The position numbers were made by a program, and so were the translations under genes. From contig NC_092680.1 in assembly GCF_964355755.1 (NCBI RefSeq), positions 21,987,001 to 22,051,000 of the forward strand: a stretch of DNA of 64,000 bases. The letters are read 5' to 3'. The notes beneath the pieces are model-generated. The model saw nothing but the letters and a program-made list of their open reading frames with translations, was not told where the DNA came from and searched no databases. The DNA comes from Antedon mediterranea. Taxonomy: Eukaryota > Echinodermata > Crinoidea > Comatulida > Antedonidae. Shown here in pieces: positions 1 through 64,000 of the stretch. Each line of letters opens with the position of its first letter. Within the stretch, counting starts at the first letter, position 1.

Positions 1-141
1 TTTATCTTTTCATTGTCATTGTTTGGTTTTCCATATCACAAAAAAAAAATGTTTTCATGTGCAACTTCACAGTATAAGAGAATAAGATAGATAAACAAAA
101 AAGTGATGCCTTCAAAGATAGTTTGATGTTCTTATTTTCAG

Positions 142-1742
142 GAAGCTAAGGAGTTCTGTGACCGTGTAAGTTACCCATGTTTGATTCGTCCATCATATGT
201 ACTTAGTGGAGCTGCAATGGCGGTTGCTCACACTGATTTTGATCTTGAGATGTTTTTAAACAATGCTGTTGCTGTCTCTAAGGAACACCCAGTAGTTATT
301 TCAAAGTTCATCCAAGAAGCCAAAGAAATTGATGTAGATGCCGTGGCCTGTAACGGCAAGGTCGTTGCCGTGGCAATATCTGAGCATGTTGAAAATGCTG
401 GTGTACATTCTGGTGATGCCAGTTTAGTGACACCACCTCAAGATCTTAATCAAGAGACAATTGAGAAGATACTTAGTATTGTTAATGCCATTGGTATAGC
501 CCTAGAAGTTACTGGCCCTTATAACTTGCAGCTCATAGCTAAGGTAGTTTTTCTTTTTTTTTTTTTTTTAATGGGTGTTAAAAAAGTTACAAATTTTAAA
601 TTATTCATAATGTTTATAAAGGTAAATATTGTTTCCTTTACCTTTTCAGGACAATCAACTAAAAGTCATTGAATGTAACCTACGTGTATCTCGCTCATTC
701 CCATTCGTTTCCAAAACACTTGGTTATGACTTTATTGCTATAGCAACCAGAGTTATTATGGGAGAAGCTGTTGAGCCAATCAAATGTCTTGCTGGTTGTG
801 GGAAAGTTGGAGTTAAGGTAAGCATCACTTAACACTTACATTCACCATTAACATAAGTATAATAAAAGTTTTTTTTTTTTTTTTTTACATTTTTGTGACA
901 TTAATATTGTTGACCCATTTTGTTGTTGCAGGTGCCTCAGTTTTCTTTCTCTCGTCTAGCGGGTGCAGACACGTTACTCGGCGTTGAGATGTCGAGTACT
1001 GGTGAAGTTGCAGGGTTTGGTGAGACTCGTTATGAAGCTTACCTTAAGGCTATGCTCAGCTCTGGATTCAAAATACCAAAAAAGAACATCTTGCTATCTA
1101 TAGGAAGTTACAAGGTAACTTTTAAATTATTTTACCATGGCTTGGACCACACTACTAGAAAATGTTTTTGTTGTATATTAACTGATTTCCGTTTTTTTTT
1201 TTAGTGGAAGGTTGAGTTATTGAGTGCAGTAAAAACCCTAGAGAGTATGAAGTACCGTTTGTATGGCAGTATGGGAACAGCTGACTTTTATGCAGAACAT
1301 GGTGTTCAGGTAAAAAAAAAAAATGATATCCACTTTAGTTTATTGGACGTTTTTGAAATTTAGTAGTATGTAGTAGTAAATAATAATAGTTTGTCCATTC
1401 TATAATAGTTTATTCATAATTGGCGAGTTACTTGCTGTTAGATGCATATAGAAAAAAAAATTGATGGTAATGGTAATTTGATTCTACTTGTTTTAGGTGA
1501 CCCCTGTTGATTGGCCGTTTGAAGAGGAAGAGGAACCTGGTAAAAGGCAGGAACCACAACGCAATATAGCAAGTTACATTATGGATAAACACTTTGACCT
1601 TGTCATCAATCTACCAATGCGTAATGGTGGCTCACGGCGTGCCTCCTCATTCATTACTAAAGGGTATCGTACGAGGCGGATGGCCATTGATAAAGAGATT
1701 CCGCTTATCACAGACGTCAAGATTGCAAAGCTGTTTATTGAG
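142..1742 (+). other. CAD: CAD: C-terminal part of carbamoyl-phosphate synthetase II
   Basis: Five exons encode the second ATP-grasp half of the synthetase and the regulatory domain. The ATP-grasp stretch includes [20 protein letters not shown] and [13 protein letters not shown], followed by [18 protein letters not shown]. The MGS-like regulatory domain, which in animals binds UTP and PRPP, follows through SIGSYKWKVELL and ends with [12 protein letters not shown]. The RRAS just before that corresponds to the PKA-phosphorylated serine near this position in mammalian CAD. The preceding domains are outside the window. Confidence 0.95.
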
Positions 1743-4700
1743 GTGAAGGCAATTTTCCAATAATATTGTAATGAATTCTTTTCCCTGAATTTTAAACATC
1801 AAATGATTTATTCAGAAATAAATTAAATTTAAAAGAAAAAAATTTGGATTTAACAAGTTTTCATGACTTCCATAGTACGTACATGTCCTAATGTCATTTT
1901 AGTGTTTGTTTTATACATTTTCTTCTAGGCTTTGCGTAGAGTAGGTGGCACTCCAAGTGTATCCACTCACATAGATTGCATGGCATCAAACCGTGTAATT
2001 AAGTTACCTGGACTTATTGATGTTCATGTTCATCTAAGAGAGCCTGGCTTTACACACAAGGAAGACTTTGCATCTGGTACCGCAGCTGCTCTAGCTGGTG
2101 GTATTACGCTTGTTGGCGTCATGCCAAACACAAGCCCTACGATTACTGATCAACCTTCATTCCTACTAGCTCAAAAGGTGAGTCATAGGATTAGACAACT
2201 ATTTTAAACTCTGATCGATGTTCATTGTGTATCTCTTTGGCATGTATCTGTAGTGCTATTGTGTATCTCTTTGGCATGTATCTGTAGTGCTATTGTGTAT
2301 CTCTTTGGCATGTATCTGTAGTGCTATTGGATATCTCTTTGGCATGTATCTGTAGTGCTATTGTGTATCTCTTTGGCATGTATCTGTAGTGCTATTGTGT
2401 ATCTCTTTGGCATGTATCTGTAGTGCTATTGTGTATCTCTTTGGCATGTATCTGTAGTGCTATTGGATATCTCTTTGGCATGTATCTGTAGTGCTATTGT
2501 GTATCTCTTTGGCATGTATCTGTAGTGCTATTGTGTATCTCTTTGGCATGTATCTGTAGTGCTATTGGATATCTCTTTGGCATGTATCTGTAGTGCTATT
2601 GTGTATCTCTTTGGCATGTATCTGTAGTGCTATTGTGTATCTCTTTGGCATGTATCTGTAGTGCTATTGGATATCTCTTTGGCATGTATCTGTAGTGCTA
2701 TTGTGTATCTCTTTGGCATGTATCTGTAGTGCTATTGTGTATCTCTTTGGTATGTATCTGTAGTGCTATTGTGTATCTCTTTGGCATGTATCTGTAGTGC
2801 TATTGTGTATCTCTTTGGCATGTATCTGTAGTGCTATTGGATATCTCTTTGGCATGTATCTGTAGTGCTATTGTGTATCTCTTTGGCATGTATCTGTAGT
2901 GCTATTGTGTATCTCTTTGGCATGTATCTGTAGTGCTATTGGATATCTCTTTGGCATGTATCTGTAGTGCTATTGTGTATCTCTTTGGCATGTATCTGTA
3001 GTGCTATTGGATATCTCTTTGACATGTGTCTGTAGTGCTATTGTGTATCTCTTTGGCATGTATCTGTAGTGCTATTGTGTATCTCTTTGGCATGTATCTG
3101 TAGTGCTATTGTGTATCTCTTTGGCATGTATCTGTAGTGCTATTGTGTATCTCTTTGGCATGTATCTGTAGTGCTATTGTGTATCTCTTTGGCATGTATC
3201 TGTAGTGCTATTGTGTATCTCTTTGGCATGTATCTGTAGTGCTATTGTGTATCTCTTTGGCATGTATCTGTAGTGCTATTGTGTATCTCTTTGGCATGTA
3301 TCTGTAGTGCTATTGTGTATCTCTTTGGCATGTATCTGTAGTGCTATTGTGTATCTCTTTGGCATATATCTGTAGTGCTATTGTGCATCTCTTTGGCATG
3401 TATCTGTAGTGCTATTGTGTATCTCTTTGGCATGTATCTGTAGTGCTATTGTGTATCTCTTTGGCATGTATCTGTAGTGCTATTGTGTATCTCTTTGGCA
3501 TGTATCTGTAGTGCTATTGTGTATCTCTTTGGCATGTATCTGTAGTGCTATTGTGTATCTCTTTGGCATGTATCTGTAGTGCTATTGGATATCTCTTTGG
3601 CATGTATCTGTAGTGATATTGTGTATCTCTTTGGCATGTATCTGTAGTGCTATTGGATATCTCTTTGGCATGTATCTGTAGTGCTATTGGATATCTCTTT
3701 GGCATGTATCTGTAGTGCTATTGTGTATCTCTTTGGCATGTATCTGTAGTGCTATTGTGTATCTCTTTGGTATGTATCTGTAGTGCTATTGTGTATCTCT
3801 TTGGCATGTATCTGTAGTGCTATTGTGCATCTCTTTGGCATGTATCTGTAGTGCTATTGTGTATCTCTTTGGCATGTATCTGTAGTGCTATTGTGTATCT
3901 CTTTGGCATATATCTGTAGTGCTATTGTGTATCTCTTTGGCATGTATCTGTAGTGCTATTGGATATCTTCATTTTTCATTTGCTATACTATATCCTGCAC
4001 AATTCAGGAAAGTTATTTATCTATTTTACATTTCAGCTTGCTCGAATTGGTGCTCGTTGTGATTACGCCCTCTACGTGGGTGCTGGACCAAATAATTGGG
4101 ATGAACTTCAAAAGTTTGCAATGTCCAGTTGTGCACTCAAAATGTATCTGAATCAGACATTCTCAACTTTGATGTTGTCTGACCTCACTATCTGGAAAAA
4201 GGTGTGCAAACATGTCTTCATAATATAATAAAAGAGCATTTATAATGCGCCATATCCAATCAATGATTGCTCATAGGCGCAGTACATACATGTATAAAAC
4301 CATTATAAGAATTAAAACAACTTTAGAAATTGAAACTAGATAGTACAGTAATTAAAACTTAAAGCCCCATTCCCTACGTTTTTTAGATCTAATTTAAGAT
4401 CACAAACTATATTTAATGTAAAAATAATACTATATGGTCCTATTGCGATAACTTTTTTCGTCTTTAAACGGTTAAAAATGTGAAAAATAAATCGATTCTA
4501 ATAATTATAGCGGCCCGCTATAAATCCCAAAATGCATTGCGCGCGGATTGATATTTTTGTTTTTCACCTGTAATTCGCCCACTTTTCGATCGATCGTGAA
4601 GCCAAAACAAATGGAAGACTCCTAACTTTTCAGCGAAAATACCGGGTTTTCCCCAATTTGTATCAACGGAGTCTGGCAAAAATAGAAAGACAATTAATGC

Positions 4701-7700
4701 AGCAACTATACAACGTCAGGCTAGGTATATAGCTAGCGTACGATGTTCGTACGTTATCGATGTTTACCAGCTAGGCCTACAAAACTAAGCCTAGCTAGGC
4801 TAGGCCTAAGACCGTCCACGAGAGGTCGATCGCCGCGAGCTACTTAGGTAGTGCATTGTTTCTCACTTTTTATCATAATTTACCATAAAACGTACATTTA
4901 AGACAAGGAATGACATGGTTTAATGTTTTTAAAGTGATATATATGTATTATTTTCCAAAAAACGTCCAAAATTGCAGGGAAGGGGTCTTTAATTAAAAAT
5001 AGATTTTCTAATAACAATAGATAGAGCTATCATAACTTATGAGTGAACTTTATTTTAAAGCCAGCTTAAATGACAAATCAGATTTACTGTAATGATATAA
5101 TTAGTTTTAATCTGAGCTGGAGGTATGTACGTAGTGCAATAGTATCACAAAATGAAAATACATTTTATATCGATGAGACTAATTGTTAAATGGGTTTCTT
5201 TATCAGCATTTTGAGAATTGGCCACGGAACATGCCAATTTGTGCGCACGCCGAAGGGAAGACCACTGCTGCTATCTTATTCATGGCCAAGATGTTTGATC
5301 GATCCATTCACATTTGCCATGTTGCTAGGAAAGAAGAGGTTAGTGAAATAATTTGTATGTTATTTCATGATTAATTCAAAATGGCTGCTTTCAGGCCTGG
5401 TTTATAATTAAAAACTTGCTTAGTCCTAAAAACTATCACATTTAACTCATTGTGTTTTAAATATCTTGCCTACAAACATTAAACAATGATGATTTCAGAT
5501 TGAGATGGTCAGGTTGGCAAAAGAATCTGGCATGCAAGTGACCTGTGAGGTCGCCCCTCATCACCTGTTCCTAACAAATGAAGACCTAGATGTCATAGGT
5601 CATGGTAGAGGTGAAGTTCGACCAGTGTTGTGTTCTGTAGAAGATCAACAAACATTATGGGATAACTTGAAGATTATTGATTGCTTTGCTACTGATCATG
5701 GTGAGTGGCTCTCAAATTTGTTTGGCCAATTGGTATTGTTCATGCATTGTCAGCCTTGGCTTCCCTCATTAATCAAAGTTTAATAAAAAATTAATACAAA
5801 AATAATGTTCACAACAATCTCTCCTATACATTCTTGCAGTTAAATAACTGAAAAATAAAGTTAAAAAAATTATTTAAATCGACATGGAATTATTGTGATT
5901 TAATCGGCAGCTCCCCATACAGTAGAAGAAAAGGACTCAAGCAAACCACCGCCAGGATATCCTGGACTAGAGACTATGCTTCCACTGCTGCTGACTGCTG
6001 TAGATGAGGGCAGGCTAACACTTGAGGTTAGTTTGCTATATTCTCCAATTCCAAACAGGACACAAATCTGTTGTCTAGGTGTAACAGCAGATAATTTTCT
6101 TTTAAATATTCACAAAGTTTTTTTTTTTAGTTTCTCTTTACATTTCAATGTTGCTTTGTTTTATTAATTTAGGATATAATCCAGCGACTGTACACGAATC
6201 CTCGTCGTATCTTTGGATTTCCAGAACAGAAAGAGACATACATTGAAGTTGACCTGGACCAAGAGTGGACCATTCCAGATCACATGACCTACACAAAAAG
6301 CAAATGGACACCATTTGCTGGACGGCGTGTCAAAGGAATGGTGCGCCGCGTTGTGTTGCGCGGTGAAGTAGCTTTTGTCGATGGAAGGGTGAGGATAAAT
6401 GAATACACATTTGTTTGTTTTATTGATTGACATGATAATATAATACGGCGTTCATTACCTGAAATAACAAAATTAGGATAAAATTGTGTGTGGATGGAGG
6501 CCAAAATAAGTTTGTTAAACAAACCTTAAGTCATGGCCACCGGTATAACACATAACATTTTGTAGGCATACTGTAAAATATTTAGTGTGGACCATTTTAA
6601 GATGGCTTATGAACATTCTTTATTGTAAATAACTGTTTGACGTTGTTGCTACTATACCACAATTGTAAAAAGGTTTTTTATAGAAAAAATAATAGGAAAA
6701 AAAAAGACTAGATGAATAAAGAATTATGAATTATGTTGTAGGTATTGGTTCCAACTGGTTTTGGGAAAGATGTACGAAGTGGGCAAGATGTGTTCCCATC
6801 AACTCAACCACTTACAGTGCAAGTACCTGGACCATCGCCACTACCTTTACCAGGTTCAGTACCATCATCGGCGCCCTCATCGCCTCGTAAATCTGAAAGA
6901 TTCACCTTGCCACCAAGAGTACATAGGGTTTCAGAATCTGGAGGTACTAATTGTAATCACCTGTTCTGGCATAGTTCCAGGCGCTGGCATCAAGTGAAGG
7001 TCAATGTTTTTTTTCGCGCGGTTACACACACTAGATTGGTGCATGGCTGTGTGGAGTGTTGTGAAAACAAAACATTGACATTCAGTTTGCCGGCATCAGG
7101 TATGAAAGATCCTTGGGACCTTCAATTAAACCTAGGACACTGGAAACCTTGGGACCTTCAATTAAACCTAGGACACTGGAAACCTTGGGACCTTCAATTA
7201 AACCTAGGACACTGGAAACCTTGGGACCTTCAATTAAACCTAGGACATTGGAAACCTTGGGACCTTCAATTAAACCTAGGACACTGGAAACCTTGGGACC
7301 TTCAATTAAACCTAGGACACTGGAAACCTTGGGACCTTCAATTAAACCTAGGACACTGGAAACCTTGGGACCTTCAATTAAACCTAGGACACTGGAAACC
7401 TTGGGACCTTCAATTAAACCTAGGACACTGGAAACCTTGAGACCTTCAATTAAACCTAGGACACTGGAAACCTTGGGACCTTCAATTAAACCTAGGACAC
7501 TGGAAACCTTGGGACCTTCAATTAAACCTAGGACACTGGAAACCTTGGGACCTTCAATTAAACCTAGGACACTGGAAACCTTGGGACCTTCAATTAAACC
7601 TAGGACACTGGAAACCTTGGGACCTTCAATTAAACCTAGGACACTGGAAACCTTGGGACCTTCAATTAAACCTAGGACACTGGAAACCTTGGGACCTTCA

Positions 7701-10700
7701 ATTAAACCCAGGACACTGGAAACCTTGAGACCTTTAATTAAACCTAGGACACTGGAAACCTTGGGACCTTCAATTAAACCTAGGACACTGGAAACCTTGG
7801 GTCCTTCAATTAAACCCAGGACACTGGAAACCTTGGGACCTTCAATTAAACCTAGGACACTGGAAACCTTGGGACCTTTAATTAAACCTAGGACACTGGA
7901 AACCTTGAGACCTTCAATTAAACCTAGGACACTGGAAACCTTGGGTCCTTCAATTAAACCCAGGACACTGGAAACCTTGGGACCTTCAATTAAACCTAGG
8001 ACACTGGAAACCTTGGGACCTTCAATTAAACCCAGGACACTGGAAACCTTGAGACCTTTAATTAAACCTAGGACACTGGAAACCTTGGGACCTTCAATTA
8101 AACCTAGGACACTGGAAACCTTGGGTCCTTCAATTAAACCCAGGACACTGGAAACCTTGGGACCTTCAATTAAACCTAGGACACTGGAAACCTTGGGACC
8201 TTTAATTAAACCTAGGACACTGGAAACCTTGAGACCTTCAATTAAACCTAGGACACTGGAAACCTTGGGTCCTTCAATTAAACCCAGGACACTGGAAACC
8301 TTGGGACCTTCAATTAAACCTAGGACACTGGAAACCTTGAGACCTTCAATTAAACCTAGGACACTGGAAAGCAAGAAGATTGATCTTCTTTGATATGAGG
8401 CAGACTTTAGTTATATTTAAACATTTTATATTTGTATATAATATTAACATCATTTTTTTAGATATGTCTGGATTACTGTCCCCTCCTCCTGGACCAAGCA
8501 GTGGCGGACGTGGCACATTTGTTACCCCAACGTCGACTGGCTCTACCCCTCAAGGGGGCGGGCACTATGCTTTAGTACCAGCAATGTTGATGCCAAGTGA
8601 ACTTAAGAACAGTCTTATTAACAAACATATTCTTAGTGCTGCACAACTTACTAAGGACCAGGTAGGTTACAATAAAAACAAGAAATTTAAAAACAAATAA
8701 TGAGATAAGATATATAAGATATGTATGATATGTAAATTAATTTAATTTAACCTAATTATTAAAGAGATAATACTGATAATTTGGTAAGAAATAATTAGTT
8801 TTGATCTATTTAATTTAAAACAATCTGATTAATTTATCATTTCTATAAACAAAACTTTCAAATTATTTTTGTTCCACCAAAAGCATGACCATTTTTTTAC
8901 CAATCGGTAACTGATAATTGCCAGCTACTTTTAAATTGACCAATGGGTAACTGATAATTGCCACCCATATTTAAATTGACCAGTGGGTGACTGATAATTG
9001 CCAGTCACTTAAGTCTTGCAAATGTATTAATCCTGTATGGTAGAATTAATGTCCAGAATTATAGAATGGAAGTATTTTTATTTGTTTGTTAAAATAAATG
9101 TAATTTTTTACAGCTTCACCATATTTTTAATGTTGCCCACAACATGAGGTTGATGGTACAACGAGATAGACCACTGGATTACATCTTGAAGGTGAGATAA
9201 AAACGCTGTATATCATGTACATGCTATTATAGAATGAATCTCTTTCAGGTTAAAATAATAGCATTTATATAACATCTAAATAAATTCCTGTCATTTTATT
9301 TGATGATTGTGTGTGACATGGCATGCAATACGAAATAGTACCCCTTTTTTCATTTTTGTTCATGTACATTCATTATTATTTGTATATTATGGTTTTCTTC
9401 AGGGTAAAGTGATGGCATGTATGTTCTATGAAGTTAGTACTCGTACGTCTTGTTCGTTCCAAGCTGCAATGCAGCGACTTGGTGGAAATGCTATCAACCT
9501 TAATGAAAGTTCATCTTCACATAAGAAAGGTGAATCACTGGCAGGTTAGTTCATTTTACTTTTTTTTTTATAAACTGATTGATCTGTAATAAATCTGTAG
9601 TATACAGTAATATTTTAATTACCAAATAAAATTTGAATTAATTTCTTTTATAGATACCACCCAGGTTATGGGTGGCTACTGTGACGTGATAGTTATACGA
9701 CACCCAGAACCAAACGCTGTAAAGATTGCAGCTCAAAATTGTAGGAAACCGGTAATCAATGCTGGTGATGGGGTTGGAGAACACCCTACACAGGCACTAC
9801 TTGATGTATTCATCATTAGGGAGGAGATTGGTACAGTAAATGGATTGACTGTAAGTCATTATTACAAGTGTGGGAGTAGTGGCTAAAAATAGAAGCTATT
9901 CAATTACCAACTGGAAAGTAAAATTGTCATGATAAATTTACAGGATACTTTTCTTAGCGTGTTGTTCTATTGTGGAACTCTCTTTCTGCAGATGTTGTGC
10001 TTGTTCAGTCTAACTTTTAAATACTTTACATTTCTGAACAAAAAACAATTGTATTTAAAGTCATTTTAGATACACTTAAAAATGAAATTACCTTACCTTT
10101 TCGGGCCAAGTGTCCCATAAGGCTACGAGATGCTCTCTCCAGTCAGTTTCTAGCTTTAACTTTAGCTTCATTCCATGATCTCCAGCCTAATCTATCTCTT
10201 TCCTTCTCCACTGTGCGCCTCCAGGTTGTTTTGGGTCGACCCACCCAACGTTTTCCTTATAAAAATAATCATGCTCCATTCAGAATTTGTTTTATTTTCT
10301 TTTTATGTAATGTTTTACTTGATTGTTCATAGATTACTATGGTAGGAGATCTGAAACATGGGCGCACTGTACATTCACTTGCTCGGTTGCTGACGCTTTA
10401 CCGCGTTAAATTACGTTATGTTTCGCCAAAGAACTTGAAGATGCCCGAAAAAGTTGTAGAGTATGTACAAGACAAGGGAATAAATCAGGTAAATTATATT
10501 GTACATTTTAAAAACTAGATATAGATATTAATAGGTAGCATTGAACACTTTTAGTGCAACTTTATTCTGAAAAGGATAACTTTAAAAATGTTTATGAAAA
10601 GGCTGTTCAAAATGGAAAGATAATCAAACATATAGTTAATAGAAAATTGAATATTTATATTATACCAATTTCACAGAATTAAAAATCAATCATGAAAATA

Positions 10701-12283
10701 GACAAATCAAAATAGTACAATTATGTATGATATTTTGACCCATTAGTTTATCAATCAATTAACATTTATTATTTTCTATCAATGGTAAACTATACAGTAG
10801 AATAACATGGTAAACTATATAGTAGAATAACATGGTAATATATAATGAAACAATAGAACAATATCATTAATAGAGGATCGTGTAGTAGCCTCTCAACAGC
10901 TCATTTTGTTGCAATACTATTAATAGAGGATCGTGTAGTAGCCTCCCGACAGCTCATTTTGTTGCAATACTATTAATAGAGGATCGTGTAGTAGCCTCTC
11001 AACAGCTCATTTTGTTGCAATACTATTAATAGAGGATCGTGTAGTAGCCTCTCAACAGCTCATTTTGTTGCAATACTATTAATAGAGGATCGTGTAGTAG
11101 CCTCTCAACAGCTCATTTTGTTGCAATACTATTAATAGAGGATCGTGTAGTAGCCTCCCGACAGCTCATTTTGTTGCAATACTATTAATAGAGGATCGTG
11201 TAGTAGCCTCTCAACAGCTCATTTTGTTGCAATACTATTAATAGAGGATCGTGTAGTAGCCTCTCAACAGCTCATTTTGTTGCAATACTATTAATAGAGG
11301 ATCGTGTAGTAGCCTCTCAACAGCTCATTTTGTTGCAATACTATTAATAGAGGATCGTGTAGTAGCCTCCCGACAGCTCATTTTGTTGCAATATCATTAA
11401 TAGAGGATCGTGTAGTAGCCTCCCGACAGCTCATTTTGTTGCAATATCATTAATAGAGGATCGTGTAGTAGCCTCCCGACAGCTCATTTTTTTGCAATAT
11501 CATTAATAGAGGATCGTGTAGTAGCTTCTCGACAGCTCATTTTGTTGCAATACTATTAATAGAGGATCATGTAGTAGCCTCTGGACAGCTCATTTTGTTG
11601 CAATACTATTCGATTGATATTGATATTTCAGGAAGAGTTCAGTTCCCTAGAAGCTGCATTGCCAGATACAGACGTTCTTTACTTGACTCGCATTCAGAGA
11701 GAAAGGTTTGCGTCTGTAGAAGAATATGAAAAGGTAAACTTTTTGTTGTTCTTGTATGGAAGCCATATCATGTTAGGCTCCTCCATGTTAATGTCATTAA
11801 AATGAAATAAAAGGAAACAATCAGAAAGTGGTTGAAGAATTGTTATATACCAATAAATAATCAGAATTATGAATTTACATGAAATACTTTTAAATATTGC
11901 TGTATATTCTGATTATAATATTTTGTCTTGGAATTAATAAAGTTTGATTTGTTTGTTTCTTTGCAGTCTGTAGGTCAGTTTGTGTTGACCCCTAATATAA
12001 TGACCCGAGCAAAAGAAAAGATGGTGGTACTCCATCCTTTACCAAGACTTAATGAAATTAGGTAAGACTAGATGGTAGATTGTCATTCTATTGCATGTTG
12101 ATTAGAAGTTCTGTCCAGTAGTTTATAATGTGATTTGTAATCCTATTTCAATTATAAATTATTTGTTTTTTTTTTTACAGTCCTGCTGTTGACCGAGATC
12201 CAAGAGCTGCTTATTTCCGCCAAGCTGAGTGTGGCATGTATGTCAGAATGGCTCTATTGGCACTGGTCCTGGGAAAGTGCTAG
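142..12283 (+). CDS. CAD: CAD trifunctional pyrimidine synthesis enzyme, 3' part (CPSase end, DHOase, ATCase)
   Basis: This is the C-terminal 1152 residues of the cytosolic multienzyme that carries out the first three steps of UMP synthesis. The N-terminal glutaminase and the start of the synthetase lie upstream of the window. Exons: 142-543, 650-817, 932-1114, 1205-1309, 1497-1742, 1929-2177, 4037-4201, 5207-5338, 5499-5700, 5911-6026, 6173-6388, 6742-6943, 8462-8661, 9114-9191, 9403-9544, 9654-9850, 10333-10488, 11632-11733, 11967-12061, 12181-12283 (stop TAG). All junctions are GT-AG, phases agree, and the sum is 3459 nt. Residue-level agreement with animal CAD runs throughout: [44 protein letters not shown]. 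The linker RVHRVSES matches the S6-kinase site region of vertebrate CAD, and SRRASSF matches the PKA site region, so growth-factor control may be conserved (known for the family, inferred here). The first listed exon opens with a good acceptor, so the gene continues to the left. Confidence 0.97.
2226..3966. repeat. 34-bp minisatellite, about 51 copies, in a CAD intron
   Basis: A head-to-tail 34-bp unit (core CTTTGGCATGTATCTGTAG) fills most of the intron between exons 1929-2177 and 4037-4201. Copies are almost identical. A GTGT/GGAT variant near the unit start recurs every two to four units in the left part of the array, suggesting higher-order amplification. The array starts about 50 bp after the splice donor and stops about 70 bp before the acceptor. 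Open frames on either strand here are by-products of the repeat. Confidence 0.97.
4363..4988. mobile_element. TTAA-flanked MITE, copy 1 (626 bp)
   Basis: This 626-bp element lies in the CAD intron at 4202-5206. It is flanked by TTAA on both sides (4359-4362 and 4989-4992), the target-site duplication used by piggyBac-type elements. Its ends are imperfect inverted repeats (AGCCCCATTCCCT against AGACCCCTTCCCT). A second copy of exactly the same length, differing at about a dozen positions, is at 13718-14343. It has no coding capacity, so a non-autonomous DNA transposon is the best reading. Confidence 0.88.
6742..8661 (+). other. CAD: CAD: DHOase-ATCase linker exons
   Basis: Two exons (6742-6943 and 8462-8661) encode the proline/serine-rich flexible linker between the dihydroorotase and transcarbamoylase domains. 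The first ends with [11 protein letters not shown], which matches the basophilic-kinase (S6K) site of vertebrate CAD. The second contains [12 protein letters not shown] and then [16 protein letters not shown], where the transcarbamoylase begins. The split codon (G plus AT) across the intron keeps the frame. The intron between them is largely a 36-bp minisatellite. Linkers vary in sequence between animals, so conservation is weak here except at the kinase site. Confidence 0.88.
7109..8369. repeat. 36-bp minisatellite, 35 copies, in a CAD intron
   Basis: A tandem array of a 36-bp unit (core CTTCAATTAAACCTAGGACA) lies in the intron between the two linker exons. Because 36 is a multiple of three and the unit lacks stops in several frames, the array reads open for over 1.2 kb on both strands. 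Flanking exons splice in frame across it and neither strand shows a start or family match, so it is taken as intronic. A C/T and G/A variant set recurs in blocks, showing local amplification. Confidence 0.95.
8880..9008. repeat. 40-bp repeat, three diverged copies, in a CAD intron
   Basis: Three imperfect 40-bp units share ACTGATAATTGCCA and lie in the intron between exons 8462-8661 and 9114-9191. They are more diverged than the larger arrays in this window. The rest of the 8662-9113 intron shows nothing else. Confidence 0.7.
10094..10263 (-). pseudogene. Non-LTR retrotransposon 3' fragment
   Basis: On the minus strand this stretch reads as the C-terminal tail common to many LINE ORF2 proteins, with [15 protein letters not shown] followed by [15 protein letters not shown] and a stop. 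It sits in the CAD intron at 9851-10332. Only the tail is present, so it is a 5'-truncated dead copy. Confidence 0.65.
10861..11610. repeat. 53-bp minisatellite, about 14 copies, in a CAD intron
   Basis: A tandem 53-bp unit (core GAGGATCGTGTAGTAGCCTC) fills the intron 10489-11631 up to 21 bp before the splice acceptor. Variants TCTCAAC and TCCCGAC alternate in blocks. The acceptor itself is outside the array. The earlier part of this intron (10490-10860) is plain AT-rich sequence with a short duplicated stretch near 10790-10840. Confidence 0.95.
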
Positions 12284-12766
12284 CCACAAATCTTTACATA
12301 TACTGGTCAATCAAGCTGAGTGTGGCATGTATGTCAGAATGGCTCTATTGGCACTGGTCCTGGGAAAGTGCTAGCCACAAATCTTTACATATACTGGTCA
12401 ATCAAGCTGAGTGTGGCATGTATGTCAGAATGGCTCTATTGGCACTGGTCCTGGGAAAGTGCTAGCCACAAATCTTTACATATACTGGTCAATCAAGCTG
12501 AGTGTGGCATGTATGTCAGAATGGCTCTATTGGCACTGGTCCTGGGAAAGTGCTAGCCACAAATCTTTACATATACTGGTCAATCAAGCTGAGTGTGGCA
12601 TGTATGTCAGAATGGCTCTATTGGCACTGGTCCTGGGAAAGTGCTAGCCACAAATCTTTACATATACTGGTCAATCAAGCTGAGTGTGGCATGTATGTCA
12701 GAATGGCTCTATTGGCACTGGTCCTGGGAAAGTGCTAGCCAGAAATCTTTACATATACTGGTCAAT
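12221..12766 (+). repeat. 91-bp tandem duplication of the CAD terminus, six copies
   Basis: Six head-to-tail 91-bp units start at 12221, 12312, 12403, 12494, 12585 and 12676. The first contains the last 20 CAD codons and the TAG stop plus 28 bp of 3' UTR. The other five repeat this material in the 3' UTR, each with its own copy of the stop. They are essentially identical, with one change seen in the last copy. Because 91 is not a multiple of three the copies fall in different frames, and translation ends in the first copy. Confidence 0.96.
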
Positions 12767-13093
12767 TATCGAATGGCATTATGGGGACTGGCCAAATGCT
12801 TGCCATTGACCTTTTTCAATTTATCTAGGCCTAAGAATACATTTTGAGTACAGACCAAATAACTTAATATTTTGAGTGTCTTAAAATACTGTAAGTGTAA
12901 TACATTCCTAAATATACTTAAAGTTTGTATACATTATCAACAGCAGTAAAATTGGTTAAGAAAATGAATTAAAGTAAATAATTATGGAATTCGCACAAGC
13001 CGCACAACAGTAGTTCATAAGAAATATACTGTCAAATGTATTATCAATTTTTCGTAACAAAAGTTATATATTTACGCACATTGAAATATGAGA

Positions 13094-13099
13094 AATAAA
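13094..13099 (+). promoter_or_regulatory. Candidate CAD poly(A) signal
   Basis: This is a canonical AATAAA, 811 bp after the CAD stop and beyond the terminal tandem repeat, just before the first MITE. No transcript data are available to confirm use. No other AATAAA was noticed between the stop and this point. Confidence 0.4.
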
Positions 13100-13165
13100 A
13101 GATAATACAGTACTAGCTTGTACAGTGGCGTGTTGTTTTCATTTATATGTATCAATGAAAATTAA

Positions 13166-13713
13166 AGATGTATTGTCCCTTTGACTAATTCCCAAAAAAT
13201 AAAAAATAAAAGATTTTGAAAAAAGGTGGCTCATTTTGAAGTATCATAATAATTATTAACTATCACCAAAAAATTTTCGAAAAAAAAAATCATTTAACTG
13301 AAATACAGACGTTGTTTTTGTTAAAAAAATAACTTTGACTTCCAGTCAAAGTTTTCGATAAAAACATATCCCATAATGAAACGCGCTTGTTAGGCTACTC
13401 TGTATCCATAATAATAAAACTTCCTTATGATCCGTGTGAAAATACCTTCTGAACCGTGACAAGTTGTAAACAATCCTAATTAACGTATGCATAATGCGTA
13501 CTCATGGTTTGAAATCTTTGTTTACTTTCGCTTGCGATGATTTTCCAGATGAAATGTAATCAAACTAATTTACCTGTTAATTACGTAAACTTATTGTTTT
13601 TAGCTCGAATTTTCGACTTAAAGTAAATAACTTTAATATTACTTTGATATGGCAACTTTAAATTTAGAATATTTTGACCTTCATTTTTTTGTGTTTCAAG
13701 GGACAATACATCT
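13166..13713. mobile_element. TTAA-flanked MITE of a second family (548 bp)
   Basis: Bounded by TTAA at 13162-13165 and 13714-13717, with terminal inverted repeats AGATGTATTGTCCCTT on both sides (one base differs beyond that). There is no coding capacity. The right-hand TTAA is also the left-hand TTAA of the next MITE, so the two elements abut. Confidence 0.85.
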
Positions 13714-13717
13714 TTAA

Positions 13718-14343
13718 AGCCCCATTCCCTACGTTTTTTAGATCTAATTTAAGATCACAAACTATATTTAATGTAAAAATAATACTATATGGTCCTATTG
13801 CGATAACTTTTTTCGTCTTTAAACGGTTAAAAATGTGAAAAATAAGTCAATTCTAATAATTATAGCGGCCCGCTATAAATCCCAAAATGCATTGCGCGCG
13901 GATTGATATTTTTGTTTTTCACCTGTAATTCGCCCATTTTTCGATCGATTGTGAGGCCAAAACAAATGGAAGACTCCTAACTTTTCAGCGGAAATACCGA
14001 GTTTTCCCCAATTTGTATCAACGGAGTCTGGCAAAAATAGAAAGACAATTAATGCAGCAACTATACAACGTCAGGCTAGGTATATAGGTAGCGTACGATG
14101 TTCGTACGTTACCGATGTTTAACAGCTAGGCCTACAAAACTAAGCCTAGCTAGGCTAGGCCTAAGACCGTCCACGAGAGGTTGATCGCCGCGAGCTACTT
14201 AGGTAGTGCATTGTTTCTCACTTTTTATCATAATTTACCATAAAACGTACATTTAAGACAAGGAATGACATGGTTTAATATTTTTAAAGTGATATATATG
14301 TATTATTTTCCAAAAAACGTCCAAAATTGCAGGGAAGGGGTCT
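13718..14343. mobile_element. TTAA-flanked MITE, copy 2 (626 bp)
   Basis: Same family, same orientation and same 626-bp length as the copy at 4363-4988, with about 98% identity by eye. It is flanked by TTAA at 13714-13717 and 14344-14347. The near identity and intact ends indicate fairly recent movement. Confidence 0.9.
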
Positions 14344-14830
14344 TTAAACAATGATCAATCATTGTTGGTCATTCTTCAGTCTGTTTTTCACCGGGGAATT
14401 ATTTCTTGAATAATAATATGGCCAAAATCCGATTATCGCCCTCTGATGTTTTGATTGACGTTACCACCGCTGAGCGCGCCGCTGGATGATGCTGCCTGCC
14501 GAAAAGAAGAAAAACGCGCGAACGCCAACGTTCCCAAAATAGAGGGGGCGTGCTTGATCTATTGGCTTTTTTTGGGTAGGAGGTGGATGGATGGTGGATG
14601 AATTGAATTCCCGCATGTGGACTTTGGAAAGAGCCGTTAAAAAGTACTATTTTTTTGTGGTGTTATGCCTAATGCTTGTTTCAATTATAGATTTAACTAT
14701 TTAAAAATCAGTACATAGCATTGGTACCATAATATAAGGCTAGAGGTGTGCTGTTTTAGGCCTGTCTAGCTAGGCCCTAGCTAGCCTAGCTAGCCAGGCC
14801 TAGAAAGGCCGGCGCTAGGCTAGGGGTGCC

Positions 14831-17258
14831 TGATCATTTCGGCCGCCGGTTATGGAATTGCCAAATTCATGAAGCGCCAAAAAGGACAAAATATGTATTG
14901 TTCATTTCGGCCGCCGGAATTGTAATATGTATGACACGCCACGTGTGTTAAAATGTTAATAGTTTACTGATAGTGGATACCTGTATTATTAATTTCAAAT
15001 CGACGGTCTTCAATTCCAGAAACAGCAGCGATATTTCTGGCGTGCACATTGCCATCATTACAGTGAATATTAATGATATTTTCAGCAAACGTTGCACTCT
15101 AGGCCTACATTTATAATGTAAGAATGTTTATTAAACCTAATTAATACTGTTTTTTTCCTCAATTTATTTACAGATGCCAAGAAGTAATGGTTGTTTTTTT
15201 TAAATAAAGTGGTTTTTGGGTTTTTGTTTTATCTTGCAAATTGTATTATTTAAATGTCGGAAATTAATTTAGATATTTTTAAATTATTTACCAGTATTAT
15301 TACTTTATTATTTATATTGATAATGATAAACAACTTAGAACATTCTTTCTGTGCCGCGCCTATCAATCTAATCTTTTTGCTGTTTTACGATATACGATCC
15401 ATACGTTAGGTATAGCCTCCCTCACTGTCGAACAGATACCGGTAACTTTTATTACAATACAATACAATTGAAAAAAATGGGAAATATAGTGGTTATGAGC
15501 CTCGTTTGGCGTATGTATAATAATAATATGCAGAAATAAGAAAAGTATAATACGCATACGATATAGAATATAGTGGACAAATCAAAACATTAAACATTAA
15601 AGTATAATACGCATACGATATAGAATATAGTGGACAAATCAAAACATTAAAGTATAATACGCATACGATATAGAATATAGTGGACAAATCAAAACATTAA
15701 ACATTAAAGTATAATACGCATACGATATAGAATATAGTGGACAAATTTAAACATTAAAGTATAATAAGCATACGATATAGAATATAGTGGACAAATCAAA
15801 ACATTAAACATTAAAGTATAATACGCATACGATATAGAATATAGTGGACAAATCAAAACATTAAACATTAAAGTATAATACGCATACGATATAGAATATA
15901 GTGGACAAATCAAAACATTAAACATTAAAGTATAATATGCATACGATATAGAATATAGTGGACAAATCAAAACATTAAAACTAACTGTGTCTCTTATAAA
16001 TACTTGGTATTTATCAGCTACTTGTTGTGAATGATTACGGTAAGACACTAGCCTAAATTAAGCATTATACATTCCAACTGTTAAGACTCTTTCGCCAGCG
16101 AGATTGCCCGCTTTTTCATTTGCCGACTGATACGTAGCCCTATTACCAGTTTTACTTTAAAATACATAGCTTTTATTTTATATAGAAAAAACGTCGCCAT
16201 TTAAATTAAATGGGAATCCCGGATTTTTTAGTTTTAGCGGACGCGCATGCGTGGCACACGTGCAGCTCAATACGGCCGTCGTTTCCGCAGCCAAAACAAA
16301 ATATCGGTTAATGTTTCAACCAATAAAAGTGCGCATGATCAGTAATTACCAAACAACCAGATGCCCAATCACATTGCAACAATTTGTCCTTCACGTCAAA
16401 GAGTAAAAATTATCGCCTTTATCCGATAATTATCCGATTTGAATGAGAAAAAAAAAAATTTCCGCGTAATTGATCGAACCCTCTTCCTTCCTTGGATATT
16501 TTGACAAACAAAAAACAATGCATTGTGCGTCATCGCATGTTTATTGAAATTTAATATAATTATATAAAAAAAAGATAGTTTAGACTGTTTAGAGTCGGAT
16601 TTTTTTAGCCAGCCTTTATTTTAAAAAAAAGAATTTTATGATGAAATGCGTCCGACAATGACAAAGAAAATTCCCATCAGATATGTAGGGTTATCGTTAT
16701 CGGCGGTTTCAAAGATCATTTGTGTGTACTAAGGTATTAAAACCAAGACAATAATGTTTGTAAAACTCATCCTAGTAGGGCATTTTGTTGAGAAATTATA
16801 AATAAATCTTCCCTATCGCAAAGCTTTCATTTGTTTTTAATAAGAAAGAGGTGCTGCTGAAGTTTTTTTATGTGCCAGTCAAAAACACTTTTATTTGTAT
16901 GTTTTACAGTACATTTATAATATATTCATAAAGAAATATATTTTTACAAAGCACACGCATCTTCGGGACCTGTAAAAATAAATAAACATTTAATCAATAT
17001 TCATATATTCAGACGGTAAAATAATATAAAAAATGTATTTAGCCCATCGCACAACTGATCTCTGATTTAAATGACCATGTAGTTCTCTGTGGCGTTCCAT
17101 AGACTTGGTAACATTATTTTTCACTGTAATACTGTACAGTTATTATTGGCTATTTCAATTTAGTGCGCCATACCTGGCGGCCGAAATGATCATGCCATAT
17201 TTTGTCCTTTTTGGAGTTTTATGAATTTGGTCGTTCAATAACCGGCGGCCGAAATGAT
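14831..17258. mobile_element. 2.4-kb inverted-repeat element between CAD and SMC6
   Basis: The left arm at 14831-14918 and the right arm at 17174-17258 are inverted copies of each other. They share TCATTTCGGCCGCCGG, CCAAATTCAT and CCAAAAAGGACAAAATATG in the same order. Each arm itself contains the CATTTCGGCCGCC word twice, about 65 bp apart. The interior has no recognisable coding sequence, only a tandem array (15540-15980) and AT-rich DNA. A foldback or non-autonomous DNA element is the simplest reading; target-site duplications were not identified. Confidence 0.6.
15540..15980. repeat. 47-57-bp minisatellite, about eight copies
   Basis: Tandem units built on CGCATACGATATAGAATATA and TGGACAAATCAAAACATTAA alternate between a 57-bp form, with a duplicated AAACATT, and a 47-bp form without it. 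Minus-strand open frames here (Tyr/Ile/Ser-rich) come only from the repeat. The array lies inside the inverted-repeat element. Confidence 0.92.
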
Positions 17259-17623
17259 TGCCGTCCGAAATGCACTGTAACCGGCCTAGGATGGCTAGCC
17301 TGCTCTAGCTAGAGTCTAGACTAGGCCTATAATTAATAATAATATTAGCGGGTTGTGCCTAGCCAGCAGCAGGTTTAGTTTAGTAGTTAGCTAGTGATGG
17401 CCAACATTTAGTAGAGGGGTAGTTATTAAATAGTAGGCCCAGTTAGAGTTTTGCTGTATTACTGTTTAGTATTAGAGACTTAATGTGAATGAGAGTGCCA
17501 ATTATTATTTATTAATCCACTTCCTTCATTTTACATTTATATGATCCATTTTCTACTAGGCCTAGCCTATTATCAATATTAAACATATGCTTTCTTTTGT
17601 TTTACATTACTAAACAGATAAAA

Positions 17624-20600
17624 ATGTCAGTTGTGAAACGGACATCACAAAATGTTGAAGATGATCCTACGAGAAAAAGACGAAAAACTGGAGAGGACGA
17701 AAACAGTGATCCAGACCTAGACTCGGATGCAGAGGAAGAGGTGTTAATTCAATCATAACTAAATTAAATCTAAATTGATATTGTTTTTTGTCTGATTCAA
17801 AGTTCTTTCAATTTTAGTGGTATTTGTTAGGGAAATGCAAGAAGTATTTAAAATTAAAACATATTATATTCAGTCAAGGGTAAAATGGCAAAAGGTACAT
17901 GACCACAGTGCTGATTTTGCCATTTTCCCCCTGTATTAGTTAAAATCATTGACAAAATTAATTGAATTGAACCAGGAGTGGGAAGATGTGAATTAACCAC
18001 TCACCATTGGCTCACTACGAGTGCTTAAATTTCAGGAAAAACAATGATAAAATATTAAGTTGATTTCATTCACTATCTAATATTGTAGCCTAGTAATTGT
18101 AACCCCTTGGTAAAAAAAATGAAGTGGAGAAATGAAGCAGCATGGCATGACAATTGTAAGAGGTTAGAATGAATATCAATTTATTAATTAAAATGAGTAA
18201 TATACTTTCTTTCAGGGTAATTCAGTTGGAATTATTGAGAGAATAGTACTGAAGAACTTTATGTGTCATGGTCATTTAGACTTTTCTTTTGGGCCAAATG
18301 TCAACTTTGTTGTTGGTAGAAATGGAAGTAAGTGATATAAAATTATGTTTAGTAATGTTGGTGTCACAGTATTTTATCATTAAATTACAACTAAAAATGT
18401 ACTGTCGTTTGCTGTGTGTCTAAACAGAACAGCAAAACACAATGTCAATTAGTTTACCTCAACAAATACAAAAAAGGGTACTTGGAATGAAATAGTACAT
18501 TTTTTTAAATAGTGAAAGATATTTCTAAAAACGCTGTATAATGATTATATATACAAATCAGTCAACATAGAACTTTAAAATATTAGGGAAAAAACTATTT
18601 TATGTCATTGCAACTACTTGTAATTAACTATTGTTAATATTAATTATGATGTTTATGAGTTTAATACTGAATATATTATTTTGTAATTAAATTGTATTAT
18701 ATAGGTGGCAAGAGTGCTGTTCTGACTGCTTTGGTAGTAGGTTTAGGAGGAAAGGCTAATATCACTGGAAGAGGATCATCTATGAAAAACTTTGTTAAAA
18801 ATCAAAAAAGGTAATTCTAATATATAAATATATTTATAAGTGGTATAAAATAGTTTAGTTTTTAAATGCAGTTATATTACATTTTTAGAGGTATATTTTA
18901 ATTTCAGTTATGCAGAAATTACAATCAAAATTAGCAATCAGGGAACGGATGCATTCAAGCATGACTTGTACGGCAACTCGGTGACCGTCATTCGTCGAAT
19001 TAATCAAGATGGTCAGTCGTTTTATAAACTAAAAAGTGAGAAAGGTGCAGTTGTATCGACAAAGAAGGAAGAGCTTACCCACCTCCTTGACCAATTCAAC
19101 ATACAAGTGGACAATCCAGTCTCTATTCTAAATCAGGACACAAGCCGTAACTTTCTTCAATCAAAGTTACCAACTGACCGCTATAAGGTATAAATGTTAA
19201 CTCGATGTAGTCTGTGCTTTTAGCTTGGTATTCAATGTTAAATGATTATTATGTCTGTGCTTTCAGCTTGGTATTCAATGTTAACTCGATGTAGTCTGTG
19301 CTTTCAGCTTGGTATTCAATGTTAAATGATTATTATAGCATGGCTGCCTTTAAGTTATCCCAGCTGATTGCCATAAGATAGTTAACATTAATGTAGTCTT
19401 AATGTCTTCCCACAAATACCGAATGGCTGCCTTTAAGTTATCCTACCTGATTGCCATTAAGATAGTTAACATTAATGTATAGTCTTAATGTCTTCCCACA
19501 AATACCGAATGGCTGCCTTTAAGTTATCCTACCTGATTGCCATTAAGATAGCTAACATTAATGTAGTCTTAATGTCTTCCCACAAATACCGAATGGCTGC
19601 CTTTAAGTTATCCTACCTGATTGCCATTAAGATAGCTAACATTAATGTAGTCTTAATGTCTTCCCACAAATACCGATTGTTATTTATATTAATATTTATA
19701 TTTCAGTTTTTTCTGAAGGCAACACAACTTCAGCAAATGACAACTGATTACAACACTATTCAGGAGCAAAAGGATATCACGGAAGTAACATTGGCAGATA
19801 GAAAGAAAGTAAGTATCTATGTATTTAACATGTAAACAGGAAGTAAGTATCTATGTATTTAACATGTAAACAGGAAGTAAGTATCTATGTATTTAACATG
19901 TAAACAGGAAGTAAGTATCTATGTATTTAACATGTAAACAGGAAGTAAGTATCTATGTATTTAACATGTAAACAGGAAGTAAGTATCTATGTATTTAACA
20001 TGTAAACAGGAAGTAAGTATCTATGTATTTAACATGTAAACAGGAAGTAAGTATCTATGTATTTAACATGTAAACAGGAAGTAAGTATCTATGTATTTAA
20101 CATGTAAACAGGAAGTAAGTATCTATGTATTTAACATGTAAACAGGAAGTAAGTATCTATGTATTTAACATGTAAACAGGAAGTAAGTATCTATGTATTT
20201 AACATGTAAACAGGAAGTAAGTATCTATGTATTTAACATGTAAACAGGAAGTAAGTATCTATGTATTTAACATGTAAACAGGAAGTAAGTATCTATGTAC
20301 TTAACATGTAATCAGGAAGTAAGTATCTATGTACTTAACATGTAAACAGGAAGTAAGTATCTATGTATTTAACATGTAAACAGGAAGTAAGTATCTATGT
20401 ATTTAACATGTAAACAGGAAGTAAGTATCTATGTATTTAACATGTAAACAGGAAGTAAGTATCTATGTATTTAACATGTAAACAGAAAGTAATTAAAATA
20501 TAACTTGAATTGCTGTGGAAATATTTTCTTGGTTAAATATCTAATTTTATCCTAATTGTTAGAGTCTGGAAGAACTTGATAAAGACGTTCAAGAAAAGAA

Positions 20601-23600
20601 ACAAAGGTTTCAAGATTTGACTGCTCTTAATGCGCTGAAGGAAAAGAAAGAAGAACTAATCAAGATGTCTGCCTGGGCTCAAGTTGCAGTGATTGAGAAC
20701 CAGTTAGATCCTATAATCAGAAATATAAAGAAAGAAGAAAACAGAACTCCAAAGTTTGATCAAAAAGTAGAAGAGTCTGAAGTGAAGGTGAATCAAGTTG
20801 AAGCTGAGTACCAGGAAATTGATACATCATTGCAGGAACATTTACAGATGGCTGAGGACTTGAAACCAGATCTTGATCTTGCCAAACAAGAACGTGATGA
20901 AGAGAAATCTGGCTTGAAAAGTATACAGAATAACTTAAAACAATCAAGAAGTACATTAAGAACATTGAATGATGAGAAAAAAGAACTAGAAGATGAAATA
21001 TCTAAACTAAAAAACACGTAAGTAAACCTAACCAGTTAGGGGAGAATGGCAAAATCAGCACTGTTCATGTTACAAGAGTTGTCAAAACAATATAGATTAT
21101 CTTATAAATCTCCTAGAAAGGAGAACGCCTTCTTTCCCCTGACTGTAACTATAGATTATGCAAATATACTGAAACTGTAGTAGTTCTTGTGTATTAATAA
21201 TACACATTTCCAATTGACATTAGTATACTTAAAATTTATGATAATTGTGTATCAAATTGACATACTTCAATCCAATGATGTTTAATAGGGACTATGCAAC
21301 CTCTATTCTAGTACAATACAACCATATTGTTGCAGACCTTAAATATAACTCTAATTCTAACCAGATTCAGTAGATTTTATAATGCTACTATTTAACAGAG
21401 CTCATCAAGATTATGAAGAAGAAAGACATTTACGAGTGGCAGCAATAGAAGAGAAGAAAGAAGAAAGGGAAAGTTTCTCAAAAACATTGGCTGATAAAGA
21501 ACATGAGCTAAGTCAGTTTACATCCTCAGTCAGACGAGACCGTGCTCAATTGAGTCAGTTAAGGTATGAAAGAACATGGGCTAAGTCAGTTTAGTTTCTC
21601 AGTCAGACGAGACCGTGCTCAATTGGGTATTACAAAATAGCATATGTAGAATTTATTATTAGTATTATATAATAAATATTAAGATAAAGATGGTTATTTT
21701 ATTTGATAAGGCAAGAAGAAGAAGAAATATCAAGAAATTTGAGAGATCAGAATGTTCAACTGAATCGTTTAAAGTCAAGTCAAGCAAATCATATGAAGAT
21801 ATTTGGGGATTACACACCAAGATTATTGGAAGAGATCAACAAAGCTACCAGGAATAAACTCTTTCATAGAAAGCCAAAAGGACCTATAGGTATTGTTATA
21901 TTTTATTTATTTATTTTATTCAATTTTCAGGCACAAACAATAACTTATACAACGGTGCAGGACAAGAATTGGCTCTCTATAGAGAAATAACCTAAAAAAA
22001 ATTGCAAGGGATAGGAATCAGTGGTAAAACCTCATTACGCCAAGCAGCTGAAGCGGCGATGTGGGAAGACTTTTCATCGGAGCAGAAATAAATAATAATG
22101 ATATATTAATTTTACTATTTATTATAAATTATAAGAACTGCAAACAGTGCGGTGACATGGAAAGAATTTTAAACAGTGCGGTAAATTAAAGACATGGAAA
22201 GAATTTTCAACAGTGCGGTAAATTAAAGACATGGAAAGAATTTAAAACAGTGCGGAAAATTAAAGACATGGAAAGAATTTAAAACAGTGCGGTAAATTAA
22301 AGACATGGAAAGAATTTAAAACAGTGCGGTAAATTAAAGACATGGAAAGAATTTTATAATTATAAATGATATTTATGCTCTATTTTATACTCTGTAGGAT
22401 CACATATTTCATTGGTGGATGAGAAATGGGCACTTGCAATTGAGTGTTGTTTAAAAAGTTTAGTGTATGCTTACATTTGTCATGACTATCAAGACGAAAA
22501 GACATTAAAACAAATTATGCAACGAGTCATCCCACATAGTTATAAACCAGTTGTTATTGTGTCATCATTTGAGGTAAGTTATTGTATTTTATATGTGCAA
22601 CTTCTCATTAACAATAAGTAACATTAGCAGCTGTGTTTCTTTACATTAATTCAATTTCGAATTTTTTTAGGACGATAAGTATAGTGGTCTGATGAAAGTT
22701 TGTTCAACTGAGTTTCCGTGCCTGCTGGATCAGATAAAAATTGAAGATGCTGATGTTTTTAACTGCTTGATTGATCAGGTAAGACCCTGTCTGGGTTATC
22801 AATATTTTGTATTTATTTCATACACATCCAACAGTAGTGACTTGCCAATTGTAAGTAGATAAACCATAGTGAGGCTTATAGAGGTTACTTGAACTAGGTC
22901 AGGATTGAACTCTGGACCTTTGGATTAGAAGGTCACCAAGCTAGAGCTCCACAACTACTAATTCTAAGTATTTGTGTTTTATTTATAGAGAGGCATTGAA
23001 TCTGTAATCTTAATTGAGAGTGGAAGGCAGGCAAGAGACTACATGTTTTTGTCGCCACCACAGAACTGTAAAGAGTGCTTCACTTTAGAAGGTGACCAAA
23101 TTTATCCTGGTAAAAACCAAAGATCGTATGCATCAAACCAAACTAAAGCACGAGTACTTAAGGCTCGCTTAGAAGATGAAGTCAGGTAAGATGCTCTACA
23201 ATTAAAAAAGCATTGTTCTAAAAAAGTACTGCTACTACATACATTTTAATAGCAAAACAGCGCAACTGTAGTTAGTAAATCACATGCATGATTTTGCATG
23301 TTGAAATAAACAAATTAAACTATTGTACTTATATGTTGCTAAGGGATGTGGTCTTTGATATATTTATGTTTATTGCTATAGAGAGACAATGAATGAAATT
23401 GAAGCGATCAAACATAGTGGAAATGTGATACAGGAACAGATGAGGGAAATAAATAACCGCTTTAAACAAAGCCAAGGGCAGGAAAGATCTTTAGCAGTCC
23501 ATTGCAAGAAAATACAAGCCAAGATTAGCCAGTTATCAATGGCAAGTTTATTCATTATTAATAAATTACTAGAAATAGGAGGTTTGAATAATCTTTCATT

Positions 23601-26600
23601 ATGTCTTATTTTTGTTTCCCATTTTATTATTGTTCAATAGGAAATAAATGAACTAGTTTCAACTGAAGAGCCAGCAAATGTGGATGTGAGTACTTTAGAA
23701 GGAGAAGTTGAAAAGTATTTGTTGGAAATAGGAGCCTTGCAAGAAGAGTTTGAAATAAAGGAAAAAGAATTCAAGATCAGGCATGCTAGACTAGAAGAAC
23801 TGCAACAAAACTGGAAACAGAAGGCTGATGAATATGGCGGCATTGTGAATGACATTGAAGCAAAACAGGTAAGATGTTAATCCTTAATCATTTTATTAGT
23901 ATAATAGACCTACATAGAAATTGTGTACGGAGTCACAATGCATACAAATGAATATGACTGCAAATAAAAATGAAAAACGCATCTATTTGCAGGATGACTT
24001 AAAGAAGAAGTTTACAGAACTTGAGACTGCTAAGCAACACTCTAAGCACTACAAAGACAAGAAAACTGAGCACTTACAAGTACTCATTGATCTAAACCAG
24101 AAAGTGGAGGCTAAAGAAAAGGAGATTGAGGTATGTATGTACAGATGAGATCATGCTTTTATCTATCGTCATTGTTTTCAGTTGAATTTTAAAGCATAGT
24201 TGGCGACAAAGAAAAGAAATTCATTCAGACCTTCACAGTTTATTTTATTGGTTGTCTTTTTTTCAGATTGCAAGAGGAAAAGCAAGTCAGATATCGGAAG
24301 AGAGAATTCCTACTCAGAGGAAGGCTCAAAACATTGATTCTGAAATACACCAGATTACTAGAAGGATTGAAAAGGAACGTCAAAGGTACAATTCCATGTT
24401 GATAAACCTTTAAAATATTTTAGCATATTCATCTTTGAAACAGCACGATGCTATCTACTGCTTCGAATGTGATGGGTTCTCAACTGCCTCTTTCCATAGT
24501 TCTGGTGGTAGAACACCACTATCTTCTTGGTTTACACAAAACTTATTACAGGACATATTTTGAGATGAGAATTGTTTGTCTTTTTAGTCGTGGTGACCCA
24601 GAACAAATAACAAGAGAGTATTACGATGCAAAGAATAAATTCTTTGCAATTGTTACTCAAATGAAGCAATGTAAAGCATTTGTAACGGTAAGTTAAAAAA
24701 CTACAATGCCCACACTTTAATTTCTAATAATTATGTTTAAATATTGTATAATACTGCACTAATCTGTATAAATTTCACTGTAAGTAGGAAGCCTTTTTAA
24801 TAACAAAACACACATTATTACTGCACTAAAGTGTACTGCATATAATTACAATTTGACTGTTGATGGATTTGTATGTGTGTTATGAATGGTGATGAAAGGA
24901 ACATTTTGGACAAACTAAACTTGGTGTTATTCTGTATAAATACTATGAAAGTATTGCTTTTAATGTAATTCTTTGTTGTTTTTTTTCCTGTCCAAAAGCA
25001 AATTTAGCTTATTTATATTATTTATCCCTTTTCTTATCTTTCAACTTGTTTCTTCTGAAAGCATCATCGCAACAAAACAGACATTTAGCAAATCAGAATT
25101 TTTGATTTTTTGTTTTTTCTTTTCTTTAATAATTGTTTAAATATTTAATTAATCACTGTAAACCTGTATAGGATATTTGTATACTAATCTAATAATTAGC
25201 AATTTCCATAATTAGAAAACTTTAATATTTAAGCTATGTAGAACCGTTAACCAACCATTTGTTTATCATCAGAGAATCCAAAAAAATTTCCTTCACTAAT
25301 ATTACATCTTTGAGTAAAACTTGTTTTTGTTAGCCCTCTCTATATAAATATGTATTAAAAATATGCACAAAGATTGGGTAAAAATTCTAGGTGCTACACA
25401 CGATTTATTATTTTAGATGATTAAAATATTCAATTAATCAATACAAAATTACTATATTACTATTATTTTTAGAGTTTTATTTTGTATTTTATGATTTTAG
25501 AAACTTAAAGAATTGTTAAAAACGAGAAGACAAACATACCTTGAATTTAGACGATATGTTGCTATGCGAGCTAAGTGTTATTTTGCGATGATGCTATCAC
25601 AAAGAGGCTACAATGGAAAGATGTCGTTTGACCACAAAGATCGCCAACTGCATATCGTTGTGAGTCCTCCTCATATGGAAAGAGAGAAAATTGCACCTGC
25701 CTTAAAAAAAAAACTATTTACAATAAAAAAAAACATTTCGCAGTCCTCGAGAACCTAAAGTTATATTGTAAAAAGGCAGGTGAAATGTTGTTCTCTTTCA
25801 ATGTTGTTAAATATATTATAGAAAATAGTTTTTGTTTTTATCCAAGGCACTTGATGCCTGCCTAGAGGACAGAAGACGTACATATAAACAATTTCGTAAG
25901 ACAATTGTTATTAGTGTACAATTAAGTTTTATAACCATGATGTACGAAAGAGGATACGAAGGAAAAGTGACCTTCAATCATTCAGAGGGAAGCATTGATT
26001 TGAAGGTGAGAACATCAAAGTGTATATTTTATATATTATGATATATCCAGGTATCGCTATTCACTAAAACAAAATATAGTTGTAAAAAATAACACTTTTT
26101 TTTTATAACAGTTTGAAATTTAAAAATAAATTTTGTGCAAAAAAAGGTTGCAAAAAAAAAAAAACAAAAAAAATCTCAATTTCAACTAATTACTTTTTGG
26201 TAAGCATGGAACAAATAGGTGTAGTGGGTAAGAATTTTTCCACCAAGTCACTAAGAATTATTTAGAAATATGCAATTACTTTTCCCAAAATTAATTTGTT
26301 TTCTTGTTTTTCAGGTACATCCACATCAAGGTCAAGGGTCAGCACAAAAGGATATGAGAGGATTGTCAGGCGGTGAAAGATCTTTTTCAACAGTTTGCTT
26401 CATCATGGCATTATGGGAATCAATGGAATCGCCATTTAGAGCCTTGGATGAGTTTGATGTTTTCATGGTAAGATTGTGTTAATGTATGTTTTGTACTGTG
26501 ATGTTTTCATGGTAAGATTGTGTTAATGTATGTTTTGTACTGTGATGTTTTCATGGTAAGATTGTGTTAATGTATGTTTTGTACTGTGATGTTTTCATGG

Positions 26601-29600
26601 TGAGATTGTGTTAATGTATGTTTTGTACTGTGATGTTTTCATGGTAAGATTGTGTTAATGTATGTTCTGTACTGTGATGTTTTCATGGTAAGATTGTGTT
26701 AATGTATGTATTGTACTGTGATGTTTTCATGGTAAGATTGTGTTAATGTATGTTTTGTACTGTGATGTTTTCATGGTAAGATTGTGTTAATGTTTGTTTT
26801 GTACTGTGATGTTTTCATGGTAAGATTGTGTTAATGTATGTTTTGTACTGTGATGTTTTCATGGTAAGATTGTGTTAATGTATGTTTTGTACTGTGATGT
26901 TTTCATGGTGAGATTGTGTTAATGTATGTTTTGTACTGTGATGTTTTCATGGTAAGATTGTGTTAATGTATGTTCTGTACTGTGATGTTTTCATGGTAAG
27001 ATTGTGTTAATGTATGTTCTGTACTGTGATGTTTTCATGGTAAGATTGTGTTAATGTATGTTCTGTACTGTGATGTTTTCATGGTAAGATTGTGTTAATG
27101 TATGTTCTGTACTGTGATGTTTTCATGGTAAGATTGTGTTAATGTATGTTTTGTACTGTGATGTTTTCATGGTAAGATTGTGTTAATGTATGTTTTGTAC
27201 TGTGATGTTTTCATGGTAAGATTGTGTTAAATGTATGTTTTGTACTGTGATGTTTTCATTGTAAGATTGTGTTAATGTATGTTTTGTACTGTGATGTTTT
27301 CATTGTAAGATTGTGTTAATGTATGTTTTGTACTGTGATGTTTTCATGGTGAGATTGTGTTAATGTATGTTCTGTACTGTGATGTTTTCATGGTGAGATT
27401 GTGTTAATGTATGTTTTGTACTGTGATGTTTTCATGGTGAGATTGTGTTAATGTATGTTTTGTACTGTGATGTTTTCATGGTGAGATTGTGTTAATGTAT
27501 GTTTTGTACTGTGATGTTTTCATGGTAAGATTGTGTTAATGTATGTTTTGTACTGTGATGTTTTCATGGTAAGATTGTGTTAATGTATGTTTTGTACTGT
27601 GATGTTTTCATGGTAAGATTGTGTTAATGTATGTTTTGTACTGTGATGTTTTCATGGTAAGATTGTGTTAATGTATGTTTTGTACTGTGATGTTTTCATG
27701 GTAAGATTGTGTTAATGTATGTTTTGTACTGTGATGTTTTCATGGTAAGATTGTGTTAATGTATGTTTTGTACTGTGATGTTTTCATGGTAAGATTGTGT
27801 TAATGTATGTTCTGTAATGTGATGTTTTCATGGTAAGATTGTGTTAATGTATGTTTTGTACTGTGATGTTTTCATGGTAAGATTGTGTTAATGTATGTTT
27901 TGTACTGTGATGTTTTCATGGTAAGATTGTGTTAATGTATGTTTTGTACTGTGATGTTTTCATGGTAAGATTGTGTTAATGTATGTTCTGTACTGTGATG
28001 TTTTCATGGTAAGATTGTGTTAATGTATGTTTTGTACTGTGATGTTTTCATGGTAAGATTGTGTTAATGTATGTTTTGTACTGTGATGTTTTCATGGTAA
28101 GATTGTGTTAATGTATGTTTTGTACTGTGATGTTTTCATGGTAAGATTGTGTTAATGTATGTTTTGTACTGTGATGTTTTCATGGTAAGATTGTGTTAAT
28201 GTATGTTTTGTACTGTGATGTTTTCATGGTAAGATTGTGTTAATGTATGTTTTGTACTGTGATGTTTTCATGGTAAGATTGTGTTAATGTATGTTCTGTA
28301 CTGTGATGTTTTCATGGTAAGATTGTGTTAATGTATGTTTTGTACTGTGATGTTTTCATGGTAAGATTGTGTTAATGTATGTTTTGTACTGTGATGTTTT
28401 CATGGTAAGATTGTGTTAATGTATGTTCTGTACTCCTTCAATATGTTGATAAATGCAAGAATGTTGTACATTTTTGTGTTTTTCTTCCTACCAGGACATG
28501 GTGAATCGCAAGATAAGCATGGACCTGATGTTGAAAGTTGCCAAAGAGCAAAAAATGCGCCAGTTTATTTTCCTCACTCCACTTGATATGAGGTAATGAG
28601 GACACCTAACGTTTTGCATCTTAATTTTGTCATCCATGTTTTAGTGTTATAGGATCAATACATATTTAATGAGAATCTTTCTATAACTTATCGTGGATAA
28701 TTTCGCTAATTGCCAATTTTATTGCATGCAACCAAATAAATTATGTTGTTGGTAGTGGGTTGAGCAAGAATCAATTAGGTAATACAGTCAACTCTCCCAA
28801 TACCGGACACCCTTGGGCGGGCATATATTTTCCGGTTTTTCGAAATTCCGGTTTCCTGAAAACATATTTTTGAAGTTATCACGTTGTCACTGAAAATGCT
28901 TGAATCACCGGTCCGAATGCTGCCCGGTACGCGGTCTAGCGTAGGGGAGGCCTAGGCTATGATTGTGTCAAGCTACTGTAGTTTGAATTAAATAAATACT
29001 GATAGGCCTAGGCCTACTTTATTAATATTAAGCTAATTTAATTTACCTTTTTTAAAAGTTACATTATGTACCCATAAAACATGTTACAGTAGTAAATTAT
29101 TGTTTCTCAATGTGTTTTTAACGGCAAATAGGCCTAGGCCTACGTACGTACGGTGAACATAATTTCGGTCTGTTTATTGTTTTTCGTTCGCGAGCTAGCT
29201 CTAGCAGCAGCAGCATGCAGCATGTTTGATAAAAAAAATAGGAGAGCGTAGATTTGATTGATGCGCATGTGCAGCGGTGTCATAATCAAATAAAAACGCC
29301 CACACCTAGACCACATGTTTTTTAAGCTCCTTTATTTTGACGTAATTTGATAGCAATGATGAAAATTGATTAGGTAAACGAGCCAAGCAATAATGACACA
29401 ATAATTAATTGGTAACATTTCAAAGTTTATTAACACTAAATTTAAAATTAACAAATTATGGCAGACATTTACATTTTATCAGATTTTAAACCAATCATCT
29501 AAAGACGCCTGTTTGGAGTTTCTGCGTTTAATTAAAATTTCTTTCTCCATAATTTCCGTTAATTCCTGAAGTTGTTGATCAATAATTTCAAAATGATGTG

Positions 29601-32600
29601 CCTTTGAACGAACACCGTGCCTAATTTGACCAATCATAGATAACATTTCGCTAAAAGATAAAGTTCTAAAATCATCAGTGTTTTCATCCTCTTCGCCTTC
29701 TGGTTCATCATCAGCAATCACTGGTTCCTTGTCACCATTATAGATCCTGATTAGTTCATGTTCCCATTCATCGCTAATTTCTTCAACCGGAATTAAATTA
29801 TCAATGTTTATGTATGTTTCTACGTCTAAATTGGTGTCTATCTCTCTAACCAATTCTCGAATCTCTCCTTCCACCATGTCTACATTATTGTCGTCAATCT
29901 GGGTATTGTTCAAACAGTTAAATCCACAACGGTTAAAGCATTTAATTATTGTAGTTTCTGATGTCTCTCTCCATGATGTTGCTGTCCAGTTTACTGCATC
30001 TAGAACGTTAGTTTGTTTTGTGATGTCGCTTGCTGATTGTGCATCATCAACTTTCGCTAAAACACTCCGCAACAACTTTGCTCTGTAGCGACTTTTAAAC
30101 GCTTTAATTATTCCTTGGTCAAGTGGTTGTAAAACAGACGTTGTGTTTGGTGGTAGGAACGCAAGCTTGATGTTGCTCTTCTCTAATCCAACATGAGAGG
30201 AGGCGTTATCAAGAAATAATAAAATATTTCTACCCTGAAACCTCATTTGATTGTTTAAGTCCGTCAAATAATCATCAAACAACGCACCAGTCATCCAGGC
30301 TTTTCTGTTAGCTTTCCACACTACGGGAAGTCGATCTTTCTTTATGGTTTTAAAGCATCTTGGGTTTTCAGCACGTCCGATAATCATTGGTTTAAGCTGA
30401 AAAAATAAATAACGAACATGATTAAAAAATACAGAAAAAACAAAATTTGAATTTGAAGAGGAAACGAGATCTTTTTAGTGATGCTTTTTATTTAAGATAT
30501 TTAAAAACGGATGGTGCTGCTGTTTTCAAAGGTTTCGTATGGACATAAGACAGACGAAAATAACAAAATCTTATGATGTACAAAAAATAAATAACATGGC
30601 TCTAAAATTTACATGAAAAACAATAAAGAAAAAAAAAACGCATAAACGATGCGCACATGACTGATTGCATGATGTGATGTGGATAGACAAAATAAATGAT
30701 TAAAAATAAAACGAAAAACGTACCTTTTCACCAGTCATACTGCATGTGAACATCACTGTTAATCTTTCTTTAGAAGATTTCACTCCTTTAACGTCATCAT
30801 GCTTTTCAGCTAGTGTCCTGTCCGGTAATGCACGGAAAAACAGACCAGTTTCATCACAGTTAAAAATGTCCTTTGGTTCATAACCAACGCACAGTTCGGA
30901 AATCTGTTCTTTCCACTGTGTTACAACTTCCTGATTAACATCCCCTCTTTCTCCGCAGATAACCAATTGTTTTATGTCATGTCTCCTTTTCCATTTGGTT
31001 AACCATCCATCAGATGCTTTGAAGTCCACAATGTTCAATTCCTCTGCAAATTGCTCTGCCTTTGCCTTTATTAAGGGTCCACTAATGGGGATATGTTTAT
31101 CCCTAGCAGTTCTAAACCAAACTAACATAAGCTGGTCGATGTCCGAAAACTTAGTTTTGATCACTCTGAATTTTGTACCTTTGCTGACTTCCTTCTTGCT
31201 CCGATATTTATCCTTAGCTTTCATAATGTCATAGATCGTTGATTTTCCAAGCCCATACTTTTTCGTTGCTTCCATTACTTTCATTCCACCTTCTACATCT
31301 GCTATCAATCTAATTTTCGTAGTTAAGTCAAGTTCATTTCGTTTACGTTTTGCCATGATGATTTCCAAATTTATAATGATGCACATTTTTAGTTAAACTT
31401 TTAAAGTCTTATTGCAATTGTGAATTTAACAATAACTTAAACAAAACAAAGACACAAAGTGAAATGTAAATTGAACTTTATTAAAAACAATTCATATGCT
31501 AAAAACCAGGGAGTTGTTTTAACAACTGCTAAAAACAATAGACATTAAGACATAGCGCTTCGATGTGAGAAAGCCCACCGCAGTTCGATACGCAACAAAG
31601 CAATTGCCGCCTCGTGGGTTAACAATGAACTGACCTGTCAATCACAGTGTAGCGTTCCATGGCAACATTATTTGATCGTACCGCGAAACGTCGCGCACTT
31701 TATGCATGGTCAGGGTGTGGTTAAAAGCTTTTGTACGTTGTGAATGTATTGAATCTGAGTCAGCGACGACGATGTTACGTTGTTATTTCGTAAATATTTG
31801 GAGTTTTTTAACTGCCAGTCCGGTTTTCAGAAGCTAATTTTCGTGTTTTGGCCTTCATAATTTGTCCGGATTCCGGAATTGGGTATTCCGGTTTTCATAA
31901 TAAATTACAGTACATTTAGAATAGGGACAAATTGGGCCATCCAAAAAAGTCCGGTTTTCCGTGAATTCCGGTTTTGGGAGAGTCCGGTATTGGGAGAGTT
32001 GACTGTACTGTAAACCTAAGCTCTTTTTAAAAACCAACTTATAGGATACCAACTGAATTAAATTAAACTATGACAGTTTGGAATGTATGTAAGCAGTAAC
32101 ATGCAGTAGGCCTACAGTTAGGAGTAGTAGTACAACAATATACAATTTGTAATGTATGTAAGCAGTAACATGCAGTAGGCCTACAGTTAGGAGTAGTAGT
32201 AGAACAATATACAGTTTGGAATGTATGTAAGCAGTAACATGCAGTAGGCCTACAGTTAGGAGTAGTAGTAGAACAATATGCAGTAGGCCTACAGTTAGGA
32301 GTAGTAGTAGAACAATATACAGTTTGGAATGTATGTAAGCAGTAACATGCAGTAGGCCTACAGTTAGGAGTAGTAGTAGAACAATATACAGTTTGGAATG
32401 TATGTAAGCAGTAACATGCAGTAGGCCTACAGTTAGGAGTAGTAGTAGAACAATATACAGTTTGGAATGTATGTAAACAGTAACATGCAGTAGGCCTACA
32501 GTTAGGAGTAGTAGTAGAACAATATACAGTTTGGAATGTATGTAAACAGTAACATGCAGTAGGCCTACAGTTAGGAGTAGTAGTAGAACAATATACAGTT

Positions 32601-34231
32601 TGGAATGTATGTAAGCAGTAACATGCAGTAGGCCTACAGTTAGGAGTAGTAGTAGAACAATATGCAGTAGGCCTACAGTTAGGAGTAGTAGTAGAACAAT
32701 ATACAGTTTGGAAGAACAGTAACATGCAGTAGGCCTACAGTTAGGAGTAGTAGTAGAACAATATACAGTTTGGAATGTATGTAAGCAGTAAACATGCAGT
32801 AGGCCTACAGTTAGGAGTAGTAGTAAAACAATATACAGTTTGGAATGTATGTAAACAGTAACATGCAGTAGGCCTACAGTTAGGAGTAGTAGTAGAACAA
32901 TATACAGTTTGGAATGTATGTAAGCAGTAACATGCAGTAGGCCTACAGTTAGGAGTAGTAGTAGAACAATATACAGTTTGTAATGTATGTAAGCAGTAAC
33001 ATGCAGTAGGCCTACAGTTAGGAGTAGTAGTAGAACAATATAATTCTTTTACAATTCATCCTTCATTCATATTCTGATATCCAGAATCCTCATATCAGTC
33101 ATACGTTCCTCACTCTCATTTGGAATAAGTTGCATTGTGCAATTTAAATTCATCTATAGGTTGTTTTAGGAGTAAACTACTTTAGTTCAACACTGTTCAA
33201 TGTGGATATGTATGAAGTTGGTATATTTCTTGTAGACGTAATAGTAGATTGTAAACAAGTTGTTCTTTTTTGTCTTGTTTTGAGCTGACCAACTAGCAAA
33301 GGTGTTTAGTACCTGTTTGCTCTTTTTGTGTGTATTTGGCCGAAATTACAAAAAAAAACTAAATATAAATTAAAAAAGGCCATATAGATGGGCAGTCGCG
33401 TGCTCATTAATGTTTACCGACCAACCTACCAACTGACCGAAATTACTGAACATGTTTAAAAATGTTGAAATGTTTAAAAACAGTTATATTTTTTTAATTT
33501 ACACGTGCGTAGCCTGTCACTTTTGACGTGCTCGTATAACGTAATTTCGAGTTGAAAAGTAAGTCAAGAAAACAGAAATCGGGCAAAAAGAGTGCGCAAC
33601 AACATTTAACGCGCAGTGCGCGCGCAAAACTCTGCGCACTAATGGCAATTTTGTAAACGCTTAAAATTGCCTGAAACGTACTCTTATTTCGTCGAAAATA
33701 AATTTAGAAAATTTTAAGCGCGCGTACGCATGCGTTACATGCGCTACGCACGTAATTGTATTGCCATATGATGATTTATACCCTGAAATTTATGAGTACC
33801 AAATTTTATTTAATTGTGATTCATGGTTGTGAAGATATGATTACAAACGTGATTTCGTTAAATCGTGCGTAGACCGCGTAATTTTTTATTGCGCATCGTA
33901 AAAACATAACCACATCGATTCCTGGCCATAAGGAATATACTGTGAAAAATTGACTTAGCTAGATTAAACTGATATCAAGATAAGGTCAGAAAGCGATAAA
34001 ACGCATAGTGATACCGGACCGACAGACCGACCGACCGACATAGTGAACTATAGAGTCGCTTCCACGTGACTAAAAAATGATGATTATGAATTTGTTGATT
34101 AACATTATATGTTTATTTTATATGTTCACAGTAAAATCAAAGCCAATCCACTTGTCCGTATTTCACGCTTGAATGATCCAGAGAGGAATCAAAATGCTTT
34201 GCCATATGAAGCTGAAGAGGAAGAAAATTAG
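17624..34231 (+). CDS. SMC6: SMC6, SMC5/6 complex ATPase
   Basis: Nuclear ATPase of the SMC5/6 complex (DNA repair, replication-fork and rDNA stability). Exons: 17624-17740, 18216-18327, 18705-18810, 18908-19187, 19707-19808, 20563-21017, 21399-21563, 21711-21889, 22398-22573, 22671-22778, 22989-23185, 23382-23541, 23641-23868, 23993-24130, 24267-24385, 24588-24687, 25501-25659 (or 25847-26005), 26315-26467, 28495-28592, 34132-34231. The total is 3252 nt, or 1083 residues, close to vertebrate SMC6. Walker A GRNGSGKS is at about 73-80, followed by [14 protein letters not shown], long coiled coils, a hinge at about 505-665, the signature [13 protein letters not shown] at about 984, and Walker [13 protein letters not shown]. 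The start has a lysine/arginine-rich, acidic N-terminus typical of the family. One intron (23542-23640) uses a GC donor. A second, homologous version of the residue 915-967 exon follows the first. Confidence 0.97.
19341..19680. repeat. 84-87-bp tandem repeat, four copies, in an SMC6 intron
   Basis: Four near-identical units (core TGGCTGCCTTTAAGTTATCC) lie in the intron 19188-19706. They are preceded by a short doubled stretch with TGTGCTTTCAGCTTGGTATT at 19215-19340. The array stops about 25 bp before the acceptor. An open frame across it is a by-product. Confidence 0.9.
19804..20492 (+). repeat. 34-bp minisatellite carrying a splice donor in every unit, about 20 copies
   Basis: The array begins across the donor of SMC6 exon 19707-19808. 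Its unit contains GGAAGTAAGTATCTATGTAT, so each copy repeats the GTAAGT donor and two to four exon-like bases. The first unit is the real exon end. Two units near 20300 carry C/T and T/A variants. Use of a later donor would add a TAA in frame after eight codons. Confidence 0.95.
22140..22355. repeat. 37-bp repeat, about five copies, in an SMC6 intron
   Basis: Tandem units of ACATGGAAAGAATTTxxAACAG and GTGCGGTAAATTAAAG lie in intron 21890-22397. The copies are slightly diverged and the first is partial. The rest of the intron is unremarkable. Confidence 0.9.
25501..25659 (+). CDS. SMC6: SMC6 alternative exon A (canonical type)
   Basis: A 159-nt, phase 0-0 exon coding for residues 915-967, where the C-terminal coiled coil re-enters the ATPase head. 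It contains [17 protein letters not shown] and [15 protein letters not shown], which match vertebrate SMC6 closely. Acceptor TTTTAG and donor GTGAGT are good. It joins in frame to 26315 to give LHIV then VHPHQ. This is the exon expected in the ordinary protein. Confidence 0.93.
25678..25799 (+). other. Predicted RNA hairpin between the two SMC6 alternative exons
   Basis: The left arm GAAAGAGA (25678-25685) plus CACCTGCCTT (25694-25703) pairs perfectly with AAGGCAGGTG (25773-25782) plus TCTCTTTC (25792-25799). This gives two stems of 8 and 10 bp separated by an internal loop of 8 and 9 nt, with a terminal loop of about 69 nt. It occupies most of the 187-nt intron. It was seen by eye; folding energy was not computed. 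Confidence 0.6.
25847..26005 (+). CDS. SMC6: SMC6 alternative exon B (diverged duplicate)
   Basis: Also exactly 159 nt and phase 0-0, lying 187 bp downstream of exon A, with acceptor TCCAAG and donor GTGAGA. Its 53 residues align without gaps to exon A with 17 identities (for example RRxTYxxFR, then RGYxGKxxFxH). The frame is fully open. Including both exons would duplicate a structural element in the head, so mutually exclusive use is inferred. An unused pseudo-exon is possible but less likely given the intact frame and splice sites. Confidence 0.75.
26456..28434 (+). repeat. 44-bp minisatellite carrying an exon end plus donor in every unit, about 45 copies
   Basis: The unit contains GATGTTTTCATG followed by GTAAGATTGTGTTAATG. 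The first copy's GATGTTTTCATG is the last 12 coding bases of exon 26315-26467 (Asp-Val-Phe-Met, part of Walker B), and the GTAAGA is its real donor. About 45 near-identical units follow across the intron to within 60 bp of the next acceptor. A few copies have GTGAGA or a one-base insertion (near 27230). Confidence 0.97.
28785..32005 (-). mobile_element. pogo/Tigger DNA transposon, apparently full length (3.2 kb)
   Basis: Inserted in the last SMC6 intron. TA dinucleotides flank it at 28783-28784 and 32006-32007. The ends are identical inverted repeats for about 25 bases, starting CAGTCAACTCTCCC. Further CCGGTTTT and CCGGAATT repeats lie just inside both ends. The interior encodes one transposase antisense to SMC6. 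Flanking TA and terminal CAGT are typical of the Tc1/mariner-pogo group. Confidence 0.95.
29479..31356 (-). CDS. pogo/Tigger transposase, two exons
   Basis: The minus-strand exons 31356-30724 (211 codons) and 30396-29479 (305 residues plus stop) join in phase 0 across a 327-bp GT-AG intron to give 516 residues without internal stops. The N-terminus starting [10 protein letters not shown] is a CENP-B/psq-type helix-turn-helix, and [14 protein letters not shown] is the second CENP-B HTH. The DDE catalytic residues are in [22 protein letters not shown] and [10 protein letters not shown], with 29 residues between the second and third aspartates, as in Tigger. The joined segment [19 protein letters not shown] reads as conserved Tigger sequence, supporting the intron. 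An upstream in-frame Met at 31386 is possible but the family usually starts at the basic stretch. Confidence 0.92.
32066..33042. repeat. 69-bp minisatellite, about 14 copies, in the last SMC6 intron
   Basis: Tandem units contain GTAGGCCTACAGTTAGGAGT and ACAATATACAGTTTGGAATG. Two units are shortened to about 38 bp. Because 69 is a multiple of three, a long minus-strand frame (Tyr/Cys/Pro/Thr-rich) is open across it, but it has no gene character. The array begins about 60 bp after the Tigger element. Confidence 0.95.
33043..34131. other. Remainder of the last SMC6 intron
   Basis: No gene is seen. 33590-33960 is dense in GCGC and ACGCACGT words, and a short GACC/GACCGACC run is at 34016-34040. 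This has the look of an old interspersed element, but no ends could be defined. Confidence 0.4.
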
Positions 34232-34382
34232 ACGTTTAGTACAAACAGTTTTGTTATGTGGACAGATTATTTCTACATTGTTTTAAGCATCATTTATATT
34301 TTGTTTAGCCTTTTATAACGCTGTTATACTAATCTTTGTGAATGTTTGTTTTGTTAAGAAATGAATAGAATAGAATTGGATG

Positions 34383-34850
34383 CCTTAGGTTATACATTGT
34401 TACAGAGATTACTAATTACCAATCTAAGTCACCCAAATGTGCATTCCTTAGGTTATACATTGTTACAGATATTACTAATTACCAATCAAAGTCACCCAAA
34501 TGTGCATTCCTTAGGTTATACATTGTTACAGAGATTACTAATTACCAATCAAAGTCACCCAAATGTGCATTCAGTTAAAATATTGAGTAGAAAGATAATG
34601 ACAAGATGCTCAATTTGTATTGACAGGTTGCATGTTTAAGTTCATACTTTGCATTTAACTCGTTAGAATTGTTTAATTCAAATATATGAGTAGAAAGATA
34701 GTGATGAGATGCTCAATTTGTATTGACAGGGTACATTAACTCGTTAGAATTGTTTAATTCAAATATATGAGTAGAAAGATAGTGATGAGATGCTCAATTT
34801 GTATTGACAGGGTACATGTTTAAGTTCATACTTAGCATGTAGCTCATTGT
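34383..34850. repeat. Tandem repeats downstream of the SMC6 stop
   Basis: Three 63-bp units (core GGTTATACATTGTTACAGA) at 34383-34572 are followed by about two and a half copies of a 77-bp unit (core AGTAGAAAGATAGTGATGAG). They start some 150 bp after the SMC6 stop and may be within its 3' UTR. No AATAAA is found before them. Confidence 0.85.
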
Positions 34851-36704
34851 TTAATTCAAATATTTAGTAGAAAGATATTAACGAGATGTGGAAGAGCAGT
34901 AAATATCCGCAGTGATAATGACTGGTGCAATACGAGAGTTCAGTTTTGTATTAATGGGACATTTAACTTTTTGCCATTTTTATTATTTTCATCAACCAGT
35001 ATAAATACATTCCGTGTATCGAAATGGTGCTTTAAAGAACCCTGGACATTTCTTACTTAGTCTGGGTTCCAGACGGAGTTTTGTCTTAATATTAGTAAAA
35101 AGATAAATATTTTGGCACATATGGCGTTTCATACGTATACTACTTGATTTTGGATACTCCGTCTGGGGAAACACGCACAAGTCACGTGGTTTGACACCAA
35201 GAATTCTTGGTGCATACGATTATCCGGTTGACTAGTTTCAGCTGCATGCGATTGGCTACTCACTCGTACCCCATTTTAATATTCATATTTCAGAATTTCC
35301 AAAGACTCGATCAACAACTAAGATGATGCGCATGCGCTATGTTACGTTTAGACAATGTGTACTTCGGTACATTTATGAAAGTTTCAGAAGGCTAGAAATT
35401 ATTTTATATGCCTAGTAGTCTGGTAAACATTTGATGGGATTTTTCCCAAGAACATGAAAACTCGTCTTGATATGATAGGCTAGCCTAGCTTCTCCGCAAA
35501 TCAAACATTGAATGGTCATTTATTACGCGGAGATAATTTTTATTTAATTCCCACCCAGACCCTGTCCTGTTCTGTGTGGTGGTGTAGCCCTGTTGTGTGC
35601 CGGAGGTGGTATGTAGGGCTACATTGGCGTTTTATTTGGCAGGTCATACGTGCGAGTTGAGTGGGACCTACGAAAGAGGCCTAGGCCAAGGACTAAACAA
35701 TTAATAAACAAAACAACTTGGCATTACGATTTTATATTTCAACAGTCTCGATCTTACATTCAGCAGCACTGTACGTACGTCTCGATCTTTTTCATTTTGA
35801 AACAAAATGATCATTGGTTGATTCGAAATCCATATTTACATACCACCCGCCCCATATAGCCAAATACGGTATGGAAACCTACGTCATTCTTATCGGATGT
35901 TTGCGGTCTGCAAATCGATTTCTATACGTGTTTCACAAGTCTTTATTTTCAGACAAAAATCGCGGTCGAAATAAAAACAAATAAATAAAAAAAAAAGATA
36001 ATACAGACTTGGGGCAAGTCTAGTTTCTTACTGTACTACAACAGTCAAATTTCAAAAAGTGATTACATTTATACTTTGCATGTTTAGTCTTTTTATAACG
36101 TCGTGCTTTTTTACCAAAGATATTGTTTTTATTTAAAAGTCGTTGACACGTTTATGTATCTTTTGTACTAGTAGTGTATGAACTGTAAGAAAATATTACG
36201 ACGTCATATATCATTACTAACATTACATATTTAATATCGACGTCACTGCAGTTGAGTGTACTGATATTTATTTACAATAAATTGCGTTAAAAGAGATGCG
36301 ACTTGTTTGTTTTAGTTTTTAAACATGCCAAGTGACAACATACATGGTATCCATAATACAAAATCAGTCTTGTAACCGATGGGAAGGATACCATTTAACA
36401 ATACAAATATTTAAAAAAAACATACAGAGGATTTTTTAATTATCAAAAAGTGGAAAATACCACATAATAGCAAAAGAAATAAAATAATTTAATTATTTCA
36501 AATGTCGATTTTACAAATTGGAAAATACCACGTAATAGCAAAAGAAATAGAATAATGTAATTATTTCAAATGTCAATTTGTAATACCTTCTATACCTAAA
36601 AAATACACTGCAAAGAAGAAGAAATATTACAAAACGTTTCAATTATTATATATTATTTGTTTTTATATTAAAAGACGTTTAATAACATAGTACCAACTGT
36701 GTAA
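34851..36704. other. Convergent spacer between SMC6 and the neurexin-like gene
   Basis: No gene is recognised. A short inverted repeat, CCAGACGGAGT at about 35070 and ACTCCGTCTGG at about 35155, flanks 85 bp. Two diverged copies of an approximately 75-bp segment (GGAAAATACCACxTAATAGC) lie at 36450-36575. Both flanking genes end in this spacer. Confidence 0.45.
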
Positions 36705-36710
36705 TTTATT
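36705..36710 (-). promoter_or_regulatory. Candidate poly(A) signal for the neurexin-like gene
   Basis: AATAAA on the minus strand, 112 bp after the stop codon at 36822-36824. A second candidate lies at 36267-36272. Neither can be confirmed without transcripts. Confidence 0.4.
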
Positions 36711-36821
36711 ATTGTATAATTATATTGCAAAGTACTATAATCATATTCATTTTTTCCAGTCATAACTTTTAATCGTCACTTTTCGCCCGTTTCCTTGATC
36801 TTCCAATATACCCTGTAGTGC

Positions 36822-38685
36822 TCAGTTATAGCCAATATCTATGTTTTTCGGTGCTGATTGGTTCTCTGTTTCTCCTCCCGTTTCTCCGTCTTCATTGATT
36901 GTTTCATCTTTGCTTTCTTCATCGGGTTCTTCTTCCTCATCGTTTTTTATCGAATTGCTTTTCTCGTTTTCTCTGTGATGCGTTTTACTCGTTTCTTGTT
37001 CGTCATTTTCTTCATTGTTCTCATCCTGGTCTTTGTTAGATTTGACGTCATCATCCTCGTTACTATTGTCGTTGCTTGTCTCCATATCGTCGTCGGCTGC
37101 TATTTCATCATTACTACTAGTAGATGGTCTTTCTACTCCATTTGTTTCACCATCATTTCCATCATCTTTTATATCATCTAATTCGGGATTTATGTTTTCT
37201 ATTTTGTTCTCTCGATCATTGCTTACTCCAGGTTTATCTACTTCACTCTCTTCATTTTTAACTTTGCTGATATCTGCTTGGTTACTTTCGTTCTTTGAAA
37301 TGGGTTGAAGGTCTGGTAGCGTAACCATCATAGCAACCTGTGACGTATCCATGAGGGCTGGTGATGATTCCACAAATGTGTCCGAGTCACTGCTTGACGA
37401 GGAACATTTACGGAGTTTCTCATCTGAAAACAAAGTGTATTGTAATTTGGGATTTTAGTTCTAATTTAAATTAACCGTTGTGTTATGTTTGTAGATTCAA
37501 AACAAAAATTATAATGCTTGATGCTTGTTAAGTTTACTTTATTATCAATAACATTATTAATCAAAGTTTTCCATTTCAATACACAAGATGGTTCTTTGCT
37601 ACGAACCGTTTTTAAAGTAGATTCTTGATTTACCTGGTACTACTATGGGGGTTTCATCTGGTTCATTAGTAAAGGTCATCAATAGTTGTTCAGGTGTTTC
37701 CTCTGGTTGAACATCTCCTTCAGTCGAAAGTGGTCGAGTCATTTCCTCCGTTGGCTCAACATCTCTTGCAGGCAAAGGTGGTGGTTCAGGTGATCCATTC
37801 GCCGTTTGTTGATCATCTTCTACAGTCGATAGTGGTTGAGTTGTTTCCTCAGGTTGTTCACCATCCCTGGCAGGCAAAGGTGGTGGTTCAGGCGATTTGA
37901 CAGCTTGTTGTAGTTTAGACTTGTCCAATTGAGGATCCCATTCCAGTTCCTAAATTTTAAATTTTTAATAAAACCATACAGAGTTTAATAAGCTTTTTCA
38001 TTATATTAGTCGGTTTCAAAGATAGGTATTCCGTGTGCAATGAAAGTTGGCATCTTGTCTAAATATCTTTAGTGGGTCATCCTAACCCAGAAAAACGTTG
38101 TTGTCTTTTATGGGCCTTTATAAGATGGCGGCCAAAATATATAGTATTAGGGGTAAAATAATTATACATATAATTGATTTAGGCCTAATGCTAAATTACC
38201 GTATCATACAAATATACATACAACTATTTAATTTAATAGTTAATGATGGGATGAGTACGTACATCGTCTCTAAGTGCTAATGAGTCCCTGTTATCAGTTT
38301 CATTCGCAATTTCGTCATTGTTATATAACATTTCAGGACTTCCGCCAGTCCTTCTCAAAACGAGTTCATGTAGTTCAAAGCCGTCTGGAAAAAAACCCAA
38401 TTGAATGTTAAACAATTGTATATCAATACAAATTGAGTTTAAGGCATGTTCTTTTGAAAGAATTCGTGTACTACAAAATGTCTGTATAAGCTTACCACTG
38501 CAGTGGTGGGTGGTTTCATAAAATGTCTGTAAGCTTACCACTGGCTTGTTTCATAAGCGGTTGTTCTTCATCTATCTTCTTGGTTTTTTTCTTCTCTTTG
38601 TCCATAATCGCTTTGATATCAAGTCCAGTACGAATGTTACAGTACAGTAGCAATAGTATTACACCCGACAGGAGCAATGCAACAA
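36822..38685 (-). other. Transmembrane helix and long acidic cytoplasmic tail of the neurexin-like receptor
   Basis: The helix VVALLLSGVILLLLYC (about 1534-1549) is followed by a basic stretch (DKEKKKTKK) that stops transfer. The tail contains SPEPPPLPAR twice, each fitting a PxxPxR SH3-binding pattern. Its last 200 residues are almost all Asp, Glu, Asn, Ser and Thr. It ends IDIGYN, which is neither a neurexin PDZ-binding end nor an obvious protein 4.1 motif. Such a long acidic tail is not typical of neurexin or CNTNAP. Confidence 0.8.
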
Positions 38686-41600
38686 CTGCAAATTAACATT
38701 ATCAAATATGTTTCTTTTCAACAAAAAATAATAGAAATTTAATTATTATTATCAGTCGGTGCTTATTATTAATTTTGTATTTGTTAATGGCAATTATTTG
38801 AATATAAGAAAGAAATACTAGATAGTGTTTTCAATCCTTTTTCTTTTCTTAAGATTAAAAAAATGTAACTTTAGGCCTACATGCAACTAGACCTGGATTC
38901 GATTTCTGTTCGCTTATAGTTGCTTCGGAAACGATTGGCTGAGCAGGAGGTACATTCCAAGGTGCCAGAGTCTAGGTAGAAAATATAGGTAGTACAATTG
39001 GGTTTATCATTTATTGATTATTTAAACCGACTTATTAACCTGTCATGTGTTGACCTGTAACTGACCTTTTACATACTGTATCTTTATTTCTTATTATTAT
39101 TAATTTGTTAAAGCTCACGCTTGCAACGTTTGTCACCAGCATTGCTAATGTACGCGGTGTTGGAATATGATTGTATAATGTAACATCATTGTGATTCACT
39201 TACAATTTCTGGTTGTTTAGTTGTTGCAGGCAATATTGTTGGCAATACAACAATAGGAGCTCTAAAGTCTGCACAAGTTTCCCTCCTTAAACTTTCAGAC
39301 GTGACGTCAATTGCAGATGTACTCGTGTAAAACGTTTTGATTGGCTGATTGCCGTTATAATTGACACCTACAAAGTATGACGTGTATTCATTCAAGTAAT
39401 ATAATTCTTTTAGTTAGTTGGGGTGGGGAAGGGGTCAAGAGAAAGATCCAATTGCCTTTTAGTGAAATTATTATTATTGTAATTTCTCTTTGCATCTAAA
39501 ATGTCCATCAACGCAATTTAATACTCGACGACAATATCTTACCAGCTAAGCAACCGTCAAATGTATGTAAACCATCTAGTCCAAAACCAGTTAGATTACG
39601 TTCAAGTCCGCCGACGACGAACACGGAAGGAAAATCAAATTGAAAGTCACTAATTCCATCACTTGATAGGTCGTTATAGGTTGACTCTTTATTATCTACC
39701 TGAAAGCAAAACGACGTAACCAAGCATTATCGTAATTGATGGCTATTCCACCCTCATTTACATCGACAATTTCCATTTGGCAGTAATTATCAAATAATAA
39801 TTTCATTTTGAAGATTTCTCAAGTTGATGAGATGATCATGTCACGTTTAGTGAAGGTGGAATAACTCAACCGGCAATAATTATAACGTTTGCTTCAATTA
39901 TTTGATTTGATTATTATGTTGATTGCAATTAAGTGGCACGTTTTCTTTCTTTTTTAAGCTTTTGTGGTTAATTTCAAATAAATCACCTAATTTAGAAATG
40001 AACACAAGTTTATTTACCGTCATCATTAATCGGTTTCCATAGCGACGTAACGCAATTAAATGGCGATAGCCATCATTGTACGAACCAACAGCTTCTATTA
40101 TATCTATAAATTGGAATTACGAGCAATAATGAGAAAGGTTAATCGATGATATAAATCGAATTTATTTCAGATTAAATTAATAATAATAATAATGATGATG
40201 TAATAATAATATTATTACTATTGTATCTCCTAAAAAATTGTAGCTTTTATCTTAAATTATTTCTCTAAAACGTTTCCATGACAGAACGATCTAATACTTA
40301 CTTTCTCTGTATCCTAAGTTTATCTTGACCTTAATATGTCCATAGTCCGTGATGTACACAATGACGTATTCCTGGATAAGTGTGTATCTTGGACTACGTG
40401 CATAGGCCAAAACTCCTGACATACTCGTACTAAATGATATTAATAAAACATCAGTCTGTAGAGTAGCTAGGTCAGATGATGGAGTTAGTTTTGCTATGAT
40501 GCCACTTGAATTATGGAAATGGGCTCCGACATCTGTCAAAAGATTGACATTAGTTATAGATGTATTGTGCTATTCCTTAGCAATGAAACACGTGTATTAT
40601 TTTTCCTAACATTATTTGATAATAACGTTTCAAATGTGTTCATATTATTAGTTTATTTATTTTTTTTTATTTATTCGACTTCTCACTAACTCAGTTAGTG
40701 AAGGATCTGGACCAACAGGTGGTAAACACCTCTAAAATGGTCCAGTCCCAATTTGCACAGTGGCTGTGTGTGACAGTGGCTGTGTTTGTGTGGACTAGTA
40801 CACCGGGGTAACTCCCTATGCCTTACTTTTATGTCTACGCTAAACGTTTAAGTTTTGTTTACCTTCAGCGCACTGATTTCCTGTATAAGATGTCTGTGTA
40901 CAGTTACAATAAAAGTGATTCCATGTTTCAATACAAACCCCTCCATTAAAGCATGGTATAGGCGAACAGTGGTTCGTACATTTGTCAACAACACCTTTAG
41001 AGTAAACAGAGTATTTCACACAAGATAGTAAACAATATGTTGGAACTAAACTATAAAATCTGATAAGTGCATAACTAAAATGGAAAAAAAAGATTGATTA
41101 TAGGAGTGAGAACAAAATAAAATCGGTCTAAATCTAGTCTGTTTAGCGTTTTATAAAAAAAATATCAGTTATCATTTTCTTTACTGGATAAAGATCTTTA
41201 TTTAACGGCTATATAATAGATAGCCTTATTATATTAAAGAACTGCTCACCTTTTATACCACTTCCTTGCAATCTTATTGGTTGTCTGTTTATAACGAGCC
41301 CTCGAATACATCCCTTGAAATCAGCAATGTCGTTAGGCATCCCACCAATGTGAATGTTGACAAATTCGTACGGTGAAGAAGAAGAAGGTTGGGCTTTTAA
41401 AGTAATAATAACAACACAAACATAACACTTATTTCGCCTTGAAATATATATAGTATGAGTTCAAATCACATTTAAAATAGGCCTAATGAAAAAGTTCTTT
41501 TAAGTACATAATTTTAAACCAAACATTTGTTGTAAGTAAATAGACCTGCATACCAATACCCTTCATAAACGGATCGCTATAGAATCGATCAAGAAGTCGT

Positions 41601-43754
41601 ACTGGAGTAGTAGCTTTGGCTTTTTCACTTCCAACAACCAAGCTGATTTCCCCGTTAATTCTTTCAACTCGAACATCTACCCAATCACCGTTTGTAAATT
41701 CTCGCTCTAAAAGATACAAAGATAATCGATCTTTTTAAAAATACAGCAACACAAACAGTCACACTATTACAACTTTAACGAGAATATTTATGTTGTAGGC
41801 GTAAAGCTCTGTCTACACTATCAGACTATCAAAGTGTGATGTGCCCAAATATGGTAGTGATATGACATCAGTATGTCCATACATGGGCACATCACATTTT
41901 TTTGTCATATAAAGTTTGATGAAAATAATTTATTTTAAGTGAATTACCTGTACTTTTGAGCATAATGTTTCTAATAATTCGGTAAACATTCCAGGTAAGT
42001 TTTAGGACGCCATCACGAATCTCTAAAGTTACAAAATTACTTAAATTGTCTTCTGCGTGAAGAATGAACGCGTTTGAACTTAATGTACGGAAACCCACAA
42101 CAAAACTTGATGTGAAGATATCGTTGTTTTGTAGATCAGAAGTGAGATAGGTATTGCCTTCAGGGAAGCTAACAATGTCATCATTGTAATCTGAAAAGTA
42201 ATCTGTCTAGGTTATTATAACAAAAATACAAACAAAAAGAATAATTTCAAATCAATAATTGAATAGACACTGTACAAGAAACTGATTAATAGGGGAACCC
42301 TCTTATGTGTAGTTAGAGTTCTTGTGTCTTGGTATACCAATCACAGGTTTCATGTTCGGTGGGGAAAGTCATTGTCTAGAGACTTCCCAGTTGCCAATGG
42401 TGTTAGACAAGGTGGATGTCTACTTTACTTTTTAATATTTATATGGATGATTTAATTGTCAATCTCAGTATGTCTCGCAATGGATGCGAATTACATGGTA
42501 TAAAACTAAACAACCTTAGTTACGCGGATGATATGGTACTTATTGCACCATCTGCCTCCGCCTTACAACATCTAATTCATATGTGTGAAAAATACTCATT
42601 AACGCATGATATATTGTATAACAAGAAAAAATCTGTATGTATGTTTTCTGTCCTACAGTCAGGAAATTGTCAAAGCTTCCCACTTTAAACTTATTTGAGT
42701 CGGAACTTGACTTTGTTAGAGTTTTTAATTACTTGGGTCACACTTTGACACCCGATTTGAAAGATGATACGGATATCAAACGACAGTACAGGTCATTGTG
42801 CATTAGAGCTAATACACTATGTAGAACTTTCTCAAAATGCTCTAAAAACATAAAGTGTTTTTTGTTTAAAACACATTGTAGTAACTTATACTGTGCTTCT
42901 TTGTGGGCAAATTGTCATAAAATGTATTCATGAATTTGCTTTTCCTTCATCCAATCAACATAGTAGATGGATGAAGCTATTGTTCTAACCACGTGACTAT
43001 GTAGCGTAGGTTTTTTTTTTAATATATCTACAAATATATATATTAATTGTCTAACCAAAAACGTCATTTATCTCATATACTGTAATATTTGTGGCAAACA
43101 GTACGTCGGAGAAACAAAAAACACTCTCCGTATGAGAATGACACAACATAGATCAGCTATCAAAACATTAAAGCTTGATCAACCTGTAGCCGAACATTTT
43201 AATTCAGCTGGTCACTCGATTGCAAATTTCTGAGTTATTGCAATAGACCACGATGTCAAATGGAGCGACAAAACTCGCAAAGACAAAGAAAACCACTGGG
43301 AATTACTAATTAAAACCACAAAACCTTTTGGACTTAACATTAGGATACTCCCAGATCGGTAAAATTATTCCATTGACTACCAAAATTTAAGTTTCAATAT
43401 TAACCACCATTTAAGCTGTTTTTTAGTCTCATTCCAAAATTGTTTATATCTCTACCAAGCTACCTTCTTTGTTTTCCACTCTTATTCAGACTCCACCCTG
43501 GCTCCCTTTGTTATATTTCTTTTATTCCTGTCCACCCAGGCAGCACTTGCCAGCTTTATACTATGACGTTATCCAAAATTCCTTCACTTGCACTGATGAA
43601 GGGCTAGTGTTGCTCGAAAGCTCTGCTAACTTTTCTGGCTGTTTACTTTATCGTTTTGATTTAGCTTTTCGCTTTTTATTTTTGTATCTCCATTGAGATC
43701 CAGCCACTGATACCCACAGCATTGTCATTTTTTTCAGTAATTTGCCTTTGGATT

Positions 43755-43785
<31 letters not shown>

Positions 43786-46700
43786 TTGTTATATTTGCAA
43801 TAATGTACACTAATTTGTTACTGAACTATGGAGAATTTTTTTTTTCCGAAATAAAAGATGAATGAATGAATGAATAGCGCGCGTTTCAAATATGATTAAT
43901 GAATAATTAATTCAAACGCATGTGGGGCCACATTGAATACTACGTGAAGTTTCTAGAGAAATGAACTATAGACTACTATTAATAGCCATCGAATATACAT
44001 GGATAACATGTATTCCGTTTCTAAAATGACTGGGAAGAGTTTAGGAAAAGGTAGATTGAGTACCGATTTCCAGCTGAATTAGTATTACAGACTTAAACAT
44101 TCCGACAATGCAATCTCACCACACGGAATTGATTGATGCAAACATGTAAGCCTACTACGGATAGCAAGAACGGTTAATCCTTTCCTGAAATGATGCAAGC
44201 TGGTTAAAACCTTACTTCAAGGAGATATTTGAGAGCGATCATAGTAAGGATTAAAGTCAATTAAGGTAAGCCTGTACACAGACGTATAAATCAAATCCAG
44301 GATCATACACTTATTTGTTAATTTGCAGCTACGCCTAGCGAAGCAAACATGGACAAACATACATTATTATGTCTAGGCCTGCCACAGGGCCGTAGCCAGG
44401 ATCTGTCAAGGGGGGGGTTCGGACACTAAATATTTGGGTCAACCCCCCCCCCCCCCCCCTCCCCCAGCCTGATGCGAAGCGAATTTTGTTAAATGACACC
44501 CCTAGATGGCCGGAAAAGACACTCTCGTGCAGCATGCTATATAACCATTGAGCAAAAAGATCGTACTTTTTTCCTCCTCCTCAAACACGTCGATAATTTA
44601 AATGACGATAACTATTTGTTGCCGTATGTTAGATGCGCGTGCTCTGTGCGGAACCGCCGATTGTTTGATCATTTACTCCGTATTTTGTTTTGCGTTCAAG
44701 TTCAATGCGAACGTATATCTAGGAGCAGCCCCGAAAAAAGCACACTGGGTGAAGGCAAATGCTATTTGCTAGCTCTATCTATAATATTTATTTACAGCAA
44801 TTTGTTGAGGAATATAAATATGTAAATAGGTGATATTGATACATTTTAGTACGTATCGGCTGGTGGTCTAGAAAAAAATAATAGGATGCCATAATGTGAA
44901 CTACAGTACTTGATACCATAGATATTATAGTGTAAAATATTAATATTCACTATCCTCTATGATACATTATACTTCATAGTCGCACATAAATACTGATGTA
45001 CGTCGGAAGGCTATACTTTATGCATGCTGCCTGACTGCCAGTGATCTAAACAATAGGTACGCAGTTGTCTGGCGGTGTCCTTTGTACGAATCGTTCGTGC
45101 GCCAGCTCGCTATGAGACGCGTCAATATCATGTTACATGCAGGGACCAAACCAGGGGTGGCACCAGGATCTTCCCGACGCGGGGGCTACATTCCCCGACG
45201 AGGGGGCTATGCGAGCGAAGCGAGCATCACTAGGCTGGGGGCCAGGGGGCCGCCAAGGGCCCCCGGTGGGGGTCGAGGGGGGGGGGGCGAAACCCCCGGA
45301 AGCAACGCGTTCTAGCGTCATTTGAGGTCATTTTAATCAGATTTAGGGTAGCCATTTTTTCCATTTTTTATAATGCATAAGGCCTAAATAAAATACTGCG
45401 TGCAAAAAAACGATGCGCGATGACTGTTTCAATCCATATTTTTCAATTTAAAAAATAAAAGTTGAAAGAAAATTTAGAAAAATAGAGTTGGAGGTCCCGG
45501 AAATTGGACTTATTATACTTCAAAACATGAAACAAAATATATAAGTCCCTATCATGGTTGTGACTGAGCTAAGAAATGTTTGAAAAATAGAGATGTTAGG
45601 TCCCGGAAAATGCACTTCTTGTACTTCGAAATATGACCAGCTTTATTGTTGGGGCTGAGCTAAGAAAATGTTTAAAACTAGAGGCTGCAGGTCTTCAAAA
45701 AATTGCATTTTATACTTTGGAAACATCAGGCCTAGAGGCTTAAAAAAACGCAAGCGTAGACCTTTTTCAGTCGGGGAAATAAGTTTATTCCTCCCAAGTG
45801 TATGCGTGCGTACCATCTGGACCTCCGAGTGGTGAGAAATTCATGACATACAGGACATTGTAATAACTTAGCTAAAATAAGATGTTGGCTAAGCGAAAAT
45901 GGCATGTTTTTTTGTTTAGTAAATGGATGAAAAATTTATTTTAGGTGCCCCACGGTACTGTATATTATATTCCCCGACAAAAGTACCCGTGTTCCCTTCG
46001 GTATTTCCCTTCGGTAACCGTCGGTAAACTTCGCCTGGAAAATAACTACATTACACATTTTGGTCCCTGGATGGAACTTGATATCACGCGTCTCGACTCA
46101 ACGTTGAACGATTCGTACAAAGGGATACCGCCAGACAAGGCCGTACCTAGCTAATGTTTAGTAGTGAGTTAGATCGCTGGCAATAATGAATGCATAAAAG
46201 TGCATAATAGCCCTCTGACCATGGATTAAAGAATAGAAGGATATGCATCGACGGTGACATCAAACGATTTTACAACGCGCTTGCCTATACTAAAGCACTG
46301 CTGCCAATCAAACAAACACGCTCATTGAACTCCGTGTCTCTAACCGCGGCCCTCTGTAAAACGCTTCGAATCAACTGTTACATTTTTTGAGACCAAAACG
46401 TAAGCATATAGAAATCGTATGCGCAGTCTGAATGTTCTATTGACATGTCTGCGTCGATGATTAATTGACAACAAAAATATATTGCTGAATAATTCTGTTT
46501 TAGTTTCATCACAATCGGACTACGAAAAGTTCACTTTCTTACGACTGGTAATTTTAAGTAGTTGGTAATATTAATAAAATATGCAATTTTTATATTTGAA
46601 TTATCATTATTTGCCTGCCATCTTCTGTCATTAAAAATTGCGTTAATCTATAGAATATTAAATTATGCATTTGACCATGTATGTTGTTAGCGTGGCCGGT

Positions 46701-49700
46701 GTTCACCCATACAACAATCGTGTTTTATATAATATGGCTAAGCAGTGGTTTCTTCATAAATCTCCTTATTTATCGATGTGATTATATTTAAATTGTAGTG
46801 CCTGGTGATTGGCTAGTGGTTATGTCATCCACATCACATCCAATCACCGGGTCTAATTGAATGAAAACAGCGATCCCTGATCCGGGATTGGCTGGCTATG
46901 TATAGTTGCGATTCGTGTTCCCACTAGCGACGCAGATTAGCCTAGGCCTACCTAGGCAGTATCAATGTCGGCAAATCATATGGTTTACTAGTAAGCCTAG
47001 GCCTAGTATTGCTGATTTTGTAATTTTACATGTAGGCTGAGACAACAAATAAATAGTTATTGTCTCAGATGTAGGGCTACTGCAGGTCATAAAATGCTAC
47101 TTTAATGTCATAGGCCTAAAAACATTAGCGTAGATCAATCGCGGCAGAAACCTATACTAATTACAATTATAGCATCTACAATTCTAAGCCAATAACAATA
47201 TAGTATTGTTTTTATCTGGTATATTGATGAAGTAGGCCTACACTAAGGTCTTCACAATAACATAAAATGTAATTTAATAACTGTTTTCAATGGCGTGAGG
47301 CAGAGGCCTGAAGCCACTTGTTTAGGAAACCTAAGTGGCCCTCCAAAAGTTTCAAAGATCGAGGCCTCGGACGTTTTTAGCATTTTCGACATATTTTATG
47401 CCTGTTCCTCTGGGCACTGCTCATGGGCCCCAAGCTTCGGTTTAGCCAGTGAGCGCACATATCCGTTACGCCACTGATTATACTGTTCAAATATGTATGA
47501 ATACATACAGTGCAACAAAGAACGCGCGAAAGAAGCGTAGTCAACACGGTTAAATGTCGTTGCACATGTGCAGTAAACAATATATTAGGCACGCGACCGT
47601 TTCGTTGTTACCATGCGGTTAATTAAACTGTAACATTGTGGGCGGTCCGCGGTCTGTCGGCGAGAGTCAAGGAACCCTTGATCTCACGTCGATGCATATC
47701 CTTCTATTCTTTAATCCATGCTCTGACGTACTCTCACGGTTAATGGAACGTCGTGGTATGAAGTGAACGCGAACGTTTTTTACTGTATATTATATTCCCC
47801 GACAAAAAGTACCCGTGTTCCGACGGGGGGGGGGGGGGGGCTAGGCTCCCCGCCGACGAGAGGGCTAGAGCCCCCGTAGCCCCCCTGCTGGCGCCACCAC
47901 TGGACCAAACATTTATTTTTCAGGTTAAAATCGGCAATTCATTTGCAGCTTTTAGAAATTTACAGACACGTATCACTAGTTGACGCTTATACAGAGAAGA
48001 AGGTTCACGAACAAGTTTACGAATTTTTCAATTTACAAACAACTTTTTGTACTGTGGGGCACGTATTTGGAGGATTTTTGGAGATGAGGGTGAGGTATTG
48101 GGCATGTCGGGGATGGGGGTTCGCAGTTGGTTAAGGGGGGTTCGCTGTAAAGGGGGGGTTCGCCCGAACCATAAAAACCCCCCCTGGCTACGGGCCTATG
48201 CCATATATTATATACTATGGATATATTATTCACCATTAAAAAAAATCATAATCAAATTATACCGTAGCATAAAGAAAGACGGAAAAAATATAAAGATGCA
48301 ATAACATTTAAAAGGTCCTCTTACTGATTTCACAGTGGTCACCAGACGTTGCTGGGTTAACGCAGTCGCACTCATATGACGTGAAACCTTCGATACAAAT
48401 CCCTCCGTTTTTGCACAAATTCTCTTGACACATCGTTTTACAGCCAATGACCATATCATCTCGTACAATCCGTCTAAATATTCAAATAAAATATTAATAA
48501 TGTTGATGTAGGTTATATAACACATTGTTGTAGGCCTATTGATGAAATGACTGAATTGATAAATACTTACGGTTGAGCGTAGTAAGCATTGGTAAGAAAC
48601 TCTACGCGGTTGTTGATGATCAGACCTCCAATGCATCCTGTCATGCCGTGCACATTAGGGTTATCCATTACTTCGTTACTATAGAAAAAATGTCGAAACA
48701 TATAATTGGGTAATATGAAAATTGCAAGAAAAACTTATATTGAATAGTTAAACGTGTCCTCATCTTACCTCAAAGATCCACCAAGTAAAAACGGTCCATC
48801 ATACTGCTTTATCGTTTCTCCTTCGTTCATCACTAATATCTCATTATCAAAATCAACACTAAACTTCACTGTATTAGAACTTTGTTCAACTGTTATCAAA
48901 TGCCAATCTCCATCAGTTAAAAGCCTCGTCGTTCTCAGTTTTACCATATCACTTCGTCCATTCAAGCGATATGAAAATTCAATAGTATGACCTAAAATAA
49001 TTTAATAATTGATTCAAGATATTACTTTTGCATTACATAGATTCATCTGCCAATTCATCAATCTGCACACTCTCATGTTGTTGTACTATTTGCCAATGTA
49101 GTGGTCCACTTAAATTTATTAATTTTAATTTTTAAGTTTAATTCACTCATATGTGTTATTTTCTTATTCACTAACTGGATTGTGTTAATTTGTTTATTAT
49201 TTTTAAATTCTGCTGTGTTAATGTAAAGAGACGTCCAAAAGCTTTTTAATTTTGTTTTGCTATTGTTTTTGTTGGGTAAATATTTTACCTACAGTGACTA
49301 AAAACAAAATGTTCTTTACCATCGTAAACTTTAGCCATCAAATTATTGGTGTTGGTCTCGGAACGAAGCTGGTGAAAGATTACTGAGTTATTTCTTGATG
49401 TACGAAAACTTAAACTCAAAGTCCCATTTGTCCAGGGTTCCATTTTTAGGATGGTACTTGGTTTCAAGAATGTGAGTGTGTATCCTTCAGTATAGCCAAC
49501 TAACGATATGGGAAATATTATTTAATGTATTGTTAAAATAATAATGATGAAAACTTGCTTGTTTAAATATGACGTAGGGAACTACTAGCTAGCTAACGTA
49601 GGGAAAATAGCGTTAGTTAATCCTATTGAAAGCGAACAAATGAGAAAAGTGTATCTGTGGACTTATTTCATAGGCCTACATATTAATAATATATTTTCAT

Positions 49701-52700
49701 ACGAAAGTCATTCATATCCTGCTTAAGTACGTCCATTCTTAAAGTAAACTCACGCATTCCATTACACGTCAGTGGTCCAAGTGACATTCTTGCCAACGTC
49801 TGTTTCTGTTCTCGTGAGAAGTCCATACTCACGATAGGTAGATATTCCTTTGCATCTAACACTCCTTCATCGTATAGCCAACTAACAAAATACGAACACA
49901 TATTCTACTGAACACAAAACACGTAACATTTACATGTGCCTAAAAGCTACGTTTGTTGAGTGTTGACTAACCGGTTCCAATAAGGCCTACATCAATATTG
50001 TGAACTAATTACCTATTTGTATTACCATCACAATTTCTTGTTATGTTTGCGGTTGGCATAGTATGTCCTTTGGGAGAAATTAATTTAGTTCCAATCCCGA
50101 AGCTGTAAATATTAATGATAATAATGTACATTAATTAAATTAGGTCATATTTTAACATAATGTTATGAACTATAATGATAATAATAATGATGATGATCTG
50201 TTATAATTCGTTAATTATGATTACTGAATAATGATGGACGGTGACTGATTGATGATTGATAGTATGATGATTATAATGATATAAGATTTGATGATGATAT
50301 GATAATGATAGTATGATGATAGCATGATGACATGGTATGGTGATTGTATGATATTATGTTAGTATGATGATATGATTATAGTATGATGGTATGATGATAG
50401 TATGATGACATGGTATGATGATTGTATGATATTATTATAGTATGATGGTATGATGATAGCATGATGACATGGTATGATGATAGCATGATGACATGGTATG
50501 GTGATTGTATGATATTATGTTAGTATGATGGTATGATGATAGTATGATGACATGGTATGATGATTGTATGATATTATTATAGTATGATGGTATGATGATA
50601 GCATGATGACATGGTATGATGATAGCATTATGACATGGTATGGTGATTGTATGATATTATGTTAGTATGATGGTATGATGATAGCATGATGACATGGTAT
50701 GATTATTGTATGATATTATGTTAGTATGATGATAGCATGATGACATGGTATGATGATAGCATGATGACATGGTATGGTGATTGTATGATATTATGTTAGT
50801 ATGATGATATGATTATAGTATGATGGTATGATGGTATGATGATAGCATAATGACATGGTATGATGATAGCATGATGACATGGTATGGTGATTGTATGATA
50901 TTATGTTAGTATGATGGTATGATGACATGGTATGATGATAGCATGATGACATGGTATGGTGATTGTATGATATTATGTTAGTATGATGATATGATTATAG
51001 CATGATGACATGGTATGATGATAGCATGATGACATGGTATGATGATAGCATGATGACATGGTATGATGATAGCATGATGACATGGTATGATGATTGTATG
51101 ATATTATGTTAGTATGATGATAGCATGATGACATGGTATGATGATAGCATGATGACATGGTATGATGATAGTATGATTAGAGTATGATGATATGATTATA
51201 GTATGATGATGATCATTGACTGATGATAATGATGATGATACTGATTTATTGATAAGCATACGTAATAGTGCTACCTTATAGGAGCTTGCCAGCACCAATA
51301 CTTTACGTCTTGTTGACAGTGATCCGCATGATCCACAAGATACTTGATAACTTCACCCGAAGTATCTCGATACCTCAGTTGGAATTTAGTTGAACCCCAA
51401 AGAGAAGATCTTACTTGAGTTTCCGCAGCAAAGTTGTGTTCAATTATCGTTTTGATTTTACCATTTCTTGTAAGATAAACAATTTTCAAATAATTATTAA
51501 ATCTTGTTCCAAACTGGTTCAATCAATGAGTATGCATACCATACATTTTTATAAATCCTCCTGTGGACGATCAAAGCATATTGATCGAAACGTCGAGAAA
51601 CTCGAGTTCTTTTCAGAACTAATACACGTGGTGTACCGCAAACTTTATATCAACATTTGATTTCGCCATGCAAACCTTCAAACAATATATTACAATAAGT
51701 TTATTAGAATATTCGTAGGCCTACCTAAGATCGCACAAGACATCAACTGCATGAAGCTTGCCAACACCATCAATATCAATCTTCTTCAAACCTGATGTTC
51801 GATCTCCAGCAAAATAGTACTCACCACAAGTTCTCTTGAATGCAGCTGTAGATGTTTAGATGTAAAGAACAAGAATAAATTACACTGCATTAATAGTTAG
51901 ACATATTCCTGGTACTATTGGGGTGATTGTGACCACTCTTTTTCTTATTTCTCAGTGTTTATTTATATCTGTTTAGTTGAGTGTTTTTTTTTAGAATTTC
52001 TCTTTTCTAAGAGCATATATTATTATTTCAGTAACATTGTAAAACATACTTACGGAATTGACATGTTGGTCCAGAGTAGCCGGTGCCCGAACAGTCACAT
52101 CGAATCCCTTCTTGCTTGTTATTATAAACACACCGGCCGTTATTTGCACACACTAGTTGAGATGTTAGACAGGGATTTGATATCTGACATGTTCCAATTG
52201 TAACACCATTTACCATGTTGGTATTCATTACTTCATTTGGGTAAATTTCAACAGATTGAAATATAATTTCTTGCATACAACCTTCATACCCTTCAATAAA
52301 ACATACATAGTAAACATTTTTGTATTTATGCAGTTGTTGTCTCAACTGTGTATAATTCCGTCTGCAGTGTTTGCCTTTAATATAGAATAAAGTGTAGACA
52401 CTGCAACATTTTGGTTTTATAATGTGTGCAGTCAATTGGTGAAACTGTAAGTCTAACTTTCGCTGCAAAAGTTGAGAAATATTAGTTTTACCAAACCTTG
52501 ATCAGTATTGGTCCATCCTCCACCTAAATAAAGATCACTGGTTGGAGAAAATGTAATGTTGGTTGCATGGAAACTTGCCTTGATGTCGTTAACCATTACT
52601 GTAATAGAGCTAGAAAGAGCGATTTTAACATGACATCAACATTATGTTAAAGGAATTAAAGAGAAACCATTACTCAACTTGCTTTTAGTTTAAATATAAA

Positions 52701-55700
52701 AGTGGCAGAAGTAGTAATAATTATAGAAAACAATAATTATAACATAGTCACCTAATTTAGAAAATAATTATTAGACAAAGAAACTAATGGAACATATATT
52801 TCATTTTCATTTTAGGCACGCCAGTCCCTTCAATTTGTTTGAACAATTTATGTCTGCATGTTTTACATAATATCTATCCACCTCTGTCTGTTCTAACCGT
52901 TTCTTTTGCTTTTCCGACTGATGTCTATTCACTTGATTTCCTTACCGATGTGTTGTTTTATATGTGCATTATTAGTACCATATCACTATCAGTGACTCCA
53001 GTCTATGTTAAATATTTAAAATCTGAATACTTTGTATATATTTACCTATCTTCAATGGCTAAATATAGCTTGTACCACATAGTAGTATTCAAATGTTCTC
53101 CAACAACCACAGATTTATTGAATGACGTAACAGCATTTCCTTCCTCTAGTTCGAGTATCCCATGTATTTGGTAATCAACTATACGAAGCTATTTAATATA
53201 AACATTATTTAAAATAAGGAACTAATAATTTCTGTAAACATTGAGTTGTTTAATGCATAGGCCTAATCGACTCACTGTTTCTTAGAATGAATATATATGA
53301 TCATCATCAGGAATGAAATAAATAAAAAGTTAAACATTGTCAAAATGCTAATGGGGTGAAATGAAGCTAATTTGTGCATTTTTTATGTGTGGACAGAGGA
53401 GGAGTTAGATTTAGTTCAATTTGTTATAATGAAGTATTAGACTACAATAAGTATTACTTGTTGCCCGTTGCTGTAGGCCTACTCGAGATTTTGTTCACCC
53501 CAAAAGGCTGTGGCAGGACCTTAGTGCTGAGGCAGGGAGATCACATTTAACATCTTTTTTTCCCCTCTGGCTTTCACCACCTGTATTATTGATGTTTAAA
53601 TTGTATGTTTAGTGCAATTAATTGTTACGTGTTTAGAACACGTGTAGTGGGGAAGATGGTATTGTTAATCATTCGCAGTCAACACGCCACACTGTTAAAT
53701 TTTTATTTTGTTAATTTTTTAAATTAGAAGATTATTATTCTACTACTGTACCACACTGTTGCACGTTGGTAGCAAATATCGGTTTCATGCAAGGTATTGT
53801 ATTGTAATATATGTTATGAACAACACGTTTATGGTAGTGACTAATTGATAACAAATTAAGCCTAAATGTTATTAAACTGAATTAATGATTTCATTGAAAT
53901 ACACCAAAAATGATCACGATTGTCTAATACTGACTTGGATATTATTATAAACGGTACTTGTTTAGATAGAGTTTCTCACTGCAAACATCTAGGTGTGATG
54001 AAACCCTATCATGGATATTATTATAAACGGTACTTGTTTAGATAGAGTTTCTCACTGCAAACATCTAGGTGTGATGAAACCCTATCATGGATATTATTAT
54101 AAACGGTACTTGTTTAGATAGAGTTTCTCACTGCAAACATCTAGGTGTGATGAAACCCTATCATGGATATTATTATAAACGGTACTTGTTTAGATAGAGT
54201 TTCTCACTGCAAACATCTAGGTGTGATGAAACCCTATCATGGATATTATTATAAACGGTACTTGTTTAGATAGAGTTTCTCACTGCAAACATCTAGGTGT
54301 GATGAAACCCTATCATGGATATTATTATAAACGGTACTTGTTTAGATAGAGTTTCTCACTGCAAACATCTAGGTGTGATAAAACCCTATCATGGATATTA
54401 TTATAAACGGTACTTGTTTAGATAGAGTTTCTCACTGCAAACATCTAGGTGTGATGAAACCCTATCATGGATATTATTATAAACGGTACTTGTTTAGATA
54501 GAGTTTCTCACTGCAAACATCTAGGTGTGATGAAACCCTATCATGGATATTATTATAAACGGTACTTGTTTAGATAGAGTTTCTCACTGCAAACATCTAG
54601 GTGTGATGAAACCCTATCATGGAATATGCACATAGAATATGTTACATCTAAAGTTCTTCAAGGCTTGTTTTATCTACCTAATTCCAATACATTTACAGTC
54701 AATGCTATACAAAGTTGCACTTCACTTATACTACTGTAATATTTTAGGGGGTAGATGTAACAAAGCCTTAAGCAACACAACAACAAAAAAACAACTATGA
54801 CAAAGCAGAGCAGCTAAATTGGACTAATCCAGGTGCGGATCCAGTTGGAGTCAGCCGCCCCTCTCCCCTAGATTTCGAAAATTGTAATGCAAAAGAAAGT
54901 AGGCCTACATCAAATTGAGCTCAGCTCTTCATTTCACAAATTTTAGACACTTGGCTCCGTTTATTTTTTAAAAATAGATCCCACTGTACATCTACTGTGA
55001 AGAATGTCTTGATGATGATGAGTTTATAGCAAATGAAGCCTAACAGAATGCTACCAGAAGTGATGAGTTTGAAACTGTTATATCTTACACTGATTGACCC
55101 TCGGTGACCTTTATTGCTTCGAATCGCAACCAAAAGAAGAACACCATTGCGTTGAACTGTCTTCAACTGAAATCTTTAAAGCAATACATTTTTTAGAGTC
55201 TGACCAAATACCGAGTACATAATTAGGACTAGATTACTACAACATGCGTATAATATAATATAATGACTGCACTAATTCCTGTTGTTAATTCTTATAATAA
55301 TGATTATCAATTTTTATATTTTTTGTCGTAGCGCCTATATATTTTTAACACATTTAATTAATTTAAGAGTTTGCTGAATAAATTTAAAAGGATATATTTT
55401 AATACTCTATTAGCATATATTAAAATGGTAGTCATAGCACTAACAAACCGAACATGCAACATGCATAAAAGAATAGTATTTTTTGTTTTAATTTGATTTA
55501 TTTGCATCTCATTAAACATTTTAGTTTATGATACAGAAAGCTATAATAGCATAAATAATACAGTCATATGGTTAATCGCATTCACGACGGATAATCACCT
55601 TAGATTAAGATTTCCATATTTCCAATCCCGAAGAATGAGCTGTGAATTTGACTGTGCAAAAATAATCGACGAATGTCCAATTTGCTTGCAACCCTGCGCT

Positions 55701-58700
55701 GGTTGGCCTCCCATACCTTTGCCTACATACTTGACTTGTGAATGGTTAACTGCCAGCTCTTCCAGTATATTCATTAACCCAAAGTTCACATGTTTCAAGC
55801 AACCAACAAAATTACTACCCAATATTAAGCCTAGTATAATTTTAAAAAGACAACATTGATGTTATAAACATATCCATTAAAGGTGTTATGGATATATACT
55901 AGTTATGATAACAAATGCAAATGGTGTCGACAAGCAAACATTTGTAAATATTTCACAGATATTATATATATAGGTTGATGGTAAATTACGGACATACCCT
56001 CATAACCTCTGAGTACTGGTCCACCGCCAATATAGACAGTCTGTCCTAGGTACAAGTAGCTAGGCTGAGGCAAAGTTTCGTTTCTATAGTAAGCTATACC
56101 ATCTGAGATTCTTGTCAGTTCCAGTGAAATGTAAGTTAATTCGTGTTGTAGCGTAAATTCATACCAACTATATCAATAAAAAAATAATACTTAGTTATTA
56201 TCTCTTTATTTCTTCAATTTTTCTTTATATTAGAAATACATTGTTTTTTAAAAACTGGCATGATATGATTTGCTTTATGTTGAGCAACACACGTGTTTTC
56301 ATTTTGTGTAACATTATCGTGTTTAAATCGTAATAGTCAGGAATTACAATTACATTCATCAAATTACCTATAAGCCTACTTTTTATAGCTTTGTATCTTA
56401 ACTGAACATAAAAGAACTGTTTTCTAACCTGTTATCATTAACTTCAGTCTCAGTAAAATGATAATCCAGGGCTTTATATCCAAAGTTAATAGAAGCTTTC
56501 AACGTGCCATTAGTTATCTCAATAGCGACATAGTTGATTCCAATTGAGAAACTATGACCGTAGACTAGTACTCCAGATCTCTGCTCGTGTTCTATCTGAA
56601 ATAAATACACGCATTCTAGTTTAGATTATGTAACCTATTCATTTGTTTAGATTGTTTAGGTTTTGTTAATACAAAATACAACTTGGTCAACGTAAAAAGA
56701 TCTAGTACAAAAAAATTAAAGCCATGACATTTGTGGATGAAATTGATAAGTCTCTGGCCCTAGACTTTGGCCTATCTTTCTGAAAATCGTAGCCGATAAT
56801 ACGCTATGCAACAACACATTTGCGCTTGAATTGTGATGACATTTGTATTGAAAGTCTGGAATACTGCTGATAACATACAAACATTGTTTAATTTAATTGA
56901 TATAAGGTTTTGTCTTTTATTCTATTATAAAAAATAATTAAAAGAGGATCCTTAGGAACTCAGTTTTCAAGTATATCTACAGAGAGGGCACATGGTGGAA
57001 TAAACATTTTGTTTACCTTAAATGTAAAATGTATATACAGCCTATCTGTGTACGTATTTTCCAAACGTGTTCCTACGGTGAATTCTAAATACTCATCGCC
57101 GTTTAAGGTAACGATAATATCATCTAAAGGAAAATATAATTGATGAGTCAGGATAAAAAATGGCTAGTGTCGACAGGTAGTACAGAATGAGTAATAATAT
57201 TATCGGTTTGGAAATTGTAGTTTAATTTAAAAGGAAAACAACCACATTATATTAACTGCAGTATCGGTAGGCTTGCTTTACAAATTATGTTAACATATAT
57301 GAATGAGATTATAATGTAACTGTAAGGCAGACGTGATGACATAAACAATAGGTTTGTAACTCGAACCTGGAGTTTCACAGCTCCAACCAATAAATGTAGT
57401 ATGTCTGCAGTCACATATTGTCCTTGTATACTCATTTATACATTTCCCGCCATTTTTGCATTGGTTTTCCACATCACACTTGTTGATACAGCCTCTTTGA
57501 ACTAAATCTGTGTAATATGAATTGAGAATAGTAAGTTGAACATAATACGTAGTTAAAAGCAAATAGGTAGCTCATAGTTATTCATAGAATGGTCACATAA
57601 TTTTAGAAGATTCGAAACAATTAAAAAGGGTAAATGGTGGTATAAACAGACAGACATGAACAGCAACCAATGACAATGGATCGTAAGCTTTTGTTTAAAT
57701 ACTTTAAGCAAAATAAACAAATGAGTATGGTTGTTTTACTTACTACTGCTGTTATACATACTAAACGTTTTAAATGCTTTCGAGATTAGCAACTTCGGCG
57801 TTTCAATACATCCAACAAAGTATGTAAATCTTCTATTTCCTGGCGTCTCAACATATTTCCACAAACCTGAAATAAAAGCAAGTAAGACTGTCATATAGTG
57901 TCTTCTGTCGTTAAATAGTTTTGAGCGTTTGTCATCGTCTCGTCGGAATAGTTTCAATTGCTTCTCGTCGCAACTTTCGAGATTTGTCGTCGTCACACTA
58001 GTTTAGAGTGCTTTTCGTCGTCGCAATAGTTTCGAGCGTTTGTCGTCGTCGCAATAGTTTTGAGTGCTTCTCGTCGCAAGTTTCGAGCGTTTGTCGTCAC
58101 AATAGATTCGAGTGCTTTGCGTCGTCGCAATAGTTTCGAGTGCTTCTCGTCGCAAATTTTTATCGTTTGTCGTCGTCACAATAGTTTCGATTGCTTTTCG
58201 TCGTCATAGTTTCGAGTGCTTGTAGTCAGCCAGTTATCCCTCTTTGTAATTGGCCTATTAGTTTTATAGCCAAAATATGTGTATGCAAAATGTGGCGTTA
58301 CGTCTCCGTCTTCGTTTAAAATTTGCCTATTATAACGCTCTTTTTCATGTGCAAAAAACTGAATTTGCGTGAGAAAGTATTAAGAGTTTACGTACCTCCA
58401 ATGAATACGTAAGACGACATTGACAATTTACCAAACGTCTCCCGTGCATCACCCACACTGTATGCATACAGATATTTTTCTGGTGCTGTTTCATCATCAA
58501 GTGAAAAATACAATAAACCGTTTGACTTCTTTTCGTATGAAACTGTATGCCAAACATCGTCATTTAAAGCTTTACCTAAAGAGATGCTTTACCAACAAAA
58601 TGTTAATCAAAGTTACGAATATTTAGTTATTAGTACTAAGACTTTAACTAAATAAAACGAGTTGGAGCTCGAGAATTGTTTGTTCATGTAAGTTACCACA

Positions 58701-59085
58701 TTGAGTTAATTGGCCTTTCTGCTCAAAGTTTTAGAAAAGATGGAATGTATGCACAAACAATGTATTGATCAAATTTGATTTACCTTTCTTCATATTCATT
58801 GTAAACATGGGTAATACGAACTTCCCCGTTGATTAGCTCCATCCAGAGGGCGTATTTTGGTTCTGTAAGGTCGCGGAATTCATGATAATACAATAGTGCA
58901 TTGACCTCCACTGTCTTGAATCGAATCTGAGCACCGTGTTCATCTTTCGGTATCCATGGTACGGATATTTGGGCAAAAGATTGTTGAGGATTTATAAAAG
59001 TATATAGTCCATTTTGTTGTTGACAGAATACACGGGCGATGAGATTAAGTAATATAAAGGTTACAAATATAGAACTTGATCGCAT
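36822..59085 (-). CDS. Neurexin/CNTNAP-like single-pass receptor, 1928 residues
   Basis: Minus-strand exons in order: 59085-58784, 58586-58396, 57866-57744, 57507-57367, 57123-57017, 56595-56429, 56167-55998, 55830-55599, 55173-55055, 53178-53046, 52609-52497, 52290-52054, 51845-51725, 51466-51275, 50102-50013, 49881-49754, 49484-49320, 48991-48769, 48678-48571, 48473-48325, 42190-41948, 41706-41554, 41393-41250, 40994-40863, 40532-40302, 40103-40018, 39699-39543, 39367-39204, 38971-38893, 38685-38539, 38384-38263, 37949-37634, 37423-36822. All phases agree, and 5787 nt gives 1928 residues. Order: signal peptide (start MRSSSIFVTF, cleavage near FCQQQ), LamG1, EGF1, LamG2, LamG3, EGF2, fibrinogen-like, LamG4, EGF3, LamG5, EGF4, LamG6, TM, 377-residue tail. 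Likely a neuronal or junctional adhesion receptor (family inference). An acceptor 11 bp before the ATG suggests a 5' UTR intron. The family's ordinary members lack this exact order. Confidence 0.9.
42277..42935 (+). pseudogene. Non-LTR retrotransposon reverse transcriptase fragment
   Basis: The plus strand encodes RGTLLCVVRVLVSWYTNH, then VRWGKSLSRDFPVANGVRQG, then (after a frame change near 42424) LFNIYMDDLIVNL and the catalytic YADDMVLIAPS. Another frame change near 42650 leads to VFNYLGHTLTPDLKDD and a cysteine-rich end. The two frameshifts and truncation make it dead. It lies antisense in the largest intron of the neurexin-like gene. Confidence 0.85.
43048..43362 (+). pseudogene. Penelope-like element GIY-YIG endonuclease fragment
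   Basis: Reads NVIYLIYCNICGKQYVGETK, then LRMRMTQHRSAIK, PVAEHFNSAGHSI and HWELLIKTTKPFGLN, the GIY-YIG nuclease found at the C-terminus of Penelope-like retroelements. One in-frame TGA interrupts it at 43232-43234 and it ends at a TAA at 43360-43362. The reverse transcriptase that should precede it is not seen; the LINE fragment to the left is a different family. Confidence 0.8.
43583..43630 (+). ncRNA. Hammerhead-ribozyme-like motif at the Penelope-like 3' end
   Basis: CTGATGA is followed by a possible stem (GGGC with GCTC), GAAA, and AGC-TCT-GCT-A, the arrangement of hammerhead core, stem II, GAAA and a short stem III. Penelope-like elements are known to carry hammerhead motifs in their repeats. 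An extra A after CTGATGA and no clear stem I argue for a decayed copy, or for the generic terminal hairpin of these elements. Confidence 0.35.
44388..48195. mobile_element. Nested inverted-repeat transposon block
   Basis: GGCCGTAGCCAGG at 44388 and its inverse CCTGGCTACGGGCC at 48182-48195, each followed inward by G/C homopolymers and GGTTCG words, delimit about 3.8 kb. Inside, a second pair of ends (GGTGGCACCAGG at about 45157 and the inverse near 47890, each with CGGGGGCTAC) delimits 2.7 kb. A roughly 95-bp inverted repeat (TTGTACGAATCGTTC, GAGACGCGT, CAGGGACCAAA) spans 45055-45142 against 46057-46150. No transposase was found. Confidence 0.6.
50174..51242. repeat. ATGATG-rich complex repeat in the neurexin-like gene
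   Basis: Interleaved units of GCATGATGACATGGTATGAT, GATTGTATGATATTATGTTA and variants fill most of the intron between exons 51466-51275 and 50102-50013. Unit order is irregular, suggesting repeated unequal exchange. Minus-strand frames rich in His/Ser/Tyr are artefacts. Confidence 0.95.
51540..51660 (+). other. Short stem-loop remnant resembling a retroelement 3' end
   Basis: GATCAA and TTGATC form a small stem followed by GAAACG, then CGAG-AAA-CTCG forms a second. This layout resembles the hairpin near 43590 and the terminal hairpins of Penelope-like elements. It lies in the intron 51467-51724. No coding part is attached. Confidence 0.35.
53925..54830 (+). pseudogene. LINE reverse transcriptase tail containing a 76-bp minisatellite
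   Basis: Plus-strand translation gives DIIINGTCLDRVSHCKHLGV, then after the array WNMHIEYVTSKVLQGLFYL, then NILGGRCNKALS, the C-terminal palm/thumb region of a CR1/jockey-like ORF2. Between them a 76-bp piece of the coding sequence is tandemly repeated nine times (about 53935-54625) with almost no divergence. Frameshifts and stops make it inactive. It sits in the intron 53179-55054. Confidence 0.8.
57895..58220. repeat. TCGTCG-rich degenerate repeat in the neurexin-like gene
   Basis: Irregular units of CGTCGTCGCAATAGTTTCGAG and TGCTTCTCGTCGCAA lie in the intron 57867-58395. Units vary from about 30 to 50 bp and are diverged. They are GC-richer than their surroundings. Confidence 0.85.
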
Positions 59086-60883
59086 ATTAGTGCTACCTGT
59101 TAAAAATGAAATGAATCGTTGCATATAATACAGTCACTCAAAGGCCATTGAAATCACTAAACTTCTGTATGGAATTGAATATTGAAAGATACACAGTATT
59201 GTCGTCAATAACAATATGATTTACCTTCTGGTATTATTAAGATACACAGTAGTGCCGTCAATATCAATAGGATGTATTAAGATAACGTGAATTGAAAACC
59301 ATTGACGTGTATTCTAAGGTTTAAACTTACTTTTAATATGATTTTGATCATCTGAGTCTTGCTCAATTACCACCAGAACGCTAATAATATCATTACAGTG
59401 TGCATGCTCTGCAGTGTGAACAAAATGGACTATGATCTTTTTTGTGGTTGTTCAATGATTATATCTTGTTTAGTTAGCACTTTATTGGTACCAATACGAT
59501 ATTTCGTTTACATATTTATTTAATTAATCTTAATTTAAATTTAGTTTCCCGCGTTAATAATAATAAACACAAAGGTCTATATATATTTAAGTTATATTAA
59601 TCAAAGAGTCGCAAAAATGATTTTCCAATCCATGTTACGTTGAACCTTAACACACTAGACAACAGATCACTTACACAAATACAGTACAAACGTTAAACTT
59701 AATAATATTAAACATTATATAATAATAATGGACGAAATGGAAAATATATGTGACCTCTGTACAAAGTAAAATATTGGTAATATTATAAAAAGTTAAATCT
59801 CGTGATATCCATGCGTCACAATAATGTGTAGTTGTTGTTATTACCAAAGGCATTTGTAGGCTGTATATTATAGTGAGTGTACACACTGTGAGTGTGCGGT
59901 ATTTGTGCACCCTTTCAGCTTACGCACTGGCCCATAATGGCCTCTTTTATAATACATAGATTGTTAAGCATTAAACTCAACTGACGTCAGTTACTAAGAA
60001 AATTAACTCAAATCGTGCACTATATTATGACTAATGATTTTCTCGATCTACCAGTTGATCAGTATTACATGGTAAGTTTACATCTTAAGTATATAGTTTA
60101 TATTTGTGTATTTCAAAGTGCTTAAGTTGGTTAATTAAGGCATACACCATGATTAAGGATGGATCGGAGGAATTAGTAATTCTTTCATGATTAAAGGCAG
60201 GTTAGGTATCAATCCCGTAAGTTGTGTAATTTAATCAACATCCGGGTACGAGAAAAAGTACATCGAATTATGTTTAATAATAATTAATGTTTTATTAGGT
60301 GTCATATTTAATTGGAAACCTGTGTTGTTAACAACCCGTCATTGATTATGATATTAAGCCTACATTGTGTGTCGTCTAATTAATTTTGCTTGTGCTCGCA
60401 ATTTCTGTTTATTAATTTTTTTTTATTATAGTTGCCGTTGTTGTCTAAGATTCGATAAGGCCTATATAATTTGAAATAAAGCATAAATTTTGTTGTTAAG
60501 TAATAGTATACACATAACAGATGTCTATGAGTTGGATGGTGACAATATGAGTTGAAAAATTGCGTGGTCTATTGTTAACGATTCTGAGCCGAGTTGAAAA
60601 TCAACAAAAAATCAATATATTGTACCGAAGAGTGTTAGCTAAACTCTCTGCAATTTCCTTCTGGTTGTTTTAATTTATCGTTTTGACTTTTATAATAATT
60701 TACAGGAGGTTGAGTAACTAGTCAATACAGTGTGATACAGTTGGTTATAGTCATAACTACGTGTTCATGATTAAGCAGATTTGTTTCATATAAAATATAA
60801 GTATAAAAGAAGGTTTTTTTTTTATGACGTGTAGAGAAGATATACACTCTTATTAATAAAAACATGTTTGTTGTTCATTGCAG
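59086..60883. other. Divergent intergenic region between the two receptor genes
   Basis: About 1.8 kb separate the two start codons. No gene is recognised. Both genes have good splice acceptors shortly before their ATG (59096-59097 on the minus strand, 60882-60883 on the plus strand), so each probably has a 5' UTR exon in this interval. A short duplicated word (AAGATACACAGTAxTGxCGTCAAT) occurs near 59188 and 59239. No TATA box was assigned. Confidence 0.5.
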
Positions 60884-60890
60884 CTTAAAG

Positions 60891-62846
60891 ATGTCTGCTG
60901 GATCCAGGAAGAAGATACTTAGTGCCAATTTAAGTTTTTGGTACATGGTTATTACCATAATATTATTCACCAAAGCGCATGGATGCATCATTGTGGATGG
61001 TGTCTGTGATTGCAGAAATCAAGATCTTATAGATATTGATTGCACCGGAGCAACAACAATACTATTAGAAAACAATGATCTGTCACGAGATAGTTGGCCA
61101 AGTAATCTTAATCTTTCAACGACAAACATCGTCAATGTTTCATTGTCTGAAAATGAACTTACAGAAATACCAACTGACTATTTGCCAGTTAATCTAGAAA
61201 CGCTGATAGTATCTAACAACAAAATTGAACGTATCAAGACCAATCAGTTATCAGCTTTTAAGAAACTGAAAGTTCTAAAGATGTCAAATAATAGTATTTC
61301 AGAAATTGATGTTGATGCATTTGATGGACTTTGTCATTTGAAAGAGCTTATATTAGATGGAAATAGATTGAGGAATTTGAAAAACATAACTGCTGCGGTC
61401 AGGAAAGCACCCATGCTGTCTATAGTGAACTTATCGCAAAATAACTTTAAACATATTTTCATACCAACAGATTTAGAACATCTCCAAGTTTTAGACTTTG
61501 GAAACAATATGATATCTGATGTGTCTTTTTTCAGGTGCACATATAATCTACCAAACCTGAAATTATTAAACCTTAACAACAATAACTTAACATCATTTCC
61601 AAAATCGATTGTGGACTCACTTCAAGATACAGACATTATGCTTGTAGGAAACCCACTCCGATGTGACTGTGATGTACTGTTACCACTTGTTTCATTTAAT
61701 ACTACAGGTGTAACATGTATGCGAAATTATACCGAGGTTAACATGAACACCATATTGGTTCAAAATTGTCAATTTGAAGTTGACATGGAAACACAAAGTA
61801 GGCGTACAGTGTATTCTACAGGTTTAATCCTTTCTTCTGCTAGTTACGTCGGTATGCGATCATGTTCTGATGAACAATATTGCAGTAGATTTGTTGATTC
61901 AACAATAGTAAATGAATGTGACGAGATTACAGAGATTTGTTGGGATTTACCAGACAGTTTGTGTGAAGAGACAGACGACTTGATACATACAACGGAACTT
62001 GGATATCTTAATTTGACTGAAGCAAGTCAGTTCAGTTTGAATGGTTATTACAATTACAAGGAATATCATACTTGTCATGAGATACACTTGTACACCATTA
62101 ATGGTCGAGTTTATTTAAACAAAACAAATACAATAGGACATAAGAAAAACTGCGGATTCGTCGCTACACCCTGCAGCGATGCTAAAGAGGATAGTTTTGA
62201 GGGATGGAAAATTGTTGTTATCACTGTTTCTATTGCAATAGGGCTATCTATAGGCTTACTTGTAATTATGTTTATATGCAGAAGAAAACAACAAAAGTCT
62301 ACATTGGAAAGAGCTGAAGGAGAGGTCAAAGGTCAAGATATAAGTTCACAATATAACAAGAAAAGTGTTCCTCATTATGTAACAAATGGATATCTAAGAT
62401 TAAACGAGGTTGCATCACAATCTGTGAATCACGTGTATGACGACTTAATGTGGAATGCACAAGAAGCCGAATCGCAAGGATATGCACCTTTGTTAGTAGA
62501 CACATACGGGTATTTGATAGTCGAATCCAGAAACACGTCAGTTCTTGATAAACGGAATGGATATTACATGCTTCTTCCTCAAGAATCAAAAAACGAAATT
62601 CTTGTCGATATGGAGGGCTACTTAAGTGTAAACCTACCAATGCAAACAGTAGACCAGGGATATGTCTGTGTAACATTACGAAAAGATCAAGGTCATTTAG
62701 GTCAACTGATTTCAGATCCAAATATGTACATAAAGCTTGAGAGAGAAACTGACGATGAGACTCACATGTACGAAAAACTTATAACTGCATGGAAGCTTCT
62801 TAAATTTTGGCAGAATAAAGAGGAAGAACATTGCAATCAAAACTGA
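60891..62846 (+). CDS. LRR single-pass receptor with a multi-tyrosine cytoplasmic tail
   Basis: An intronless coding region of 651 residues. The start at 60891 was chosen over an upstream in-frame ATG (60864) because a splice acceptor (GTTCATTGCAG) ends seven bases before it. The signal anchor is near 14-30 (WYMVITIILFTKAHG). LRRNT cysteines (CIIVDGVCDC) follow, then about eight leucine-rich repeats (NIVNVSLSENELTEIP, LKVLKMSNNSISEI, LKLLNLNNNNLTSFP), LRRCT (NPLRCDCD) and a cysteine-containing stretch without recognised domain. The TM helix is at about 441-462 (VVITVSIAIGLSIGLLVIMF). The roughly 190-residue tail has Y-x-x-hydrophobic motifs at tyrosines 501, 516, 531, 539, 541, 558, 559, 577, 591, 613 and 627, several preceded by Gly. 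A signalling receptor using phosphotyrosine is inferred. No named family is recognised. Confidence 0.88.
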   Translation: MSAGSRKKILSANLSFWYMVITIILFTKAHGCIIVDGVCDCRNQDLIDIDCTGATTILLENNDLSRDSWPSNLNLSTTNIVNVSLSENELTEIPTDYLPVNLETLIVSNNKIERIKTNQLSAFKKLKVLKMSNNSISEIDVDAFDGLCHLKELILDGNRLRNLKNITAAVRKAPMLSIVNLSQNNFKHIFIPTDLEHLQVLDFGNNMISDVSFFRCTYNLPNLKLLNLNNNNLTSFPKSIVDSLQDTDIMLVGNPLRCDCDVLLPLVSFNTTGVTCMRNYTEVNMNTILVQNCQFEVDMETQSRRTVYSTGLILSSASYVGMRSCSDEQYCSRFVDSTIVNECDEITEICWDLPDSLCEETDDLIHTTELGYLNLTEASQFSLNGYYNYKEYHTCHEIHLYTINGRVYLNKTNTIGHKKNCGFVATPCSDAKEDSFEGWKIVVITVSIAIGLSIGLLVIMFICRRKQQKSTLERAEGEVKGQDISSQYNKKSVPHYVTNGYLRLNEVASQSVNHVYDDLMWNAQEAESQGYAPLLVDTYGYLIVESRNTSVLDKRNGYYMLLPQESKNEILVDMEGYLSVNLPMQTVDQGYVCVTLRKDQGHLGQLISDPNMYIKLERETDDETHMYEKLITAWKLLKFWQNKEEEHCNQN

Positions 62847-63212
62847 ACAAAAGCAACAATGTTTTAATCATTGCATTATACTTGTTTTAACAGATACATT
62901 TTTTTGTTAGATTTATCATGGAGTAATACATACAAACAGGAATAGTAATAGAATACATTCATTCATTTTGTAAATCATTTTGTCTATGAATCCATCCGTT
63001 TTATTTACGGTACGTACTTAAAGAGGAAGAATACAAAATTGAACAAAAGCACTTTTATTAAAAATGTTTTAATCATTACATTATACTTGTTTAACAGATA
63101 CATTTTTTAAATTAGATTTATGTGGTTAAACAAACAGAAATACTAGTAATAGAATAAATTCATCCATGTTGTTAATCAGTCTATAAATATCCATCCGTTT
63201 TGTTTACGTCTG
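62847..63212. repeat. Duplicated segment downstream of the LRR receptor gene
   Basis: Two diverged tandem copies of about 185 bp begin at 62847 (right after the stop) and about 63040. They share ATGTTTTAATCATTxCATTA, ACAGATACATTTTTT and TCCATCCGTTTTxTTTACG. Only the second copy has AATAAA (63153-63158), where the first has AATACA. Confidence 0.8.
63153..63158 (+). promoter_or_regulatory. Candidate poly(A) signal for the LRR receptor gene
   Basis: AATAAA about 310 bp after the stop, in the second copy of the duplicated 3' segment. Another AATAAA is at 63663-63668. Use is unproven. Confidence 0.4.
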
Positions 63213-64000
63213 TACTTTAATTATATAAGAATTGACATTGTATTTTGTAGACAAGTTTTATAAGTTTATCAATCAGCATGAATCACTTTCTTTACAATCG
63301 TAATAATGAAGTTTATAATCTATGGTGGCATATTTCCAAATATCGCTCCTCATTTAACTGGTTTCGCCCTGCAATATTAATTACAATTATCTCATTTCGT
63401 ACCGCCCACTCCTAATAATCCATTATCGCTAATATGTTTATTTTTATTCTGTCTTCAGTGTTGATTAATCAACGAATAGTACTTTACTTAATAGAAATTT
63501 ACTAATTTTAGCTAATGAATGTGTATTTGTCGGTTTGTCTGTAGTTTACCGATACCTTAATTAATTGCGGCTATGTTTGCCATTTTGAATGATCATCCAT
63601 TATAGCCTCGAAATTGAGTCCAGATTTTAATGAAATCATCATCTATATATAAGATTATTGTAAATAAACAATTTGTGTGTACTCTTTGTTCACTGTGTTT
63701 CTACTTGCCATTATCATCCTGTCAATTAGACTCAAACCAATGACGTCGACATGTCGTGTTTTACAAGTCTGACGGACTTATACCTGTGAATCTTGTCTGG
63801 ACTGACGAGTAAAAGTTTCTTAGATTCCCACCTTTTCTATTCATATATATTTTCTTATTTAAAAAATTGTTTTTAATCTCCATTGTGTTACATTTGGCAC
63901 AAGGGGACCAGCCAATAGACAGATTGTTTTGGTTATTAGCTGTTGCACCAATAGGAATCAAATCTACGACTGTTTACTGTAAATGTGGTGTGCGACTGAA
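63213..64000. other. Right-hand end of the window
   Basis: AT-rich sequence with no recognised gene, repeat or element. Short minus-strand open frames here have no family match and no splice context. Confidence 0.5.

Follow-up and report, generated by a model that had tools for sequence, protein, structure and literature searches.

The stretch of DNA analysed here (the window) comprises 64,000 nucleotides of contig NC_092680.1 of Antedon mediterranea (positions 21,987,001 to 22,051,000), and its plus strand carries the exons of a gene of the SMC family. In order, these exons encode the Walker A motif (GRNGSGKSA), the coiled coil, the signature motif (LSGGERS) and the Walker B motif (ALDEFDVFM). 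Among SMC proteins of solved structure, the C-terminal part of the product matches human SMC6 best, at 1.7e-40 compared with 7.4e-4 for the best SMC5. With Walker A, signature motif, Walker B and an SMC6-type neck all present, the gene is, as judged from these motifs, an SMC6 orthologue. SMC5/6 is an essential genome-maintenance machine. The genome, searched as a 354-Mb assembly of 18 contigs, apparently contains one SMC6 gene and one NSE4 gene, the latter found as a single locus with two neighbouring exons.

The region of interest is bounded by two constitutive exons on the plus strand. The upstream one (24589-24687) encodes part of the coiled coil (RGDPEQIT...KAFVT), has an alignment to human SMC6 (9lwi_A) that starts at position 886, and ends in the donor ACG/GTAAGT, where the slash marks the exon end. 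The downstream one (26315-26467) encodes the LSGGERS signature and Walker B (ALDEFDVFM). Between them lie, on the same strand, exon A (25501-25659), the canonical SMC6 neck and head-entry exon, and exon B (25847-26005), a diverged alternative to it. Each encodes 53 aa, and they are separated by a 187-nt intron (25660-25846), in the same frame and with GT-AG splice sites. A sequence-only reading of this DNA had described both exons as 159 nt long, in phase 0-0, flanked by usable splice sites, and joining in frame to positions 24687 and 26315; a base-by-base recheck gave exactly the same coordinates, lengths and phases, with AG and GT at the flanks, and the upstream and downstream exons read through with either A or B between them. 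The 17 identities reported over the gapless 53-residue alignment were likewise reproduced on recomputation. After permutation of the residues of exon B, identities averaged 3.3 and reached at most 12 in 100,000 trials.

Spliced to the two constitutive exons, A and B both align without gaps to positions 886-1021 of human SMC6 chain 9lwi_A (E-values of 1.7e-40 with A and 1.6e-35 with B). The exons themselves correspond to chain positions 918-970, which comprise the returning neck helix and, in the C-terminal head lobe, the first beta hairpin. The earlier placement of the pair at the entry to the C-terminal ATPase head stands, except that LSGGERS itself sits in the next exon, 16 residues on. Exon A had been taken for ordinary SMC6, and it is the closer of the two to the human protein, with 26/53 identities versus 16/53 for B. 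At three sites (E7, Q15, L26) the human residue is present in B but not in A; that the two copies match human SMC6 at separate sites fits an old duplication followed by change in both copies. A search of the 354-Mb genome for homologues of exon B returned exon A alone and no second SMC6 gene. With A and B as the only matches in that genome, derivation of B from another SMC6 gene was rejected. The pair probably arose by an old tandem duplication within the single SMC6 gene.

Exons A and B would each supply the last part of the coiled-coil helix on its return, which is the NSE4-binding neck, and with it the beta hairpin that comes first in the C-terminal ATPase lobe. Mutation of SMC6 neck residues in S. 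pombe showed that L965, L972 and R975 are specifically required for SMC6-Nse4 binding, with L968 needed for stability (PMC7297730). The spacing L-x3-L-x2-R is common to the necks of S. pombe and S. cerevisiae, and mapping by this spacing would place S. pombe L968, L972 and R975 at exon positions 2, 6 and 9. These positions are L, L and R in both A and B, and L, M and R in human. Because the putative contact positions L2, L6 and R9 are kept in B, the exon B variant probably still binds the kleisin NSE4. The neck helix encoded by A and B is the same one that forms the interface of SMC6 with the NSE4 kleisin (PMC7297730, PMC9191643), and its putative contact positions are kept in both exons; however, no alternative version of the neck is described in the papers found, whereas two are encoded here. 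A second NSE4 kleisin to partner the second neck was considered and rejected, one NSE4 locus having been found.

As had been noticed before, the RGYxGKxxFxH core is kept in exon B. The changes lie elsewhere; for example, the basic pair R23/K25 of A is replaced by S/Q, and there are replacements beyond the core. The LYF/CYF region, cited earlier as one of the altered sites, is CYF in exon A, where human SMC6 has LYF and exon B has LSF; the human L is thus kept in B. AlphaFold2 gave the same layout for the two peptides, namely a helix at residues 2-34 and strands at 41-44 and 49-52 (pLDDT 89 for A and 88 for B); the input was a two-sequence A/B alignment in which each model is helped by the other sequence, so the layouts are compatible rather than independent. 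The original idea of a changed head-coil joint calls for qualification, since the putative kleisin contacts and the predicted secondary structure are the same in B. With these in common, exon B resembles a modulating variant more than a new architecture. The product with exon A would be canonical SMC6, and that with exon B a variant in which the structural and kleisin-binding core is kept and much of the surface is altered. Database comparisons of the short pieces added little: Pfam gave no matches to the 53-residue peptides, which are too short, and Foldseek and VIA-align found no significant match to the 53-residue models. The Smc5/6 head chain 8wjn_B aligned with the model of B at Z 3.1 (48 residues, rmsd 2.7) and with that of A at Z 2.9 (49 residues, rmsd 2.8), tied in both cases with unrelated entries. 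A search of viral contigs for related sequences gave two weak matches, both confined to the coiled coil.

The lower number of human matches in exon B (16 versus 26 of 53) could be seen as the mark of a decaying duplicate that is used never or hardly at all. However, the frame, both splice sites and the length of exon B are intact despite a nucleotide identity to A of 80/159 (approximately 50%), and its functional core is kept. When exon A was mutated without selection to the observed identity, which took ~132 substitutions with indels left out, the sequence was free of stops in 3.8% of the simulations, retained at least 17 identities in 1.0%, and did both in 0.09% (9e-4). This figure is reached before any indels are counted, and the chance of zero indels in ~130 substitutions is ~0.001 at 0.05 indels per substitution. 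Identities between A and B number 25, 35 and 20 of 53 at the three codon positions, with position 2 most conserved, a pattern suggestive of two constrained coding copies under purifying selection, and one that argues against decay. In addition, B equals A at 13 of the 26 sites where A equals human, compared with 4 of 27 elsewhere (Fisher p 0.007), and where the two exons differ, the substitutions are more conservative than under permutation (p 0.02). The donor of exon B (AAG/GTGAGA) is better than that of exon A (GTT/GTGAGT), ranking in the top 0.3% of the GT sites of the window versus the top 5% for A, with scoring weights taken from general knowledge. The GC content of exon B, 36.5%, equals that of exon A, and the flanking introns have 24-29%. 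These data support the view that exons A and B are both coding and both constrained, and make decay of exon B very unlikely. Origin of exon B from another gene, or through an assembly error, seems scarcely conceivable, since A and B lie on one contig 187 bp apart, the sole genome match to B is A, and its frame agrees with the surrounding SMC6 exons.

Mutually exclusive exons have been predicted from a length within 20 aa of each other, frame, compatible splice sites and a similarity score above 0.15 (PMC3228551). Exons A and B agree with all of these sequence criteria in length, frame and splice pattern, and their BLOSUM62 score of 97/277 corresponds to 0.35 against the threshold of 0.15. Like the tandem-duplicated mutually exclusive exons described in several surveys (PMC3228551, PMC5740500, PMC9741552), they are neighbouring homologous exons of equal length and phase that encode the same structural segment; they differ in that the gene here is SMC6, no SMC gene being mentioned in those surveys, and in that exclusivity here is predicted. 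The exclusive exons of Cacophony share 16/39 residues and keep their Ca-beta contacts (PMC9741552), and in A and B, similarly, interface residues are kept and others changed. At the level of transcripts, exclusive exons have been recognized by junction reads that support each exon, in the absence of reads that link one to the other (PMC5740500). For A and B we infer mutual exclusion from the features of the sequence. Each is a multiple of three nucleotides long, which in terms of frame permits inclusion of both or skipping of both, and exclusion would need enforcement by splicing or loss of a misfolded A+B product.

The intronic surroundings of the pair suggest how such enforcement might work. 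The sequence-only reading overlooked two features: exon A has an antisense copy, and the A-B intron has a hairpin. The antisense copy (anti-A) lies in the upstream intron at 25036-25155 on the minus strand and covers exon A from its 3' splice site to position 25622. Compared with the reverse complement of 25492-25622, 92 of 112 aligned bases are identical, with several small gaps. The lenient score of 40.5 was not reached in any of 1,000 dinucleotide shuffles (maximum 31), and among 198 control windows in the 64 kb the exon A window ranks first (z 7.1, the next being 4.4). Seven other SMC6 exonic segments showed no such antisense copy. The predicted duplex of anti-A and exon A has an energy of -67.7 kcal/mol compared with -34.7 +/- 4.7 for shuffled elements, extends over approximately 120 nt of exon A, and includes a perfect core of 13 bp. 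It is also present when the whole region is folded to minimum energy, and there it covers the 3' splice site of A. Pairing of anti-A with exon B is not notable (-35.8 versus -30.8 +/- 4.5). In a DNA search that passes over very common words, no further copy of anti-A was found in the genome, and a mobile element was rejected on the basis of this single copy. Anti-A is identical to A at 82% of aligned bases and B at 50%; being less diverged, anti-A arose after the A/B duplication, and it is thus not needed to explain the origin of that duplication.

The second feature is a hairpin at 25678-25799 (plus strand) in the A-B intron, consisting of the stems GAAAGAGAG/UUCUCUUUC (25678-25686/25791-25799) and CACCUGCCUU/AAGGCAGGUG (25694-25703/25773-25782). 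All RNA structures reported here are computed folds of single sequences. The 187-nt intron folds at -41.8 kcal/mol (z -4.8), with none of 200 shuffles as good, and its z is the second-lowest among 266 control windows, the sole window below it being 40600-40786 (z -4.95). In the fold of the whole 24688-26314 region the hairpin pairs with a probability of 0.92-1.00, and its collapse reduces the effective length of the intron from 187 nt to approximately 65 nt. No further copy of the intron was found in the genome by the DNA search, again one that skips very common words, and with a single copy the hairpin was rejected as a mobile element. Two minor pairings were also seen. One, as predicted, joins the polypyrimidine tract of exon B (25829-25839) to purine-rich sequence within the exon (25865-25875; UUUUUGUUUUU/GAGGACAGAAG), and is a possible second control on B. 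Meanwhile, a stretch of the Walker B exon (26433-26466, plus strand) is complementary to both splice sites of exon B, with 6/500 shuffles as good for the 3' site and 8/500 for the 5' site and no such signal for other splice sites; it is a weak post hoc candidate.

We infer from these folds a mechanism in which anti-A, when paired with exon A across the 3' splice site, would hide A, and the upstream exon would then join to B. The hairpin would bring the donor of A too near the branch point of B, so that A-to-B joining would be blocked sterically. Control by docking sites and selectors, as in Dscam exon 6 and 14-3-3 zeta (PMC6071210), likewise relies on long-range pre-mRNA pairing beside an exon cluster. 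However, a docking site pairs with intronic selectors of both exons and exposes an exon, whereas anti-A is a copy of one exon; its partner is that same exon, 3' splice site included, and the pairing would hide the exon. A classical docking site serving both exons was rejected because anti-A pairs with A only. Steric enforcement is used in alpha-tropomyosin and in OGDH 4a/4b, for which a donor-to-branch-point limit of approximately 50 nt has been applied (PMC7969005). There too a small intron separates the two exons, but the 187-nt A-B intron is long enough when unfolded, and only its folded form, which would approach the ~50-nt limit, would be too short. For Dscam exon 17, according to the citation of Yue et al. 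2013 in PMC7969005, steric hindrance is combined with RNA structure, similarly with a small intron.

The same observations can be read in other ways. Exons A and B may be alternative but not strictly exclusive, with transcripts that contain both, or that treat B as a cassette exon, made in meaningful amounts. The frame survives such joining since both lengths are multiples of three, and the hairpin may instead help A-to-B joining by bringing the ends of the intron together. However, an A+B product would have a second helix and beta hairpin inserted into the ATPase lobe, a duplication of a buried unit that makes an unlikely protein, and neighbouring exons that agree with the prediction criteria without being exclusive were found in only 0.35% of genes in the Drosophila survey (PMC3228551). 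We consider this reading rather improbable. A more serious alternative concerns anti-A, whose duplex with exon A could be a substrate of A-to-I editing by ADAR, with anti-A as an intronic editing-complementary sequence, or could reflect a recent passive inverted duplication without a role. The pairing over approximately 120 nt of exon A with a perfect 13-bp core, the restriction of the pairing to A, and the younger age of anti-A relative to the A/B duplication (82% versus 50%) all speak for such a reading. On the other hand, the duplex covers the 3' splice site of A exactly beside an alternative exon, and no control window is comparable. We regard editing or passive duplication as quite possible, though somewhat doubtful. 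Taken together, we think it probable that A and B serve as alternative coding exons, most likely in a mutually exclusive manner, with the choice between them set by the structure of the pre-mRNA. The fuller proposal, that SMC6 would come in two forms differing at the kleisin-binding neck and head entry, with exon A silenced by its own inverted intronic duplicate in double-stranded RNA, is put forward tentatively; mutual exclusion, the masking by anti-A, the steric block by the hairpin and a functional difference between the two proteins are all predictions.

We found no relevant paper on SMC6 with mutually exclusive exons in the open-access literature, and the term SMC is absent from the main text of two human surveys (PMC5740500, PMC9741552). 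Tandem-duplicated alternative exons are already well described; what is new is the gene and the site, and the inverted copy of one exon beside the pair. If the proposal is true, two interchangeable neck and head-entry exons would give SMC5/6 rings of two kinds, distinct at the point of coupling between ATP binding and kleisin release, and would provide a natural experiment on the importance of individual neck residues. An antisense copy of an exon would also be a simple and testable route by which an exon duplicate becomes switchable.

Minisatellites were also noticed in the gene and its neighbourhood. The intron after the Walker B exon contains an array at 26455-28434 with 45 copies of a 44-nt unit. 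The unit starts inside the exon and carries the exon end and the 5' splice site (TGATGTTTTCATG/GTAAG...), so that the donor is repeated approximately 45 times. A second SMC6 intron (19807-20492) opens with 20 copies of a 34-nt unit, which carries the GTAAGT donor of the exon and an acceptor-like end, ACAG. This genome may tend to seed minisatellite arrays at splice donors. Further long minisatellites lie upstream at 2224-3968, 7111-8370, 10859-11610 and 12221-12766, and the upstream neighbourhood includes exons resembling a CAD-type gene (dihydroorotase and aspartate transcarbamylase).
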